Assembly: GCF_008330225.1 (NCBI RefSeq)
Contig: NZ_CP042466.1
Location: 1,064,501 to 1,128,500, forward strand
DNA: 64,000 bases
Reading direction: 5' to 3'
Origin: Geobacter sp. FeAm09
Lineage (GTDB): Bacteria; Desulfobacterota; Desulfuromonadia; Geobacterales; Pseudopelobacteraceae
Of this stretch, positions 1 to 64,000 are shown one piece after another (within the stretch, counting starts at the first letter, position 1; each line of letters starts with the position of its first letter). Below the pieces are notes generated by a model. The model was given only the letters and a program-made list of their open reading frames with translations, was not told the DNA's origin and made no database searches. The translations under genes were made by a program, and so were the position numbers.

Positions 1-213
1 CAATTGAAGGTTGCACGTAATTACAGTGGGTTACGGCATGGGTGGCGAGGGTGGCTGTATCATTTGGAAACAGTCCGGCTCGTTGTGTGCCGTTTGGGGA
101 CAGGAAGGGAAGTGGGAGCGGTTGCCGCACCCGCCTGGACGGTGGGGTAAAGCAGATAATGACCATGCGTCAGCAGTATTTGCACCAGCATATCTCTAGG
201 TAGGAGATATCGA

Positions 214-1095
214 ATGAATTGCCGTCAACACGCTGTTCACCGGGTTGTCATCGTCGCTATGTTGCTCACCGCTGTTTGCTGTTTGGCTTCCTGCAAGAAA
301 AAGGAGGAAGCGGCCCCGGCTAGCGCCCCCGTGATAGCAGGGAGCCCCGCACCCAAGGGAGAGACCGCGCCGCAGGAGAGGAAACGCAAGATCATCCTCA
401 ATCACTCGGTCAATGTGGAGGTAAGGGATTGCAAGGCCGCCCTGGATGCGTTGACGAAGCTCACAGAAGCGAACGGCGGGTATGTTTTCAAGAGCAGCCG
501 CAATAGCCATGATGGTGGCTCCCGTTGGGGCAGTGCGGGGATACGGGTGCCGGTCGGCAAGGTTGGCGGCGTCCTGGCGGGTATTCGCGGACTTGGAAAA
601 GTGGACAACGAAAGTTCAACTGCCGAGGACATCACGGAAGGATACATTGACCTGGAGGCCCGGCTCAAGATCACCAAGCTGTCCGAGGCCCGTCTTTCGG
701 AGCTGTATCGGAAGGCTGGAAAACTCTCCGACGTGCTGGAGGTTGAAAAGGAGTTGACGCGGGTCAGGGGCGATATCGAGGCCTTTGAGGCGAAGAAAAG
801 GAACTGGGATCAACTGACGGAACTGGTGACCATCGAAGTCAGCCTAAGCGAGAGTTCCAGCGGCATGCCTTCGGGAAACCGGATAATGTACCCGATAAGA
901 ACGGCTGTCGGTGGGGCTGTGACCGCCTTTGTGGACTCGCTTCATGCCCTTATTGTCTTTCTCGGTGCGATTATCCCGTGGGCGGCGATCTTTGGTCCGC
1001 TGGCATACTTCACTGTTCGCAGGCTTCTGAAGAAATTGAGCGGTAAGTGGTTGGAATCACAAGATGGTGGGGTGGGCGAGGACCACTTGCCGTAA
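214..1095 (+). CDS. DUF4349 domain lipoprotein
   Basis: Predicted membrane-anchored lipoprotein of 293 residues. The N-terminus is a lipoprotein signal with lipobox LASC (Cys27), followed by a Lys/Ala/Pro linker. Residues about 58-215 fit the DUF4349 pattern: a beta-rich segment beginning IILNHSVNVEV and then a coiled-coil-like helix rich in LSELYRKAGKLSDVLEVEKE. A hydrophobic segment at about 237-262 followed by RRLLKK should span the inner membrane, leaving a short cytoplasmic tail. The start follows TAGGAGATATCGA, a good ribosome site. DUF4349 has no established biochemical role; an envelope-associated function is inference. The next gene starts within 30 bases, so the two may be cotranscribed. 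Confidence 0.85.
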   Translation: MNCRQHAVHRVVIVAMLLTAVCCLASCKKKEEAAPASAPVIAGSPAPKGETAPQERKRKIILNHSVNVEVRDCKAALDALTKLTEANGGYVFKSSRNSHDGGSRWGSAGIRVPVGKVGGVLAGIRGLGKVDNESSTAEDITEGYIDLEARLKITKLSEARLSELYRKAGKLSDVLEVEKELTRVRGDIEAFEAKKRNWDQLTELVTIEVSLSESSSGMPSGNRIMYPIRTAVGGAVTAFVDSLHALIVFLGAIIPWAAIFGPLAYFTVRRLLKKLSGKWLESQDGGVGEDHLP

Positions 1096-1121
1096 GGTTG
1101 TTGACAAAAAAGGCTTCCTTG

Positions 1122-1463
1122 ATGAAGGTACAGATGAGCCGCTTTGAGGCTTCAAAACAAAAGACTATCGTCATTGTGGGCATTGTGTTTCTACTGTTGA
1201 TCGGTCTGCTTTATGATGCGTCTAATGGCTTCTATGTGTTGAAGCATTCAAGGTCCATGTACGGCATGGCTTTTGGATTATCACTGACCGCCTTCTTTGC
1301 CGGTCTCGGGGAGTCTCTGTCAAATTATATTGAAGCAAAGGACAAGGTTTCTCATCCGCTCCCCAAGAGAGTTTTTTATTTACTTCTGCTGTTGGCGGCT
1401 CTGGCTGCTGTTGGTTTTTTGTATTGGTTCGCATGCACGTACTCCGGCATCGTGGAAATCTGA
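1122..1463 (+). CDS. Small integral membrane protein, unknown function
   Basis: 113-residue protein with three predicted membrane helices: about residues 15-32 (TIVIVGIVFLLLIGLL), 43-60 and 85-105. No family recognised. A second possible start at 1134 has AAGG just upstream and is equally plausible. It lies 26 bp after the DUF4349 gene on the same strand and its base composition is more AT-rich than that gene, as are the two genes that follow. The ORF could be extended to 1047, but that would overlap the upstream gene by about 50 bp and adds a Trp/Gly-rich non-membrane segment, so the shorter form is preferred. Confidence 0.6.
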   Translation: MKVQMSRFEASKQKTIVIVGIVFLLLIGLLYDASNGFYVLKHSRSMYGMAFGLSLTAFFAGLGESLSNYIEAKDKVSHPLPKRVFYLLLLLAALAAVGFLYWFACTYSGIVEI

Positions 1464-1509
1464 CGAGGCACTGGCGCGGTCAAGCGCCGTAGTGGTTGGA
1501 GATTATGAA

Positions 1510-2025
1510 ATGAAAATTATTTTGATTCTAATCTTTGTACTAATGCCGACGGTGATTTTTGCCGATTCACCACCGCAATGGTGCACTAAATATGCAATAG
1601 AATCAGCTAATAAAAGGTTTGTCGCTGAAGTTGGACCAAAGGAGGTAGGTCCAAAAGATAAGCCGTGGAAATGGAAATATAAAATCACAGTTCGTGATAA
1701 CACTAACAAAGCCGATATACTTTGGACTCAAGAATATCATCATACCGGTTATAGCAGCGGAATGCTTTCTAACGATGGAATGTTTTTTGTATATGTTGAG
1801 ACGTGGTATTACCCTTTAGGCAATCTCATAACAGTGTATTCTAAAAACAAAATAAGGAACTTTAATGCCTTTAATTTGTCTGTTTACCCAATCGATCTGC
1901 CAAGGTCAGTATCTCACAGATTGTGGCTGGACTACAATAAACCGGAGCAATTTATAGAGAAAAATGGAAGGATAATCGGTTTAGTTTTAGAGACATATAA
2001 AGGTAGACGTGAGATTAAATTTTGA
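1510..2025 (+). CDS. Exported hypothetical protein, low-GC
   Basis: 171-residue protein with a clear signal peptide (MKIILILIFVLMPTVIFADS, cleavage probably after ADS). The mature part is rich in Tyr, Trp and Asn with a YHHTGYSSGMLSNDGMFFVYVETW segment reminiscent of small beta-propeller or WD-like exported proteins, but no family is assigned. Base composition is clearly AT-rich compared with the rest of the window, suggesting recent acquisition. The start at 1510 is chosen because the signal peptide begins there; the ORF is open further upstream to 1297 in a region that overlaps the preceding gene. Function unknown. Confidence 0.65.
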   Translation: MKIILILIFVLMPTVIFADSPPQWCTKYAIESANKRFVAEVGPKEVGPKDKPWKWKYKITVRDNTNKADILWTQEYHHTGYSSGMLSNDGMFFVYVETWYYPLGNLITVYSKNKIRNFNAFNLSVYPIDLPRSVSHRLWLDYNKPEQFIEKNGRIIGLVLETYKGRREIKF

Positions 2026-2085
2026 AATTTATAAAGCAAGTAAAGATTAAATATATGAATAGGGTTGCAGTAATAGCCATTCTTA

Positions 2086-2532
2086 ATGGCTGTTTGCATC
2101 TCTATATTCTTGGTCTGGCATTATGTGCAGAGATCAAAGGATGTCCCTGCGATGGGAGAGGCCCGTTTTATTTTGTCACCCGCCGAGCAGCAGGAATTCA
2201 GTCATAAAGGAGAGGGTGGAGACTCCGAGTCAGCCTATAAGATGTCCCTGTATTATGATTTTGTGGCGCTCGATCACCCGAAGGCAATATACTGGCTAAA
2301 GAAGGCAGCACTAAATGGTCATACACTCGCTCAATATAATCTGGGGCATTCATACCTTTACGAAGATGTCGTAAAAGATAAAGTAAAAGCCAAATATTGG
2401 TTAAAAAAGGCTGCCCAAAAGAATTATACCTCGGCAATTTTGTTACTCAAAGAATTTGATAATCACAGGCAGCCTCATCAGAATCGAACCCACAAAACCG
2501 CGCACCACAGCATAAAGGAGCACAAGGGATGA
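2086..2532 (+). CDS. Sel1-repeat protein with N-terminal membrane anchor
   Basis: 148 residues. The first 15 residues are hydrophobic (MAVCISIFLVWHYVQ) and act as a short signal anchor. Residues about 47-118 contain two Sel1-like (TPR-type) repeats: AIYWLKKAALNGHTLAQYNLG and AKYWLKKAAQKNYTSAILLL. Sel1 proteins are usually protein-interaction scaffolds in the periplasm. The ATG at 2086 lacks a good ribosome site. A better hydrophobic N-terminus starts at ATG 2055 in another frame (MNRVAVIAIL) and would join this ORF if one base near 2083-2086 were absent, so the gene may carry a frameshift. The gene is low-GC; its stop overlaps the start of the TraB/GumN gene by 4 bp. Confidence 0.65.
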   Translation: MAVCISIFLVWHYVQRSKDVPAMGEARFILSPAEQQEFSHKGEGGDSESAYKMSLYYDFVALDHPKAIYWLKKAALNGHTLAQYNLGHSYLYEDVVKDKVKAKYWLKKAAQKNYTSAILLLKEFDNHRQPHQNRTHKTAHHSIKEHKG

Positions 2533-3389
2533 AGAGAGTCATAGCGGGTATCATGCTGGTCCTTTGGGCCTGTACCGGGGCCGGGGCCGAGTCGTCGGTG
2601 TGGAAGGCCCGGAAGGGCGACAGCGTCCTCTACCTGGGGGGGACCTGCCATCTGCTGCGGGAGGCGGATTTCCCGCTGCCAGCCGAATTCGACCGGGCGT
2701 ACCGGGCCTCCCAGGTCGTGGTGTTCGAGACCGACCTGGACAAGCTCCAGGCCCCGGCGACCCGGCAGCGGTTTCTGGCAAAGGCCATGTACGGCGACGG
2801 CAGCACCGTGGACAAACACCTGTCCGCCAAGGCATACGCCGCCCTGAGCGCGTTTTCCGAGGCCAACGGCATCCCCATGCAGAGCTTCGCCCAGTTCAGG
2901 CCGTCCATGATCGTCATGACCCTGACCCTCATGGAATTGATGAAGATGGGGGTCACCCAGCAGGGGGTGGACAGCGTCTACCACGCGCGGGCAGTGGCGG
3001 ACAAGAAGGCGGTGGACGGGCTGGAAACGGCCGATCAGCAGATCGACTACGTGGTCTCCATGGCGGACGGCAACGAGGACGCCTTTGTGGATTATTCCAT
3101 CGAGGATATGAAGAACATGCGGGAGCAGTTCGCGCTCCTCATCGGCGCGTGGCGCACCGGGGATGCGGCCAGGCTGGACGAGCTGATGTCGGGGGAACTC
3201 AAAACGCGGCAGCCCGCGCTCTACAAGAGGCTGATCGTGGAGCGCAACCGGAACTGGCTGCCGGTGATCGAGGGGTACCAAAAGCTGCGCCAGACCCGGT
3301 TCGTCCTGGTGGGGGTGGGGCACCTGGTGGGGCCGGACGGCATCATCGAGGCCCTGCGCCGGAAGGGGTACACGGTGGATAAGCTGTAG
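2529..3389 (+). CDS. TraB/GumN family protein
   Basis: 286 residues, signal peptide MKRVIAGIMLVLWACTGAGAES. The mature protein has the family hallmarks: an N-terminal LYLGGTCHLL (GT-x-H motif) and a C-terminal VLVGVGHLVGPDGI (GxGH motif). The TraB/GumN fold is related to EreA/ChaN/Tiki proteins, some of which are metal-dependent hydrolases or proteases; substrate here is unknown. Location should be periplasmic. The start has a strong site (AAAGGAGCACAAGGG) and overlaps the Sel1 gene by 4 bp, so translation is probably coupled. GC-rich like the chromosome average, unlike the two genes upstream. Confidence 0.85.
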   Translation: MKRVIAGIMLVLWACTGAGAESSVWKARKGDSVLYLGGTCHLLREADFPLPAEFDRAYRASQVVVFETDLDKLQAPATRQRFLAKAMYGDGSTVDKHLSAKAYAALSAFSEANGIPMQSFAQFRPSMIVMTLTLMELMKMGVTQQGVDSVYHARAVADKKAVDGLETADQQIDYVVSMADGNEDAFVDYSIEDMKNMREQFALLIGAWRTGDAARLDELMSGELKTRQPALYKRLIVERNRNWLPVIEGYQKLRQTRFVLVGVGHLVGPDGIIEALRRKGYTVDKL

Positions 3390-3432
3390 GATGCGGAGAT
3401 TTGTGAGATAATCACCGTAAGGAGAAAAGGTC

Positions 3433-3765
3433 ATGAAAAGGATTGTTGCCATACTCGCCGTTGCCGCCTCCCTTGCCGGGGGACAGGCGTTCGCCGACAA
3501 CTTTCGCTGCCCCAACGGCAAGATCGTCTCCACGGGCGACAGCATCTCCCTCGTTTCAACCAAATGCGACCCGCCTGCCGGCACGTTCAGGCGCGAGGAG
3601 CCGGTGACGGCGCAATTCGACCGGGGGGACGGCAGGACCGGGACCACCACCGTCTACATCGAGGTGCAGGAGTGGACCTACACCCAGGGCTCCACCCTGC
3701 TGCACACGCTGATCTTCCGCAACGGCATCCTCGCGGAGGTGCGCACCGGCGGGTTTGTTCAGTAA
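3433..3765 (+). CDS. DUF2845 domain exported protein
   Basis: 110 residues with a signal peptide ending near QAFADN. The mature part starts FRCPNGKIVSTGDS and continues with a Cys-containing CDPPAG motif, a typical DUF2845 small periplasmic domain (first Cys followed by ...G..I..GD, then TKCG/TKCD). Function is unknown for the family. Ribosome site AAGGAGAAAAGG precedes the ATG. It is 43 bp downstream of the TraB/GumN gene and probably in the same transcript. Confidence 0.8.
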   Translation: MKRIVAILAVAASLAGGQAFADNFRCPNGKIVSTGDSISLVSTKCDPPAGTFRREEPVTAQFDRGDGRTGTTTVYIEVQEWTYTQGSTLLHTLIFRNGILAEVRTGGFVQ

Positions 3766-3871
3766 TCTGTCTGGCAGGGTGGGGCGGATTTTCCGGAGGG
3801 CATGACAGCCTCTGAAACCATTGGCCGAAACGCAGAGTGGCCGATAATTCACGAGAGTAATTTGGTGCCAT

Positions 3872-3907
3872 CGGTGCCTCTGCGGCTCTGTGGCACCTGT
3901 TTTTTTC
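3872..3907 (+). terminator. Putative terminator after DUF2845 gene
   Basis: GGTGCC (3866-3871 region) and GGCACC near 3892-3897 can pair around a loop containing CTCTGCGGCTCTGTG, followed by a run of seven T at about 3900-3906. The loop resembles the CACAGAG-type repeat seen elsewhere in the window, so the structure may have arisen from such a repeat. Weakly supported as a terminator. Confidence 0.35.
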
Positions 3908-3932
3908 CGGTTGAACGCAGCATGAAAGGATC

Positions 3933-5216
3933 ATGTCGTTTCGTATGAAGGATTTCAACCTGTTTTCACCCCGCCGCGACCGTACCGCGGCCATGCCGTT
4001 CATCATGCTCACCGTGCTGATCGACGTGGCGTCCATCGGCCTGATCATCCCCGTGCTTCCCCCGCTGGTGGGCAGTTTCACCGGCTCCCAGGCGGACCAG
4101 GCGTTCTGGTTCGGCGTGGTGGTGTTCGCCTTCGGGTTCGCCAACTTCTTCGGCTCGCCGATCCTGGGGGCGCTCTCCGACGCCTATGGCCGCCGCCCCG
4201 TGCTGCTGCTCGGTTTCTGCGGGCTGGGGCTCACCTTTTTCGCCACCGGGCTCGCCACGGCCATCTGGATGCTCATCGCGGTGCGGCTGGTGGGGGGCGC
4301 CATGCAGGCCAATGCGGCGGTGTGCAACGCCTACGTGGCCGACATCACCCCCCCGGAGGAGCGGGCCCGACGTTTCGGCCACCTGGGGGCCATGTTCGGC
4401 GTCGGCTTCATCATCGGCCCGGTCCTGGGGGGACTCTTGGGCGCCATCTCCCTGCAGCTCCCCTTTTTCGTGGCCGGCGGTCTGGCCATGGTCAACTGGC
4501 TTTACGGCTACTTCGTGCTCCCCGAGTCGCTCCCCCTGGAGCGCCGCCGTCCGTTCCACTGGCGGCAGGCCACCCCCCTGACCTCGCTGCGCACCCTGGC
4601 CGGGCTGAGCGGGGTGGGGCGGCTGGTGGCCGTGGTCGCCCTGAGCGGGCTGGCCCAATTCGTCATGTTCACCGGCTGGGTGCTGTACACCACCTTCAAA
4701 TTCGGCTGGGGACCGCGGGAAAACGGCTGGTCCCTGGCGGCGGTGGGCCTCATGTCGCTGGTGGTGCAGGGGTTCATGCTGGGGCGCCTGCTGAAGTTCA
4801 TGAGTCCGCGCCGCCTGGCGGTGGCCGGGCTGTTGTCGTCGACCGTGGCCTTCGTGCTGTGGGGCATGGCCACCCAGGGGTGGATGATGTACGCGGTGAT
4901 CTTCCTGAACATACTCGGCTTCACCATTACGGCGGCGCTCCAGAGCATCATCTCCGGCGCCGCCGGGCCCCGCAACCAGGGGCAGATCATGGGGGCGGTC
5001 AACTCGGTGAACAGCCTCGCGTCCGTATTCGCGCCCCTGTTCGGCGCGCCGCTTTTGGCCATGGTGTCCCATCTGCCCCGGGGCGACTGGCGCATCGGGG
5101 CGCCGTTCTACTTCTGCGCCGCGCTCCAGGCCGCTTCCCTGACCCTGGCGTTTTTCCACTTCCGCAGCGAGCGGGGCCGCCCCGCGGCGGGTGCGGCCCA
5201 AGGGGCACAACCATGA
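3933..5216 (+). CDS. MFS transporter, TetA/TCR-like
   Basis: 427 residues and 12 predicted membrane helices. The segment MLTVLIDVASIGLIIPVLPPL in helix 1 and GALSDAYGRRPVLL in the loop between helices 2 and 3 are the signature of the tetracycline-resistance-type (DHA1) drug/proton antiporters. A second conserved region is RRFGHLGAMFGVGFIIGPVLGG (motif C, typical of exporters). Substrate cannot be deduced; multidrug or metabolite export by proton antiport is the family expectation. GAAAGGATC precedes the ATG. The stop overlaps the next gene by 4 bp (ATGA), an arrangement that usually couples translation with the sensor-like gene downstream. Confidence 0.88.
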   Translation: MSFRMKDFNLFSPRRDRTAAMPFIMLTVLIDVASIGLIIPVLPPLVGSFTGSQADQAFWFGVVVFAFGFANFFGSPILGALSDAYGRRPVLLLGFCGLGLTFFATGLATAIWMLIAVRLVGGAMQANAAVCNAYVADITPPEERARRFGHLGAMFGVGFIIGPVLGGLLGAISLQLPFFVAGGLAMVNWLYGYFVLPESLPLERRRPFHWRQATPLTSLRTLAGLSGVGRLVAVVALSGLAQFVMFTGWVLYTTFKFGWGPRENGWSLAAVGLMSLVVQGFMLGRLLKFMSPRRLAVAGLLSSTVAFVLWGMATQGWMMYAVIFLNILGFTITAALQSIISGAAGPRNQGQIMGAVNSVNSLASVFAPLFGAPLLAMVSHLPRGDWRIGAPFYFCAALQAASLTLAFFHFRSERGRPAAGAAQGAQP

Positions 5217-6178
5217 ACGGGAACGGGGAACGGCAGGGGAACGGGGCGCCGTGGCTCCTGCCGGTATCGGACTCCCACGGCGACCCCGCCGCCCTGCTCC
5301 GCCTCATCGCCTGGAGCGCCGTACTCTCCATCGCCGTCATCCTGGGGCTTTCGGCGGCCACCAGCTACGAGATCACCACGGGCGAGGTGACGCGGGACGC
5401 CAGGGAGGCGGCCGTGCGGGTCAGCCGGGCCATGTTCGAGCAGCAGCGGGAACGGCTGGCCCCCGTGGGGAGCGACGGCCGCTACCGGCTCCAACTGCAC
5501 GAGGCCGACATGCCGGTCATTGACCGCTACTTCCGCACCTATCTCCGCAACTTCGACATACTCAAGGTCAAGATCTACACCCCCGCCGGCACGATCGTCT
5601 ACAGCACCGACAGCAAGATCATCGGCCGGACGGACGCCGGCAACCGGCGGCTGGCCAGGGCCTTGCGGGGGACGGTGGATTCCCACATGGAGAAGAAGGA
5701 CCGGATGCTCGACCTGGGGGAGGAGACGAAATTCAAGGTCGCCGTGGTGGAGACCTACATCCCCATCAGGGCGGGGAGCGAGATCATCGGCGTCTTCGAG
5801 CTGTACACGGACGTCACCCCCTACAGCCGGCAGGTCGTCCACATCGTCACGCTGACCGTGGCCTCCCTGGCCGGCATCCTGCTGTTCGTGTTCGCCTGCG
5901 CCGCCCTGGTCATCGGGCGGGGGGCCGGGATGCTCAGGGAGACGCAGCGGGAACTGGCGGACAAGGTGCGGCAACTGGAAGAGGCCTTGGCGAACGTGAA
6001 GCAGTTGGAAGGGATCATCCCGATCTGCATGCATTGCAAGAAGATCCGGGACGACGAGGCGAGCTGGCAGCAGTTGGAGCAGTACATATCGAGCCATTCC
6101 GAGGCCCGTTTCAGCCACGGCATCTGCCCCGAATGCTACGAAAAACAACTGCTGGAGATCAAGGACCGGCTGGGGTGA
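5213..6178 (+). CDS. Membrane sensor-like protein lacking a kinase or cyclase output domain
   Basis: 321 residues. A membrane helix at about 36-55 is followed by a periplasmic Cache-like region (about 56-200, with ILKVKIYTPAGTIVYSTDSK) and a second helix at about 208-232. A short coiled coil (RETQRELADKVRQLEEAL) leads to a C-terminal module with IPICMHCKKIRDD and GICPECYEKQL. This Cys-pair module, as far as I recall, closes many Geobacter sensor kinases and response regulators. Nothing resembling HisKA, HATPase, GGDEF or a methyl-accepting domain is present. The start overlaps the MFS gene by 4 bp, so it may sense the exporter substrate; that is inference. Confidence 0.75.
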   Translation: MNGNGERQGNGAPWLLPVSDSHGDPAALLRLIAWSAVLSIAVILGLSAATSYEITTGEVTRDAREAAVRVSRAMFEQQRERLAPVGSDGRYRLQLHEADMPVIDRYFRTYLRNFDILKVKIYTPAGTIVYSTDSKIIGRTDAGNRRLARALRGTVDSHMEKKDRMLDLGEETKFKVAVVETYIPIRAGSEIIGVFELYTDVTPYSRQVVHIVTLTVASLAGILLFVFACAALVIGRGAGMLRETQRELADKVRQLEEALANVKQLEGIIPICMHCKKIRDDEASWQQLEQYISSHSEARFSHGICPECYEKQLLEIKDRLG

Positions 6179-6191
6179 AAGGAGGCAACCC

Positions 6192-7058
6192 ATGAAACGG
6201 ATACTGCACATCATCGGCGGCGATCATGCCGGGGCGAGCCTGGAAAAGAGCGGCGTCCCGGGCGAGGTGTTCGTGTGGCACGACATCCTGTACGACGGCC
6301 CACGGGAGCCGGGGTGGCCCAATGAGGCGACCCATGCCGCCCGCGCCCGGTTCCTGGACGAGGCGACCGCCGGCGGCATGGGGCTGGTGACGATCCTGGA
6401 CACCCTCCGGGCCCAGTACCGCAAGCTGGCGGCCGTCGGGGAGTACGACCGGCTCTGCCTCTGGTTCGATGCCTGCCTCTTCGACCAGGCCATGCTCGCC
6501 CATATCCTGGCCTGCCTCAAGCTCAGGGAGGTCGAGGGGACGGAACTCGTCTGCGTGGCCGCCTTCCCCGGCATCGTCCCCTACCACGGCCTGGGGCAGC
6601 TCTCCCCGGAACAGCTCGCCACGGTGTACGACCGGCGTTGCCCGGTGACCGGGGATCAGTTCGCTTTCGCCGGGGAGGTGGACCGGGCCTTTGCGACCCA
6701 GGATCAGGCCGCGTTCGTGGCGCTCTCCCGGCGTACGGCCGCCCCCCTCCCCTGGGTGCCGGCCGCCGTTGCCCGGTGGCTGGAGGAACGGCCCGACCCG
6801 GCCACCGGCCTGGGCCGCCTGGAACAGTTGGCCCTGGATGCGCTCCGCGCCGGCTGCACGACGCCGGCGGAGATCTTCGCCCATGTGGCCGCCCATGACG
6901 TGCCGCCCCGTTACTGGGGCGACATCACCCTGTGGGCGAAGATCAACGGCCTGGCGGCCCGTACCCCGCCGCTGGCAAGGATCACCGGCCCCGCGCCCCT
7001 GCTGCCCCAGTGGGATTGCCAGGGGCGGATGGAGGCGTTCGGGGTGGTGGCGGCGTAG
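6192..7058 (+). CDS. DUF1835 domain protein
   Basis: 288 residues, no signal or membrane segment. The start MKRILHIIGGDHAGASLEKSG, then VWHDILYDGP and LCLWFDACLFDQAMLAHIL, match DUF1835, a small cytoplasmic domain with a nucleotide-binding-like GD..a..L motif; the family function is unknown. AAAGGAGGCAACCC gives a strong ribosome site 13 bp after the upstream stop, so it is likely the last gene of the MFS-sensor operon. Confidence 0.8.
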   Translation: MKRILHIIGGDHAGASLEKSGVPGEVFVWHDILYDGPREPGWPNEATHAARARFLDEATAGGMGLVTILDTLRAQYRKLAAVGEYDRLCLWFDACLFDQAMLAHILACLKLREVEGTELVCVAAFPGIVPYHGLGQLSPEQLATVYDRRCPVTGDQFAFAGEVDRAFATQDQAAFVALSRRTAAPLPWVPAAVARWLEERPDPATGLGRLEQLALDALRAGCTTPAEIFAHVAAHDVPPRYWGDITLWAKINGLAARTPPLARITGPAPLLPQWDCQGRMEAFGVVAA

Positions 7059-7180
7059 GGCCGCCTTGTCTTTTTCTCCCCTGTGGGGTGATGTACCGCT
7101 GCTTTGTCACGCAGGTCAATTAATTTCAAGGAGCTTGCCTGCAGGGTTCCTCCCGGGGAACCGCAGGATAGGTGAAGAGT

Positions 7181-7670
7181 GTGAATCCGCGACGTCTCAG
7201 ACCGGAACTGCCCGGTACCGTCAAACGCATCATCGTCTCTGCCCTGTTCTTCACGGCGCCGTTTTTCTACTTCGCCTACCTGACGGGGGGAGATACCCTA
7301 AAACGGCACGTGAGGAATTACCGCCTGACCCACGGGGGGTGAAGGCCAGCGGCGTGATCGTCGGGTACGGGGGCGGGGTGGGGAAGCGCGGCACAGAGCC
7401 GCCTCCGCTGGTCCGGTTCGAAACCCACGACGGCCGCTCCGTCACCTTCAAATCCCTATACCAGCCCCATTACAGCGGTTTTTCCCTGGGGCAGACCGTG
7501 CCGGTCCTCTACGACCGGAAGGTGCCGCAGCAGGCCGAGATCGACAGCCCGGCGCGGCTCTGGGGGGAATGACGCTCCCCTATGCCCTGAGCGCCCTGCT
7601 GGTGGCGGTCGGCTGCTGGCCGCTTTGGACACTCCGCACGGGGAACCGCAGGCGGCGCCGGCGGTTCTGA
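7181..7670 (+). pseudogene. DUF3592 membrane protein, reading frame broken twice at G6 tracts
   Basis: Three frames join into one DUF3592-like protein. Segment 1 (GTG 7181 to TGA 7342) gives MNPRRLRPELPGT..., a membrane helix (IIVSALFFTAPFFYFAYL) and NYRLTHGG. Segment 2 (from 7339 to 7572) gives VKASGVIVGYGGG, PLVRFETHDGRSVTFKS and VPVLYDRKVPQQAEIDS, the conserved DUF3592 core. Segment 3 (7569-7670) gives MTLPYALSALLVAVGCWPLW, the usual C-terminal helix, ending in a poly-Arg tail. Each junction lies in a run of six G (7334-7339 and 7562-7567); seven G in each would restore a single ORF of about 163 residues. Either a decayed gene or two homopolymer sequencing errors; the latter is favoured because the same defect recurs in essential genes. 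Confidence 0.7.
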
Positions 7671-7873
7671 TCCGCCTCCCCCGGCCGATCCGTGCGCCGT
7701 CACCGTTCGCTGTTATGGCTATAAGTATTTGTTTTTATGATATTTTATAACTATTCTATTCGGATTTGCCCTGACCGTGTGGTATAATTAATCAACGCTC
7801 TGGAGTACAAAGGGGGCGGCCCGTTTCCTGCCCCGGGTTCCGGGGGAGACCGGATCAGCGACAAGGAGACCTT

Positions 7874-8485
7874 ATGAAAAGACTATTAGCGGCAGCAGCG
7901 GCAGTGGCCCTGCTTCAGGCGGCTCCGGCGGCCTGGGCGAGCAACATCTCTTTCAGCATCAACGTTGGCGGCCCGCCGGTGGTCATCGCGCAACCGCCCG
8001 ACTTCCTCTACCCGGCCGAGTTGGGCTTCGGGGTGGCCGTGGGCGTGCCCTACGACATGTTCTATCTCTCCGGCATCTACTTCATCAACCGGGGAGGCGG
8101 CTGGTATCGCACCTCCTACTACGGCGGCGACTGGGTGCGGGTGCGCTACCGGGACCTTCCCCCGGAACTGCGCCGTTACAAGATGGGGAGGATCCACGAG
8201 TACCGCGACCGGGAATACCGCGTCTATACGAGGGACCGGGATCACTACCCGGGGCGGTACTACCGACCGGTCAGGGAGGGGCGTGAAGTGCGCCACGAGT
8301 TGGTGCAGCCGAGGCGCGAAGAGCGCCGTGACGTGCGGGAAGATCGGCGCGAGCAGCGCCGCGATATAAAGGAAGAGCGGCGCGAACAACACCGCGATAT
8401 GAAAGAGGACCGGCGCGAGCAGCGGCGCGATATGAAGGAGGACCGCCGCGAGGAACGGCGTGACGAGCGGGGGGGCGGGCGGTAG
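7874..8485 (+). CDS. Exported protein with Arg/Glu-rich 11-residue repeats
   Basis: 203 residues. Signal peptide cleaved after AAWAS. Residues 25-95 form a small domain with VGGPPVVIAQPPDFLY, a pattern found in short exported proteins of unknown function in Geobacter relatives, and YGGDWVRVRYRDLPPELR. From about residue 140 to the end the chain is a highly charged helix made of 11-residue repeats with the theme RREQRRDxKED, encoded by an imperfect 33-bp tandem repeat at about 8320-8470. ACAAGGAGACCTT precedes the ATG. The charged tail could bind polyanions or form a long helix; no function is established. Confidence 0.8.
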   Translation: MKRLLAAAAAVALLQAAPAAWASNISFSINVGGPPVVIAQPPDFLYPAELGFGVAVGVPYDMFYLSGIYFINRGGGWYRTSYYGGDWVRVRYRDLPPELRRYKMGRIHEYRDREYRVYTRDRDHYPGRYYRPVREGREVRHELVQPRREERRDVREDRREQRRDIKEERREQHRDMKEDRREQRRDMKEDRREERRDERGGGR

Positions 8486-8514
8486 GCGCACCCATCCTTC
8501 TGCCGTTGCGGATG

Positions 8515-8546
8515 CGAAGGGTCGGGCATACATGCCCGGCCCTTCG
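8515..8546 (+). terminator. Rho-independent terminator-like hairpin
   Basis: CGAAGGG..CGGGCAT and ATGCCCG..CCCTTCG form a long, almost perfect stem just after the stop of the Arg/Glu-repeat gene. The downstream T tract is weak (GTCCGTTT), so efficiency is uncertain; it could serve both directions since the next gene is convergent. Confidence 0.6.
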
Positions 8547-8632
8547 TCCGTTTGGGACGGTGCGGGCAGGCTCGGAAGCTGGGATGCAGCCCACGGCGGG
8601 CTGGGATCGGGTTTCGACCGGCAGGGGAGGTT

Positions 8633-8857
8633 TCAGAGGTCTTGGGGGAGGCCGAACCGCGACTGGATGTCGGGCAGCCACTCCGCCGCCCGGCCCATCT
8701 CGCCGGGGATGCACCGGCTGCAACCGACGCAGGCCAGGGCATCGTTGTTCTTTTGGTACTTCATGCAGGCGTCCGCCGTGATGCGGGCCGCCATCCTCCG
8801 GCAGTCCACCATGATGTGGGTCCGCATGAAGGTAGCGGATTCAAGAGATTCGGCCAT
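8633..8857 (-). CDS. Small Cys-rich protein, possible metal or cluster binding
   Basis: 74 residues with six Cys, including ACVGCSRCI, which could hold a zinc ion or an iron-sulfur cluster, plus CRRM and ACMKY upstream. GAGGTGATACT is a good ribosome site on the minus strand. It lies convergent to the upstream gene and divergent from nothing; the histidine kinase gene further on is also minus but separated by an AT-richer gap. No family recognised; judged real from ribosome site, Cys spacing and lack of a competing frame. Confidence 0.55.
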   Translation of the reverse strand: MAESLESATFMRTHIMVDCRRMAARITADACMKYQKNNDALACVGCSRCIPGEMGRAAEWLPDIQSRFGLPQDL

Positions 8858-8969
8858 AGTATCACCTCGATGACACTGCTCTCTCTCGGCACTCCAGTAA
8901 CCATGACTATTTTATAGCATCCGCCGGGCCGATTGCAAGGGGTGAGAGGCGCGGGGGCGAAAAGCCGGG

Positions 8970-11957
8970 TCATCCCATGGCGGCGCGGACCATGTGGCTC
9001 AGCTTCTGCAGGTTGAACGGCTTCTGCAGGTAGGGCAATTCCCCCTCGGGTATCCCCCGTGCGCAGATGATGTCCGCGGTGTAGCCCGACATGAACAGCG
9101 TCGGGGTGTCGGGGCGCAGTTCCCGGATCCGGTCGCACATCTCCTTGCCGTTCATCCCCGGCATGATGATGTCGGTCAGGATCAGGTCGATACCGCCCGG
9201 GGCGCCCCCGGCGCAGAGCGCGATGGCCTCCTCCGGGGAGCCGGTCGCGACGACCCGGTAGCCCAGGGTGCCCAGCATCCGGGCCGTCAGCGCGCACAGC
9301 GCCTCCTCGTCCTCCACCAGGAGGATGGTGCCGCTGCCGGGGGTGACGCGGTGCTCGTGCTCTCCGGGTTCGGGGCCGGCGCCCTCCCGGGCCATGCGGG
9401 GGAAGAAGATGTTGAAGGTGGTGCCGAAGCCGACCGTGCTTGACACGGTGATGAACCCCCGGTTCCGGGAGACGATGCCGAAGATGGTGGCCAGCCCGAG
9501 CCCGGTCCCCTTGCCCACCTCCTTGGTGGTGAAGAAGGGCTCGAAGATGTGCGCAAGGGTCTCCCCGTCCATGCCGCAGCCGGTGTCCCCCACCGACAGC
9601 CGCACGTAGTCGCCCGGCAGGGCCTGGGCGATCCCCTCGCAGGCGGCCTCGTCCAGGGAGGCGTTGCCGGTCTCGATGCTGAACAGGCCGCCGTCGGGCA
9701 TGGCGTCCCGGGCGTTGACCGCCAGGTTCATGATGATCTGGTCGATCTGGGTCGGGTCGAGCAGGGCCGGCCAGATGCCCTCCGCCGGCCTGAATTCGAA
9801 CCTGATGTCTTCGCCGATGAGTCGTCCCAGCCCCTTGCGGGCGTCGGCGATGACGGCGTTGATGTTGACCTTGCGCGGCGAGATCACGTCGCTGCGGGAG
9901 AAGGCCAGAAGCTGGCGGACGATCTCGCAGGAGTGGTTGGCCGCCTTCTGCATCTCCTCCAGGTAGTGGATCTGCTCTTCGCCCAGGCGGGCCGGCTGCA
10001 TCCTCAGCAGGTCGGCGTAGCCCATGATGATGGAGAGCTTGTTGTTGATGTCGTGGGCGACCCCCCCGGCGAGCCTGCCCACCGCCTCCATCTTCTGGGC
10101 CTGGTTGAATTTCTTCTGGAGCGCCTCCCGCTCCTGGTCGCTCTTCATCTGCCGGCAGATCTTCCAGGCGGAATCCATGAGCACGCTCAGGTGCAGCACG
10201 TCCGTTTGGTCATACTCCCCGGCCTTGTTGGCGACGCCCACCACCGCCACGGTCTCCTGGTCGCCGCAGACCGGCACCGAGAGAAACCGCTCCAGGGGAA
10301 AGTGCCCTTCCGGGCCCCCTTTTTTCAGCGGGCTCGGATCGGCGTAGCGGTTCACTATGACCGGCTGCCGCCGGCGCAGCGCCTCGCCCCACAGGCCGGC
10401 CTGATCGGGCGCCGAGGGCATCTGCTGCCCCGGGGCGGCGCCGCATGCCTTCAGCGCCTCCCGGGACCACACCGTGTGGACGAATTCGCGCCGGGCCTCG
10501 TCGTAGACGAAGATGAAGCCGGCCCCGCTGGCGGTGAGCCCCAGGGCCTCCTCCAAGGCATAGTCCAAAAAGCCCTGGACCGAGTCGCAACGGTACTGGA
10601 GAATCCTCACCAGGCTCTCCAGGCGCTGGAAGTTGAGGCCCATCTGGACCTGGGCGTTGCGGAGCTCCGTGATGTCGGTGATCACGATGATGATGGCCAG
10701 GAGACTGCCGTCGTCCCCCACGTGCCGTTTGGCGTTCAGAAAGCCCCAGAAGTCGCCGCCTCCTTTTTTCAGGTAGTGACGCTTTTCCGAAATGGCGTCG
10801 ATCTCGCCCCGCACCAGCTTGTCGCGCAGTTCGTCGGAAATCGGGCGCTCGTCCGGGTGCACATGGCCGCTGTAGCGCGAGCCTGCCATCTCCTCTTCTC
10901 CGAAACCATACAGTTGGCTGGCGCAGCGGTTGGCAAAGATGATGACGCCGCCGGCGTCGAGCATGACGATGCCGGCCTGGGCCGCGTCGAAGACGATGCG
11001 CAGCTTGTCTTCCGCCTGCCGGTGCTCGACGATCTCCTCCTCCAACAGGAACGCCTGCTCCTGCAGCGCCTCCTGGGCCACCTGCCGTTCCCCGATCTCC
11101 TCTTCCAGCAGGAAGGCCTGCTCCTGCAACGCCTCCTGGGCCGCCTGCCGTTCGGCCACCTCTTCCTCCAACTGGACGTTCTGCTCGTGGAGGCGCTCCT
11201 GGTTGCGGGCCAGTTCATCGGCCATCTCGTCGAAGGCCTGGGCCAGGCGGCCGATCTCGTCCGCCCCGGGGGCCATGGCGCGGGCGTTCAGGTTGCCGCC
11301 GGCGATCTCCCGCACCGTTCTCAGGAGCCGGTCGATGGGCTTGGTGATGAGGATATGCAGGAGAAACGACAGGATCAGGGCAAAACAGAACAGGATCGCG
11401 CCCAGTTTGGCGGCGCTCCGGTACGCCCCGGAGCGGAGGCTGTCGAGCTGACCGGAAAAGTCGTAGGCCACGAACAGGGTGCCGGTCTGCTGCGGCCTGA
11501 TCTCGCCGGCCCGCATGCCGAGGGTCACGGGGTAGTAGCCGTGGAAATGGCCGGGGGTGGCGGCGTAGAGCGTGCCCCGCTGGAGCGAAACGGCGGTGCC
11601 GGCCAGGCTTTTGTCGTAATGGGGGATGGCGGCGGCGTCCCCATTCACCCACTCCTGGCGGCTGGCGATGAGGACCCGGTTGCCGGAATCCACGAGGGCC
11701 AGGGCGGTCACCTGGGGGGAGAGGGCGGCATAGGAGAGCCGCTGGGCCGCCTGGCCGTGCTCGCCCCGCATCAGGCTGTCCGAGAGGATGTCCTGGAGCT
11801 GGTTCATCTGGGTGTGGGCGGCCTCGGTCTGGGAGCGGAGGATTTCCCGCCTCCCGTCCCGTATCCGGTCGAGGGTGAGAAAGGCGATCAGCAGGAGGGT
11901 TACGGTGAAGACGATGCCCGGGACCAGGAGGCGCAGACGGTAGCGGGGGCGGGACAT
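8970..11957 (-). CDS. Hybrid sensor histidine kinase / response regulator (HAMP-PAS-GAF-HisKA-HATPase-REC)
   Basis: 995 residues, inner membrane. Order: helix at about 8-27, periplasmic sensor region (30-180), helix (183-205), HAMP (206-260), a coiled coil built from near-identical repeats of AQEALQEQAFLLEEEI (about 265-315), PAS (320-435), GAF (450-600), HisKA with GGVAHDINNKLSIIMGYA (phospho-His), HATPase with NLAVNARDAMPDGG and GTGLGLATIFGI, and a receiver with ILLVEDEEALCAL and DLILTDIIMPGMNG (phospho-Asp). The stop of the upstream substrate-binding lipoprotein gene is one base before this start, so the two form an operon and the lipoprotein may supply the ligand; that functional link is inference. 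Confidence 0.92.
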   Translation of the reverse strand: MSRPRYRLRLLVPGIVFTVTLLLIAFLTLDRIRDGRREILRSQTEAAHTQMNQLQDILSDSLMRGEHGQAAQRLSYAALSPQVTALALVDSGNRVLIASRQEWVNGDAAAIPHYDKSLAGTAVSLQRGTLYAATPGHFHGYYPVTLGMRAGEIRPQQTGTLFVAYDFSGQLDSLRSGAYRSAAKLGAILFCFALILSFLLHILITKPIDRLLRTVREIAGGNLNARAMAPGADEIGRLAQAFDEMADELARNQERLHEQNVQLEEEVAERQAAQEALQEQAFLLEEEIGERQVAQEALQEQAFLLEEEIVEHRQAEDKLRIVFDAAQAGIVMLDAGGVIIFANRCASQLYGFGEEEMAGSRYSGHVHPDERPISDELRDKLVRGEIDAISEKRHYLKKGGGDFWGFLNAKRHVGDDGSLLAIIIVITDITELRNAQVQMGLNFQRLESLVRILQYRCDSVQGFLDYALEEALGLTASGAGFIFVYDEARREFVHTVWSREALKACGAAPGQQMPSAPDQAGLWGEALRRRQPVIVNRYADPSPLKKGGPEGHFPLERFLSVPVCGDQETVAVVGVANKAGEYDQTDVLHLSVLMDSAWKICRQMKSDQEREALQKKFNQAQKMEAVGRLAGGVAHDINNKLSIIMGYADLLRMQPARLGEEQIHYLEEMQKAANHSCEIVRQLLAFSRSDVISPRKVNINAVIADARKGLGRLIGEDIRFEFRPAEGIWPALLDPTQIDQIIMNLAVNARDAMPDGGLFSIETGNASLDEAACEGIAQALPGDYVRLSVGDTGCGMDGETLAHIFEPFFTTKEVGKGTGLGLATIFGIVSRNRGFITVSSTVGFGTTFNIFFPRMAREGAGPEPGEHEHRVTPGSGTILLVEDEEALCALTARMLGTLGYRVVATGSPEEAIALCAGGAPGGIDLILTDIIMPGMNGKEMCDRIRELRPDTPTLFMSGYTADIICARGIPEGELPYLQKPFNLQKLSHMVRAAMG

Positions 11958-11958
11958 G

Positions 11959-12912
11959 CTAGGGCCTCCTGACGACGAGCCGCGCCGGGTCCACCGGCCG
12001 CTCCAGCAGTTTTCCCCGGAACATGACGTCGGCCAGCCGTCGGGCCGGGGGGAGCAGGGCGCCGGACAGGAGCCGGTCGTTTTCGTTCCTGTCGGGAATG
12101 ACGAGCCCGGCCAGGGCCGCCGAGAACTGGGCGCCGGTCAGCCCCTCGCGCATGCCCATGAGCCGGGCGGTATGGTCGGGGTTGGCGCGCAGGTACTTAA
12201 GCGCCCTGAACCACCCGTCTTCCAGTGCCTTTACCTGGTCGGAGCGGGTTCGCAGTATATCGGCGCGCACCACGACCACATCGACGATCTCGTCCGGAAT
12301 CCGGCGGCTGTCGAAGATGCTGCGCGCACCCAGGGCCAGAAGCCGCGTCCGGGCGGGCTCGAAGGTGACCGCCGCGTCGATCTCGCCCGTGGCGTAGGCG
12401 CGCTCGTGCTCCTGCACCGCAACCGGCACGATGGTCACATCCCGGGGGGCGAGGCCGGCCTGGTCGAGGGCTCGGGTGAGGACATAGGCGCCAAGGGCCA
12501 TGGATTCGACGCCGACCCGTTTCCCCTTCAGGTCGCGGACGCTCCCGATGCCGGGACGGGCCAGGATGGCGTCGGCGCCGTGGGAAATGTCCGTCACGAA
12601 GAGAACGCGCACGTCGATCCCGTCCTGCACCAGCAGGAGCGCCTCGTCCAGGGTCAGGGCGGCCGCGTCGATGGCGTGGTTGCGGAACGCCTTCAGCACG
12701 TCGGCGGCACTGGTCATCTCGTGGAAGCGCACCGCCGATTCCGGGCAGTAGCCCAGGGCGCGGGCCAGGTAGAGCGGCTCGTAGCCGGGCCAGACATTGG
12801 TGGCGATCTGCAGGGGGGCGGACGCCTCCCTGCTGCACCCCGCCATGCCGAAGAGCCACGGCAGGCAGAGCCAGGTGCAAACCACGATCCGGACAAACGA
12901 TGTGTACCCCAT
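11959..12912 (-). CDS. NMT1/SsuA-type periplasmic substrate-binding lipoprotein
   Basis: 317 residues. Lipobox GMAGC (Cys26), then QIATNVWPGYEPLYLARALGY, the start of the NMT1/THI5-like (nitrate/sulfonate/taurine type) solute-binding fold; DLKGKRVGVESMALGAYVL and GEIDAAVTFEPAR are further family motifs. No ABC ATPase or permease is adjacent. Its only partner is the hybrid kinase immediately downstream, which suggests a sensing rather than a transport role. The start is taken at ATG 12912 because the signal peptide begins there; the ORF continues upstream to 13476 without sensible sequence. Confidence 0.85.
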   Translation of the reverse strand: MGYTSFVRIVVCTWLCLPWLFGMAGCSREASAPLQIATNVWPGYEPLYLARALGYCPESAVRFHEMTSAADVLKAFRNHAIDAAALTLDEALLLVQDGIDVRVLFVTDISHGADAILARPGIGSVRDLKGKRVGVESMALGAYVLTRALDQAGLAPRDVTIVPVAVQEHERAYATGEIDAAVTFEPARTRLLALGARSIFDSRRIPDEIVDVVVVRADILRTRSDQVKALEDGWFRALKYLRANPDHTARLMGMREGLTGAQFSAALAGLVIPDRNENDRLLSGALLPPARRLADVMFRGKLLERPVDPARLVVRRP

Positions 12913-13423
12913 GGACGGCCTCGTCGTCCCTGGGCCCGCGCCATGCTCCCCGGTCATGGCGGGCGCAGGGGGTGGTGAAGGTTGTTTGAGGTGAAACAAG
13001 TTGTCCACAGTATACCCAAAATCGAGGGATTTGGAAGTGGTTTCAGGCGTTTTTCCACTCCGTTTTCCCGATTCGGCGCCTTGTCCCGGGGCAGTGCAGG
13101 GGTGGCGCACCGTTTTTCCGGGCTTTTGAAATGGCTCTTTTTTCAGATTGCCCTTGAAATGGGCGGTTGCCTGGGGTAGAAGTATGACGCCACGTGCCCG
13201 CGCGCAACCGCCGCCCCCTGTGCCGCGTACCGCACTGCGCGGCCCCGCCATTTGGGGGGGCCGCACGAACCTCCCGTTCATCTTGCCAAAGGACCTCTCC
13301 ATGAATGCCGGTCTCCACCACACGGTAACCGTCCCTGACGGCGCGCCGGGCACCGCCGCCCTATCCGTCGGCGCCAGGCCGGGATCACCCCGCGCCTCAC
13401 GGATGGCCGGCCCGTGGCACGCC
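12913..13423. other. Intergenic region between divergent genes
   Basis: About 510 bp separate the substrate-binding lipoprotein gene (minus) from the small exported protein gene (plus). On the minus strand TTCCAA and TATACT (plus positions about 13012-13038) are spaced 16 bp and could be a sigma-70 promoter for the lipoprotein-kinase operon. A run of seven G occurs at 13254-13260. Open frames through this region encode Pro/Arg-rich sequence and are not considered genes. Confidence 0.35.
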
Positions 13424-13843
13424 ATGAGCTCCGGATTCCGCATCCTGCTCGTCGCGGCCGCTTTCCTGGCGGGCATCTGGTCCGCCTGGGCGGCCCCGTC
13501 GCCGGCGGCCAGGGAAAATTGGGCCTACACCTACCCCGATGCCGCCTTTGAACTCTGGTCGTGGGCGCGGGAATACCCCGCGGCCGCCCGGCGCTTCTCC
13601 CGGTGGGAGGCACGCAACCGCGACCGTTCCGGGCAATTGGTCGCCTGGGCCATCGCCTATCCGGGCAGGGACCTTGGCCGGTTCCTGGAAAGTCACCCCG
13701 ATTGGCCTGACCTCGGTCAGGTGGCGGAGCGGCACGCTGCCGCCGCACGGGGGCTTCTGGCGTGGTGTCGCCACTATCCCGGGGCGGCCAGGGCGTTGCT
13801 GAAGACCTCCCGCGCGGGCCGCGCCCGGGCGGCAGCGCCCTAG
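13424..13843 (+). CDS. Small exported protein with WA-x-x-YP repeats
   Basis: 139 residues with a signal peptide (MSSGFRILLVAAAFLAGIWSAWAAP). The mature part has four repeats built on W(A/S)W/WA..YP.A: NWAYTYPDAAFELW, SWAREYPAAARRFSRW, VAWAIAYPGRDLGRF and LAWCRHYPGAARALL, each probably a helical hairpin. No named family recognised. An alternative ATG lies at 13403; the ORF is open back to 13148, but the signal peptide fixes the start at 13403 or 13424. Confidence 0.6.
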   Translation: MSSGFRILLVAAAFLAGIWSAWAAPSPAARENWAYTYPDAAFELWSWAREYPAAARRFSRWEARNRDRSGQLVAWAIAYPGRDLGRFLESHPDWPDLGQVAERHAAAARGLLAWCRHYPGAARALLKTSRAGRARAAAP

Positions 13844-14267
13844 AACCTGTCCGGACGCAGGCTTTGCGGCCGCGCATCCCGTAGAGTTGTTTCCGGACAA
13901 GTACTCAGACCTGTCCAGCCGCCTCGTGCGTACCCCCTGTCAGGCCCGTTGTCACCAGAAATGCCTTTCCCTTCCCGCTTCCGGCGTTGGCCGCGTAACT
14001 TTCCTGTTTACCCATCGACATTAATAATATAAAATTAATTTTTATCAATAAAATGTCCAGGGAACCTATGCGGTGACTCTTTCGGGTGGAAGGCCATCGC
14101 GCCGGATGTATCATTATGACCCACCCTGTCCCCCTGCGGTACACCGCGACGCCACGGGGTATTTATAACTTACTGTAATTAGTAAAATACAATTATTGGC
14201 ATCCAATCTGCTGGAACAGGGGAGCGGGAGAGCGGGCTGTTTCCGAACAGGACAGGAGGGGGTGCCC
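13844..14267. other. AT-rich intergenic region with an inverted repeat
   Basis: Begins with GTCCGGAC-type sequences at 13851 and 13890 that can pair as an imperfect terminator for the upstream gene. The middle (14020-14060) is strongly AT-rich. An inverted repeat TTACT-GTAATT-AGTAA at 14170-14185 precedes a TAAAAT box and may control the Nif11-like gene. A 79-residue minus-strand frame here has no family features and is not called. Confidence 0.35.
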
Positions 14268-14495
14268 ATGTCGCAGGAGGGGGTTGAGCGGTTTCTGGGC
14301 CGGCTGCTGACCGACCGGCGGCTTTTGCAGCTCGGGCTGCGTTCGCTGGCCGAGGCGTGTCGCGAGACCGGGTTCGATCTGAGCGAGGGGGAACTGGCGG
14401 CGATCAGGCGGGAGGATCTCCTGCGGATGAAGTCGCTGGCCGAGCGGCTTGACAGCAGGATACAGCGGTACCGGTGCCCCGTGGGAGAGGGGTGA
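14268..14495 (+). CDS. Nif11-like small protein
   Basis: 75 residues. MSQEGVERFLGRLLTDRRLL followed by LAEACRETGFDLSEGELAAI has the layout of the Nif11 domain (short helix, Leu-rich segment, then A..tGFdlse.EL). The domain occurs both in leader peptides of ribosomally made natural products and in nitrogen-fixation-associated proteins. Here no core-peptide-like Cys/Ser/Thr tail and no modification enzyme are nearby, so a leader role is unlikely. Start chosen for the strong site GACAGGAGGGGGTGCCC. The gene lies 200 bp upstream of the V4R activator on the same strand. Confidence 0.6.
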   Translation: MSQEGVERFLGRLLTDRRLLQLGLRSLAEACRETGFDLSEGELAAIRREDLLRMKSLAERLDSRIQRYRCPVGEG

Positions 14496-14581
14496 CGCCC
14501 CCAAGCCGTCTTGGGCATGCGCCGTGCGCGGCTGTGGCCGCCATACTATGGGCATTTAATTAAATACTGATAATTTATGTC

Positions 14582-14609
14582 TTGGTGCCGGAACGGTTTC
14601 ACGTATAGA
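14582..14609 (+). promoter_or_regulatory. Putative sigma-70 promoter for the V4R activator gene
   Basis: TTGGTG (14582-14587) and TATAGA (14604-14609) are separated by 16 bp, about 87 bp before the activator start, in an otherwise AT-rich stretch. No GG/GC sigma-54 box was seen. Confidence 0.4.
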
Positions 14610-14695
14610 ATAGGGCGAGCCCTCGGTCGGGCCGCGCCGGGGGGAACGGCGCCCGGCGGCGGCAGGGGTGTGCAACGGAGAACGGGGGATACCTG

Positions 14696-16375
14696 ATGAA
14701 GCTTGAAGATTTGGACTTGCGGGAACTGCTCTCCTTCGATCCCGAGGGTGGGGCCATCAACCTGTTGGGGGAGCGGGCGCTCTTGTTCAACGCCTTCGCC
14801 CTGGGGCAACTGCGCAAGGAGTTGATCGACACCGTGGGTGAGTTCGCCGCGCGCGGCATCCTCACCCGCTTCGGCTATGCCAACGGCTGGCGCACGGCCA
14901 TGAACATCCAGCAGAACATGCCGGAGACCTGGCGGGAGCTGAAGGGGTTCGCCGGAGCCAAGTTCCACTCCCTGACCGGCATGAACCGGGTCGTGCACAA
15001 CGTGCGCCGCGACGGGGGCGGCTCCGAACCGTTGATCGAATCCACCTGGAGCGACTGCTACGAGGCGGAGCAGCACCTGCTGCACATCGGCCGGGCCGAA
15101 GGACCGGTCTGCTGGGCCGAGGCGGCCTTTGCCAGCGGCTATGTATCCTATGTGGAAGGGCGCGAGGTGTACTTCATCGAGGATGCGTGCTGCGGCAAGG
15201 GGGACGCCGTCTGCCATGTGACGGCGCGCTACCGGGAGGATTGGGGGGCGCAGATCGAACCGTACCTGGCCTATTACCGGGCCGACTCCGGCCCGGCGCT
15301 GCTGAAGGAGTTGAGCGACAAGCTGCACCGCACGGAGACCAGGCTGAAGAAACGGCAACGGCAGCTGGCCTTCCTGGAGGCGGACGATGAAGCCTCCCGG
15401 CTCGTTGCGGCCCGCAGCGAGACCATGCGCACCACGGTGGAGATCGCCCGGCGGGCCGCCCGGGTGGATTCCTCGGTGCTGGTGACCGGCGAGAGCGGCG
15501 TGGGCAAGGAGTGCATGGCCCGCTTCATCCACGACCAGTCAACCCGCGCCACCCGCCCCTTCGTGGCCGTCAACTGCGGCGCCCTCACCGAGACCCTCCT
15601 GGAGAGCGAACTGTTCGGCCATGCCAAGGGCTCCTTCACCGGCGCGGACCGGGACCGGGCCGGGCTGTTCGAGGCGGCCGCCGGGGGGACCCTGTTCCTG
15701 GACGAGATCGGCGAAGTGTCGCCGGCCATGCAGGTCAAGCTGCTGCGCGCCCTGCAGGAGCGCGAGGTGCGGCGTGTGGGCGAAAACAAATCCCGCCCCG
15801 TCAACGTGCGGATCGTGGCGGCCACCAACCGCAACCTGGCGGGCGAGATCGCCGCCGGCCGCTTCCGCCAGGACCTGTACTACCGCCTGCGGGTGATCGA
15901 ACTGCAGGTCCCCCCGCTGCGGGAGCGCCACGAGGACATCCTCCCCCTGGCCCGCTTCTTCCTCAACCGGCACGCGCACCACGCCCCCCGCGCCATCACC
16001 GGCTTTACGCCGGCCGCCGCCGGCCACCTCCTCCGCTACGGCTGGCCGGGCAACGTGCGGGAGTTGCAGAACGCCGTGGAGTACGCCGTGGCCATGTGCC
16101 AGGAGAGCCGGATCGACGCCGGCGATCTGCCGTGCGAGCTGCAGGTCCTGTCGCTTAAGCCGGTGCTGGACAAGGAGTGCATCCGCCCCCTGGAGGAGAT
16201 CGAGCGGGACTATATTCTGGGCGTCCTGCACGTGGTGGGGGACAACAAGGCCCAGGCCGCGGCCGAGCTGAACATCGGTCCGGCCACGCTCTACCGGAAG
16301 CTCAAGGAGTACGGCATCAGGGATGCCGCCGACTCTCCGGCGCGGCTCGTGCGCAGCGCCGGCTCCGGCACATGA
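14696..16375 (+). CDS. Sigma-54-dependent activator with XylR N-terminal and V4R domains
   Basis: 559 residues. Residues 5-110 fit the XylR_N effector-binding domain; 115-200 the V4R domain, with the metal-ligand pattern [16 protein letters not shown] coiled linker leads to the AAA+ domain (about 235-460): Walker A GESGVGKE, sigma-54 contact loop GSFTGA (normally GAFTGA), Walker [13 protein letters not shown], and arginine-finger region FRQDLYYRL. The C-terminal Fis-type HTH is [20 protein letters not shown]. Such proteins activate transcription from sigma-54 promoters when an aromatic or other small effector binds the N-terminal domain. The Ser in place of Ala in the loop is tolerated in relatives. 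The kinase gene follows after 64 bp. Confidence 0.9.
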
Positions 16376-16439
16376 ACGAACCGCACGGGCGCGGGCCGCT
16401 GTAGCCCCCGCGCCCGGCAGACACGAGGTCCGAACGCGT

Positions 16440-18689
16440 ATGACGAAGAACGGAAATCATGCTGAACTGGTGTGCCGCGCCATTTTCGAACAGGCTGCGG
16501 TGGGTATCGCCCGGGTGGCTTCGGCGACCGGGGAGGTGCTGGAGATCAACCAGCGCTACTGCGAGATCCTGGGCTATACCATGGAGGAGATGGAACGGCA
16601 CACCCTGTTCGAGCTCACCCACCCTGACGATCTCCCGGCCAGCCGGGAGGCCGGCCGGCGACTCATATCCGGGGAGACCAACCGGTTCACCCTGGAAAAA
16701 CGCTACTGCCGCAAGGACCGCTCCGTCGCCTGGGTCAGGCTCACCGCGTCCGCCCTGCGGCGCCCCGGAGAGGAACCGTTCAGCCATATCGCGGTGGCGG
16801 AGGAGATCACGGAGCGCAAACAGCTGGACGAGATGCTGCTGTTCAAGGATTACTCCATCGACAATGCCGCGGAGGCGATCCACTGGACCACCACGGACGG
16901 CCGCATCCGGGACTGCAACGTCGCGGCCTGCGCCATGCTGGGGTACAGCCGCGAGGAGTTCCTCACCCTGTCGAACCGGGATATCGACCCCGACTACTCC
17001 CATGCCGAGCGGTTGGCCAACCTGGAGGAGATGCGGCGCGCGGGCAAGGTCTGCCAACGGCGTCTGCACCGGGCCAAGGACGGCCGGCGCATCCCGGTGG
17101 AGATCACCTCCAGCTATTTCAGGTATCATGACCGGGAGTATGTCTGCTCCATGGTGAAGGACATCGGCGAGTTGGTCAAGGCCGAGAAGGAGGCCTCCTT
17201 CTACAAGACCCTGGTGGAATTCTCCCATGACCCGATCTACGCCATCGACAGCGGCGACGGCGGCAGGATGTTCTACGCCAACCCGGCCGCCTGCGCCCAC
17301 TTCGGCCTCGGCCTGGAACGGCTCAGAGCCATGCGCCTTGCCGATTGGGACCCCCAGTACGACTCGGCGACCCTGCCGGCGGCCATCGCCGGGATCAGGG
17401 CGGGGACCGTGGGCCCCCTGGAAACCGTGCATCGTGTCGCTGGGGGGAGGCTGGTACCGGTGGAGGTGACCAGCAACTTCATGGAATACGACGACAAGGA
17501 GCTGCTCTACGGATACTTCCTGGACATCAGCGAACGCAAGGCCATGGTGGCCGCCCTGCAGGAGAGCCGGCGGAACCTGGTGGCGGCCCAGCGCATGGCC
17601 CATATCGGGAACTGCGTCACCGGCCTCGACGGCCGGTTCGTCTCCGCATCGGGAGAGTTCCTGCGCATTCTGGGGGTGTCCGCGGCCGATTTCCCCATGA
17701 CGCTGGACGGGTATCTGGACCTGGTGCACCCGGACGACCGCAAGCGGCTCGCCGCCACTTCGGCCCGCACCCTCCGGGAGCACACCCCCGGCCGGATCGA
17801 ATATCGCATCGTCCGGCCCGACGGCGCCGAGCGGGCCATCCTGGCGCGGTCCGAGGTCGTTTCCGACGCCTCCGGCGCGCCCGACCGGATCATCATCACG
17901 ATTCAGGACATCACCCGGCAGAAGCGCGCCGAGGCCAAGCGCCTGGAACTGGAGAAGGCCCTGCTGCACGCCCAGAAGCTGGAGAGCCTCGGCATCATGG
18001 CCGGCGGCATTGCCCACGATCTGAACAACACGCTGACCGCCATCATCGGCAACGTGCAACTGTTCCTGCTGGAGGCGCCGCCGGACACCCCGGGGCGGGA
18101 CCGCATAGAACAGGCCGAGCTTGCCTGCAAGCGGGCGGCGGCCCTGGCCAACCATATGCTGGTCTATTCGGGCAGGGGGATACTGGAACCGGTCCCCCTG
18201 GACCTCAGCGCGGTGGTGCGGGAAAACGCCGAACACTTCAGGCAGGCCGCGCCGCGCACCGTCACCCTGACGGTGGACGCCTCCGCCGGTCTTCCTCTCA
18301 TAACGGCCGACCAGGGGCAGGTTCAGCAGGTGGTCATGAGTCTGCTCACCAACGCCGCCGAGGCCATCGGGGCGCAGTTCGGCGCGGTGACCGTGACCAC
18401 CGGGATCGCGGAGTGCGACGATGACCTCATCCAGAAAAGCCGCCTCGTGGCGAAGCCGCCCCCGGGGCGCTTCTGCTATGTCCAGGTGGCCGACACCGGC
18501 TGCGGCATGGATGAGGAAACCCGGCATCGGCTGTTCGATCCGTTCTTCACCACCAAGTTCACTGGGCGCGGGCTCGGGTTGGCGGCGGTCCAGGGCATCG
18601 TCACGCTGCATCGGGGGATTATTCTGGTGGACAGCGAGCAGGGGAGGGGGACCACCGTGCGGGTCCTGTTCCCCGCCGGTGCTTCGTGA
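16440..18689 (+). CDS. Multi-PAS sensor histidine kinase
   Basis: 749 residues, no membrane segment, so cytoplasmic. Four PAS domains at about 10-125, 135-250, 260-375 and 385-505; the first two have typical INQRYCEILGYTMEEM and CNVAACAMLGYSREEF segments. HisKA has LGIMAGGIAHDLNNTLTAII with the phospho-acceptor His; HATPase has QQVVMSLLTNAAEAIGAQFG and GRGLGLAAVQGIV. There is no receiver domain, so it should phosphorylate a separate regulator not in view. The start ATG at 16440 is preceded by ACACGAGGTCCGAACGC; the ORF is open back to 16323 inside the previous gene. Confidence 0.88.
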   Translation: MTKNGNHAELVCRAIFEQAAVGIARVASATGEVLEINQRYCEILGYTMEEMERHTLFELTHPDDLPASREAGRRLISGETNRFTLEKRYCRKDRSVAWVRLTASALRRPGEEPFSHIAVAEEITERKQLDEMLLFKDYSIDNAAEAIHWTTTDGRIRDCNVAACAMLGYSREEFLTLSNRDIDPDYSHAERLANLEEMRRAGKVCQRRLHRAKDGRRIPVEITSSYFRYHDREYVCSMVKDIGELVKAEKEASFYKTLVEFSHDPIYAIDSGDGGRMFYANPAACAHFGLGLERLRAMRLADWDPQYDSATLPAAIAGIRAGTVGPLETVHRVAGGRLVPVEVTSNFMEYDDKELLYGYFLDISERKAMVAALQESRRNLVAAQRMAHIGNCVTGLDGRFVSASGEFLRILGVSAADFPMTLDGYLDLVHPDDRKRLAATSARTLREHTPGRIEYRIVRPDGAERAILARSEVVSDASGAPDRIIITIQDITRQKRAEAKRLELEKALLHAQKLESLGIMAGGIAHDLNNTLTAIIGNVQLFLLEAPPDTPGRDRIEQAELACKRAAALANHMLVYSGRGILEPVPLDLSAVVRENAEHFRQAAPRTVTLTVDASAGLPLITADQGQVQQVVMSLLTNAAEAIGAQFGAVTVTTGIAECDDDLIQKSRLVAKPPPGRFCYVQVADTGCGMDEETRHRLFDPFFTTKFTGRGLGLAAVQGIVTLHRGIILVDSEQGRGTTVRVLFPAGAS

Positions 18690-19208
18690 GCCGGGCCACC
18701 GGCCGCGCCCCACGGCGGATGCCGTTGGCGGCGGGCGTATCGAAATGACACGTGCAGAGGCATCCGGAGGCGATCCGGGTGCCTTTTTTGCTGTAATATC
18801 GAAAGGTTTAATGAAGTGCGGCGTTGTGTTGCTTTTTTACCATGCCGGGAAAGTGTTAATATTTTTAACATGCCGAAATTGCGATTGAAATATGCATTTT
18901 TTTGGTATGACAGGAGGGGCTGTTCCTAATTAAATTGTTTTTGCCGGCCCATGAGGAGGGCGCCTCGTCCCCGACTTTCCCCAACCGCCTGTGGAAAAGC
19001 TTGGGGAGTAGTGCGGTAAGGTGTTGTTTTTGTGACGGTCCGGTTACTTTGCCGGATTTTTCGGCAGGGGGGCTGTCAAGGAAAAAACGCCCTCGCTCCA
19101 TAAAAAATCACCGGCGGTGATAGGGGAATAAACCCGGATAGTTGCCCCGTTCCGGCGCCAGACGGGGGGTGGGGCCCGCAAAATTTGCTTGAAAGCCGGA
19201 ACCGCCCC
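18690..19208. other. Intergenic region carrying repeated element copy A
   Basis: Holds the terminator of the PAS kinase and the intergenic element described separately (18737-18911). After the element there is an AGGAGGGG sequence at 18911-18918 but no recognisable coding sequence follows. The rest (18950-19200) is GC-rich with no supported gene. Confidence 0.4.
18737..18911 (+). repeat. Intergenic element, copy A (motif-terminator-dyad-promoter)
   Basis: GTATCGAAATGACAC (18737-18751) is followed by hairpin GGCATCCGGA/TCCGGGTGCC (18759-18783, one G-T pair) and six T, then dyad GTTAA-TATTT-TTAAC (18855-18869), GAAATTGC and TTGAAA (18885-18890). The same parts in the same order recur at 22996 and 35821. 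The hairpin also serves as the terminator of the PAS kinase gene. Compared with the other copies the -10-like part is poor. Confidence 0.65.
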
Positions 19209-19411
19209 ATGAAAAGGATCGGCATTATCGGCGGGTTTGCCCCGGAAACGACGGGGCGATCCCCGACTGCGCCGAGCTGCCGCCGTTCCCGGAAACGGGC
19301 CCGTTGGGCCGCCCGCTCCGGGACGCCGCCGGCGGCCATGGGGAATACCTCGTCAATTGTACGAAGGGGGAGGGGACGAACGCCGCACAGCCCGCTCGCG
19401 GGGCCGGTCTA
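19209..19411 (+). pseudogene. Remnant of an aspartate/glutamate racemase family gene
   Basis: The first 15 codons give MKRIGIIGGFAPETT, the exact N-terminal pattern of the Asp/Glu/hydantoin racemase family, and the start follows a plausible upstream region. The frame then changes, and another frame gives AIPDCAELPPFPETGPLGRP and HGEYLVNC, which resembles the C-terminal part with the second catalytic Cys region. About 150 residues between the two are missing, so the gene appears internally deleted. The C-terminal assignment is tentative. Confidence 0.4.
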
Positions 19412-19527
19412 GTGAGGGAAAATAACTGTTGGAAAAAAGGAGTTGCCGGTGTGAGGGCGCAGCCCGCACGAGGAGGCGATGCGCCGGGCGCCGGACACTG
19501 GGGCCGCCTTTGCTTGAACGGTGCGCG

Positions 19528-20802
19528 TCACAGGATGGCGGCTACGTCCTGGGCGAGAAGGTCCATATTGTCAACGATGGACACGACGGTATCGGGCGCC
19601 AGGCCCAAAGCGGAAAATGCCGGAAGCCTCTCGTCCACGCCCTTGCCCGAGTGGGCGATCATGTCGGCAAGGTGGACGAGGCTGACCAGTTGCCCATTGT
19701 CCCGCGCCTTTTCCGGGGCGTGGTGCCACCGTATGACATCCTGGATGTCATCGGAAAAACCCCACTCCTTTGCCAGCAGGAATCCGATCTCGGTGTGGTT
19801 TTCCCTGATCAGCGCCGCCCTGGCTTCCGGCGTGACGCTGTAGGTGCCGATGAAATCGATGAGGACGGTTTTACCGATGTCATGCAGCATGCCGCACAGA
19901 AAGGCCGTTTCGCGGTTTTCGCCGATGTCCTCCGCCAACTCCCGGGCGATCATGCCGCACATGAGGCTGTGGCGCAGTACCTTGCGGATTTCGTCGGCGT
20001 TGTGCGGGCAGAAGCTGCTCAACGAGTGGACCGTAACGATGCTCAACAGCGACTTGAAGCCAAGGTACGTAATCGCCCGATAGAGGGTGTTTACCTTGGC
20101 CCCCCGGCTGAAATAGGGGGAATTGCAGAGTTTCAGGATCTTGGCGATGAGCAGTTGGTCGGTGATGTTCTCGACGACTTCGGCAACGGTGCCGTTCTCG
20201 CCGTTGATCTTTTCCAGGATCTTCCGCATGATGTCGGGGATCGGCGGGATCAGGGTCGTGCCATTGCAAATCCGCTGCGTAATTTCGTCGATGACATGAT
20301 CGGTATCCACACTGCCGGCCTGGGCCGTTTCATCGTATTGTAGCACCGAGTTCATCAATACGCTGGAACTGCTTATCTTGATCGGGCCGTTCAGGACGTC
20401 GGCCGGGAGAAAGTCCACGAACTCGAATGTGCCCGTCTCCCATTTCAGGGCATCGGTGAGCGCTGTCCTGAGGATTACCGTGAGGACGAATTCCAGCCGC
20501 TCCCTGTCGATAAGCTGCTCTTTCAGGATGTAGCTCAAAAGCGGGATGCCCAGCTTTTCCGAATCGCCGAACTTTTCCCTGAGGTCGCCGGCGCTCAGCC
20601 GGGTCTCGCTCTCGATGTAGCGCCAGAAACGCTCCCCCTCCTTGTCGGACCAGACGAAAATCATCTCGCCGTCCTGAAAAAAGAACTTTTTGCAGCTTGC
20701 CTGCCGGGAAAGCATGAGCGTCCCCGAACGCCTGCTGTTCTCTATCCACTGAACCAGATCGGGTACGGACATGAGCCCCAACTGTCCTGTAACGTTTCTC
20801 AT
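19528..20802 (-). CDS. HDOD domain protein with N-terminal DUF4388-like (PATAN) region
   Basis: 424 residues, cytoplasmic. The N-terminus GQLGLMSVPDLVQWIENSRR...GTLML and FFQDGEMIFVWSD fits the DUF4388/PATAN module often found in deltaproteobacterial signalling proteins. Residues about 190-390 form an HDOD domain: IPPIPDIMRKILEKI, LLIAKILKLCNSPYFS, RAITYLGFKSL and an HD-like LCGMLHDIGKTVLIDF. HDOD proteins are often adaptors without phosphodiesterase activity; here a HD-containing motif (MLHDIGK) is retained. It stands alone, with no close same-strand neighbour. Confidence 0.85.
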   Translation of the reverse strand: MRNVTGQLGLMSVPDLVQWIENSRRSGTLMLSRQASCKKFFFQDGEMIFVWSDKEGERFWRYIESETRLSAGDLREKFGDSEKLGIPLLSYILKEQLIDRERLEFVLTVILRTALTDALKWETGTFEFVDFLPADVLNGPIKISSSSVLMNSVLQYDETAQAGSVDTDHVIDEITQRICNGTTLIPPIPDIMRKILEKINGENGTVAEVVENITDQLLIAKILKLCNSPYFSRGAKVNTLYRAITYLGFKSLLSIVTVHSLSSFCPHNADEIRKVLRHSLMCGMIARELAEDIGENRETAFLCGMLHDIGKTVLIDFIGTYSVTPEARAALIRENHTEIGFLLAKEWGFSDDIQDVIRWHHAPEKARDNGQLVSLVHLADMIAHSGKGVDERLPAFSALGLAPDTVVSIVDNMDLLAQDVAAIL

Positions 20803-21476
20803 GATCGACTATGCCTTGGTGGTTTGCGCGTGCCGGCGGAACAGATGCCGTCGGACATCGCGTTGTTCTCGGTGCACGCTTCCGGTAAAAGCGGGCCGAA
20901 ATGGTCCGGGGCCTGCCGCCGGTAACGGGCTGGGACGCCTCCGGGCCAAGTTGCCGCCGGAAGCGCCCGGGGTGATTAGAGTTTTATAAACATGTGCGGA
21001 CACCTGTGTTTACGCTTCCTCAGTGCAAAAATCAATCAAAAAAATCAGTAGGTTACATTAAAATGGGCGTGTGTCGTTTTGTCCGGGGCATGAAAAAATG
21101 TTTAGATTTCGGGCTGATAGGGCCAGCGGGAAAATGTTAATTTTATTACCACATGCGACATAAGTTGCACCTTGTCAATATACTATAATAATTACAAGGT
21201 ATTATGCTCCAATGGTCTCTTTGCCGGAGCGCTTTGAAAGGATGGAGATACCCGAAAAAATTCCGTTCCCGCGGCCTTCATTCGCCGGGACCGGTACCGG
21301 AAGTGGCGGGGGAGATGCGGCGCGCAGCCGGGTGGGGAGGGACGTTTCCGGCCCGGCGCCGTTCCTTGGCCGGGGCAAAGAAAAGGGCCCGGTCCTGAAT
21401 GGTGCCGTCACCATTCAAAACCGGGCCCGTGGGGGTGCCGCGCCGCTTCCGCGCGCACTCTGCCTGCCGCAACCGC
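20803..21476. other. Intergenic region with partial element copy
   Basis: Contains dyad GTTAA-TTTTA-TTACC (21136-21150), then TTGCAC at 21165 at the same distance as in the full element copies, and TATAAT at 21184-21189. Short frames starting at 21204 and 21212 encode Pro/Gly/Arg-rich peptides with no family and are not called. The terminator of the PEP-CTERM gene lies at the right end. Confidence 0.4.
21385..21428 (-). terminator. Rho-independent terminator of the PEP-CTERM gene
   Basis: GGGCCCGGTCCTGAATGGTG pairs with CACCATTCA..ACCGGGCCC around a CCGT loop. On the minus strand the stem is followed by TTTTCTTTG. It lies 49 bp beyond the stop of the PEP-CTERM gene. Confidence 0.8.
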
Positions 21477-22175
21477 TTACCGGTTCATGCGGCTCCTTCT
21501 GAAGAATGCCAGGCTGAGCAACCCGCCGCCCAGGAGCAGCAGCGTACCCGGTTCCGGCACTGTCGAGGGGGGATATCCTCCCAGAGTCGTGCCATACTGG
21601 AACAAAACATCCGAGATGTCTGCCAGGGTGAACGAACCGTCGGTTGTGAAGGTGAACAGCACCGAATTCTGAATCAACTGCGCATTGCCCAGATCGCCAT
21701 TGCCGAAGTTGATGGTACCGGTACCTACGATGCCGTAGGGGAGGCCGTCCGGCGGATTGCCGCCCGAGGAGGTAAGATCAGGACCGCCAATTACATCGCC
21801 AGGGCCGAAGACGCCAAGACCGGCACTTGAAACCCCGTGGCTGTTGTACGCCCATTGACTGCCGACGTTCGTGCCGGCGGGGTACAGGGTTCCGGCGCTG
21901 GTGATGACGGTGCTGCCGCTCGGCAATACCGCAGACAGTGCCGTCAACGAACTGCTGGTATTGAACAGCAGCGCGGTCAGGATGAATGTCGGATTAGGGA
22001 CTGCCGAGGTCGAATTGTTCGTGAGCAGCAATGTCAGGGTTGTCCCGTCCAGAGCGAAGTCTGCGACTGCCGAACGCCCGGAGGCGTCGGAATACGTATA
22101 TTCGCTGTACGTTGTGGCCCACCCGCTCGTTGCCATGCCCAAGATGAGCATCATGCCAATTGCTATTTTTTTCAT
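21477..22175 (-). CDS. PEP-CTERM sorting domain protein
   Basis: 232 residues. A signal peptide (MKKIAIGMMLILGMATSGWAT) is followed by a Ser/Thr/Gly/Asn-rich beta domain and a C-terminal PEP-CTERM tail: VPEPGTLLLLGGGLLSLAFF then RRSRMNR. The tail directs the protein to exosortase for cleavage and linkage or release to the cell surface or extracellular matrix. Neither an exosortase nor exopolysaccharide genes are in the window, so the partner must be elsewhere. Ribosome site AAGGAGGTGAAACACC on the minus strand. Confidence 0.88.
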   Translation of the reverse strand: MKKIAIGMMLILGMATSGWATTYSEYTYSDASGRSAVADFALDGTTLTLLLTNNSTSAVPNPTFILTALLFNTSSSLTALSAVLPSGSTVITSAGTLYPAGTNVGSQWAYNSHGVSSAGLGVFGPGDVIGGPDLTSSGGNPPDGLPYGIVGTGTINFGNGDLGNAQLIQNSVLFTFTTDGSFTLADISDVLFQYGTTLGGYPPSTVPEPGTLLLLGGGLLSLAFFRRSRMNR

Positions 22176-22623
22176 GGTGTTTCACCTCCTTGTTAAGCTG
22201 TGCTTAATGTATATCAAGGTGTATGCCAAAAATAAAACAATATGATGACAAGGGGTTGTACGTCAGGCCCGGTGCTGTGTAAAGAATGTACCGGCAAGGC
22301 AGTCGGGCCTTGGTGGTTAAATCGTAATAAGTACGATATGTTATGAATTTGACCCGCTCCGCCGCCGCCGGCGTGCTTGTCGGATTTATTTACAAAAAGT
22401 CCTTTTTTAATGTTTGACGGCTCATTTTATAATTCAATTTTAATGCGATCCTATTCATTTTTCCGCCCAGCTGAACACCTTTTCCAGGTGCCGATACCCG
22501 GCGGTCCGGTTGGCCGGGCAGGGGAAACGGCAGCGGCTGCCTGCGGATTGTTTGTAACAAGATGGCCGGAGCAGACGTCTTATGAGATAGAGGGGAAGCA
22601 ACCGGCAGCGAAGGAGGTGCCCC
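22176..22623. other. AT-rich divergent promoter region
   Basis: About 450 bp between the PEP-CTERM gene (minus) and the Tyr/Gly-rich lipoprotein gene (plus). It contains CGGGCCTTGG-type inverted bases around 22265-22310 and long AT-rich parts, but no element or small gene that I can support. No clear sigma-54 site was found on either strand. Confidence 0.3.
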
Positions 22624-22914
22624 ATGAAAAGGCTACTGCTTCTGATCGCCATCACGCTCCTGACGGCGGGCTGCGTTGCCGTTCCGGTGTACGACGACGC
22701 CTATTACCATCCCTATTATTACAGCTACTACGGCCCGTATCCCTACGCCTATTGGGGGCCTGACTTCGTGTTCGTCACCGGCGGCCACGGCGGGCACGGC
22801 TACTACGGCCGGGACGTCTTTTACGGGAGGGGCTCCGTGCGCGGCGGTGACGGCGGTTTCCGTGGCGGCGGTATGGTTCGCGGCGGCGGCTCCCGCGGCG
22901 GCGTCAGGCGTTAG
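22624..22914 (+). CDS. Tyr/Gly-rich small lipoprotein
   Basis: 96 residues. Lipobox LTAGC at the end of a signal peptide. The mature chain is YDDAYYHPYYYSYYGPYPYAY, then Gly/Arg repeats (GGHGGHGYYGRD, RGGDGGFRGGG). Low-complexity Tyr/Gly lipoproteins of this kind are common in Geobacter relatives; function unknown. Strong ribosome site GCGAAGGAGGTGCCCC. Confidence 0.7.
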   Translation: MKRLLLLIAITLLTAGCVAVPVYDDAYYHPYYYSYYGPYPYAYWGPDFVFVTGGHGGHGYYGRDVFYGRGSVRGGDGGFRGGGMVRGGGSRGGVRR

Positions 22915-23346
22915 GCGTTAGGAGAACGCCCGGCGCCGGGCGGCCTGCGGAGTGGCACCGGGCCGTGGCTCGTGCGCTGCCGGCAAACATTTTTTGTATC
23001 AAAATGACACAATGAAGGGCATCCGGGTATGGTTCGGATGCCCTTTTTTAATGTGAAAACGGTTAAATAGCAATATTTGCCGGAAAATGTTAATAAAATT
23101 AACACATTGGTTTTTAATTGAAATCCGTTTTTGCGGGGTGTAGAAGGGGGTGTCGCAATTATTGCACAATTGGGCCGGCGGTGTTTGAAGCGGGCAGAGG
23201 GGGGGCGACCCCGGCGGGGAGGATCGGCGCGATAATGCCGCCTGTCGGCCCGTTTTGCCTCGTGACCCTGCACGGCCGTTCTCCGGCAGGTAAGCATGAC
23301 GCCGGGCGGTACCACATCATATTCTTTTCTTGGGCAGGAGGCGGGC
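22915..23346. other. Intergenic region carrying element copy B
   Basis: Holds element copy B (22996-23146), which supplies both the terminator of the Tyr/Gly lipoprotein gene and a promoter-like sequence about 200 bp before the FG-GAP lipoprotein. No gene is seen; the downstream part (23150-23340) is an unusually long potential leader with no recognised riboswitch. Confidence 0.4.
22996..23146 (+). repeat. Intergenic element, copy B (most complete)
   Basis: GTATCAAAATGACAC (22996-23010), hairpin GGGCATCCG/CGGATGCCC (23017-23043) with six T, AATGTGA, perfect dyad GTTAA-TAAAA-TTAAC (23089-23103), TTGAAA (23118-23123), 17 bp, TAGAAG (23141-23146). Same order and nearly the same spacing as copies A and C. 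The last two boxes are spaced like a sigma-70 promoter pointing at the FG-GAP lipoprotein gene. Confidence 0.7.
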
Positions 23347-26300
23347 ATGGCACGAGCGGCAGGTATCCGGATGGCGGTTTTCTTCATGGTGTGCTGCGTG
23401 ACGGCGTTCCTGGCCGGATGCAGCGGCGGCGGGGGAGGGAGCGCCAAATCCGGGCAACTGGTGGACCCTGCGTCCTCGTACACCGGGACCGCCGCCATGG
23501 CCGTGGTGACCGGGACGAACGCCGAGGATCTGGCCCTGAGCGGTTTCGGCGGCACGCGCATCGCCGCCGTCGTCGGCAGCGTCGCCAAGACGACCGGCGG
23601 CAGCACCGCCCAAGCCGCGGCGCGCCCCCCCGCTTTCACCTTTGCCCAGGCGCTCAAGCAATCGGTCCGGCGGATGGACATTCCCCAAAAGACCGCCCTG
23701 CTCCGCACATCGACGCCCGCCACCGCCACGGCCAAGAAGAGCGTCGCCCGGGCCGTCTCGTACCAGATAGCGGGGGACAACGGCGGCACGGCCAGCTATG
23801 CCCTGGATGTCAACGATACCGACGGCACCCTCTCCGGGACCATCGACTACCAGGGGTTCACCGCCAACGGGATCGTCATCGACGGCACCACCGACATTCT
23901 CGGCACCCTGGACGCAAGCCGGCAGCGGTTCACCCGCCTCACGCTTTCGTTCCGCTCCCTCGTATTCCGTTCCGCCAGCTACGCCTACACCCTGACCGGT
24001 ACCCTGTCGTGGGGATTCAACCTGAGCGCAGCCACCGAAACCCTGTCCATGAACATGGTCCTGCTGAACCAGGCCAACGACGGGACCTACTGGTTCAACA
24101 ATTATGAAGTGGCCACCGTCTATGGGACGAGCAGCCTCACCCAGACCATGACCGGGCGCTACTATGACCACGAGCAGGGATATGTGGACCTGACCACCCG
24201 GACGCCGCTCGTTGCCGTCTACGGCAGCCAGTGGCCCTCCCAGGGGTCCCTCGCCTTCAGCGGGACCAACAACCGGTGGGCCAGGCTTGATTTCCAGGCA
24301 ACGACCCTGCAGGTCCTGGCGGACACCGACGGCGACGGCGCCACCGACTGGCAGGTGGAGCGGACATCCAACGTCACCCCGCCGGTGAATACGGCGCCCG
24401 TGGCCAATGCCGGCCCCGACCAGACCGTCAGCCAGTACGCCACGGTCCATCTGGACGGCAGCGCCAGCAGCGACGCAGACGGCGACCCGCTTACCTATAC
24501 CTGGACCCTGGTCAGCGGCCCCGCCTATCCGGCCCTGACCGGCGCCGCCACCGCCGCCCCCTCCTTCGTCGCCACTACCCAAGGCACCTATGTCCTGCGT
24601 CTGACGGTGTACGACGGCAACTCCACCAGCCAGGCGGATACGGTGACCGTCACCGTGACGCCTCCCACGGCCAGCAACCCGGCCTTTATCACCCAGCAGT
24701 GGCAATACGGCATCTACGGTACGTACATCGGCCAAGCCGGGCTGTACACCACCGACCTGGACGGCGACGGGACGCCGGAGGTCATCGCCAGTTCCTTTGC
24801 CGGCGCCGGCTCCGCGTGGTATGTGGTCCGGAAAAACGCGAGCGGCGGCTATGACCAGGTATGGCGCAGCCCCCTGTACGGGGTTACCATCGTCCGTATC
24901 CTGTTGGCGGACATGAACGGCGACGGCAAGGACGATGTGGTCGTCGCTCTGGCGGACGGCACCGTCAGCATCTACGACGGGCCGACCCTGAAAGAGCTCC
25001 GCACCCTGCACATCATGACCTCGCTGAGCGACATTGCCGTGGCCGACCTGGATGGCGACGGGATCAGGGAGATCGTCGCCAGCGACGGCCTCAAGGTTTC
25101 CGTGTATGACTCCCAGACCGGCGCGGCGAAGTGGAGCGTCGCCTCGGGCGGCGGCACCTCCATCGCCGTTGGCAACGTGGATGCCGCCGCGGCCCCGGAG
25201 ATCGTCACCACCACCTACGGCGGCAAGGGGTACGTGCTGGACGGCCAGACCGGCGCGGTCAAGTGGTCCTACGCCAACAGCTTCGGCAGCAAGGTCCGGC
25301 TGGCGGACCTGGACGGCGACGGCATGCAGGAGATCGTCGGTGCCTCGTCCTGGTACAAGATCACCATCTTCGACGCCGACCTCCAGACGCCGACCTGGGA
25401 GATCGCCACCAGCCTGGATATCGGCGCCGTCACGGTCGCCGATGCCGACGGTGACTGCATCCCCGAAATCGTCTACGGCGACGGCCAGTGGGGCAAGGTC
25501 CATGCCGTGGATGCCCGCACCCATGCTGAACGGTGGGCCGTCGCCAATCCCGAACACGGCGTTTCCGGCATCGCTCTGGGGGATGTGGACCTGGACGGCA
25601 AAAAGGAGCTGCTGTGGTGTGCCGGCGGCACGTCGAGCGGGCCTGATTATCTCTATATTGCCGATCCGCTGACCGGCACGGTCAAGTGGCAGAACCAGGA
25701 TGTCTACGGCCTGAGCGCCCTGGCCGCGGGCGATGTGGACGACGACGGCTCGGACGAGATCGTCATGGTCACTGCTTCCAGCAACAGCGGCTATGAGAGC
25801 GGGGTCATCCATGTCTTCAACGCCGCAACCCATGCCCTGAAATACCGAAAATCCCTTGAACCGCAGGACTGGATGGGGTACAGCCGCGCGGTGAGCATCG
25901 GTGATGTGGATGGAGATGGTCATACCGAGCTTGTTGTTAGCACCTCATATCTGTACGGCGGTCTTGTCAGCGTCTACTCTGGCGCTACCGGTGCCCTGAA
26001 GCACCAAAGTGCGCAATACAAGGGCAACTTCTTCCCGGCCGTCGCCATTGGGGATGTGGACAACGACGGCAAGACGGAAATCGTCGCCGGCATGGGGATT
26101 GCCACTTCCGAAGCAACGGGAAAGTACCTGATTGTTTTCGACGGTGCCACGATGCAGGAAAAATGGCGCAGCGTCGATCTGGGGGGAGGTTTTGCCTACA
26201 GCATAAAGATCGCCGACCTGGACAAGGACGGCCACCCGGACATCATCCTCACCATGGCCGACAACCGCCTGATCGTCTACGACGGGGTGACCCACGTCCA

Positions 26301-26694
26301 GAAGCAGCTTATTGCCACCGCGGCCCGGGCTGTCGAGGTGGCGGACGTGGACGGGGACGGCTACCTGGAAGTCCTGGTCGGCCGTAACGACGGTTATATC
26401 GACGTCTACGACGGCGTCACCTTCGCCATCAAAAAGAGCGTTCCCACCTACGGCACGACTTCGGTCGATGCCCTGCGCATCGCGGACCTGAAGGGCGACG
26501 GCAGCCTGTCCTGGCTCATGGCGAGCAACGGGGTGCTGTCCATCCTGGATGCCCAGGGGGGGCTCAAATGGCGCAGTTCGTCCCTGGGCTATAACCTGGG
26601 GAAAAACAACAACATGAGCGTCAAGGATGTCAACGGCAACGGCAGCAAGGACATCTTCATCGGTTCCGATACGGTGCTGTACCAGTTCGAGTAG
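23347..26694 (+). CDS. Large FG-GAP/VCBS repeat lipoprotein with a PKD-like domain
   Basis: 1115 residues. Lipobox FLAGC (Cys25) with a Gly run after it. Residues about 130-330 are a Thr/Ser-rich beta region. Residues about 345-440 form a PKD/Ig-like domain (VANAGPDQTVSQYATVHLDG, DPLTYTWTL). From about 465 to the end there are roughly fourteen FG-GAP/VCBS repeats, each with a calcium-loop pattern such as DLDGDGTPEV, DMNGDGKDDV, DVDNDGKTEI and DVNGNGSKDI; this number would suit two seven-bladed beta-propellers. Likely an outer-surface adhesion or scaffold protein stabilised by calcium. Start chosen at the lipoprotein signal; the ORF is open from 23296. Confidence 0.88.
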   Translation: MARAAGIRMAVFFMVCCVTAFLAGCSGGGGGSAKSGQLVDPASSYTGTAAMAVVTGTNAEDLALSGFGGTRIAAVVGSVAKTTGGSTAQAAARPPAFTFAQALKQSVRRMDIPQKTALLRTSTPATATAKKSVARAVSYQIAGDNGGTASYALDVNDTDGTLSGTIDYQGFTANGIVIDGTTDILGTLDASRQRFTRLTLSFRSLVFRSASYAYTLTGTLSWGFNLSAATETLSMNMVLLNQANDGTYWFNNYEVATVYGTSSLTQTMTGRYYDHEQGYVDLTTRTPLVAVYGSQWPSQGSLAFSGTNNRWARLDFQATTLQVLADTDGDGATDWQVERTSNVTPPVNTAPVANAGPDQTVSQYATVHLDGSASSDADGDPLTYTWTLVSGPAYPALTGAATAAPSFVATTQGTYVLRLTVYDGNSTSQADTVTVTVTPPTASNPAFITQQWQYGIYGTYIGQAGLYTTDLDGDGTPEVIASSFAGAGSAWYVVRKNASGGYDQVWRSPLYGVTIVRILLADMNGDGKDDVVVALADGTVSIYDGPTLKELRTLHIMTSLSDIAVADLDGDGIREIVASDGLKVSVYDSQTGAAKWSVASGGGTSIAVGNVDAAAAPEIVTTTYGGKGYVLDGQTGAVKWSYANSFGSKVRLADLDGDGMQEIVGASSWYKITIFDADLQTPTWEIATSLDIGAVTVADADGDCIPEIVYGDGQWGKVHAVDARTHAERWAVANPEHGVSGIALGDVDLDGKKELLWCAGGTSSGPDYLYIADPLTGTVKWQNQDVYGLSALAAGDVDDDGSDEIVMVTASSNSGYESGVIHVFNAATHALKYRKSLEPQDWMGYSRAVSIGDVDGDGHTELVVSTSYLYGGLVSVYSGATGALKHQSAQYKGNFFPAVAIGDVDNDGKTEIVAGMGIATSEATGKYLIVFDGATMQEKWRSVDLGGGFAYSIKIADLDKDGHPDIILTMADNRLIVYDGVTHVQKQLIATAARAVEVADVDGDGYLEVLVGRNDGYIDVYDGVTFAIKKSVPTYGTTSVDALRIADLKGDGSLSWLMASNGVLSILDAQGGLKWRSSSLGYNLGKNNNMSVKDVNGNGSKDIFIGSDTVLYQFE

Positions 26695-26827
26695 CGGGGC
26701 GTGCCGGGGCAGTCCCCCTCAGGGGGCGGCTGCCATCGGCCCGCAAAGGGCTTGCGGCCATCTTCGCCCCTATGGTAGGCTTTTGGGCATACCGGCGCCC
26801 CTGGGGCGCCATGACAATGGAGATCTC

Positions 26828-27397
26828 ATGAAACAATCACTTGGCGCAAAGACCCTGCTTTTTCCCACGCCGGTGCTCATGGTGGGCACCTATGACGCCG
26901 CCGGCACACCGAACCTCATGACCGCCGCCTGGGGGGGCATCTGCTGTTCCGAGCCCCCCTGCGTCGCCGTATCCCTGCGCAGGGCACGGCACTCCTACGA
27001 CAGCATCGTGGCGCGCAAGGCCTTTACCGTGGGGGTCGCCAACGGCGCCTATATGGCGGAAGCCGACTACGCCGGCATCGCCTCGGGGCGCAACGCGGAC
27101 AAGTTCGCCGTCGCCGGACTGACGGTGGTGGGGAGCGACCTGGTGGACGCCCCCTATGCGGAGGAGTTCCCCCTGGTGCTGGAGTGTCGGCTGGTGCACA
27201 CCCTGGAGTTGGGGATACATACCCAGTTCATCGGCGAGATCGTGGACGTGAAGGCGGACCGGGACGCCCTGGGGGGTGACGGCCTCCCCGACATCCTCAG
27301 GATGCAGCCCCTGGTCTACGATACCGCCCACAAGGGGTATCACGCCGTCGGGCCGCTCTTGGGCAAGGCGTTCTCAATCGGGAAGAAGTTTTTGTAA
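26828..27397 (+). CDS. Flavin reductase family protein
   Basis: 189 residues, cytoplasmic. The N-terminus (LFPTPVLMVGTYDAAGTPNLMTAAWGG) and CVAVSLRRARHSYDSI fit the FMN-binding split-barrel of flavin reductase-like proteins; FTVGVAN and DKFAVAGLTVV are later family positions. Such proteins bind FMN and may reduce it with NAD(P)H or act as flavoredoxin. GGAGATCTC precedes the ATG; the ORF is open upstream within the previous gene. A terminator follows. Confidence 0.85.
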   Translation: MKQSLGAKTLLFPTPVLMVGTYDAAGTPNLMTAAWGGICCSEPPCVAVSLRRARHSYDSIVARKAFTVGVANGAYMAEADYAGIASGRNADKFAVAGLTVVGSDLVDAPYAEEFPLVLECRLVHTLELGIHTQFIGEIVDVKADRDALGGDGLPDILRMQPLVYDTAHKGYHAVGPLLGKAFSIGKKFL

Positions 27398-27426
27398 GCG
27401 GGAAGGACAGAGTGCGTACCCCACAA

Positions 27427-27450
27427 GGCGGCCAATCGGCCGCCTTTCGT
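27427..27450 (+). terminator. Rho-independent terminator after flavin reductase
   Basis: GGCGGCC-AATC-GGCCGCC (27427-27444) followed by TTTCGTGTTTTT. It isolates the flavin reductase gene from the MarR promoter 100 bp further on. Confidence 0.75.
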
Positions 27451-27545
27451 GTTTTTCGAGAGATTTCCGGCCTCCGCCCCTCCCGACACGCTCCTCTGCT
27501 CTCCAATCCTGCCAGCGGCCGGTGCTGGGTGGCCGGTATTTTTTC

Positions 27546-27574
27546 TTGACAATGGTTCGTGGCCGAACTATATT
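27546..27574 (+). promoter_or_regulatory. Sigma-70 promoter of marR-type gene with embedded operator; leaderless start
   Basis: TTGACA (27546-27551), 17 bp, TATATT (27569-27574). The whole spacer tail is the palindrome GTTC-GTGGCC-GAAC (27555-27568), which abuts the -10 box. The ATG of the MarR gene is only 6 bp after the -10 box, so transcription should begin at or next to the start codon, giving a leaderless message. A bound repressor would block the promoter, implying autoregulation. Confidence 0.75.
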
Positions 27575-27580
27575 CATCCC

Positions 27581-28024
27581 ATGGAGCACAGGGATACCCC
27601 ACGCGATATTATCGACCTGATCGCCCGAATCCGCGAGGCGGCCAATGGGCTGATCGAGCGGGAGCTGCAGGCGCGCGGCCTGACGGGGATCGTGCCGGCC
27701 CACGGCCTGGTGTTCGCGTTCCTGTTCCGCCAGCAGGGTCCGGTGCCCATCAAGGACCTGGTCCGGCAGTCCGGCCGCGTCAAGTCCACGGTCACGGGGA
27801 TGGTCAATACCCTGGAGAAGCATGGGTACCTGTACAAACGGGAGTGCAGCGAGGACGCGCGTTCCACGCTTATCGGCCTCACGGAAAAGGGCAGGGCGAT
27901 CCGGCGGGATTTCGAGGCGATTTCCGTTGTTCTGGAACAGCAGGTGTATGGCGATATGGGGACGGATGACCGCCGGCATGTCATGGAGCTGTTATCGGCA
28001 ATCGACAAGAATCTGAAACGATAA
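27581..28024 (+). CDS. MarR family transcriptional regulator
   Basis: 147 residues. Winged-helix region with PIKDLVRQSGRVKSTVTGMVNTLEKHGYL (recognition helix) and RECSEDARSTLIGLTEKG (wing) is typical of MarR proteins, dimeric repressors released by small phenolic or oxidant ligands. It starts 6 bp after its own -10 box, and matching operators lie in its own promoter and upstream of the cupin gene, so it most likely represses itself and the cupin locus. Ligand unknown. Confidence 0.88.
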   Translation: MEHRDTPRDIIDLIARIREAANGLIERELQARGLTGIVPAHGLVFAFLFRQQGPVPIKDLVRQSGRVKSTVTGMVNTLEKHGYLYKRECSEDARSTLIGLTEKGRAIRRDFEAISVVLEQQVYGDMGTDDRRHVMELLSAIDKNLKR

Positions 28025-28040
28025 TTTTTTTCTCAAATTA

Positions 28041-28060
28041 GTTCTGGCCCGAACTTTATC
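28041..28060 (+). promoter_or_regulatory. Second MarR-type operator, upstream of the cupin gene
   Basis: GTTC-TGGCCC-GAAC (28041-28054) matches the operator at 27555 in its half sites and six-base spacing, and is directly followed by TTTATC, a possible -10 box in the same relative place. A stem CCCGGTTG-TTCTG-CAACCGGG at about 28073-28093 lies in the leader before the cupin start. Confidence 0.65.
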
Positions 28061-28144
28061 GGGTAAAGGGCTCCCGGTTGTTCTGCAACCGGGGGCGGGC
28101 CATAAAGAGCCATCGGCTCACAACATCACACTAGGAGAAGCGAA

Positions 28145-28540
28145 ATGGAAAAAATCGGTAAAAACTACAAGGTGTCTTCGACGGGTAATATCCAGGAATT
28201 GGGGCGCGTGACCCTGCATGAGCAACTCGCCCTCACCGGGTCGGAAGTATCCGTCAACGAGCTGCCGGCGGGCGTAAGCGTGCCCTTCGTCCATGCGCAC
28301 AAGCGCAACGAAGAGGTCTATGTCATCGTGTACGGCAAGGGGAGTTTTTACATCGATGGCGACGAGTTCGGCGTGGAGGCCGGGGACGTGCTGCGCATCG
28401 ATCCCGCCGGTGAGCGCTGCATCAAGGCCGACGCCCAGTCATCCCTCAGGTTCATCTGCATCCAGGCCGAGGCAAAGAGCCTCGTGCAGTTCACCCAAAA
28501 TGACGGGGTACCCTGTGAAGCAAAGCCGAGCTGGCTGTAA
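28145..28540 (+). CDS. Cupin domain protein
   Basis: 131 residues, cytoplasmic. The double-stranded beta-helix motifs are visible: motif 1 PFVHAHKRNEEVYVIVYGKG (metal-ligand His/His/Glu positions) and motif 2 GDEFGVEAGDVLRIDPAGER. Cupins of this small type range from dioxygenases to isomerases and sensors; the substrate is unknown. Start after CTAGGAGAAGCGAA. The last 63 bases are duplicated at 30581-30643, on the far side of an inserted two-gene cassette. Confidence 0.85.
   Translation: MEKIGKNYKVSSTGNIQELGRVTLHEQLALTGSEVSVNELPAGVSVPFVHAHKRNEEVYVIVYGKGSFYIDGDEFGVEAGDVLRIDPAGERCIKADAQSSLRFICIQAEAKSLVQFTQNDGVPCEAKPSWL
28478..28540 (+). repeat. 63-bp direct repeat, left copy (cupin 3-prime end)
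   Basis: AGCCTCGTGCAGTTCACCC... to the cupin stop codon TAA. Matches 30581-30643 at 61 of 63 positions. The left copy completes the intact cupin gene. Confidence 0.9.
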
Positions 28541-28572
28541 TGAATTTATCGGGAAAGGTAAAGGTAACTGTT

Positions 28573-29433
28573 ATGAAATTTATGCCCCACCTCTCTTCAC
28601 TTATAGCCGGTTCAGCATTTTGCCTGTTGTCATTGGCGGCGCAGGCAAATGCAGCTGGCTTTGATGCGGCCAGATTTGAAACGATCAAAACCAAAAATCT
28701 GCAGATTCACTCCTATGCAACACAGGACGCTTTGGGAGATGTAAGTATCGTTTTTGAAACCGAAAATGCTTTGATTTTGCTGGAACCGCCTCCTTTCCAT
28801 AGCAAGTCAGGGGAACTGAAAGCATATTTGGCCACATTAAAGAAACCACTGAAAGGTATTATTGTTTCAGCACATAATGGCGCTGTCGAGAAGTTTGAAG
28901 GAGTTCCTATTTATGCCAGCCAGGCAACGGCAGGAGAGTTGAACAAGAGTATCAAAAGCCAGCTTGAAAGCTTTAGGTCTTTTGGTGGTGACGACCTGAA
29001 TACCAAACTGGCCGCACCAACCCAGATTCTTACGGACAAAAAGGTTGCAATCGCAGGCATTGGTTTTGAGGTCGTTTACCACAACGGCCCACTGCCAACC
29101 ATTGATTTGGCAATCCCAGAAAGCAACGTACTGTTTTTGCACATGCTCGGGGCCGATTCCCACTCCCTGGTCACCAGCAGGGAGCAACTCGTTGATTTGA
29201 TCGACAACCTTAACAGAGCCGATAAAAATGGGTACAAGATAGTACTTTCTTCGCATCACAAGCCTGAGACGGGAAAAGACATCACCCGGAAGATTGCATA
29301 TCTGGAAAAAATGAAAGGCATTATTTCTTGCGCCAAGACGAGCGAAGAGTTTGTTGCCGCCATGAAAGCCAGCTTTCCCGATCTGCAAGGGGGACATTAT
29401 CTTAATATGACTGCCCAAAGTCTTTACCGGTAA
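28573..29433 (+). CDS. Exported MBL-fold-like protein lacking the canonical zinc motif
   Basis: 286 residues with a signal peptide (MKFMPHLSSLIAGSAFCLLSLAAQANA). The layout SIVFETENALILLEPPPFH, LKGIIVSAHN, VLFLHMLGADSHSLVTS and KIVLSSHHKPETGKD follows the metallo-beta-lactamase fold, but the HxHxDH zinc motif is not present in its usual form, so hydrolase activity is doubtful. Base composition is lower in GC than the flanks. An upstream ATG at 28540 overlaps the cupin stop; 28573 is preferred because the signal peptide starts there. Confidence 0.7.
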   Translation: MKFMPHLSSLIAGSAFCLLSLAAQANAAGFDAARFETIKTKNLQIHSYATQDALGDVSIVFETENALILLEPPPFHSKSGELKAYLATLKKPLKGIIVSAHNGAVEKFEGVPIYASQATAGELNKSIKSQLESFRSFGGDDLNTKLAAPTQILTDKKVAIAGIGFEVVYHNGPLPTIDLAIPESNVLFLHMLGADSHSLVTSREQLVDLIDNLNRADKNGYKIVLSSHHKPETGKDITRKIAYLEKMKGIISCAKTSEEFVAAMKASFPDLQGGHYLNMTAQSLYR

Positions 29434-29540
29434 CTCTACAAACTGTACCAGTGGTTCGAGACAGCGCCTCTTCTTTTTCCTGGAAGAGGCGCTTTGTTTT
29501 GAAATGCCGATTCTGTGCCAGTAAATATGCAGGAGATATT

Positions 29541-30536
29541 ATGCACACTCTGTTTTCTACAATTTTGGCGGCGATTCTGCTTTTATCAGCAAACGTCACC
29601 CTTGCCGCATCTGCCATATCTGTCCTGGGGAAGGATTACCTGTTCCCGAACCGTATAGCAGGCCTGCCGGCCAAGCTGTCTGACTTTAAAGATCTGCAGA
29701 TCAATACCTTCAAAACCAGCGATGGCGTCAAGCTCGCTTACTGGGAGGCGGGACGGGGACGGCCGCTGATCTTCATACCCGGTTGGTCCTCCAACGGGGC
29801 CGAATACATCAATGTGATCTATCTGCTCAGCAAACAGTACCATGTTTATGTGCTTGATCTGCGTAATCAGGGGCTGTCGCAGCGGGTTGAGTACGGCAAC
29901 CGCATTGCCCGCTACGCCATGGACGTGAAGGAGTTGGCTACCCATCTCGGGCTTGCTACAGCAGACTATTGCGGCTGGTCCATGGGGGCGTCAATCATGT
30001 GGAGCTATATGGACCTGTTCGGCACAAATGGGATACGCAAGTTTGTCGGTATCGACGAGCCGGTTTCGATCTATTCCCATGCGGACTGGCCCGAACGTGA
30101 GCGCCTCGATGCCGGCGGGATGACCACGTCGCCGGAACGGATGATAGCGGCTTTTACCAAAGGTACGCCGGCAAACAGCCTGATTGTGGATATGAAGGTG
30201 ATGGAGCGCTTCACGGTCATGGATTCACCCTATTACCAGAATTCCATTGGCTTTGCCGGAACATTCATCCAAAACGATCCACACTATCTGTCACTGGTGC
30301 TGTTCGATCATGTTATGAATGACTGGCGTGATGTAATCCGCCAGAAAATCAATGTGCCGACCGCTATCTTTACCGGCGAATACAGCAATAATGTGCCCAG
30401 CCAGAGATGGATGCAGTCAGTGATCCCTGGGGCCATACTTTTCGTCTATTCCAAGGCTGAGCAGGGGGACCACTTTCTGGTATTCAAAAATCCAGTGAAG
30501 TTCGCAACAGACCTTGGGTCATTTCTGGAACAGTAA
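29541..30536 (+). CDS. Exported alpha/beta hydrolase
   Basis: 331 residues. Signal peptide ending TLAASA. The hydrolase fold shows PLIFIPGWSSNGAEY (oxyanion region), VYVLDLRNQGLSQR, nucleophile elbow GWSMGAS (catalytic Ser) and a C-terminal GDHFLVFKNP with the catalytic His. Located in the periplasm; substrate unknown. AGGAGATATT precedes the ATG at 29541. It forms a cassette with the MBL-like gene, of similar lower-GC composition, between the 63-bp repeats. Confidence 0.85.
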   Translation: MHTLFSTILAAILLLSANVTLAASAISVLGKDYLFPNRIAGLPAKLSDFKDLQINTFKTSDGVKLAYWEAGRGRPLIFIPGWSSNGAEYINVIYLLSKQYHVYVLDLRNQGLSQRVEYGNRIARYAMDVKELATHLGLATADYCGWSMGASIMWSYMDLFGTNGIRKFVGIDEPVSIYSHADWPERERLDAGGMTTSPERMIAAFTKGTPANSLIVDMKVMERFTVMDSPYYQNSIGFAGTFIQNDPHYLSLVLFDHVMNDWRDVIRQKINVPTAIFTGEYSNNVPSQRWMQSVIPGAILFVYSKAEQGDHFLVFKNPVKFATDLGSFLEQ

Positions 30537-30580
30537 CTATATAATCGAGTCTATCAAGCCATCAAAAGCAAATGGTTTTA

Positions 30581-30643
30581 AGCCTCGTGCAGTTCACCCC
30601 AAATGACGGGGTGCCCTGTGAAGCAAAGCCGAGCTGGCTGTAA
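30581..30643 (+). repeat. 63-bp direct repeat, right copy
   Basis: Second copy of the cupin gene 3-prime end, including its stop codon, with two differences from 28478-28540. No intact cupin gene precedes it, so this copy is the ancestral end displaced by the cassette or was brought in with it. Confidence 0.9.
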
Positions 30644-31100
30644 GCGGCGGGAGCGCCCCATCCGGTAATGGCGGTGACGGTTCTGGGATTGCAAAAAAAC
30701 AATGGGAATTTTTCTCGGCAGTGACCGGCGCCGTTTGGATATGCAAACGACGCCGACCCGCCAGGCGGCCAACCGGCCGCCTTTTTCGGCTGGGGCCGCC
30801 TGGCGGGTAATCGCGGCTTGAATACGGACCGATTTGGGGGTAAAGTCTCCAAAGGCACCTCCTGGCCGTGGAAGACCGGGCCCCTGAACCCATCTCGCGC
30901 AGTTTCCTCCTCCTCGATAATCCAGGCGTGCCTTTGGAGCGGCCAAAGGGCTCGCCATTCTCCTGTTCCCGACAAAAAGCCCGGCCATATTGTGATTATG
31001 CAGACCTCGATACGGGGGCGCCGGGAGGTTTCCCGGGCCCGACAAATTGCGGCGCTCCTCTGCGGGGCGGCCCCAGACCTTGTACGACAGGAGGATCACC
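30644..31100. other. Intergenic region with terminator
   Basis: About 460 bp. GGCGGCC-AACC-GGCCGCC followed by TTTTT at 30770-30792 is a rho-independent terminator, probably the ancestral end of the cupin transcript. The remainder up to the TPR/PDZ lipoprotein gene is GC-rich; no gene, promoter or repeat could be supported. Confidence 0.4.
30770..30792 (+). terminator. Rho-independent terminator
   Basis: GGCGGCC and GGCCGCC separated by AACC, then five T. Nearly the same stem is used at 27427. Confidence 0.7.
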
Positions 31101-32330
31101 ATGCGAATTGGACGGCCGGCAACGCTGGTACTGACACTGGCACTGACCCTTGCGGTGGCGGGATGCGCCACGGCTCCCCCGAAGAAGACGCTTGCGGAGC
31201 GCAAAGCGGAGCGGGCGAAAGCCGCCGCCGCGGCAACGGCAGCGGCGACAAAACCCGCCGCGCCGCCGCGGGCCAGGATGACCGGGACGCCCGAAGACGC
31301 CCGGAAGCACATGCTGCGGGGGATGGCAGCCATCGAGATGGCCAAGTCGCCCGAAGAGCTGGCCATGGCCGAGGAGGAGTTCCTGGCCGCCGCCGACATC
31401 TCCCCGCGGCTCGGCAGCGCCTGGTTCAATCTCGGCAAGGTGCAGACGCAGTTGGGACGGTATGACGACGCCATCGCCAGCTACCGGCAGTACCTTGTAG
31501 TGGCGCCCGGGGCGGAAGACGCCCAGAAGGTGCGCGACGAGATCGTGAAGCTCGAATTCCGCCAGGAACAGGTCGCCCGGGAGAAGGGGCGGGCCGGCTC
31601 CTGGATCACCGCCACCGGCGCCTGGTACAGCCTGGTCACGGAAGGGGGCGGCATCGTCCTCAAGACCGACCAGCGGCGGGTGACCGAGGAGGAGGTCCTG
31701 TCCACCTATACCCTGGTCGGGAGCGTGCCGATTTATGACCGCGCCCACGCCGAGCACCGCCTGACCGCGCGGGGCAACCGGCTCGCCGGGACGTGGAGCC
31801 GCGGGCCGGTCCCGGCCAACGAGTGCCAGATTCCCCCGGACACCGCCGAGGTCGCCGGCGAGGTCAACGACCGTGAAAGGAAGATGACCCTGCGCTACGA
31901 GGTCACCACCTTCAGCGCGTCAACCCAGCTGGCGATCCTGGGGGCCGACTACTGCACCGGGGTGGCGGTCACCGGCAAGAAGGGGGTCGAAGAGGTGCTC
32001 TACGGTCCGCTGGGGCCCGCCGCGCTGGGTCCCGGCGTCACCCTCATGGGGCTGTATTCCTGGTGGGCCGGCGGTTTTTCCTCCATCCAGCAGGGGTGGC
32101 AGGGGCACCTTGGCGTGCGGCTCGACGAGGAGACCGAGGCCTACGAGGCGGGACTGAGGAACGAGGATGAAATCCTGGCCATCGACGGGGTGCCGGTGAA
32201 GAGCCTCAACGCCGGCGAAGCGATGTTGCGGCTCTACGGCCAGCCGGGCACCCCGGTCCGCCTCGACATCCTGCGCGAAAAGGAGAAGACCCCCATCATC
32301 ATCACCATCCAGCGGATACCGAACGTATGA
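31101..32330 (+). CDS. TPR- and PDZ-containing lipoprotein
   Basis: 409 residues. Lipobox VAGC (Cys22), then an Ala/Lys-rich linker, a TPR-like segment at about 85-150 (GSAWFNLGKVQTQLGRYDDAI), a middle beta domain (about 160-300) and a PDZ domain at about 340-409 (LGVRLDEETEAYEAGL, NEDEILAIDGVPV). No protease domain is present. Likely a periplasmic scaffold or chaperone partner for the large exported protein encoded next, with which it overlaps by 4 bp. AGGAGGATCACC precedes the ATG. Confidence 0.8.
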   Translation: MRIGRPATLVLTLALTLAVAGCATAPPKKTLAERKAERAKAAAAATAAATKPAAPPRARMTGTPEDARKHMLRGMAAIEMAKSPEELAMAEEEFLAAADISPRLGSAWFNLGKVQTQLGRYDDAIASYRQYLVVAPGAEDAQKVRDEIVKLEFRQEQVAREKGRAGSWITATGAWYSLVTEGGGIVLKTDQRRVTEEEVLSTYTLVGSVPIYDRAHAEHRLTARGNRLAGTWSRGPVPANECQIPPDTAEVAGEVNDRERKMTLRYEVTTFSASTQLAILGADYCTGVAVTGKKGVEEVLYGPLGPAALGPGVTLMGLYSWWAGGFSSIQQGWQGHLGVRLDEETEAYEAGLRNEDEILAIDGVPVKSLNAGEAMLRLYGQPGTPVRLDILREKEKTPIIITIQRIPNV

Positions 32331-33862
32331 TACGCCGCACGGCGGTCTGCACGGCGGCCCTGGCCCTGGCCGCCGGCTCCGCATGGGGCTACGGCATCCC
32401 TGAGGTCAGTCGTTTCAAGCTGGACTGCGATGCGTCGGTGCGGGCTCTTGCCCATCAGGGGTACAAGTGCACCTGTTCCAACGAACAACTGGACTGCGGC
32501 GGCAAACCCGCCGCGAAGCAGCTCCGCCCACCCTCGGTCTCACAAGAGGCGCAGATGAAATCCATGATCGTCGGCGGCATCTTCCAGGGGCTCATCGCCA
32601 ATATGGGCACCTCGCGGAAGGGCAACTCCCCGGCTTTCCGGTCGCTCATGGAACAGCACGACAGCTCCGTCCAGGCGGCCCGCAAGGCGGAAGAGCGGCG
32701 GCGGGCGGAGGAAGCGGAGTTCCAGGCGGAGCGGGACCGGGCGCTGGGGGCGTACAAGGGGCTGGAGGGTGCCTCCGCCCTGGGGTTCAAGGACGCCGAC
32801 AGCGGCCTGGACTTCAAGACGCTGGACGGGGGGGCGGAGACCATGGCCGCCGCAGCCCGGCAGCCGTTCGACACCGCGGTGGGGGGCGCGCCGCCGGTGA
32901 GCGCCGTGGCCGTCGGCCGGGGTACACCCTTCTTCGGCGAGACCATGCCGGAAACCGACCTGCGGCTCCTGGCGGACCCGGAGAACGACCCGCGGGTGGT
33001 GGACCTGCGCAACGCCGTGGCATACACCGCCGGCAACCTGAAGGAGGACGGGGCGGAGCCGGTCCCCCGGCAGGACAAGGAGGATAAGAAAGGGAAAAAG
33101 GCGAAGGGGGAAGGGGAGCCGATCATCGAGCCGCCCGACTGCGCCGCCCTCTCGCGCAAGCTGGGCTCCTTTCTGGAGCAGCGCAACAAATTCCACACGA
33201 CGATCCTGCTGGCCCAGAATCAGGTGGACGAATGGGCGGCCACCAATCGGGGTGCCCTGGTGAACGCGGCGAAGGACGGCATCGAGTATTTCACCGGCAA
33301 CCTGCTGGAGGCCCTCGCCAACCGGGGGAAAGCGGCGGAACGCCTGCAGGAGATCTACACCCGGAACGCCTCCCGCATGGCGGCGGAATGGGTGGACATC
33401 CTGGCGCTGGAGGCGAAGATCCGCCGGCTGCAGTTCCTCTCGTCGGCGGGGAAGGCGGCGGAAGTGGCGGGGCAGGTGAACGATTGGCAGACCTTCGTCA
33501 AGGACGGCATGTCGGCGCTTCTGGCGCAGCTTACCTCATCCAACCAGGAGGTGCGGGAGATCCTGGAGGACCCGAAGGTGGGGAAGTACTTCCAGACGGA
33601 AAGCCCCGAACTGAACGCGCTGCTGGACATCAGCAAGATCGCGGCGGCCAACCGGGTCTTCGGCTCGTGGGTCAAAAAGCAGCTTCCGGTCATCGGCCTG
33701 GCGGAAATCTCCCTGAAACAGCTCTATAACGGCACGGAGTGGGCCGCGAGTTTCTACCGGCTCGCCAAGGCCAACGACATCAACGGCAACGTGATGGAGA
33801 GCGCCAAAGCCCTTCAGAGGCGCATCGACGATACGCGGATCGCCCTGAAAGCCTGCCGCTAG
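32327..33862 (+). CDS. Large exported coiled-coil-rich protein, unknown function
   Basis: 511 residues with a signal peptide ending GSAWGYG. Near the N-terminus a CTCSNEQLDCGG segment may form disulfides. A charged coiled coil (EERRRAEEAEFQAERDRAL) is at about 122-145, a Lys/Asp-rich linker (KEDKKGKKAKGEGE) near 255, and the C-terminal half is helical (about 270-500). No domain name assigned. It starts 4 bp inside the TPR/PDZ gene, implying coupled translation and a joint role. Confidence 0.75.
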   Translation: MIRRTAVCTAALALAAGSAWGYGIPEVSRFKLDCDASVRALAHQGYKCTCSNEQLDCGGKPAAKQLRPPSVSQEAQMKSMIVGGIFQGLIANMGTSRKGNSPAFRSLMEQHDSSVQAARKAEERRRAEEAEFQAERDRALGAYKGLEGASALGFKDADSGLDFKTLDGGAETMAAAARQPFDTAVGGAPPVSAVAVGRGTPFFGETMPETDLRLLADPENDPRVVDLRNAVAYTAGNLKEDGAEPVPRQDKEDKKGKKAKGEGEPIIEPPDCAALSRKLGSFLEQRNKFHTTILLAQNQVDEWAATNRGALVNAAKDGIEYFTGNLLEALANRGKAAERLQEIYTRNASRMAAEWVDILALEAKIRRLQFLSSAGKAAEVAGQVNDWQTFVKDGMSALLAQLTSSNQEVREILEDPKVGKYFQTESPELNALLDISKIAAANRVFGSWVKKQLPVIGLAEISLKQLYNGTEWAASFYRLAKANDINGNVMESAKALQRRIDDTRIALKACR

Positions 33863-33912
33863 GGGCTGGACACCAACCGGCCGTACAACGCCGAAGCCCG
33901 GCAATGGGGCAA

Positions 33913-33947
33913 TAAAAAAGGCCACACCTTTCGATGCGGCCTTTTTA
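33913..33947. terminator. Bidirectional terminator
   Basis: AAAAAGGCC (33915-33923) and GGCCTTTTT (33938-33946) around ACACCTTTCGATGC. It lies between convergent genes and has a T tract for both strands. Confidence 0.8.
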
Positions 33948-33965
33948 CTTCCTTTGGAGGAAGAA

Positions 33966-34211
33966 TTACTTCGCAGCCGGGGCAGCCGGAGCAGCGGCGT
34001 CGGCAGCCGGAGCAGCAGCGTCTTTCTTAGCGGCTTTTTTGGCGGCTTTCTTGGCTTTTTTGGCTTTCTTAGCCGGTTTCTTCACTTCTTTCTTCTCGAC
34101 GGCGGGAGCAGCGGCGTCGGCAGCCGGAGCAGCGGCGTCGGCGGCGAAAACAACGGCGGAGAAGGACAGGGCAACGATAGCGGCTACGATGGTGGAGAGA
34201 ACTTTTTTCAT
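33966..34211 (-). CDS. Ala/Lys-rich exported protein
   Basis: 81 residues. Signal peptide MKKVLSTIVAAIVALSFSAVVFA, then AADAAAPAADAAAPA, a Lys-rich histone-H1-like core (KKPAKKAKKAKKAAKKAAKK) and a mirrored AAAPAADAAAPAAPAAK tail. The sequence is repetitive at the DNA level. Such peptides are probably periplasmic and polycationic; function unknown. The ORF could extend upstream to 34379 but the signal peptide fixes the start. Confidence 0.75.
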   Translation of the reverse strand: MKKVLSTIVAAIVALSFSAVVFAADAAAPAADAAAPAVEKKEVKKPAKKAKKAKKAAKKAAKKDAAAPAADAAAPAAPAAK

Positions 34212-34440
34212 GAGATAATGCCTCCAGATGGATTTTAACGTGCTTCTTGCCCGTCTAAAAAGCATTATCAGTGCCAACAATGATTGCAGACGTAACATGC
34301 CAGTATTTAAAGGATTAAATGTTGTGCCCGGTTTGCGTCCGGCGCTCCGCAACCCTAAATCATCCCGGGCATACCCCATTTAAGGTGCGACCCTCGGGGA
34401 GGCTCATGCGGGGGCATGCGGCATTCCGGAGATCGGGCCG

Positions 34441-34824
34441 TTACGCCCCCCGCTGCGCCTCCATGATCTGCGGCAGGTTGATCTCGATCCAGTCCGCCAG
34501 CGCCTCCACCTTGCGGCCGATCTCCTCTCCCATGGGGGTCAGGGAATACTCCACATGGGGCGGCACCACCGGCAGGGACACCCGGCGGACGAAGCCGTCT
34601 TTTTCCAGGCATTGCAGCGTCTGGGCCAGCATCTTCTCGCTCACCCCGCCCACCTTGCGCCGCAGGTCGCTGAAACGGTGCGTGCCCGCCATCAGGGCCA
34701 CCAGCACCAGCACCCCCCAGCGGCTGGTGACGTGCTTGAGGATCTCCCGCGAGGGGCATTCCACGGCAAAGATCTCTCCCCGCCGCAGCAGTTCCGCCAG
34801 TTTTGAAGGTTTTGTTTGTGTCAT
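34441..34824 (-). CDS. HxlR family transcriptional regulator (QorR/YtfH-like)
   Basis: 127 residues. CPSREILKHVTSRWGVLVLVAL is the family-defining segment with the conserved Cys that senses quinones or electrophiles in relatives; the winged helix contains RFSDLRRKVGGVSEKMLAQTLQ and GFVRR..PVVPPHVEYSLT. It is divergent from a QorB-like oxidoreductase gene, the same arrangement as the known ytfH/ytfG-type pairs, so it most likely represses both. Confidence 0.88.
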   Translation of the reverse strand: MTQTKPSKLAELLRRGEIFAVECPSREILKHVTSRWGVLVLVALMAGTHRFSDLRRKVGGVSEKMLAQTLQCLEKDGFVRRVSLPVVPPHVEYSLTPMGEEIGRKVEALADWIEINLPQIMEAQRGA

Positions 34825-34847
34825 TACACTTACCTTTTTGTGCGTAC

Positions 34848-34860
34848 TTACTAAAAGTAA
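34848..34860. promoter_or_regulatory. Perfect palindrome, likely HxlR operator
   Basis: TTACT-AAA-AGTAA lies between the HxlR regulator and the QorB-like gene, with GTAC and TGTAC flanking it. A single palindromic site in a divergent promoter region fits binding of a dimeric HxlR repressor controlling both directions. Confidence 0.6.
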
Positions 34861-34919
34861 TTGTACATGATATGGTGAAGCCATACAAGACATCAATCAC
34901 CGTTGAAAGGAGTTTCATC

Positions 34920-35768
34920 ATGATCGTCGTCACCGGAGCTACCGGCCAATTGGGCCGTCTGGTCATCGCAGCGCTGTTGAAGAAGGTACCCGCAGGGGAG
35001 ATCGTCGCCGCCGTGCGCAACGTGGACAAGGCCAGGGACATTGCCGCCCTGGGCGTGCAGGTGCGCCAGGCGGACTACAGCCAGCCCGCTGCGTGGGACG
35101 GGGCGTTGAAGGGCGCGGACAAGCTGCTTTTGATCTCGTCCAGCGAGGTGGGACAGCGCGCGTCCCAGCACCGTACGGTCATCGACGCCGCCAAGCGGGC
35201 AGGGGTGAAATTCATCGCCTACACCAGCCTGCTCCATGCCGATACCTCGGTGCTGGGGCTGGCCGCCGAACATAGGGAGACCGAGGCCATGCTCGCCGCC
35301 TCCGGGATTCCCTTTGCCCTGTTGCGCAACGGCTGGTATACCGAGAACTACACGGCGGGCGTGCCTGCCGCCCTCTCGCTTGGCGCGGTGTACGGCTGCG
35401 CGGGCGACGGCCGCATCTCCTCCGCCGCGCGGGCCGACTATGCGGCAGCGGCGGCGGCCGTACTGACCGCGGACGGCCAGGCGGGCCGGGTGTACGAGCT
35501 GGCCGGCGACACCGCCTATACCCTGACGGAACTTGCCGCGGAGATCTCACGCCAGAGCGGTAAAAACATCGGTTACGTGAACCTGGCGGAGGCCGACTAC
35601 AAGGGAGCGCTGCTGAAAGCGGGGCTACCGGAGCCGATTGCCGAGCTGTTGGCCAATTCGGACAGCGGGGCCGCCACAGGGGCGCTGTTCGACGACGGCG
35701 GCCAGTTGGGCCGGCTGATCGGCCGGGCCACCACGCCCCTGGCCACGACGGTTGGGGCGGCGCTGTAG
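34920..35768 (+). CDS. NAD(P)H-binding oxidoreductase, QorB/NmrA-like SDR
   Basis: 282 residues. Rossmann motif VTGATGQLGRLVIAALL at the N-terminus, QADYSQPAAWDGALKGADKLLLIS (NmrA-like second motif), and a C-terminal region with GYVNLAEADYKGALLKAGLP typical of QorB/YtfG. These atypical short-chain dehydrogenases reduce quinones with NADPH. It has a strong ribosome site (GAAAGGAGTTTC) and is divergent from the HxlR regulator, which probably controls it in response to electrophiles. Confidence 0.85.
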   Translation: MIVVTGATGQLGRLVIAALLKKVPAGEIVAAVRNVDKARDIAALGVQVRQADYSQPAAWDGALKGADKLLLISSSEVGQRASQHRTVIDAAKRAGVKFIAYTSLLHADTSVLGLAAEHRETEAMLAASGIPFALLRNGWYTENYTAGVPAALSLGAVYGCAGDGRISSAARADYAAAAAAVLTADGQAGRVYELAGDTAYTLTELAAEISRQSGKNIGYVNLAEADYKGALLKAGLPEPIAELLANSDSGAATGALFDDGGQLGRLIGRATTPLATTVGAAL

Positions 35769-35820
35769 CAGGGAAACGGGGCGCGGACAAATTGCGCCAT
35801 CGTGCCGTGCCACTTTTTTT

Positions 35821-35969
35821 GCATCAAAATGACACAATCTGCGGCACCCGGGTCTGTCCCGGGTGCCTTTTTTAATGTGAAATCAAGGGGCTAGGGGATC
35901 GGCGGTTTTGTGGTAATTTTTTTAACACTTTGAAATTGCATTGAAATACGATGTTTGGGGGTGTAGAAA
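35821..35969 (+). repeat. Intergenic element, copy C
   Basis: GCATCAAAATGACAC (35821-35835), hairpin GGCACCCGGG/CCCGGGTGCC (35843-35867) with six T, AATGTGA, dyad GGTAA-TTTTT-TTAAC (35912-35926), GAAATTGC, TTGAAA (35941-35946), 17 bp, TAGAAA (35964-35969). Same layout as copies A and B. The hairpin terminates the QorB-like gene; the promoter-like end points to the LysE gene 75 bp on. Confidence 0.7.
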
Positions 35970-36043
35970 GGGCGGGAAGGTGTGTGCGCCGGTTCTCATG
36001 AACTGTGACGCGAAAAGCGCCGTCATTGTTCCGGAGATACCGC

Positions 36044-36658
36044 ATGATCAGCGCTGAATTCCTCGTCACCTCGCTCATTGTCGTTCTGGTCCCCGGCACC
36101 GGGGTTATCTTTACGGTGTCCACCGGCATTACCCAGGGGCGCAAAGCCAGCTTTTATGCGGCGCTCGGCTGTACCGCCGGGATTATTCCCCATCTTGCGG
36201 CAACCATCCTCGGCCTTGCCGCCGTCATGCACACCGGCGCGCTGGCGTTCCAGACCCTGAAATACGCTGGGGTGGCGTACCTGCTGTACATCGCCTACGG
36301 CACCTGGCGCGACACCTCCGTCTTTGCCCTGGATAGCGTTTCGCCCCGGAGCACGGCGCTGTCCCTGGTGGTCAAGGCGTTCATGCTCAACATCCTCAAT
36401 CCCAAGCTGACCATCTTTTTCCTGGCGTTTTTGCCGCAGTTCGTGACGCCGGGTGCCGCGGGTTCTCTCCCGCAGCTTCTGCTGTTAAGCGGCGTCTTCA
36501 TGGCCATGACCTTTGTGGTGTTCGTCGTCTATGGGCTTTTGGCCAATGCCTTTCGCACCACGGTCATCACCTCCGAACCGGTCCAGGCATGGTTGCGCCG
36601 GAGTTTTGCCGCCGCCTTTGCCGGGTTGGGGGCGCATTTGGCGTTTTCCGAAAAGTAG
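36044..36658 (+). CDS. LysE/RhtB family amino-acid exporter
   Basis: 204 residues, six predicted membrane helices. FLVTSLIVVLVPGTGVIFTVSTG and GRKASFYAALGCTAG are the N-terminal hallmarks of the LysE/RhtB family; MLNILNPKLTIFFLAFLPQFV is the conserved helix-4 motif. Exports amino acids or homoserine lactone-like solutes by proton antiport; substrate unknown. Start chosen after CCGGAGATACCGC. Preceded by intergenic element copy C with a promoter-like sequence. Confidence 0.88.
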   Translation: MISAEFLVTSLIVVLVPGTGVIFTVSTGITQGRKASFYAALGCTAGIIPHLAATILGLAAVMHTGALAFQTLKYAGVAYLLYIAYGTWRDTSVFALDSVSPRSTALSLVVKAFMLNILNPKLTIFFLAFLPQFVTPGAAGSLPQLLLLSGVFMAMTFVVFVVYGLLANAFRTTVITSEPVQAWLRRSFAAAFAGLGAHLAFSEK

Positions 36659-36757
36659 AGGCGTTTGCGGGGGCGGGAGTTGTGTTTCCGGATTCTGGCG
36701 TTGAGATTTTAAGGAGCCGCTCTTATGTGGGTTTCCTTGACTGCACGGAGAGAAACT

Positions 36758-37033
36758 ATGGGGAATCTGTTCAGGTTTTTTGGCGTATTTGTCGTGTGTT
36801 GCAGTATTTGCAGTTGCGGAATACTGATGGAAACCGATAGGGGAAGCTTCGAGGTTGGCAAAGATGATGGTGAACTTCATGAGAATCATATGGACCCAAG
36901 TCGGATTAACAAAAAAATGGAAGATAAACTAATTGCTGAATCGGTACAAAAGTTTGAAGAACAAAATAAAATTGAAGAGGCTGCCAGAGCTAAAAAGTTG
37001 AACGATTTGATTGATAAAGGATTGAACAAATAG
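36758..37033 (+). CDS. Small lipoprotein with charged coiled coil, low-GC
   Basis: 91 residues. Signal peptide with lipobox ICSC, mature chain charged and helical (KFEEQNKIEEAARAKKLNDLI). Base composition is AT-rich against neighbours. The upstream ATG at 36725 adds a non-signal segment and is disfavoured. No family recognised. Confidence 0.6.
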   Translation: MGNLFRFFGVFVVCCSICSCGILMETDRGSFEVGKDDGELHENHMDPSRINKKMEDKLIAESVQKFEEQNKIEEAARAKKLNDLIDKGLNK

Positions 37034-37090
37034 ATATTTGCAAAACCATAAGTGATGTTCTTGTCTAATAAACTACCATGGAGGCTGATT

Positions 37091-37630
37091 GTGAGAAACA
37101 TTTTGTGCTTGCTTGTCATCGTCGTTTCATCTGTAGCGGCCGGTTGCGCCAGTTCGGTGCCTTCCGCAGAATTCAAGAAGCCGATTGCCGATGCCATGCG
37201 TCTGTGTGCCACTGACGAGGCCATTATCAAGTTGACTACGGCAGAAGATGTTTCCATTGACGATCCTTCTCGCCAGCGTTTGGAAAGCCGCTTGCAACAG
37301 GCAATTCAGAACAAGAAAAAAGCGGTGCAATGCAAAAGCGATGTAAAACGCATCTTTGTTCTTAATTCCAGGATTACCCGTTATGAACCCGGAAGTGAGT
37401 TTGCCCGCTTTATGCTGGCGGGGTTGGGGCAGATACATATTGATGGGAGTTTCGTATTGAGCCTCCCGCCCGATGAAGCTTCAGCAGCAGAATTTTTCCT
37501 TACGAAAACTTTTGCATGGGGCGGCATGTATGGCGCATTGACAAAGATCACCGACATTGAGCCAGTTTTTGCTGAAGGGGTGGCTGATGCGATCATAGCC
37601 CAGGCAGCAGAGGAGGCTGAAAAGAAATAG
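37091..37630 (+). CDS. DUF4410-like lipoprotein
   Basis: 179 residues. GTG start chosen because GGAGG sits exactly 7 bases upstream and the signal peptide begins there (VRNILCLLVIVVSSVAAGC, lipobox VAAGC). ITRYEPGSEFARFMLAGLGQIHIDGSFVL fits the DUF4410 core (a Gly-rich amphipathic region in periplasmic lipoproteins). Function unknown. Lower GC than average and following another lower-GC lipoprotein gene. Confidence 0.65.
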   Translation: MRNILCLLVIVVSSVAAGCASSVPSAEFKKPIADAMRLCATDEAIIKLTTAEDVSIDDPSRQRLESRLQQAIQNKKKAVQCKSDVKRIFVLNSRITRYEPGSEFARFMLAGLGQIHIDGSFVLSLPPDEASAAEFFLTKTFAWGGMYGALTKITDIEPVFAEGVADAIIAQAAEEAEKK

Positions 37631-37689
37631 AAACCCTGAAGGGGCAGCTCTCCAAAATTCAAATTTGAGATTTGGGGACATAACCCCCT

Positions 37690-37760
37690 ATGACTTCCTT
37701 TGATTTTATTAACACTCTGATTTTACGTTGGAATTGTTTGGGGGTATGGAAGGGGAGGGC
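37690..37760 (+). repeat. Partial intergenic element, copy D
   Basis: TTAAC (37709-37713) followed 19 bp later by TTGGAA (37728-37733) and GTTTGGGGGTATGGAAGG resembles the right-hand part of copies B and C, but the left dyad arm, hairpin and pre-terminator motif are absent. It lies 85 bp before the outer-membrane protein gene. Confidence 0.4.
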
Positions 37761-37842
37761 TGGCGCATGGGTGCTTTTTGCCGGTTTTGGTGAGAGTGGA
37801 GCCCTTAAATTCAGGACTTTTCAGGAAAAGGAGATGATCCGC

Positions 37843-38490
37843 ATGAAGTTGCTGTCCGTAATGTTTGCCGCCGTTGTTGCCGCCATGTTTGCCACCGCAG
37901 CCTTTGCCTCCGATGCCGGGCCGTACGTCAGCGTCGGTGCCGGCGTATTTGTGGTCCCTGACTCCGAGGTAAATAACTCGTTGGGGAACTATCAACTCTC
38001 CTACGATACCGGCTATTCGGTCAGTGGTGCAGTGGGCTATGCCTTTGACGTCAATCTCCGAACCGAGCTTGAGGTGGCCTATCGGCATGCGGACACGAAT
38101 GCTCTCAAAGTGGGCGGCGATAGCGTGCATTATCTGAGCGATATCACGTCCGTGTCGGTTCTGGCCAATCTCTTCTACGATGTGAAGCTGCCCCACGGCG
38201 TGACACCTTATCTCGGCGGAGGCCTCGGCGTCGCTTTTATCGATACGAAACGAGACAATGTCTATTTCGTGGATGTGAGTACTGTGTCGAATCTCAATGC
38301 CGGCACGTCGGACAGGGTGCTGGCGTATCAGCTTGGCTGCGGGATCGCCTATGCCGTGACCCCTAGAATAAGCCTGGATGCGGGGTACCGTTATTTTGCA
38401 ACCGATGATGTTGCCGTTAACACCTTATCGGACGGAAAACAGGAATTCGCGACCCATATCGGCCAGATGGCGATACGTTACAGGTTCTGA
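37843..38490 (+). CDS. Outer-membrane beta-barrel protein
   Basis: 215 residues. Signal peptide ending TAAFASDA. The mature part alternates hydrophobic and polar residues in eight-strand style: GPYVSVGAGVFVVPD, TGYSVSGAVGYAFD, RTELEVAYRHADTN, VSVLANLFYDV, PYLGGGLGVAF, YQLGCGIAYAV, SLDAGYRYFAT and a final strand ending AIRYRF (terminal Phe, a barrel-insertion signal). Fits the small OmpA/Opa-like porin-fold family. AAAAGGAG lies 9 bases before the ATG at 37843; ATG 37834 is possible. Confidence 0.85.
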   Translation: MKLLSVMFAAVVAAMFATAAFASDAGPYVSVGAGVFVVPDSEVNNSLGNYQLSYDTGYSVSGAVGYAFDVNLRTELEVAYRHADTNALKVGGDSVHYLSDITSVSVLANLFYDVKLPHGVTPYLGGGLGVAFIDTKRDNVYFVDVSTVSNLNAGTSDRVLAYQLGCGIAYAVTPRISLDAGYRYFATDDVAVNTLSDGKQEFATHIGQMAIRYRF

Positions 38491-38540
38491 TTGCTTTCTA
38501 GGGATTGACTAAGTGGATTGAACATAGAGGGAATATAGTT

Positions 38541-38589
38541 GGGGTCGTGTCTACATTCCACATTTCATGTAGAATGTAGACACGACCCC
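38541..38589. repeat. Perfect 18-bp inverted repeat (REP-like)
   Basis: GGGGTCGTGTCTACATTC, 13-base loop, GAATGTAGACACGACCCC. Palindromes with GGGGTC..GTCTACATT arms occur as REP-like sequences tied to REP-associated transposases in other bacteria; no transposase gene is in the window. It may also terminate the outer-membrane protein gene. Confidence 0.65.
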
Positions 38590-38755
38590 ATAACTTTCCA
38601 CAGCAGCAATCAGCTAAAAGGAACGAAGGGTGTGGGACTCCAATCTTCAATATTTAAATTTGGGGATTTGACCCAATAGCCTATTTTTACCAATTACCAT
38701 CTTCTGCCGGGCGAGCGCTATAACGAGTTCTCGTTTCGGCGTATTATCCCTCTTT

Positions 38756-39097
38756 TTATAGCAACACTCTGTAATCCACATCCAGCGCGGTTGCCAACTT
38801 TTTAGCCGTCTCCCTGCCAATAGGACGTTTGCCTTGTTCCATCTCGGAAATATGCCGTTGGGGAATCCCCGTCAGTTCCGACAACCTAGTCTGAGTCATC
38901 TCAGCTTTACTCCTGGCGCCTCGCAGAATTGAAGCCGGAATGCTGCCGCGTCGTCCTGCCACCTCGCGCCACGGAATAGATTCAGAATTTTCCAGGGCCT
39001 CCGCATATTTTGTGATGGAAGCAACGTTCGCCGGATGCACCATGAGGTGCAATGGAACCAGATTTTCAGTACGGGGCTTTTTCGTGAGTGCCTGCAT
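38756..39097 (-). CDS. HigA-like XRE antitoxin
   Basis: 113 residues. HTH_XRE core: ARSKAEMTQTRLSELTGIPQRHISEMEQGKRPIGRETAKKLATALDV. The N-terminal 50 residues are an extension found in antitoxins that follow RelE/HigB-type toxins. Its start lies inside the 3-prime end of the toxin gene (32-bp overlap), so translation is coupled. Confidence 0.85.
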   Translation of the reverse strand: MQALTKKPRTENLVPLHLMVHPANVASITKYAEALENSESIPWREVAGRRGSIPASILRGARSKAEMTQTRLSELTGIPQRHISEMEQGKRPIGRETAKKLATALDVDYRVLL

Positions 39098-39350
39098 ATA
39101 TCACCTCAATCAGTTTTATCGTGTCGTCAGCTTCTTCCCATACGGCAACGTAGGTAGGTTTCCCTGTCTTGATATGACAGTGATGCTGCCGTTTCCTGCC
39201 TTCCAACTTGGAATAGTTCTTCCAATTACCGCGTATCGGGCCGAAGTGCTCAATCTCCGCGGCAAGGAGGTCAAGCCGGTCTTGAACGCTGGGCGGCAGG
39301 TTATGGTATTGTTTCTCTGCCTTCTTGCTGTATGTGACGGTCCACGGCAT
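39066..39350 (-). CDS. HigB/RelE-like toxin
   Basis: 94 residues. MPWTVTYSKKAEKQYHNLPPSVQDRLDLL and NWKNYSKLEGRKRQHHCHIKTGKPTYVAVWE fit the RelE/ParE fold of ribosome-dependent mRNA interferases, with KYHH-like basic residues in the catalytic region. Toxin-first order is as in HigBA. On the minus strand TTGACG and TATAGT (39355-39360) spaced 16 bp lie only 4 bases before the ATG, so the message is probably leaderless; AGTA-CTA-TACT overlaps it as a likely operator. Confidence 0.85.
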   Translation of the reverse strand: MPWTVTYSKKAEKQYHNLPPSVQDRLDLLAAEIEHFGPIRGNWKNYSKLEGRKRQHHCHIKTGKPTYVAVWEEADDTIKLIEVIYAGTHEKAPY

Positions 39351-39580
39351 GAGTACTATACTAAAAAACTGTATAACGTCAAGGTTCGAATATTCCAGGT
39401 GGGCACCAAAATCCCTTCAATTCTGCATTCTTCACTGATCTCTCCGCACCACTACTAAAAATCGACTCTCACCCACCCCCCAGCACTTTTGGGGAAAGAC
39501 CCCGGGGTTGCGGCATGGACGCAATCCCGGTTTTCTGTTTTTATGGCCCTACGATCACAACACGTCACGGGAGGCCGAAT

Positions 39581-39772
39581 ATGTGCGGAGGAGGAGTGCC
39601 CAGCGCGCCGGTGGTAACCCCGGCGCCGGAAGAACAGGATGCCGGGGTGGTGGCGGCCAGGGACAGCGAACGGCTGCGCCGGAGAATGGCGGCCAGCAAC
39701 ACGATCCTGACCGGAGCCCAGGGGGTGACCACCCAGGCCCCCACGATCAGCAAGACACTGTTGGGACAGTGA
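39581..39772 (+). CDS. Small phage structural-region protein
   Basis: 63 residues. MCGGGVPSAPVVTPAPEEQD, a Gln/Asp segment and ILTGAQGVTTQAPTISKTLLGQ; such small proteins often precede the connector gene in podovirus-type prophages. Strong ribosome site ACGGGAGGCCGAAT. First gene of the deleted prophage. Confidence 0.6.
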   Translation: MCGGGVPSAPVVTPAPEEQDAGVVAARDSERLRRRMAASNTILTGAQGVTTQAPTISKTLLGQ

Positions 39773-39843
39773 TCCCAGGCTGATCCGGGGTCAATTGGCA
39801 TTACATCAAACAAGCACCGTCGCGACGACAGGAGCGCATTGCA

Positions 39844-40419
39844 ATGGCAGAAGAATCGGTACGCGAGCAGGTCACCAGGCGGCTGGGAGAGCTGAAACAG
39901 GAGCGGAGTTCCTTTATCCCCCATTGGCGGGAGCTCACTGATTTCCTCTCCCCCCGCACGGGGCGCTATCTGGTCATCGACCGCAGCAAAGGGGTCAAGG
40001 CCAACGACAAGATCATCAATTCCTGCGCCACCACGGCCCTGCGCACCCTCAAGTCCGGCATGCATGCCGGCATGACCTCCCAGGCCCGCCCCTGGTTCCG
40101 CCTCACCACCGACAACGTGGCGCTGATGGCCTCCGGCGCGGTCAGGCAGTGGCTCTTCGACGTGGAGAACCGCATGCGGGTGGTGTTCTCCCGCTCCAAC
40201 TTCTACAACGTCATGCCCCAGATCTACGGCGCGGCGGCGGGGCACGGCACGGCGGCCCTGATGATCGTGGAGGACGACGAGACCGTGATCCGCTGCTATC
40301 CCTTCCCGGTGGGCTCGTTCATGATCGCCCTGAACGACCGGCTCCGCTGCGACACCCTGTACCGCGAGTTTCCCATGACAAGGCGAATTTCTGGGACAAG
40401 TACCGGTGCGGGGAAATAA
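39844..40419 (+). pseudogene. Truncated phage head-to-tail connector (portal) protein
   Basis: The first ~175 residues match the N-terminal part of the podovirus head-tail connector family (RRLGELKQERSSFIPHWREL, DFLSPRTGRYL, KIINSCATTALRTLKSGMHAGMTSQARPWFRL). The family is usually 500 residues or more. At about 40380 the reading frame leaves the portal sequence and runs 13 codons into the endolysin fragment in another frame before stopping, so a deletion joined the two genes. Confidence 0.8.
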
Positions 40420-40778
40420 CGGACCAAGCCGTGGCCGCCTGGCTCTATGACCATGTGGTCAACGGTGGGGCACGGGGCGCCAGGTGGCTGCAGGAGGCGG
40501 CGGGGGTGGCGGCTGACGGCAAGGTGGGGTCGGCCACCATCGCCGCCATCAACGCCGCTGATCCTGCCGTGCTCCTGCGGGCGGCCGAGGCCGTTGCCGC
40601 CTTCTATCGGCTGGACCGGGCCGCCGCCGACCCGACGCAGGTGCAGTTCCTCCCGTCCTGGCTCCGGCGCGACGGAGTATCGCAGGAGAAGATCGGCACG
40701 GTCATGCAGGCCGCCAAGGACGGGTTGACCTACACCGAGGTCGCCGGGCTCAAGGAGATGATCAAGGCGCGCTCATGA
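40383..40778 (+). pseudogene. C-terminal fragment of a phage endolysin (GH108 with peptidoglycan-binding domain)
   Basis: In the frame opened at 40383: FWDKYRCGEITDQAVAAWLYDHVVN, GARWLQEAAGVAADGKVGSATIAAIN and FLPSWLRRDGVSQEKIG fit the second half of glycosyl hydrolase 108 and its PG_binding_3 module. The N-terminal catalytic start is missing; the fragment is fused out of frame to the portal remnant, so no intact endolysin is made. Confidence 0.75.
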
Positions 40779-40824
40779 CGCGCACAACAACGCAACGCCG
40801 TGCGGCGTAACGGAGACGTGTGGT

Positions 40825-41061
40825 ATGAAAATCATCAAGGACTGTTTGACCGGAATCGATGGACAGACATTTGACGCTGCCCGGGTATACCTGGCGGCAG
40901 GGGTTATTATGTTTCTTCTCTTGGCCGGGTACGCGGTTTACAAGGGACAGCCGTGGACACCGGTGGAATTCGGGACCGGATTCGGCACCCTGCTGGCCGG
41001 TGCCGGCGCGGCCATAAAGCTGAAGGAAAAGACCGAGCCGACGGCAGGAGGCGCGTCATGA
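40825..41061 (+). CDS. Holin-like phage membrane protein
   Basis: 78 residues with two short hydrophobic segments (AARVYLAAGVIMFLLLAGYAVY and FGTGFGTLLAGAGAAIKL). The N-terminus IIKDCLTGIDGQTFDAARV is typical of small lysis-region membrane proteins in podovirus prophages. Holin function is inferred from location just before Rz. Overlaps the Rz gene by 4 bp (ATGA). Confidence 0.6.
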   Translation: MKIIKDCLTGIDGQTFDAARVYLAAGVIMFLLLAGYAVYKGQPWTPVEFGTGFGTLLAGAGAAIKLKEKTEPTAGGAS

Positions 41062-41411
41062 CGGTTGCGACGATAGCCGCCTTGCTGTGGGACAACCGCA
41101 GGATCATGGCCGGTGCCGCAGGGATTGGCGCGCTGGCGGGACTGATCTGGTGGTTCGGTTTTCAGGTGCCTGCTCAGCGGGACCGGCTCCGGATTGAGAA
41201 CAAGACGCTCCAGGAACAGGTTGCAGCCGGACAGGCCGCCATAACGCTACAGGAGGATATACAGCATGGGAGACAGGCCATTGAGGCAGCCACGCAGCAT
41301 CGCATCAGTTCTCTTCGCGCCCAGCCGAAACCTGTTCGTCACGGCGTGCTTGTTCCTGGCGGCCGGTTGTCAGACCTGCCCACCCTGTATCCGGCCCACG
41401 TTGCCCATTGA
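41058..41411 (+). CDS. Rz-like i-spanin
   Basis: 117 residues. N-terminal membrane helix (IMAGAAGIGALAGLIWWFGF), then a long periplasmic coiled coil (RLRIENKTLQEQVAAGQAAITL). This topology is that of inner-membrane spanins, which work with Rz1 to fuse inner and outer membranes at the end of lysis. The Rz1-like gene is nested inside and beyond it in another frame, as in lambda. Confidence 0.7.
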   Translation: MTVATIAALLWDNRRIMAGAAGIGALAGLIWWFGFQVPAQRDRLRIENKTLQEQVAAGQAAITLQEDIQHGRQAIEAATQHRISSLRAQPKPVRHGVLVPGGRLSDLPTLYPAHVAH

Positions 41412-41625
41412 ACCTCACCCGCTCATGGTCGAGGCGGAAACCCTCGACCCCTCGGAACCGGGAGCGGAATACTGCCTGTCGGACAAGGGGCGCATGGCGG
41501 TTTTGACGAACCTGGAGCTCTACCGCGGGGCGCTGGACAAGTGCAATGCCACCATCGAGCGTTACAACGCTACCGCGGTGCCGGCGTCAGGGGAGAAGGC
41601 GCAGAGGCTCGGGGAAAACCGGTAA
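41266..41625 (+). CDS. Rz1-like o-spanin lipoprotein, nested with Rz
   Basis: 119 residues. Lipobox LAAGC followed by QTCPPCIRPTLP (Pro-rich, as expected for Rz1) and a helical tail. AGGAGG lies 10 bases before the ATG. Overlaps the Rz gene by 146 bp in a different frame. Longer than classical Rz1 and with two Cys-containing motifs. Confidence 0.7.
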   Translation: MGDRPLRQPRSIASVLFAPSRNLFVTACLFLAAGCQTCPPCIRPTLPIEPHPLMVEAETLDPSEPGAEYCLSDKGRMAVLTNLELYRGALDKCNATIERYNATAVPASGEKAQRLGENR

Positions 41626-41669
41626 CGGCGTTTCTCCACGCCACCGTTTTCAGGAATGCGGCTCCGCTG

Positions 41670-43030
41670 TCAGAACTCGGCGTGGCGCGGCGTGCGTGGG
41701 AAAGGGATGACGTCCCGGATGTTGTCCATGCCGGTGAGGTACATCACCAGCCGCTCGAAGCCCAGGCCAAAACCGGCGTGGGGGCAACTCCCCCAGCGGC
41801 GGCTGTCCAGATACCACCAGAGCGGCTCCTGGGAGATGCCCATCTCGGTCATGCGCGCCGTCAGTCGGTCCAGCCGCTCTTCGCGCTGGCTGCCGCCGAT
41901 AATCTCCCCCACCTTGGGCACCAGGAGGTCCATGGCGGCCACGGTGCGGCCGTCGCTGTTCTGGCGCATGTAGAAAGCCTTGATATCCTTTGGGTAGTTC
42001 AGGATGAACACCGGCCCCCCACCACCTGCTCGCTCAGATAGCGTTCGTGTTCGGTCTGCAGGTCCAGGCCCCACTCCACCGGATAGGTAAAGGCCGTGCC
42101 CGACCGCTGGAGTCGTTCGATGGCGTCGCCATAGTCCATGCGCACGAAGTCTGCCTCGGCCACCTGCCGGATACGTTCCAACAAGCCCTTTTCGATATGC
42201 TTGTCAAAAAACGCCATGTCGTCGGCACACTCTTCCAGGCTGAAGCGGCACAGGTAGCGGATGAACTCCTCGGCCAGTTCGGCGTCGTCGGCCAGGTCGG
42301 CAAAGGCCATCTCCGGTTCGATCATCCAGAACTCCGCGGCATGGCGCGGCGTGTTGGAGTTTTCTGCACGGAAGGTGGGGCCGAAGGTATAGATGTCGGA
42401 AAAGGCCAGGGCCAGGAGTTCCCCCTCCAGTTGGCCGCTGACGGTCAGGCCGGTCCGCTGGCCGAAGAAGTCCTGGTCGAAATCCGGCGGCGCCCCCGCA
42501 TCCAGGGTGGTCACCCGGAACAGTTCGCCGGCCCCCTCGCAGTCGCTGGCCGTGATGATCGGGGTGTGGGCGTAGAGAAAATCCCGCTCGGCGAAGAATC
42601 GATGCACGGCCTGGGCCAGGCGCGAACGGAGGCGGAACACGGCCCCCAGGGTGTTGGTCCTGGGCCGCAGGTGAGCGATGGTGCGCAGGTATTCGAAGGT
42701 GTGGCGTTTCTTCTGCAACGGATAGGCGTCGTCGGCCTCGCCGACGATCTCCACACTGGTGGCGTGCAGTTCCCACTGCTGCCCGGCCGCCGGCGATTCC
42801 ACCAGGGTGCCGTGCACCCGCAGGGCCGCGCCGGTGCCGAGGCGGCACACCGCGTCGAAGTTCGCCAGATCCTTCCCGGCCACCACCTGGAGCCCGGCCA
42901 TGTCCGAGCCGTCGTTCAGGGTGACGAAGGCCACCTCCCTGGAGGCGCGCACCGAGCGCACCCATCCCGCAACCACGCATTCCCGGCCGCTTGCGCCGCC
43001 CGCCAGAAGTGTCCGTATCCGAGTTTTCAT
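41670..43030 (-). CDS. asnS: Asparagine--tRNA ligase, frameshifted at a G6 tract
   Basis: Class IIb synthetase that charges tRNA-Asn. The first frame (43030 to about 42015) has the anticodon-binding OB domain, [20 protein letters not shown] and [14 protein letters not shown] (motif 2 region); the second frame continues [19 protein letters not shown] and [16 protein letters not shown] (motif 3) and ends [10 protein letters not shown]. The two frames join at six G on the coding strand (plus 42015-42020); seven G would give [16 protein letters not shown] and restore about 453 residues, the normal length. Since the enzyme is normally essential, an assembly error is more likely than real loss. Runs opposite to the prophage genes. 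Confidence 0.85.
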
Positions 43031-43146
43031 AGCTGTCGTTCCCCGCGTCATGGATAGAGTCGTGCCCGATGATACGTGCAATCGGGCACGGGTTCAAGGC
43101 CCTTGTTCGTTTGACCTCCCTGTCAGCCCTGTGTTACATTAGCACC

Positions 43147-43515
43147 ATGAAAACCGTGCTGGTTGTGTTATTTGTGGCCATGATGGCGTTGCCTGCGTTG
43201 GGGGCCAACGGCGAGAAGAACTTCGGCGGCGTCGGCATCGACGGCGTGGCTGCGCCCGACGGGCAGATCACGGTGCGTCAGCTTGTGACCGGCGGGCCGG
43301 CCCATGTGGCCGGGATCAAGGTGGGTGACGTCATTACCCACATCGACGGCAAGCCGACCCGGGGCAGCGATTTTCGGCAGATGGTTCAGAAACGGCTGCG
43401 GGGGGTCGCCGGGACTCCGGTCGTTTTGAAGGTCAGGCGGGAAGGCGTGGAAAAACCGCTGACCTTTGCCCTGCATCGGCAACAATTAGTGATAACCGCA
43501 CCCAAGGAGAAATGA
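43147..43515 (+). CDS. Exported PDZ-domain protein
   Basis: 122 residues. Signal peptide ending ALGAN. The rest is one PDZ domain: FGGVGIDGVAAPDGQI, GGPAHVAGIKVGDVITHIDGKP and GTPVVLKVRREGVEKPLTF. No protease. Likely binds a periplasmic protein C-terminus; partner unknown. The thioredoxin-like glutaredoxin gene follows with 4-7 bp separation, so the two are cotranscribed. Confidence 0.8.
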   Translation: MKTVLVVLFVAMMALPALGANGEKNFGGVGIDGVAAPDGQITVRQLVTGGPAHVAGIKVGDVITHIDGKPTRGSDFRQMVQKRLRGVAGTPVVLKVRREGVEKPLTFALHRQQLVITAPKEK

Positions 43516-43517
43516 TC

Positions 43518-43898
43518 ATGATCAAAAAGATTTTGGCCGCCGTCATGCTGACGCTGCTGGTGGCGTCCGGGGCCGTGGCCGCCGGACAGGCCCCCCAGAG
43601 CAGGCTCAACCCCGCCAAGGCGGAAGCAGCCCGGAAATACCCGCAAATCGTGCTCTATTCCACCTCCTGGTGTCCCCATTGCCGTGCGGCCAAGGAGTAC
43701 TTCGCCAAGAGCAACATCCCCTACACCAACCGCGACGTGGAGCAGGACGACCAGGCCATGAAGCTGTTGACCGGCAAGTACAAGAGCAAGGGGATTCCGG
43801 TGATTGTGTTCGGCGCGGGACAGAACGAGATCGTCATGCACGGTTTTACTCCCGAGTCGTTCCAGGAAAATCTGAAAAAGGCGCAGGCGAAGAAGTAA
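43518..43898 (+). CDS. Periplasmic glutaredoxin-family protein
   Basis: 126 residues. Signal peptide (MIKKILAAVMLTLLVASGAVA). The mature domain has IVLYSTSWCPHCRAAKEYFAK (redox CxxC), the cis-Pro region GIPVIVF and a C-terminal helix, all as in glutaredoxin. Export suggests a role in periplasmic thiol chemistry, perhaps cytochrome maturation, though that is inference. AAGGAGAA is 8 bases before 43518; ATG 43512 overlaps the PDZ stop but is too close to the site. Confidence 0.85.
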   Translation: MIKKILAAVMLTLLVASGAVAAGQAPQSRLNPAKAEAARKYPQIVLYSTSWCPHCRAAKEYFAKSNIPYTNRDVEQDDQAMKLLTGKYKSKGIPVIVFGAGQNEIVMHGFTPESFQENLKKAQAKK

Positions 43899-43954
43899 GC
43901 AGTAGAGCAGGGGGGAGAATGATTTCGTCCGGGATGGACTTTCATCTGTAAGGC

Positions 43955-43997
43955 AAAGGCCGTATCGCCCAACTTCGGTTGATCGTGCGGCCTTTTT
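43955..43997 (+). terminator. Rho-independent terminator
   Basis: AAAGGCCG (43955-43962) pairs with CGGCCTTT at 43988-43995, with an imperfect inner stem, then TTTTT. Terminates the PDZ-glutaredoxin operon. Confidence 0.7.
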
Positions 43998-44026
43998 CTC
44001 AAAACATCAGGAGCAGCCACAACACC

Positions 44027-45073
44027 ATGAATTTCGCTCGTATTCCACGGGAAAACCTGCACGACATACTCCGCCGCATGCCCAAGGCGGAGCTGCATAT
44101 CCACATCGAGGGCTCGCTGGAGCCGGAACTGATCTTTGAACTGGCGGCGCGGAACGGGATGCCACTCCCCTATGCAACCCTTGAGGAACTGCGGGCCGCC
44201 TATGCCTTCACCGACCTGCAGAGCTTTCTGGACATCTACTACGCCGGGGCCGGCGTGCTGCAAACGGAAGAGGATTTCTTCGCCATGGCCTGGGCGTACC
44301 TGAAACGCGCCAGGACCGATAACGTCCGCCATGCGGAGATCTTCTTCGACCCCCAGACCCATACGGAGAGGGGGATTCCCTTTGCCACCGTCATCAACGG
44401 GCTGGAGCGGGCGGTCCGGCGCGGCCGCGAAGAGTTGGGGGTGAGCGCCTCGCTGATCCTCTGCTTTCTGCGCCACCTGAGCGAGGAGGCCGCTTTTGCG
44501 GCCCTGGAAGAGGCCCTGCCGTTCCGCGACCGGTTCATCGGCGTCGGCCTGGACAGCGGCGAGCGCGGCAATCCGCCGGAGAAGTTCGCCCGGGTGTTCG
44601 CCCGCTGCCGGGAACTGGGCCTGCGGTTGGTGGCCCATGCCGGGGAGGAGGGGCCGGCCGGCTACATCAGCCAGGCCCTTGATCTGCTGAAGGTGGAACG
44701 GATCGACCACGGCGTGCGCTGCCTGGAGGACCCCCGGCTCGTGGCGCGGTTGGCCGAGCAGCGGGTGCCGCTGACCGTCTGCCCCCTGTCCAACGTAAAG
44801 CTCTGCGTATTCCCGGACCTTTCCGCCCACCCCATGGGCAAACTGCTGGCTGTCGGCATCGCCGCAACCATAAATTCCGACGACCCGGCCTATTTCGGCG
44901 GTTACCTGAACGAGAATTACCTGGCCACCTTCACCGCGCTGCCGGAGTTGGGGGCAAAAGAGGCGTACCAACTGGCGCGCAACAGTTTTCAGGCCGCTTT
45001 TGCGGATGAGAGCGTCAAGGAAGGATGGATCAGGGAGCTTGACGACTTCTTTGCGCAGCAATGCAGCGGTTAG
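44027..45073 (+). CDS. Adenosine/adenine deaminase
   Basis: 348 residues, cytoplasmic. Zinc ligands and catalytic residues are visible: AELHIHIEGSLEPEL, VAHAGEEG, IDHGVRCLED and TINSDDPAYF. The LHIHIEG start, lack of extra N-terminal region and RFIGVGLDSGERG are closer to bacterial adenine deaminases of the adenosine deaminase superfamily than to classical adenosine deaminase, so the substrate (adenosine or adenine) is not certain. Purine salvage role. Confidence 0.85.
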   Translation: MNFARIPRENLHDILRRMPKAELHIHIEGSLEPELIFELAARNGMPLPYATLEELRAAYAFTDLQSFLDIYYAGAGVLQTEEDFFAMAWAYLKRARTDNVRHAEIFFDPQTHTERGIPFATVINGLERAVRRGREELGVSASLILCFLRHLSEEAAFAALEEALPFRDRFIGVGLDSGERGNPPEKFARVFARCRELGLRLVAHAGEEGPAGYISQALDLLKVERIDHGVRCLEDPRLVARLAEQRVPLTVCPLSNVKLCVFPDLSAHPMGKLLAVGIAATINSDDPAYFGGYLNENYLATFTALPELGAKEAYQLARNSFQAAFADESVKEGWIRELDDFFAQQCSG

Positions 45074-45219
45074 GCCGGATAAGGCTCCCCGTGCCCTGAT
45101 TGTCCCTGTCGATTGTTCGGGGGCCTCGGGTACCATGATGGGCGGAGGCACCCCGCCCCTGCGTTCAGCCATCAGGCCACCCAATAATCTCAATGGTATT
45201 TCCATCCCAAGGAGCAACC

Positions 45220-45672
45220 ATGGAAATCTATGAGCACAAGCCGCACCCCCACATCGAACTCCGGAAGAAGCGCGCCCCCAAGCCGAGGGAGGTCAAGGAA
45301 GGTGCAGTGGCCCGCTTCAACGCATTGCTGGGAGAAAAGATCACGCGGGGCGTGGGCACCATGTGGTGCGCCTACGCCTTTGCCCTCATTGCGCTCATCA
45401 GCCTCCCGGAAGCCGTTCACACCGGCACGAGCGCCCTCATCTCCTGGATCGCGCAGACCTTCCTGCAATTGGTCCTGTTGTCCATCATCATGGTCGGCCA
45501 GAAGGTCGAGGGGGCCGCAGCCGATACCAGGGCCGACGACACCTACAAGGATGCCGAGGCCATCCTGTACGAGGCGCTTGAGATCCAGAAACACCTGCAA
45601 GCGCAGGACGAGGTGCTGCAGAGGCTCATGGATACCCATCAAAACCCTGCCAAGGCGGGACCCGTGGCCTAA
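45220..45672 (+). CDS. DUF1003-like membrane protein
   Basis: 150 residues with two membrane helices (MWCAYAFALIALISL and ISWIAQTFLQLVLLSIIMVGQKVEG), an N-terminal basic region (HIELRKKRAPKPREVKEG) and a charged C-terminal coiled coil (EAILYEALEIQKHLQAQDEVL). Fits small DUF1003-type membrane proteins of unknown function. AAGGAGCAACC precedes the ATG. Confidence 0.7.
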   Translation: MEIYEHKPHPHIELRKKRAPKPREVKEGAVARFNALLGEKITRGVGTMWCAYAFALIALISLPEAVHTGTSALISWIAQTFLQLVLLSIIMVGQKVEGAAADTRADDTYKDAEAILYEALEIQKHLQAQDEVLQRLMDTHQNPAKAGPVA

Positions 45673-45706
45673 AGAAGGGCATCCGTACAAAATACGAGGT
45701 GATTCC

Positions 45707-46015
45707 ATGAACCTGATCCAACTGCTGCTCCCCCTGTGCGACAACGACGGCCATCCCTTTCCGCAGTCGATCTATCTCCAGGTCAGGGACGAACTCACGG
45801 AACAGTTCGGGGGAATAACCACCTATGTCAGGTCCCCCGCCGAGGGATTATGGAAAGAGGGGCTGAGTGACGCGGTTAAGGACGAGATCGTGATCTACGA
45901 AGTCATGATAAAGGAATTGGACCGTGGCTGGTGGCAAGCGTTCCGGGAGAGTCTGGAGCGCCTTTTCAGGCAGGAGTCCGTGGTTGTCAGGGCAATACCC
46001 ATGGATATGCTGTGA
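45707..46015 (+). CDS. Conserved hypothetical protein
   Basis: 102 residues, no signal or membrane segment. LIQLLLPLCDNDGHPFPQSIY, FGGITTYVRSPAEGLWKEG and EVMIKELDRGWWQAFRESLERLFRQESVVVRA recall a family of short conserved proteins seen across proteobacteria and Bacteroidetes without assigned function. GGTGATTCC before the ATG gives a weak ribosome site; 34 bp after the DUF1003-like gene. Confidence 0.65.
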   Translation: MNLIQLLLPLCDNDGHPFPQSIYLQVRDELTEQFGGITTYVRSPAEGLWKEGLSDAVKDEIVIYEVMIKELDRGWWQAFRESLERLFRQESVVVRAIPMDML

Positions 46016-46023
46016 GGATTATG

Positions 46024-46052
46024 CGCAGGGGCGGGGAAACCCCGCCCCTGCG
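46024..46052. terminator. Bidirectional hairpin
   Basis: CGCAGGGGCGGGG-AAA-CCCCGCCCCTGCG is a perfect 13-bp stem between the convergent 45707 gene and the pseudouridine synthase gene. T tracts are poor. Confidence 0.6.
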
Positions 46053-46069
46053 TCGTAACATTTTGCAGG

Positions 46070-46996
46070 TTATCGGCGGCGCGTGCGCGGCGCCTCTCCT
46101 GGCTTCGGGCGGCTAGGCTGTTTCTTTGTCTGGTTATCGGCCGTCCGGGCGGGGGGGCGGCCTGTCGTTGCACCGGTTTTTGCCGCGCCGTGCGGTTTAC
46201 GGGTGTTCCCCGTCGCCGCCGTACCGGTTTTGGCCGTACTGCGCGGCTTCCGCACCTTCTGGGGCTCGGGTTCCGAGATCCCCCCCGGCTGGAGCAGCCC
46301 TTTCACCTCAGCCTCGGTCAGGTAGCGGAACTGCCCCGGCTTCAGCGTCCCGATATCCAGGGCGCCGTAGCGTACCCGTTTGAGGCGCACCACGGAGAGG
46401 CTCACCGCCTCGCACATGCGCCGCACCTGGCGGTTTCTCCCCTCGTGGATCGTCACCGAGATCCAGTCGTTCAGGTCGCTGCTTTTCACCATGCGCACCA
46501 CCGCCGGCGCGGTGACTCCGTCCTCCAGCTCCACCCCGCCCGCCAACCGTTTCATCTGCTGTTCCAGCACCTTGCCCCTGACCCGGACGTGGTATTCCTT
46601 CTCCACTTCGTGGCGCGGGTGCATCAGGCGGTTGGCCCAATCGCCGTCGTTGGTCAAAAGCAGAAGCCCCTCGGTGTTGTAATCCAGCCTTCCCACCGGG
46701 TAGACCCGCTCCTCCACCCCTTTCAGCAGGTCTGTCACCAGCGGCCGCTCCTGGGAGTCCTTCAGGGCGGTGATGTAGCCGGTCGGCTTGTTGAGCAGGA
46801 TATACAGGTGTTTTTCGCTGAACTGGAGCGGCTTGCCGTCCACGGCGACGCGGTCCTTGGCCGGGTCGGCCTTGCTCCCCAGTTCGGTGACCACCACGCC
46901 GTTGACCGTGACCCGGCCGTCCAGGATCAGGCTCTCGGCGGCCCGGCGGGAGGTGATGCCGGCCTGGGAGATGAGTTTTTGCAGGCGTTCCAACAT
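46070..46996 (-). CDS. rluB: Ribosomal large-subunit pseudouridine synthase B-like
   Basis: 308 residues. N-terminal S4 domain (LERLQKLISQAGITSRRAAESLI), then the RsuA/RluB catalytic domain with VYPVGRLDYNTEGLLLLTNDGD (catalytic Asp) and NEGRNRQVRRMCEAV-like sequence HEGRNRQVRRMCEAV. Modifies a uridine in 23S rRNA helix 89 region in relatives. The C-terminal ~65 residues are a basic Thr/Pro/Arg/Lys tail not part of the fold and could add RNA affinity. Confidence 0.85.
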   Translation of the reverse strand: MLERLQKLISQAGITSRRAAESLILDGRVTVNGVVVTELGSKADPAKDRVAVDGKPLQFSEKHLYILLNKPTGYITALKDSQERPLVTDLLKGVEERVYPVGRLDYNTEGLLLLTNDGDWANRLMHPRHEVEKEYHVRVRGKVLEQQMKRLAGGVELEDGVTAPAVVRMVKSSDLNDWISVTIHEGRNRQVRRMCEAVSLSVVRLKRVRYGALDIGTLKPGQFRYLTEAEVKGLLQPGGISEPEPQKVRKPRSTAKTGTAATGNTRKPHGAAKTGATTGRPPARTADNQTKKQPSRPKPGEAPRTRRR

Positions 46997-47019
46997 AGTC
47001 GTACCTCGTTAACGAAAAC

Positions 47020-47045
47020 GGGGCGGTTAAGCCGCCCCCTTTTTT
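47020..47045 (+). terminator. GC-rich hairpin with T tract
   Basis: GGGGCGG-TTAAG-CCGCCCC (47020-47038) followed by CTTTTTT. On the minus strand the reverse complement ends in GTTTTCG. It lies between accA and rluB, both minus; the stronger T tract is on the plus strand. Confidence 0.5.
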
Positions 47046-47054
47046 AAAAATTAC

Positions 47055-47185
47055 AATCTGCCACAGAGACACGGAGACACAGAGAAAGGCTGGAGGCTTA
47101 ATTCGAGATTTGACGGTTATCGGTTAACGTCCTGCTTTTGTCTTTCTCTGTGAACCTCTGTGTCCCCGTGTCTCTGTGGCAGATT
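47055..47185. repeat. CACAGAG-type inverted repeat, copy 1
   Basis: AATCTGCCACAGAGACACGG (left arm, 47055 on) pairs with CCGTGTCTCTGTGGCAGATT (right arm, to 47185); the right arm carries an extra insert of AACCTCTGTG type. The arms are about 30-45 bases each with a gap of about 55. Confidence 0.7.
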
Positions 47186-47203
47186 TAGTTTTCCCTGATG
47201 TGG

Positions 47204-48160
47204 CTATTCCACACAGCGCGTCATGGCGCGGAACTTCTCGTAGCGCTTCTCCACCAGGTCGTCCGGGGAGAGCTTGTCCAACTCCGCCAGATTGCGGGCG
47301 ATGGCCTCTTTCAGGGTCTCGGCCATGGCATCGTGGTCCCGGTGGGCGCCCCCGACGGGTTCGCCGATGATCTCGTCGATGACCCCCAGGCCGATGATGT
47401 CTTTGGCGGTCGGCTTGAGCGCCTCGGCGGCCTGTTCGCCCTTGGTGCCGTCGGACCAGAGGATGGCGGCGCACCCTTCCGGGGAGATGACGGCGTAGAC
47501 CGAGTGCTCCAGCATCAGGATGCGGTCGCCCACGGCGATGGCCAGGGCACCGCCCGAGCCGCCTTCGCCGGTGACGCAGACGATGATCGGGGTGCGCAGG
47601 CTGGCCATCTCGCGCAGGTTGCGGGCAATGGCCTCGGCCTGGCCGCGCTCCTCGGCGCCGATGCCGGGGTAGGCGCCGGGCGTATCCACGAAGGTGACCA
47701 CCGGCAGCTTGAACTGTTCCGCCATCTGCATGAGGCGTAGCGCCTTGCGGTATCCTTCCGGGTTGGGCATGCCGAAGTTGCGGAAGACCTTCTCCTTGGT
47801 ATCGCGCCCCTTCTGGTGGCCGATCACCACGACCGGCCGGCCGTCGAAACGGGCCAGGCCGCCCACGATGGCGTGGTCGTCGCCGAAGTTGCGGTCGCCG
47901 TGCAGTTCCACGAAGTCGGTGAACATGTGCTTGATGTAGTCCAGGGTAAAGGGGCGGTTGATGTGGCGCGCCACTTGGGCGGTCTGCCAGCGGGAGAGGT
48001 TGGAGAAGATCTCCTTGCGCATCTCCTCCACGCGCCCTTCCAGGGTAGCCACGTCGGCGCCGATATCCAGGCCGTCCGCAGCCAGGGCGTTCAGCTCCTC
48101 GATCTTCTTCTCAAGCTCCACGATCGGTTTTTCGAATTCCAGATGAAACGGGGTCGCCAT
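47204..48160 (-). CDS. accA: Acetyl-CoA carboxylase carboxyltransferase subunit alpha
   Basis: 318 residues. Transfers the carboxyl group from biotin to acetyl-CoA, the first step of fatty-acid synthesis, with AccD (not in window). [35 protein letters not shown] and [24 protein letters not shown] are diagnostic, and the length is normal. It stands between two CACAGAG-type inverted repeats. Confidence 0.95.
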
Positions 48161-48195
48161 ATTGACACCTCAAGTTTTAATTTCAGATTCGTACA

Positions 48196-48330
48196 CCTGC
48201 CACAGAGACTCAGAGACACAGAGGTTCACAGAGAAAAGACAAAAACAATAAAGCCGGAGGTTCTCTTCATCCCTGTGAAAATGTTGTGCCTTTGACGTTC
48301 TCTGTGTCTCCGTGTCTCTGTGGCAGATTT
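48196..48330. repeat. CACAGAG-type inverted repeat, copy 2
   Basis: CTGCCACAGAGACTCAGAGA (left, from 48196) and CCGTGTCTCTGTGGCAGATT (right, to 48330). Longer left arm contains the AGGTTCACAGAGAAAAG segment matching copy 1. Lies between dnaE and accA. Confidence 0.7.
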
Positions 48331-48346
48331 TATGTTGTGTAAACGC

Positions 48347-51877
<3,531 letters not shown>

Positions 51878-51940
51878 GGGCGACCTTTTGCGAGCGAACG
51901 AGCGTTAATGACGAAGGGGAAGCGGAGCCGGATGCAAAAA

Positions 51941-51968
51941 GAACGGGACCTCCCAAGAGTTCCCGTTC
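51941..51968 (-). terminator. Rho-independent terminator on the minus strand
   Basis: GAACGGGA (51941-51948) pairs with TTCCCGTTC (51960-51968) and on the minus strand is followed by TTTTTGC. It ends the SEC-C/YkgJ gene transcript before dnaE. Confidence 0.7.
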
Positions 51969-52071
51969 GGTGATATGTGGTGGATAGTATGCCCCGTTTC
52001 GGGCGGTACGTCAATCGGCAGTAAGTGGTTTTATTTCGGGGGTTTATGTATAACCTGCCGGAATGCTGGCG

Positions 52072-52872
52072 TTATTTTTCCTGTGGGGGGGATGCCGGCG
52101 CCGCCCCGAGCAGCAGCCTCCCCATGGTTTTCCTGATGGAATCCCGGTGGATGGTGAAAACGACGCTCAGGATGTAGCTCGTTTCCGGGTAGTCGATGGC
52201 GCGGGCGTGGGGGTTTTCGACGCCGTTGTGCGGCGCGCAGTACCGGTCCGTCCCCTCGGCCAGGTGCACCCGGCATACCAGCGGCCTGACCGGCCAGATG
52301 CGGCAGCTTTGGTCCGCCCGGTCCAGGAAGACGCATGTCTGGTCCTCCGGCTCCTGGTCGTTCCAGCGTGTTACGCCGGTGTGGTCCAGGCCGGCGTCGC
52401 ATTCCAGGTAATCGAGCTGGCGCGCCGCCTTTGCATAATCGATCTCAAGACCGTTTTCCCGGCAATAATCCAGGATGTCCGCCGCCTCTTCGTCGGTGCA
52501 GTAGACCGCCTCGCGGCAGCAGTTGCAGCACCCCTTGCGGCAGAACGGCGGGGGGTAGCCGAACCTTTGGTCCCGCTCGATCAGGGCGTCGATGGTGGCG
52601 TCCACCAGCGCGTGCACCTGGCGCGTACGCTCCCGGCCGCCCCCCAGGTAGGTTTCGGCAATCCGTCGGCACTCCTGCCAGAACAGCTCCGCCGGGACCT
52701 CCTCCAGTCCCCCGGCCAGGCTGCCGTACAGGAGCATGTCGCCCCCCTTGGCCACATGCTCCTCCACCCAGCGGCGGTCCCCATTGCCGGGGAGCGTATG
52801 GCCTGTGCCACAGCAGTTCTTGTATTTTTTCCCACTGCCGCAGGAGCAGGGATCATTGCGGCCGATCTTCAT
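52072..52872 (-). CDS. SEC-C motif and YkgJ-type cysteine-cluster protein
   Basis: 266 residues. N-terminal SEC-C zinc motif [20 protein letters not shown] at residues 2-21. Residues about 110-230 form a YkgJ-type zinc/iron cluster region: [52 protein letters not shown] motifs usually sit at protein ends and bind zinc; YkgJ proteins are of uncertain function. Start chosen at the SEC-C motif; the ORF continues upstream to 53082 with no family sequence. AACATTCC-type repeats are absent. Confidence 0.8.
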
Positions 52873-53049
52873 TGGTGCGTGCCTCGAACGCTGCGCGCCG
52901 CCCGGCCTGTTGTGGGACGGCCAGGGGACGGCGGTGAATAATTGATGCTTGTTTATGACGTTGCATGTAGAATACCCCGTGAAGGGCGCCCCATAAAAGG
53001 CGTGGCCACGTGACGAGGAACATATCACAGGATAGGGGAGGAACCCACC

Positions 53050-53211
53050 ATGAAAACGGAAAAACAGTGTCCCGAGTGCCAAGGCAAGATGACCCTGGCG
53101 GCCGCCTGAGGCAAATTCTTCTGGCGGTGCCAGAAGTGCGGATTAAAGCTGAAGTACAACAATGAACTGAGGATACCGACTGCCGCTGCACCTGGAGAAG
53201 GCCGGCCGTGA
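53050..53211 (+). CDS. Zinc-ribbon small protein with in-frame UGA (candidate selenoprotein or nonsense mutant)
   Basis: 54 codons. [19 protein letters not shown], then TGA (53107-53109), then [20 protein letters not shown] and [12 protein letters not shown] to a TGA at 53209. CPEC and CQKC form a zinc ribbon. After the TGA the frame continues with sensible sequence to a GTGA overlap with the J-domain gene, so the reading frame was under selection. A perfect 8-bp stem CTTCTGGC-GGT-GCCAGAAG begins 8 bases after the TGA with its G-rich loop 16 bases on, like a bacterial SECIS. Nonsense mutation or sequencing error are equal alternatives. Confidence 0.55.
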
Positions 53212-53498
53212 CCTATGCGGACCTGAAGACAGCGCTGCACCTCTTCGGCCTGGGCCAACGCGCGTCCCTCCGGGAGATCAAGGCCCGGCACCGGGCCCTG
53301 GTAAAGCGCCACCATCCCGATACGGGCCAGGAGAGCGACCCGGAGGCGATCCGGCAGGTGAACGCCGCGTACCGGGTGCTGCTGGAGTACGTCGCGGAGT
53401 ACCGCTTTTCCTTCAGCGAGGCGGAGTTTTACGAGCAGAACCCGGAAGAGCGCCTGTGGCGGCAGTTCAAGACCGATCCGTTGTGGGGGGATGGGTAG
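53208..53498 (+). CDS. J-domain protein
   Basis: 96 residues starting at GTG 53208, four bases overlapping the stop of the zinc-ribbon gene. [20 protein letters not shown] leads to IKARHRALVKRHHPDTGQES, the J-domain HPD motif that activates Hsp70, and a C-terminal SFSEAEFYEQNPEERLWRQF. A single J-domain with short tail; a co-chaperone for a specific client or DnaK. GGAGAAGG precedes the start. Confidence 0.8.
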   Translation: MTYADLKTALHLFGLGQRASLREIKARHRALVKRHHPDTGQESDPEAIRQVNAAYRVLLEYVAEYRFSFSEAEFYEQNPEERLWRQFKTDPLWGDG

Positions 53499-53596
53499 GG
53501 GGGCAGTTTTCAGTTTTTGCAGTTTGTCATGTGTTTTTGTTCCTGCAAACCTTCGGGTGAAAAAGATGGTCACTCCCGCCCGTGAAACCTGTTCAT

Positions 53597-53684
53597 TATC
53601 ATTTCATCTATGTACATGCATTGTTAACTAATGCATTGACATTATTTATAAATTTAATTTATTATCGTTTCAATATCGTTTCAT
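53597..53684 (+). promoter_or_regulatory. Promoter and tandem operator-like repeats before hipA-type gene
   Basis: TTGACA (53636-53641) and TATTAT (53660-53665) with 18 bp form a sigma-70 promoter. TATCRTTTCA occurs at 53597, 53663 and 53674, the last two in direct tandem with 11-bp period over the expected transcription start. A palindrome TGCATT-GTTAACT-AATGCA lies at 53617-53635. The layout suggests a repressor binding at the start site. Confidence 0.5.
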
Positions 53685-53714
53685 GAGCACATTCATCTCA
53701 TGCGGGAACGAAGA

Positions 53715-55055
53715 ATGGCAACCGACCATCTGGAAAATACTCTGCTCTCCGTCCTTTACGACCGGCCCTTGCCCGCCCGGAGACTGCGGCAACTTCTGGG
53801 CAACATCAGCCCGGCCACCCTGTCTCGCCTGACCAGGCACGCGAGCGGCAAGGTCGTCACGTTTGGACAGGCACGATCAACCACCTACGCCCGGCCACGG
53901 GACGTGCGCGGACTGGGGTACCGGTTCCCGGTATTCATGGTGGACGCCGAGGGGAACGGCGACAAGATTGGCGAACTGTTGTCACTGCATGGCGGATACC
54001 GGTGGGAAGGTATCGGCGAATGGGCGTCTGAACTCTATCCCCACCTTCCGTGGTTCATTCAGGACATGAGGCCTGACGGCTTTGTCGGACGCGCCTTTGC
54101 GCAACGGTTCGGCCCGGACCTTGGCTTGCCTGACCGGCTCACCGCCTGGAGAGATGATGATACCCTTGTCGCTCTCTCCCGAAGAGGCGAGGACATCGTT
54201 GGGGATCTGATTGTTGGGGACGAATCCATCACACGGTACGTGCGGAGCGTTACCACAATCGTCCCGGTGGAGGTTACCGCCTATCCCGGCCTGGCGAACG
54301 CCGCTCTCGCGGGCTCCCCCCCAGGCTCATCCGCCGGCGGGGAGCAACCGAAATTCTCGGCGCTGGTAAAGAGGGGGGACTCCTGCCAGCACGTTCTGGT
54401 CAAATTCTCGCCGCTGGTATCGACTCCCCAAGGACAAAGATGGTCCGACCTGCTGGTATGCGAACATATCGCCCTCGGCATCCTTGAAAGGTTTGGCATA
54501 CCCGCCGTCTCTTCCGCCATTCACCAGGTGGGGGGGCGAACGTTCCTTGAAGTGGACCGCTTTGACCGGGTTGGCTTGTACGGCCGGTCGCCGGTGGCAT
54601 CTCTGACGGTTGTCGATGCCGAATTCACGGCTATGGGGCACTCATGGACGGCGGCGGCCAGGGCACTTTTTTCCGCGAGGAGGCTTACCGAGGCAGCGGC
54701 GAACGACATGTCCCTGCTCGACTTCTTTGGCGACCTCATCGCCAATACAGACCGGCACTTTGGGAATGTCTCGCTGATCCCGATCGGCGAGGGCCGCACA
54801 AAATTCAGACTGGCCCCGGCATACGACATGCTCCCCATGTACTATCGCCCACGAGATGGCGAAGAACTGAATTGGGGGGCCTACAACAGCGTTACGCCCG
54901 GCGCTTGGCCAGAAATGCGCGACGCGGCCAAGGCCTTCTGGCGGGAGGCTTCCGGGGACCCCCGAATCTCGGGACCCTTCCAGGCAACCTGCCGGGCAAA
55001 CCTCGAACAACTGTCTTTATTCGACGGCGCCCCCAGGATAATCCGGAGGAGCTGA
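53715..55055 (+). CDS. HipA-like toxin kinase, YjjJ-type
   Basis: 446 residues from 53715. N-terminal HTH-like region (LRQLLGNISPATLSRLTR), then the HipA serine-kinase fold: FSALVKRGDSCQHVLVKF (ATP site region), HHQVGGRTFLEVDRFDR-like HQVGGRTFLEVDRFDR, and catalytic DFFGDLIANTDRHFGNVS, LAPAYDMLPMYYRP (metal-binding Asp). YjjJ members have a built-in DNA-binding domain and no separate HipB antitoxin gene; none is seen here. A weak ribosome site (GGGAACGAAGA) precedes; 53700 is an alternative start. Confidence 0.85.
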   Translation: MATDHLENTLLSVLYDRPLPARRLRQLLGNISPATLSRLTRHASGKVVTFGQARSTTYARPRDVRGLGYRFPVFMVDAEGNGDKIGELLSLHGGYRWEGIGEWASELYPHLPWFIQDMRPDGFVGRAFAQRFGPDLGLPDRLTAWRDDDTLVALSRRGEDIVGDLIVGDESITRYVRSVTTIVPVEVTAYPGLANAALAGSPPGSSAGGEQPKFSALVKRGDSCQHVLVKFSPLVSTPQGQRWSDLLVCEHIALGILERFGIPAVSSAIHQVGGRTFLEVDRFDRVGLYGRSPVASLTVVDAEFTAMGHSWTAAARALFSARRLTEAAANDMSLLDFFGDLIANTDRHFGNVSLIPIGEGRTKFRLAPAYDMLPMYYRPRDGEELNWGAYNSVTPGAWPEMRDAAKAFWREASGDPRISGPFQATCRANLEQLSLFDGAPRIIRRS

Positions 55056-55173
55056 TCGACAGTCCACACGAGGCTAACTTCGGATCATGAAAGGGCTGAT
55101 TGAGGGACGCGATGCCTGTTGTTTGATGGCATGAATTAATAGGTGTGGCGTCCCTGTATTTCCCCTTTTAATG

Positions 55174-55196
55174 GGTGACCCTGTCACCTTTATTTT
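55174..55196 (+). terminator. Rho-independent terminator
   Basis: GGTGAC-CCT-GTCACC (55174-55188) followed by TTTATTTT. A larger imperfect hairpin with GGGACGC (55104) and GCGTCCC (55148) lies between it and the HipA-like gene. Confidence 0.65.
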
Positions 55197-55204
55197 CTGC
55201 CTCG

Positions 55205-55809
55205 CTAGGGAGTATCACTAACAACTAGCCTCAGCACATCTTCTTTTCTACTGACAAGTTCAAATGCAAGCAAATCAATATTTCTGTGCCCTTGTGGTGT
55301 CCTTGACCAGTTGGACGACAAGTTGAGCAAATTAATCAATGAACCAAAATATGATTTCTGAATGTACGTGAAACCTATTGGTAGACCGTCAGATGATTTT
55401 GTACTTCTAATTCTGAAAGAATACGTCTGGTCATCGTTACTCAACGGAACTATGCCAAGTGTCATTATCATCAAAGACGCTTCACCCGTGGCACACATTG
55501 GCCTGTTGGAAACCGCTTCGAGTTCGGCAATCAGGTTTGGTTTCCGCTCCAATTTCTCGACGAGGTTTACTTCCTTAAAGAGCCCGGATTGCTTAAACAT
55601 GGCAGTAAATTTGTCGAGATCATGGGTATCCACAAAACCAGCAGGGGGGCCTTGACGCCAGCTTGGACCCCTAGTACAATGTCACTGTAGGGGGATTCCG
55701 AAATCAACATTTTCTGCTCCGCTGACAAAGCAGGAGGGAGCCGATATGTGGTACAAGCGGAAAGACTGGCAAGCAAAGACAGCGTCACCGTAAGTAATAT
55801 TGTCTTCAT
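55205..55809 (-). pseudogene. Lipoprotein of unknown function, frameshifted at a G6 tract
   Basis: First frame from ATG 55809: signal peptide with lipobox LSAC, then TTYRLPPALSAEQKMLISES and VLGVQAGVKAP. The second frame gives FVDTHDLDKFTAMFKQSGLF, VEKLERKPNLIAELEA, SLMIMTLGIVPLS and a C-terminal part to 55205. Joining needs one more base in the run of six G at plus 55644-55649, giving VKAPPAGFVDTHD. With that base a single lipoprotein of about 200 residues results. No family assigned. Confidence 0.6.
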
Positions 55810-55931
55810 TTCCATCACTCCAATCAGGGGTTAATTGATGGCGTCACTTATCCAAAAGCTCGCCTAAAATAGCACTAAATCCCGCAAAAATCCCTCCAAA
55901 ATGTCTCACATCACGCCTCACAACAAACAAA

Positions 55932-55959
55932 GCCCCGCCTCCCTCACGGGAAACGGGGC
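55932..55959 (-). terminator. Rho-independent terminator of sucCD
   Basis: GCCCCG and CGGGGC around a C/T-rich loop; on the minus strand the stem is followed by TTTGTTTGTTG. It is 27 bp beyond the sucD stop. Confidence 0.75.
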
Positions 55960-55985
55960 CTGTTCACACCCTTGCAATCGCAGCG

Positions 55986-56914
55986 CTACTTCTTCGCTTT
56001 TTTCGCCGCCGGTTTTGGCGTCGCTTTCGGTGCCGGTTTCCCGCTCGCCTTTAATGCCTCCTTCATGGCGTGCCCCATCCTGGTCGGGCTCCCGGCCACC
56101 ACGACCCCGCATTCGTTCAGGGTGCGGATCTTGTCCTCGGCCTTGCCCTTGCCGCCGGTGATGATGGCGCCCGCATGGCCCATGCGCTTGCCCGGCGGGG
56201 CCGTGACCCCGGCGATGAACGCCGCCACCGGCTTCTTCATGTTCTCCCTGATCCAGTGGGCCGCCTCTTCCTCGGCGCCGCCGCCGATCTCGCCGATCAT
56301 GAACACCGCCTCGGTGTTGGGGTCGTTGTTGAACTGCTCCAGCACGTCGATGAACTTCATGCCGATGATCGGGTCGCCGCCGATGCCGACGCAGGTGGAC
56401 TGCCCCAGCCCCATGTCGGTCAACTGCTTCACCGCCTCGTAGGTCAGGGTGCCGCTGCGGGAGACGACGCCCACCTTGCCCGGCTTGTGGATGTAGCCCG
56501 GCATGATGCCCAGCTTGCACTGGCCCGGGGTGATGACGCCAGGGCAGTTGGGGCCGACCAGCAGGGTCTTGCTCCGCTCCTGCACCGACCGGGCCAGGAC
56601 CATGTCCCGCACCGGTATTCCTTCGGTGATGCACACCGCCAGGTCCAGTTCGGCGGCGCAGGCCTCCAGGATGGCGTCGGCCGCCGCCGGGGGGGGACGA
56701 AGATCATGGAGACGTTGGCCTTGGTGTAGCGCACCGCCTCTTCCACGGTGTTGAACACCGGGATGCCGTCGATGTGGATGCCCCCCTTGCCCGGGGTGAC
56801 GCCGGCCACGATGTTGGTGCCGTAGGCCCGGCACTGCTGGGTGTGGAACAGGCCGCTTCTGCCGGTGATCCCCTGCACGACGACCCGCGAATTCTTATCG
56901 ATGAGTATGGACAT
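55986..56914 (-). CDS. sucD: Succinyl-CoA ligase [ADP-forming] subunit alpha, frameshifted at a C8 tract
   Basis: TCA-cycle enzyme with SucC. First frame from ATG 56914: [20 protein letters not shown] (CoA-binding start) to FVPP. Second frame continues from about 56690: [41 protein letters not shown], and [18 protein letters not shown] with the phospho-His region. The frames join in a run of eight C on the coding strand (plus 56689-56696); nine would restore a single ORF. Downstream sucC and the enzyme is central, so an assembly error is likely. The C-terminus has an unusual Lys/Pro/Ala tail. Confidence 0.85.
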
Positions 56915-56915
56915 G

Positions 56916-58085
56916 TTACTTACCCCCCTGGCCCAGCATCTTGACGATCCGCTTGGCGCCGTCCCCCAGGTTGTCGCCTACCTGTACGTTCAGCCCCGAT
57001 TCCATGAGGAGCCGTTTGCCCTCCTCCACGTTGCTGCCGTCCATGCGCACCACGATGGGGAGGTGGCACTGCACCTCGTTGGCCGCCTCGATGATCCCCT
57101 GGGCGATGACGTCGCAACGCATGATGCCGCCGAAGATGTTGACAAAGACCGCTTTCACGTCGCAGTCCTCCAGGATGATCTTGAACGCCTCGGTGACCTT
57201 CTCCCGCGTGGCGCCGCCTCCCACGTCCAGGAAGTTGGCCGGTTCGCCGCCGAACTCCTTGAGCACGTCCAGAGTGGCCATGGCCAGCCCCGCGCCGTTG
57301 ACCATGCAGCCGATGGAGCCGTCCAGCTTGATGTAGGCCAGATCGTACTTGCCGGCGTTGATCTCCAGTGGGTCAAGCTGGGAGTAGTCCACCATGTCAG
57401 GGTATTCCCGGTGGCGGTACACGGCGTTGTCGTCGAAGGCCACCTTGCCGTCCATGGCCAGAAGCCACCCCGCCTTGGTGACCACCAGGGGGTTGATCTC
57501 CACCAGGTTGCAGTCCTTTTCCAGGCAGCAGCGGTACAGGTTGAGGATCAACTCTACGCAATCCTCGCACACCACCCCGGAGAGCCCCAGGGCCAGGGCC
57601 ATCTTGCGGGCCTGGTAGGGGCGTAGCCCCATGAGCGGGTCGATGGTCAGGACGTGGATTTTTTCCGGCGATTTGTGGGCCACCTCCTCGATGTCCATGC
57701 CACCCTCGGGGGAGGCGATGAGGCAGTAGCGGGAGGTCTGGCGGTCCAGGGTGATGGAGAGGTAGAACTCCCGGGCGATCTCCACCGCCTCCTCCACCAG
57801 GATGCGGCGGACCTTGAGCCCCTCCGGCCCGGTCTGGGGGGTGACGAGTTTCTTGCCGAACAGTTCCTTGGCCACGTCGTTGGCCTGCTCCGGGTGGTGA
57901 ACGATCTTGACCCCCCCGGCCTTGCCGCGCCCCCCCGCGTAGATCTGGGCCTTGACCACGCAGTGGCCCCCCATCTCCTTGGCGGCCCGCTCCACCTGGT
58001 CGGCGGTGAGCGCCACCCGGCTACGGGGCACGGGGATGCCGAATGTGCTGAAAATCTCCTTGGCCTGGTACTCATGGATGTTCAT
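56916..58085 (-). CDS. sucC: Succinyl-CoA ligase [ADP-forming] subunit beta
   Basis: 389 residues. ATP-grasp N-terminal half ([39 protein letters not shown]) and C-terminal CoA-ligase half ([43 protein letters not shown]). Forms the SucCD heterodimer that makes ATP from succinyl-CoA. The stop codon is one base before the sucD start, so the two are cotranscribed and coupled. Confidence 0.95.
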
Positions 58086-58406
58086 GGCAAGCTCCGTCCG
58101 TCGGGATTTTGCTGGAGTATACCAGGAAAACGGGTGGAGACAAGGTGATTTTACTTTGAGTGAAGTATTTTATTTTTAATAAAATTATTTTGCCGGGAGA
58201 TAACCCGCGGAATAGGTTTGCGGCTCGTGCAGAAGTTCAAAAGACCCCTCACCCGGCCTGCGGCCACCCTCTCCCGTTGGGAGAGGGGCGCATCAGCATC
58301 CCTTCTCCTCTCGGGAGAAGGTGCCCCGAAGGGGCGGATGAGGGAAATTGGGGCTTGCGCAGACAACGAGCAGGATATTTCCGGTTTTGGGGTTCTCGTG
58401 CGGAAT
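58086..58406. other. Intergenic region with a repeated hairpin-rich sequence
   Basis: AT-rich near sucC (58140-58200), probably the sucCD promoter on the minus strand, then the GC-rich repeat at 58244-58344 and a gap to tsaB. No gene seen. Confidence 0.4.
58244..58344. repeat. CCCTCACCC...GGGAGAGGG type intergenic repeat
   Basis: CCCTCACCCGGCCTGCGGCC, CCCTCTCCCGTTGGGAGAGGG and CTTCTCCTCTCGGGAGAAGG followed by GCCCCGAAGGGGC and GGATGAGGG form two internal hairpins flanked by complementary ends (CCCTCA/TGAGGG). This type of repeat is frequent in noncoding DNA of many proteobacteria. Function unknown. Confidence 0.65.
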
Positions 58407-59126
58407 TTAGCGCGACTGGCGGGTGTTCTGTTGGTTGATCTTGGCGTATTCCGCCTCGGAGGGGCGCAGGTAGACCGGCAGCAGGCGGTCCGGGGTCAGA
58501 GTGGCGCCGCTGCGGTGGGCCTGGAGGGCCAGGAGCGCGCCGTTGGCGGCGTGGCCCGCGTGGTGGTACGGGGAGGGGAAGCGGGCCTGCTCGCCCAGGC
58601 GCGCGGCGATGATCTCCCGGTAGCGGAGGGCGCCGTCGCCCGTGAAGATCACTGGCCCCGCGGTGGCGGCCAGAAGCTGGTCCAAAAACGCCTCCGGTCC
58701 CATGACGCACTCCGCCATGAGGGGGACGGGGAGCGGGGCGGAACAGTCGTACAGGGCGGCGTAGACCTCGTTCTTGCGGGCGTCCAGCAGGGGGCAGACC
58801 GGCAGGGTGGCCAGGGGGAAGTTCATGGCCAGCAGCGCCAGGGTGGAGAAGCCGACGCACGGCTTGGCGGCGGCCAGGGCCAGTCCCTGGATCGTGGCGA
58901 CGCCGGCCCGCACGCCGGTAAAAGAGCCGGGACCGACGGCGCAGGCGAAGAGATCGATGTCCGCCACCGTGAGCCCGGCGGCGGACAGCATGCGCTGGAT
59001 CTCCGGCACGAGGCGGGCCGACAGGGTCTTGTTGGCGCTGAACAGGGCCTCCGCGACGATGGCTTCATCGGTGGTCAGGGCGATGCCGGCGATGGCGGTG
59101 GAGGAGTCGATGCTGATGATGTGCAT
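58407..59126 (-). CDS. tsaB: tRNA threonylcarbamoyladenosine biosynthesis protein TsaB
   Basis: 239 residues. N-terminal half IISIDSSTAIAGIALTTDEA and ACAVGPGSFTGVRAGVATIQGLALA are diagnostic of TsaB, the scaffold partner of TsaD in N6-threonylcarbamoyladenosine formation on tRNAs reading ANN codons. The C-terminal half is less conserved (LLDARKNEVYAALYD). Ends normally; start at 59126. Confidence 0.92.
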   Translation of the reverse strand: MHIISIDSSTAIAGIALTTDEAIVAEALFSANKTLSARLVPEIQRMLSAAGLTVADIDLFACAVGPGSFTGVRAGVATIQGLALAAAKPCVGFSTLALLAMNFPLATLPVCPLLDARKNEVYAALYDCSAPLPVPLMAECVMGPEAFLDQLLAATAGPVIFTGDGALRYREIIAARLGEQARFPSPYHHAGHAANGALLALQAHRSGATLTPDRLLPVYLRPSEAEYAKINQQNTRQSR

Positions 59127-59200
59127 GGTAAGCGGGTTCCCGGGGTTGATGGTCTTCACCCCCTGAAAAAGGGGGCTTTCTGTGCGGTTTAACCGGCTGA

Positions 59201-59743
59201 CTATTCGTCCTCCGGCGGTATCCGGCCGGTCCGCTGGATGAAGTCGAGCTGTTCCGTCTTGCGGCCGAGGGCCTCCCGGCAGTAGCTCCAGATGCGGTAG
59301 CTCTCCACCGACAGGATGGTGACCCCGGCGCCCAGGACGGCCCAGAAGTTGTCGTCCAGGGCCTTGGCGAAGTGGTAGAAGAGGAAGAAGCCGGTCAGGT
59401 ACCCCACGTGGCAGAAGCTGCTCTTGTGCTCCAGGCCGGCCGTCATGCGCGACAGGCTGAGGATGATGGCGGAAAAGGTGTAGAACAGGAGCACGATGCT
59501 GATGATGTGGGGCGCCGGCGGCGGACCGAGGGCCGCGACAACCTTGTCGGGCAGGGGCAGCATGGGGAAATCGCGCCACGCCATCATGCTGACGAGCATG
59601 AACAGGGAAAAGGCCCACAGCCCCCTGTTGGAGAAGTGGCCCAGACGCCTGATGTCAGCCCTGAGCTGCAGTTCGAACAGCTCTACCTGGCTCTGCTGCT
59701 GCGCCAGGCCGGTCGCCGGCTGATTGTCAACGGTCTGTGTCAT
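59201..59743 (-). CDS. Four-helix membrane protein, unknown function
   Basis: 180 residues. Helices at about 42-60 (GLWAFSLFMLVSMMAW), 75-100, 112-135 (HVGYLTGFFLFYHFA) and 138-156 (NFWAVLGAGVTILSVESY), with a conserved-looking C-terminal QLDFIQRTGRIPPEDE. Similar to small membrane proteins found near respiratory genes in Geobacter relatives; no function shown. The ORF is open to 59800; the start at 59743 is preferred for its tail composition. Confidence 0.65.
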   Translation of the reverse strand: MTQTVDNQPATGLAQQQSQVELFELQLRADIRRLGHFSNRGLWAFSLFMLVSMMAWRDFPMLPLPDKVVAALGPPPAPHIISIVLLFYTFSAIILSLSRMTAGLEHKSSFCHVGYLTGFFLFYHFAKALDDNFWAVLGAGVTILSVESYRIWSYCREALGRKTEQLDFIQRTGRIPPEDE

Positions 59744-59822
59744 TGCGTGGCCCGATGTGCATGAGACCGGAGCCGGGCCCCGGTTTCGCGTATCCAGCAT
59801 CTTTGAACCTCAAAACAGCAGT

Positions 59823-59969
59823 CTGGCCACAGAGCCACGGAGGCGCTGAGAAAATCACGGAGTCCTTTTTCAACAAAACCACTCTCCGGAACAGATGATC
59901 GTCGATACGCTTCCTGATGATGCAACCCTTGGGTTTTATTACTCAGCGTCTCTGTGACTCTGTGGCACA
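59823..59969. repeat. CACAGAG-type inverted repeat, copy 3
   Basis: GGCCACAGAGCCACGGAGGC (left, from about 59823) and GCGTCTCTGTGACTCTGTGG (right, to 59969). The right arm overlaps the last codons of the heme-sensor gene. Confidence 0.65.
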
Positions 59970-60823
59970 TGCGTTGTGGCGGCTGAAGCCTCCGGCGCTG
60001 TTCCCGTGTCGCTGGTGGCCGGCCCAGTGCCGGCGGGACGAATCCTCTGGCTCAGGTTATAGAGGCATTGGGCGATTCTGTCAAGCTCGCGGGGGAAGTG
60101 GGCGGGATGGATCGCGGGGGGCGTGCCCGCCTCCACCTGGTCGGCCAGGTGGCGCAGTTTCTGCAGCGGCAGAAAGACGCTCCGGCGCAGGAGTGCCGTG
60201 ACCCCGCCCACGGTCAGCACGAGGATCATGACGGTGAAGACGATCATCTGGTTGCGGATGGAGGCCAGGGTATCGAGGAGCATCTCCCGGGAGAGGCCGA
60301 TGTCCAGGATGCCGAGAATCTTCTGTTCCGGGGGGTGGATATGGCAGGCGGCATTGGAGCATTCCGGCTCGTTGTAGATGGGGGCGGTGATGGCCAGGAC
60401 ATCCCGGCCGTCGCCGTTGGTGAAGATGCGCGCCTGTTCCATCTTGCCCAGGGAGGCGGACGGCGTGGCCCCGGCGTGGCAGCCGATGCACCCCTCGGTC
60501 TTCTTGTCCACCTGGCGGTCCAGTTCGTCGGCCCGGGTGGAGATGTTGACGACCCCCTTCTTGTTGAAGATGCGGATATGTTCGACCCCTTTCTGCTGGC
60601 CGATGTTGCGGATGATCGTGGTGAGCAGTTCCCGGTCGGACTTGAGCATGGCGTACCGGGTGGATTTGAGGATCGTGTCGGCCAGGTTGGTGGCATAGCC
60701 GACCGTGTCCCGGTTGACCACGTTCTTGACGGCGGAGTAGAGGAGGAGGAAGCATACGACGACAAAGCCGGTGACGGCGATGCCGACCGGAATGAGGGCC
60801 CGTCCTGCGAGGGTTTTGAACAT
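59939..60823 (-). CDS. Membrane heme-binding (CxxCH) HAMP sensor lacking an output domain
   Basis: 294 residues. Helix at 8-30, periplasmic part with KTEGCIGCHAGATPSASLGK (c-type heme) and CSNAACHIHPPE (a second Cys-His site), helix at about 198-220, then a HAMP-like region (FLPLQKLRHLADQVEAGT). The chain ends soon after in a Ser/Thr/Ala/Gly tail with no kinase, cyclase or methyl-accepting domain. Its last ten residues are encoded by the right arm of the CACAGAG repeat, so an ancestral output domain may have been lost by that insertion. Related Geobacter proteins have longer C-termini. Confidence 0.75.
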   Translation of the reverse strand: MFKTLAGRALIPVGIAVTGFVVVCFLLLYSAVKNVVNRDTVGYATNLADTILKSTRYAMLKSDRELLTTIIRNIGQQKGVEHIRIFNKKGVVNISTRADELDRQVDKKTEGCIGCHAGATPSASLGKMEQARIFTNGDGRDVLAITAPIYNEPECSNAACHIHPPEQKILGILDIGLSREMLLDTLASIRNQMIVFTVMILVLTVGGVTALLRRSVFLPLQKLRHLADQVEAGTPPAIHPAHFPRELDRIAQCLYNLSQRIRPAGTGPATSDTGTAPEASAATTHVPQSHRDAE

Positions 60824-60858
60824 GGTTTCGGCTCTCCCTGGTGGTAGTGGTGCTTAAA

Positions 60859-61033
60859 GGCCGGCGGCGCGGCTTCCGGCACGGCTGCTCTCGCTTACCT
60901 GCCTCTGCCCTGCGTTGCCGGTATTTTTTTCGGCTGGGCGGAGTGCGTGCGGCGTCGCCGTTTGCTCCTCCGTGCGGCGTTTGGCCCCGGCATGGCGCTC
61001 GCTCCGCCGTGCCGGAAGCCACGCCGCCGTGCC
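60859..61033. repeat. Long inverted repeat between cytochrome genes
   Basis: GGCGGCGCGGCTTCCGGCAC (left, from 60863) pairs with GTGCCGGAAGCCACGCCGCC (right, 61009-61028), with 1-2 mismatches, separated by about 120 bp. It lies between two same-strand genes, the heme sensor and the nine-heme cytochrome. No open frame of interest inside. Confidence 0.6.
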
Positions 61034-61039
61034 GGGGCA

Positions 61040-61810
61040 CTAGCCGGTCTTGTGGCAGGTGGCGCAGTTGGCCTTGACGCTGAAGGCCGCCTTGCCGTTA
61101 TGGCAGGCCCCGCACGACCGCCCTTTTTCCATGGCCTTCATGGAGACCTTTGCCTTGCTGCGGCTGATGCCGTAGAGCTTGGTGTGGCAGCTGCCGCATT
61201 GGTAGTGCCCCGTGTGGGTGGCGTGGCTGAAGGTGACGTTGCCGGCCCCCTTGATGGCATACCGCTGATCCCGCACCGGGTGGCAGGAGGTGCACTTGTC
61301 GATGCCGAAGGCTTCCTTGCCGTTATGGCAGGCCCCGCACGATCTCCCCTGTCTCATCTCCGCCATGGTGCTCCGCTTGTTGTGGCCCGCCGCGAACAGG
61401 GCCGGGTGGCACGCGGTGCAGTCAGGGTTGGCGGCCAGGTGCTTCTGGTGGCTGAACCGGGTGGTGCCGGTCTCCTTCACCGCAAAGGCGATCTCCTTCA
61501 CCTGGTGGCAGCGGGCGCACTCCTTCAGGGCAAAGGCGCCTTTGCCGTCATGGCAGGCCCCGCACGATTTCCCCTTCTCCATGTCGGCCATGGTGTAGCT
61601 GGCCTTTTTCTTGAATGGGTAGAGGGTATCGTGACAGGCCTTGCAGTTGTTGGCCATCTGTTTCTGCTGGATGTGCTTCCTGTGGCTGAAGAGCACCTTG
61701 CCGGCATTGTTCGTCGTGAAGGTGATATCCCGGATATCCACGGCATGGGCCATCATACCGCATAACAAAACCGCCAGGGTAGTCATAATAAGCATGGGAT
61801 TACGACGCAT
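61040..61810 (-). CDS. Nine-heme c-type cytochrome of triplicated c7 domains
   Basis: 256 residues with a signal peptide. Nine CxxCH sites: CKACH, CGACH, CARCH, CTACH, CGACH, CTSCH, CGSCH, CGACH, CATCH. They fall into three repeats of three hemes, each starting with an FSHxxH segment (LFSHRKH, RFSHQKH, TFSHATH), the layout of cytochrome c7 domains joined in tandem. Periplasmic electron carrier, likely accepting electrons from the cytochrome b and seven-heme neighbours. Confidence 0.9.
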   Translation of the reverse strand: MRRNPMLIMTTLAVLLCGMMAHAVDIRDITFTTNNAGKVLFSHRKHIQQKQMANNCKACHDTLYPFKKKASYTMADMEKGKSCGACHDGKGAFALKECARCHQVKEIAFAVKETGTTRFSHQKHLAANPDCTACHPALFAAGHNKRSTMAEMRQGRSCGACHNGKEAFGIDKCTSCHPVRDQRYAIKGAGNVTFSHATHTGHYQCGSCHTKLYGISRSKAKVSMKAMEKGRSCGACHNGKAAFSVKANCATCHKTG

Positions 61811-61852
61811 GGAGCTCCTCCTGTGGATGATGTTTAGCTGCCACGGCGCTGC

Positions 61853-62590
61853 CTACGCCGTTTCCGCCCCGCCGGAGCGGTGCGCCACCGAACGGGGTTC
61901 GGCCGCCGATACCCGAACCGGCTCGGCCGCGGCCAGGGTTGCCGGTTCCGTTTCGTCCTCGACCTCCTCTTCCTCCCAGCCGTCCCACATCGGTTTGAAG
62001 TGGGCGAAGGGGGTGTGACCCAGGGTCGCCAGGTAGATGTGCACGAAGAGGAAGGCGCAGAAACAGCAGGCGATCAGGAAGTGGGCGCTCACCAGCGTCT
62101 TGATCCCGCCGATGACCATGAAGATCTCACGCAGCGGGGCGATGTACATCAGGATCACCCCCGAAAGGATCACCAGCGGCAAAAGCACCAGCATGATCAT
62201 CAGGTAGGCGGCCTTCTGCATCGGGTTAAACTTGCAGTCCGGGGTGCTGTGGTGCGGGTTGGGCCGCCCCAGGAAATAGTAGAAGAAGTAGAAGAACGCC
62301 TGGCGGAAGAGCCCGTGCTTGATGTCCTCCAGGGTCGGGACGTAGAGCTTGAGCAGGGTGCCGGCCACGAACATGTAGTAGACGAGCCAGAGGGCGTAGG
62401 AGATGGAGACCACGACGCCGGCGGTGTTGTGGAGCCTGATGGCCGCCTTGTAGGTGCCGAAGATATTCACGTATTCGGGGAACCTGATCTGCAGGGCGGT
62501 GACGCAGAGGGTCACGATGCCGAAGGCGTTCAGCCAGTGCCAGATCCTGACCGGCATGGGGGTGAGGTAGACCTGTTCCGTATGTTTCAT
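61853..62590 (-). CDS. Cytochrome b561/Ni-hydrogenase-type b subunit
   Basis: 245 residues with four to five membrane helices. His residues in PMPVRIWHWLNAFG, AAIRLHNTAGVV, VSAHFLIACC and FVHIYLATLGHTP fit bis-His b-heme ligation of the PF01292 cytochrome b fold. The C-terminal 45 residues are an acidic Glu/Ala tail on the cytoplasmic side. Likely oxidises menaquinol and passes electrons to the adjacent multiheme cytochromes, resembling the Cbc-type complexes of Geobacter; assignment to a specific Cbc is not possible from sequence alone. Confidence 0.85.
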   Translation of the reverse strand: MKHTEQVYLTPMPVRIWHWLNAFGIVTLCVTALQIRFPEYVNIFGTYKAAIRLHNTAGVVVSISYALWLVYYMFVAGTLLKLYVPTLEDIKHGLFRQAFFYFFYYFLGRPNPHHSTPDCKFNPMQKAAYLMIMLVLLPLVILSGVILMYIAPLREIFMVIGGIKTLVSAHFLIACCFCAFLFVHIYLATLGHTPFAHFKPMWDGWEEEEVEDETEPATLAAAEPVRVSAAEPRSVAHRSGGAETA

Positions 62591-62593
62591 GGC

Positions 62594-63646
62594 TCAGTGC
62601 TCCTTCCGGTTTTTTCTGGTGAGGAAGCGCAGGGTACCGTGGCCGATCGGCATCATCATGCCCCCGGCGATGATCAGCGCGCCGACGATGTTGAGGGCGC
62701 TGCTTCTGGTGGTGCCGAGCATGTAGAAATCGGGCGTCCCGTACAGAATATCAAGGATGGCCCCTTTTTCAACCGCCAGGCGGGTCACGTTGCCGTTTTT
62801 GTCCGGGAAGGCCACGTAGCTGGTCTGCATCGCCTTGGGTCCCGACGAGTGGCAGAAGGAACAATCCCAGCACTTCTCGTTGATCTGGTAGGTATGGGTG
62901 ACCGTTTCGGGGGTCATCATCCCCCAGAGCCGCATCCCCTTGCCGCGCGCCTCGCGGTTGAACTCCCGCAGTTCGGCCAGGGAGATGAAGCCGTCGCCGT
63001 TTTTGTCCACCAGCCGGCTCACATCCCCGTTTATGGGGCGCAGCGCGGTAAGTTCGCCGTAGGCGGCGGTTTTGAAGTCGCCGTGGGGGTCGCCCGGCTT
63101 CTTGTTTTCGATGGACATGGTGATGACATAACTCTTGGAGCCGGTGTGGCAGGTGACGCAGGGAAGCGAATCCAGGTGCAGGTCGGCCTGGGGAAGCCAT
63201 TTGGAATGGCTCTTGATGGTCTTGTTCTTGTCGTGGCACCTGGCGCACCTGGCGTTCAGGTAGTCGCCGGAGGCCGCGATGCCCGGCTTGACTTCATGGG
63301 GGTTGTGGCAATCGTTGCAGGTCGCCTTGGCGCCATGCAGGCTTGCGCCGTATTCCGCCTGGATGGGGGCGTGGCATTCCTTGCACCTGGCCTTGGTGGG
63401 GCGCGAGCCGTCCTTGGGATGGGCCGCCGTCACCGAGTCGTGACACGAGGTGCACCCAATCAGGGCGTGGGTGGTGGCGGCGAAGGTGCTCGCCTCCACG
63501 TACAGCCGTTCGCCTCCTCTTTTGGCAACCTCCCGGTTGCCGTGGCAGGCGAGGCAGCCGTCATTGTCCGCCACCGCCGCGCAAACGGCGGCGGGCAGCA
63601 TGAGAACAGCCAGGCACAGTATCGCTCTGCAAACATCCGTCTTCAC
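62594..63646 (-). CDS. Seven-heme c-type cytochrome with an EF-hand and C-terminal membrane anchor
   Basis: 350 residues from GTG 63646 (AAAAGGAGAGCTCAC is the ribosome site). Signal peptide ending CAAVAD. Seven CxxCH: CLACH, CTSCH, CKECH, CNDCH, CARCH, CVTCH and CSFCH. Between hemes six and seven there is a canonical EF-hand loop, [12 protein letters not shown], which should bind calcium. A C-terminal helix ([18 protein letters not shown]) anchors it in the inner membrane. The cytochrome b gene follows by three bases, so they form an operon. Confidence 0.88.
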
Positions 63647-63842
63647 GTGAGCTCTCCTTTTCCCCGGGCCCCGTCCCGTGCGGGGCGGCGGGACAGTTGT
63701 GCTGTCTGGTGCGCATTGTTTCGGAGATGTTCCGCCGATTCCGGATCGAGGCGCCCGCGTCCCGTCTTCGGCTCCTTGGCGCACACCAGTGGCGCGCCTC
63801 GGGGCCTCCATCCTGGCCGCGTGGCTTCATCCCCGACGCGAA

Positions 63843-63860
63843 ACCGGCACAGGTGCCGGT
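63843..63860. terminator. Perfect palindromic hairpin
   Basis: ACCGGCAC-AG-GTGCCGGT, 8-bp arms, just downstream of the partial membrane gene on the minus strand. T tract weak, so attenuator or terminator is a guess. Confidence 0.45.
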
Positions 63861-63870
63861 CTGTGCCGTG

Positions 63871-64000
63871 CTATTTATGGGTCACGGTTTGGGGTTCGAC
63901 TGCCTTGTTCCTGCCCATGGCCTTGGCGAACCCGAGCATCATCAGGACCGCCGGCATGAGTTGGGCGACGACGATCAGGGCGCAGAAGCCCAGGAAGATC
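63871..64000 (-). CDS. C-terminal part of a small membrane subunit (partial)
   Basis: The window ends inside this gene. The visible 42 residues read IFLGFCALIVVAQLMPAVLM, a membrane helix, and end KAMGRNKAVEPQTVTHK. It precedes the seven-heme cytochrome gene in the same direction and probably belongs to the same electron-transfer complex. Identity cannot be fixed from this fragment. Confidence 0.6.
   Translation of the reverse strand, partial: IFLGFCALIVVAQLMPAVLMMLGFAKAMGRNKAVEPQTVTHK

Follow-up and report, generated by a model that had tools for sequence, protein, structure and literature searches.

A low-GC gene pair behind a MarR-associated cupin gene in Geobacter sp. FeAm09 and the 63-base direct repeat that bounds it

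Gene content and surroundings of the locus

The analysed window (i.e., the whole stretch of 64,000 nucleotides from Geobacter sp. FeAm09) contains, on the forward strand, genes for a MarR-family regulator (27581..28024, Pfam PF01047), an intact cupin (28145..28540, Pfam PF07883), an MBL-fold protein that is predicted to be exported (28573..29433, with an alternative start at 28540) and an alpha/beta hydrolase, also predicted to be exported (29541..30536, Pfam PF00561, Abhydrolase_1). The regulator is 75-77% identical to its counterparts in G071 and G054, two genomes of the same order, which also hold the nearest relatives of the cupin (79% identity in G071 and 75% in G054). In the tree, the cupin falls in a 100/100 clade with those of G071, G054, Propionivibrio limicola and a Holophagaceae MAG, and its nearest neighbour is the G071 protein. 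G054 has the regulator followed by the cupin alone, with no hydrolase behind it, and G071 has the regulator, the cupin and the hydrolase without the MBL-fold protein. A paralogous cupin in the FeAm09 genome (L029, G000:C1:2592152) lies about 3.5 kb from a paralogue of the FMN-reductase, and similar pairs are present in several relatives.

A putative MarR operator, GTTCGTGGCCGAAC, lies at 27555..27568 on the forward strand and overlaps the MarR promoter. A second putative operator, of the form GTTC(N6)GAAC, precedes the cupin gene on the same strand (28041..28054). GTTC(N6)GAAC sites stand upstream of both the regulator and the cupin gene in G071 and G054 as well, in the same arrangement.

The initial annotation described two genes of lower GC content between repeats, and the composition bears this out. 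GC and GC3 are 0.46 and 0.48 for the MBL-fold gene and 0.52 and 0.64 for the hydrolase gene, versus 0.65-0.69 and 0.86-0.89 for the flanking genes. The corresponding values are 0.62 and 0.81 for the regulator and 0.59 and 0.77 for the cupin; GC3 therefore falls at the end of the cupin gene.

The four genes are contained in a larger block, at about 27402..30804, which is missing from this site in the genus mate G003: blastn homology to G003 ends at 27401 and starts again at 30805. In G003, the FMN-reductase and TPR-PDZ genes are ordered as in the window, with other genes between them. The flanks stand apart in G002 and G005, where the block was seen beside neither of them in the fetched pieces or in the cupin and MBL searches. 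Given the block is absent at this site in the genus mates, the regulator and the cupin are lineage-specific too. Hence, the cupin gene, which had been taken as the target of an insertion, is itself a lineage-specific acquisition.

A terminator-like inverted repeat had been reported downstream of the gene pair, and it is indeed present at 30757..30784 on the forward strand. It could be the ancestral terminator of the cupin gene, as initially suggested. Over 28 bases, it shares 89% identity with 27420-27447, such that one member of the pair lies near each end of the block. These 28-base terminators were not found at the corresponding junctions in genus mates, and terminators similar to them occur elsewhere in the family. 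The sequence from 30644 to 30804, of which the terminator alone was matched in 138 genomes of the order, is possibly the former 3' flank of the cupin gene.

The MBL-fold protein and the hydrolase

The MBL-fold-like character first proposed for the product of 28573..29433 agrees with structure prediction. The AlphaFold model, with a mean pLDDT of 71, is matched by MBL-superfamily structures in Foldseek (probability 1.00, best TM 0.66-0.67), and the NCBIfam matches are weak. The predicted model supports an alpha-beta/beta-alpha MBL fold, though the HxHxDH metal-binding motif is absent: in the alignment, the region reads SAHNGAVEKF, and two relatives likewise do not have the motif. The protein could possibly have a different metal site, or none. 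It belongs (28540-29433 in the window) to a rare family, which keeps the motifs HMLGADxHS and S(S/G)HHxPE despite the missing HxHxDH.

Searches of plasmids, phages and three sets of genomes (141 from the order, 395 from the phylum and 398 from another phylum) gave only distant relatives of the MBL-fold protein and no close one; a scan of genome contigs with the protein returned no relative. One relative, with 32% identity, was found in the phylum. In the Holophagaceae MAG, a relative is encoded about 4 kb upstream of adjoining cupin and hydrolase genes, and all three lie within 6.4 kb.

The second gene had been described as an exported alpha/beta hydrolase, which stands on its PF00561 match and a GWSMG nucleophile elbow; the N-termini of both proteins read as signal peptides when inspected by eye. 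The GWSMG (G-x-S-x-G) elbow and a GDHF motif for the catalytic histidine are invariant in four aligned sequences, as are S147 and H311, and the protein distantly resembles chloroperoxidase and arylesterase structures. It is 74% identical to homologues in G109 and Cupriavidus, 71% to that of G100 and about 62% to that of G071. Homologues are distributed patchily across other phyla and rhizobial plasmids, and no relative was found when viral sequences were scanned with an alignment of the hydrolase. The plasmid-borne relatives adjoin LysR regulators and tautomerases, and a tautomerase-like reading frame follows the hydrolase in P. limicola and G071.

A sister relation between the hydrolases of the window and of G071 was rejected (p_AU 0.001), and one with the hydrolase of G109 was not (p 0.108). 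Since the cupin is nearest to those of G071 and G054 but this hydrolase relation is rejected, the cupin and the hydrolase have differing histories. Homology to G109 extends 37 bases past the hydrolase stop codon, through a 3' flank at 30537..30573 on the forward strand, and the pairwise alignment ends at 30573, shortly before the right copy of the repeat; thus, the junction is new here. In G109 itself, the end of a cupin (residues 106-130) directly precedes the hydrolase, the remainder of the cupin is missing, and a sigma-54 regulator adjoins (L066 3740-3860). The locus looks like a truncated cupin-hydrolase operon.

The cupin and the hydrolase are neighbours in unrelated genomes (G071, Propionivibrio and Holophagaceae, and G109 with a cupin remnant), and this recurrent gene order supports a working association between them. 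In G071, P. limicola and the Holophagaceae MAG the same families are adjacent, as in the window, and G071 shares the operator sites too; however, none of the three has an MBL-fold gene between the cupin and the hydrolase, and no 63-base repeat was seen in G071.

An intrinsic terminator with a 12-bp stem lies between the MBL-fold and hydrolase genes (29463..29493, forward strand; fold z-score of the intergenic region -4). Because this strong terminator separates them, transcription that starts at the cupin promoter may reach the hydrolase gene less than the MBL-fold gene. The terminator, together with the difference in GC3, also means that the two genes may have arrived separately.

The 63-base direct repeat

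The direct repeat covering the end and stop codon of the cupin gene, initially annotated as 63 bases with two differences, was recovered in that form. The left copy (28478..28540, forward strand) comprises the last 20 codons and the stop codon of the cupin gene and ends exactly at the stop; the right copy (30581..30643, forward strand) is identical to it at 61 of 63 positions, with a spacing of 2103. When the 64 kb window is compared with itself by blastn, the sole background considered for the repeat, this is the top-scoring direct repeat, and its score of 105 bits rules out a chance origin. Duplication during assembly is an unlikely source, given the single 4.10 Mb contig, the two differences between the copies and their unique flanks. 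Other repeats in the window include a 72-base one (22987-23058 and 35812-35882, 82% identical), which is matched in G003 too and is likely a repeated intergenic element, and copies around 47156 and 48300, which look intergenic from the reading frames around them.

The sequences flanking the two copies diverge from the first base on either side. At the first difference (28497/30600), a glutamine conserved in G071, G054 and G109 is replaced by proline in the right copy, which is therefore the changed one at this position; the second difference (28510/30613) is synonymous and unpolarised. Given the two copies are 97% alike, and any relative at most 69%, the right copy derives from this cupin lineage. 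Between the hydrolase 3' flank and the right copy lie seven extra bases, GGTTTTA (30574..30580). Nine bases ahead of the right copy, an ATG opens, in frame with it, a 23-residue reading frame (30572-30643) that ends like the cupin; it has no evident ribosome-binding site and is probably due to chance.

Origin of the arrangement

The initial annotation suggested an integration that regenerates its target gene. The part of this suggestion that holds is the presence of foreign-looking genes behind an intact cupin gene, as indicated by the discordant trees and by the occurrence of the regulator and cupin without the pair in G054. The part concerning a mobile or site-specific cassette is not supported: as had been remarked from the outset, no recombinase or integrase was found in the cassette; a 27-base piece of the repeat had no match in viral contigs; plasmids and phages gave no cassette, only hydrolase homologues on plasmids; and no second copy exists at another locus of this genome. 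None of 138 genomes of the order showed the exact empty site (i.e., a cupin gene followed directly by the sequence starting at 30644) expected in relatives that never underwent such an event.

We propose instead that the MBL-hydrolase segment was acquired horizontally and added behind the MarR-regulated cupin gene by recombination with one-sided homology, the likeliest form being a single crossover, and we put the chances of this reading at about even. Acquisition is supported by the step in composition, the discordant kin and the hydrolase flank shared with G109; the exact end of the repeat at the stop codon and the conserved operators before the regulator and the cupin also speak for the proposal. 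The end of the cupin gene would have crossed over with a foreign molecule, made circular (or joined at its ends), in which the final part of a near-identical cupin was already present. This would leave the cupin gene intact, the new genes downstream of a MarR-controlled promoter and, beyond them, a truncated second cupin end. On its right, the repeat would then stop where donor and recipient cease to be alike, at the cupin stop codon, and its left end would be an illegitimate joint. The donor and the circular intermediate are postulated, and no donor with a cupin end of about 97% identity was found among the hydrolase-bearing relatives. The event would belong either to FeAm09 itself or to the lineage that supplied the whole block, and it may be older than the entry of the block into this genome.

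In E. coli, integration with one-sided homology mostly yielded partial duplications of the end of the homologous gene, of 109-950 bp, through a single crossover with a circularised molecule (PMC3240628). The locus resembles those events in that foreign DNA stands beside a homologous gene, a partial duplicate of whose end flanks it, with no dedicated recombinase needed. It differs in being natural, whereas the laboratory cases involved plasmid DNA, and the length of its duplication, 63 bases, is shorter than the range obtained in E. coli, which counts against the proposal, as do the failure to find a donor or an empty site and the chance that the two genes arrived separately.

The layout of direct repeats at the 3' end of a gene, with the cupin intact and the repeat ending at its stop codon, is also that of CIMEs, elements that retain attL and attR after the loss of their integration and transfer genes (PMC5704250). 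The two 63-base copies could accordingly be the attL and attR of a decayed or trans-mobilised element of this kind, which regenerated the gene and whose integrase was lost or acted in trans. The likeness extends to cargo without integration genes; however, the cargo here amounts to only two genes, and for this cupin neither an att site nor a related integrating element is known. Viral contigs, phages, plasmids and genomes of the order showed no second use of the 63-base cupin end and no related integrase-bearing element with the same attachment site. The cupins of G071 and G054 are without an element bounded by such repeats, and no other cargo was seen at the same site. Together with the missing recombinase, the unmatched repeat piece and the single copy, this makes a CIME-like origin unlikely. 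It is more improbable still that a small cassette without an integrase, mobilised in trans, uses the cupin 3' end as its attachment site and so adds exported enzymes to an operon under MarR control.

The gene pair could also have been inserted illegitimately at a staggered double-strand break in the cupin end, where fill-in of a 63-nt overhang duplicated the target; no donor homology would be required. The right copy nearly matches the resident cupin and not any known donor, and the seven extra bases of the right junction are consistent with end joining; yet only coincidence would make the duplication stop at the final base of the stop codon, and we consider this origin improbable. The same exact end is left unexplained if all four genes came together in a single operon and the right copy was added afterwards, behind the hydrolase, through local template switching or duplication-deletion. 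That the entire 27402-30804 block is lineage-specific agrees with such an arrival, as do the recurring adjacency of cupin and hydrolase and the three genes clustered in Holophagaceae. The GC3 step at the cupin stop and the different nearest kin of hydrolase and cupin, however, argue against it, and we regard this reading as unlikely.

The arrangement thus looks like an old recombination scar of acquired DNA and not a moving element. The gene families and their neighbours suggest that the cluster, with its two exported enzymes, may handle reactive or aromatic compounds under MarR control. Existing knowledge of gene acquisition is unchanged by the locus. On the proposed reading, it would be a natural case from which one can read how foreign genes are gained behind a regulated gene, with that gene unbroken and no dedicated recombinase, and it ties a rare MBL-fold protein without HxHxDH to a cupin-hydrolase partnership.
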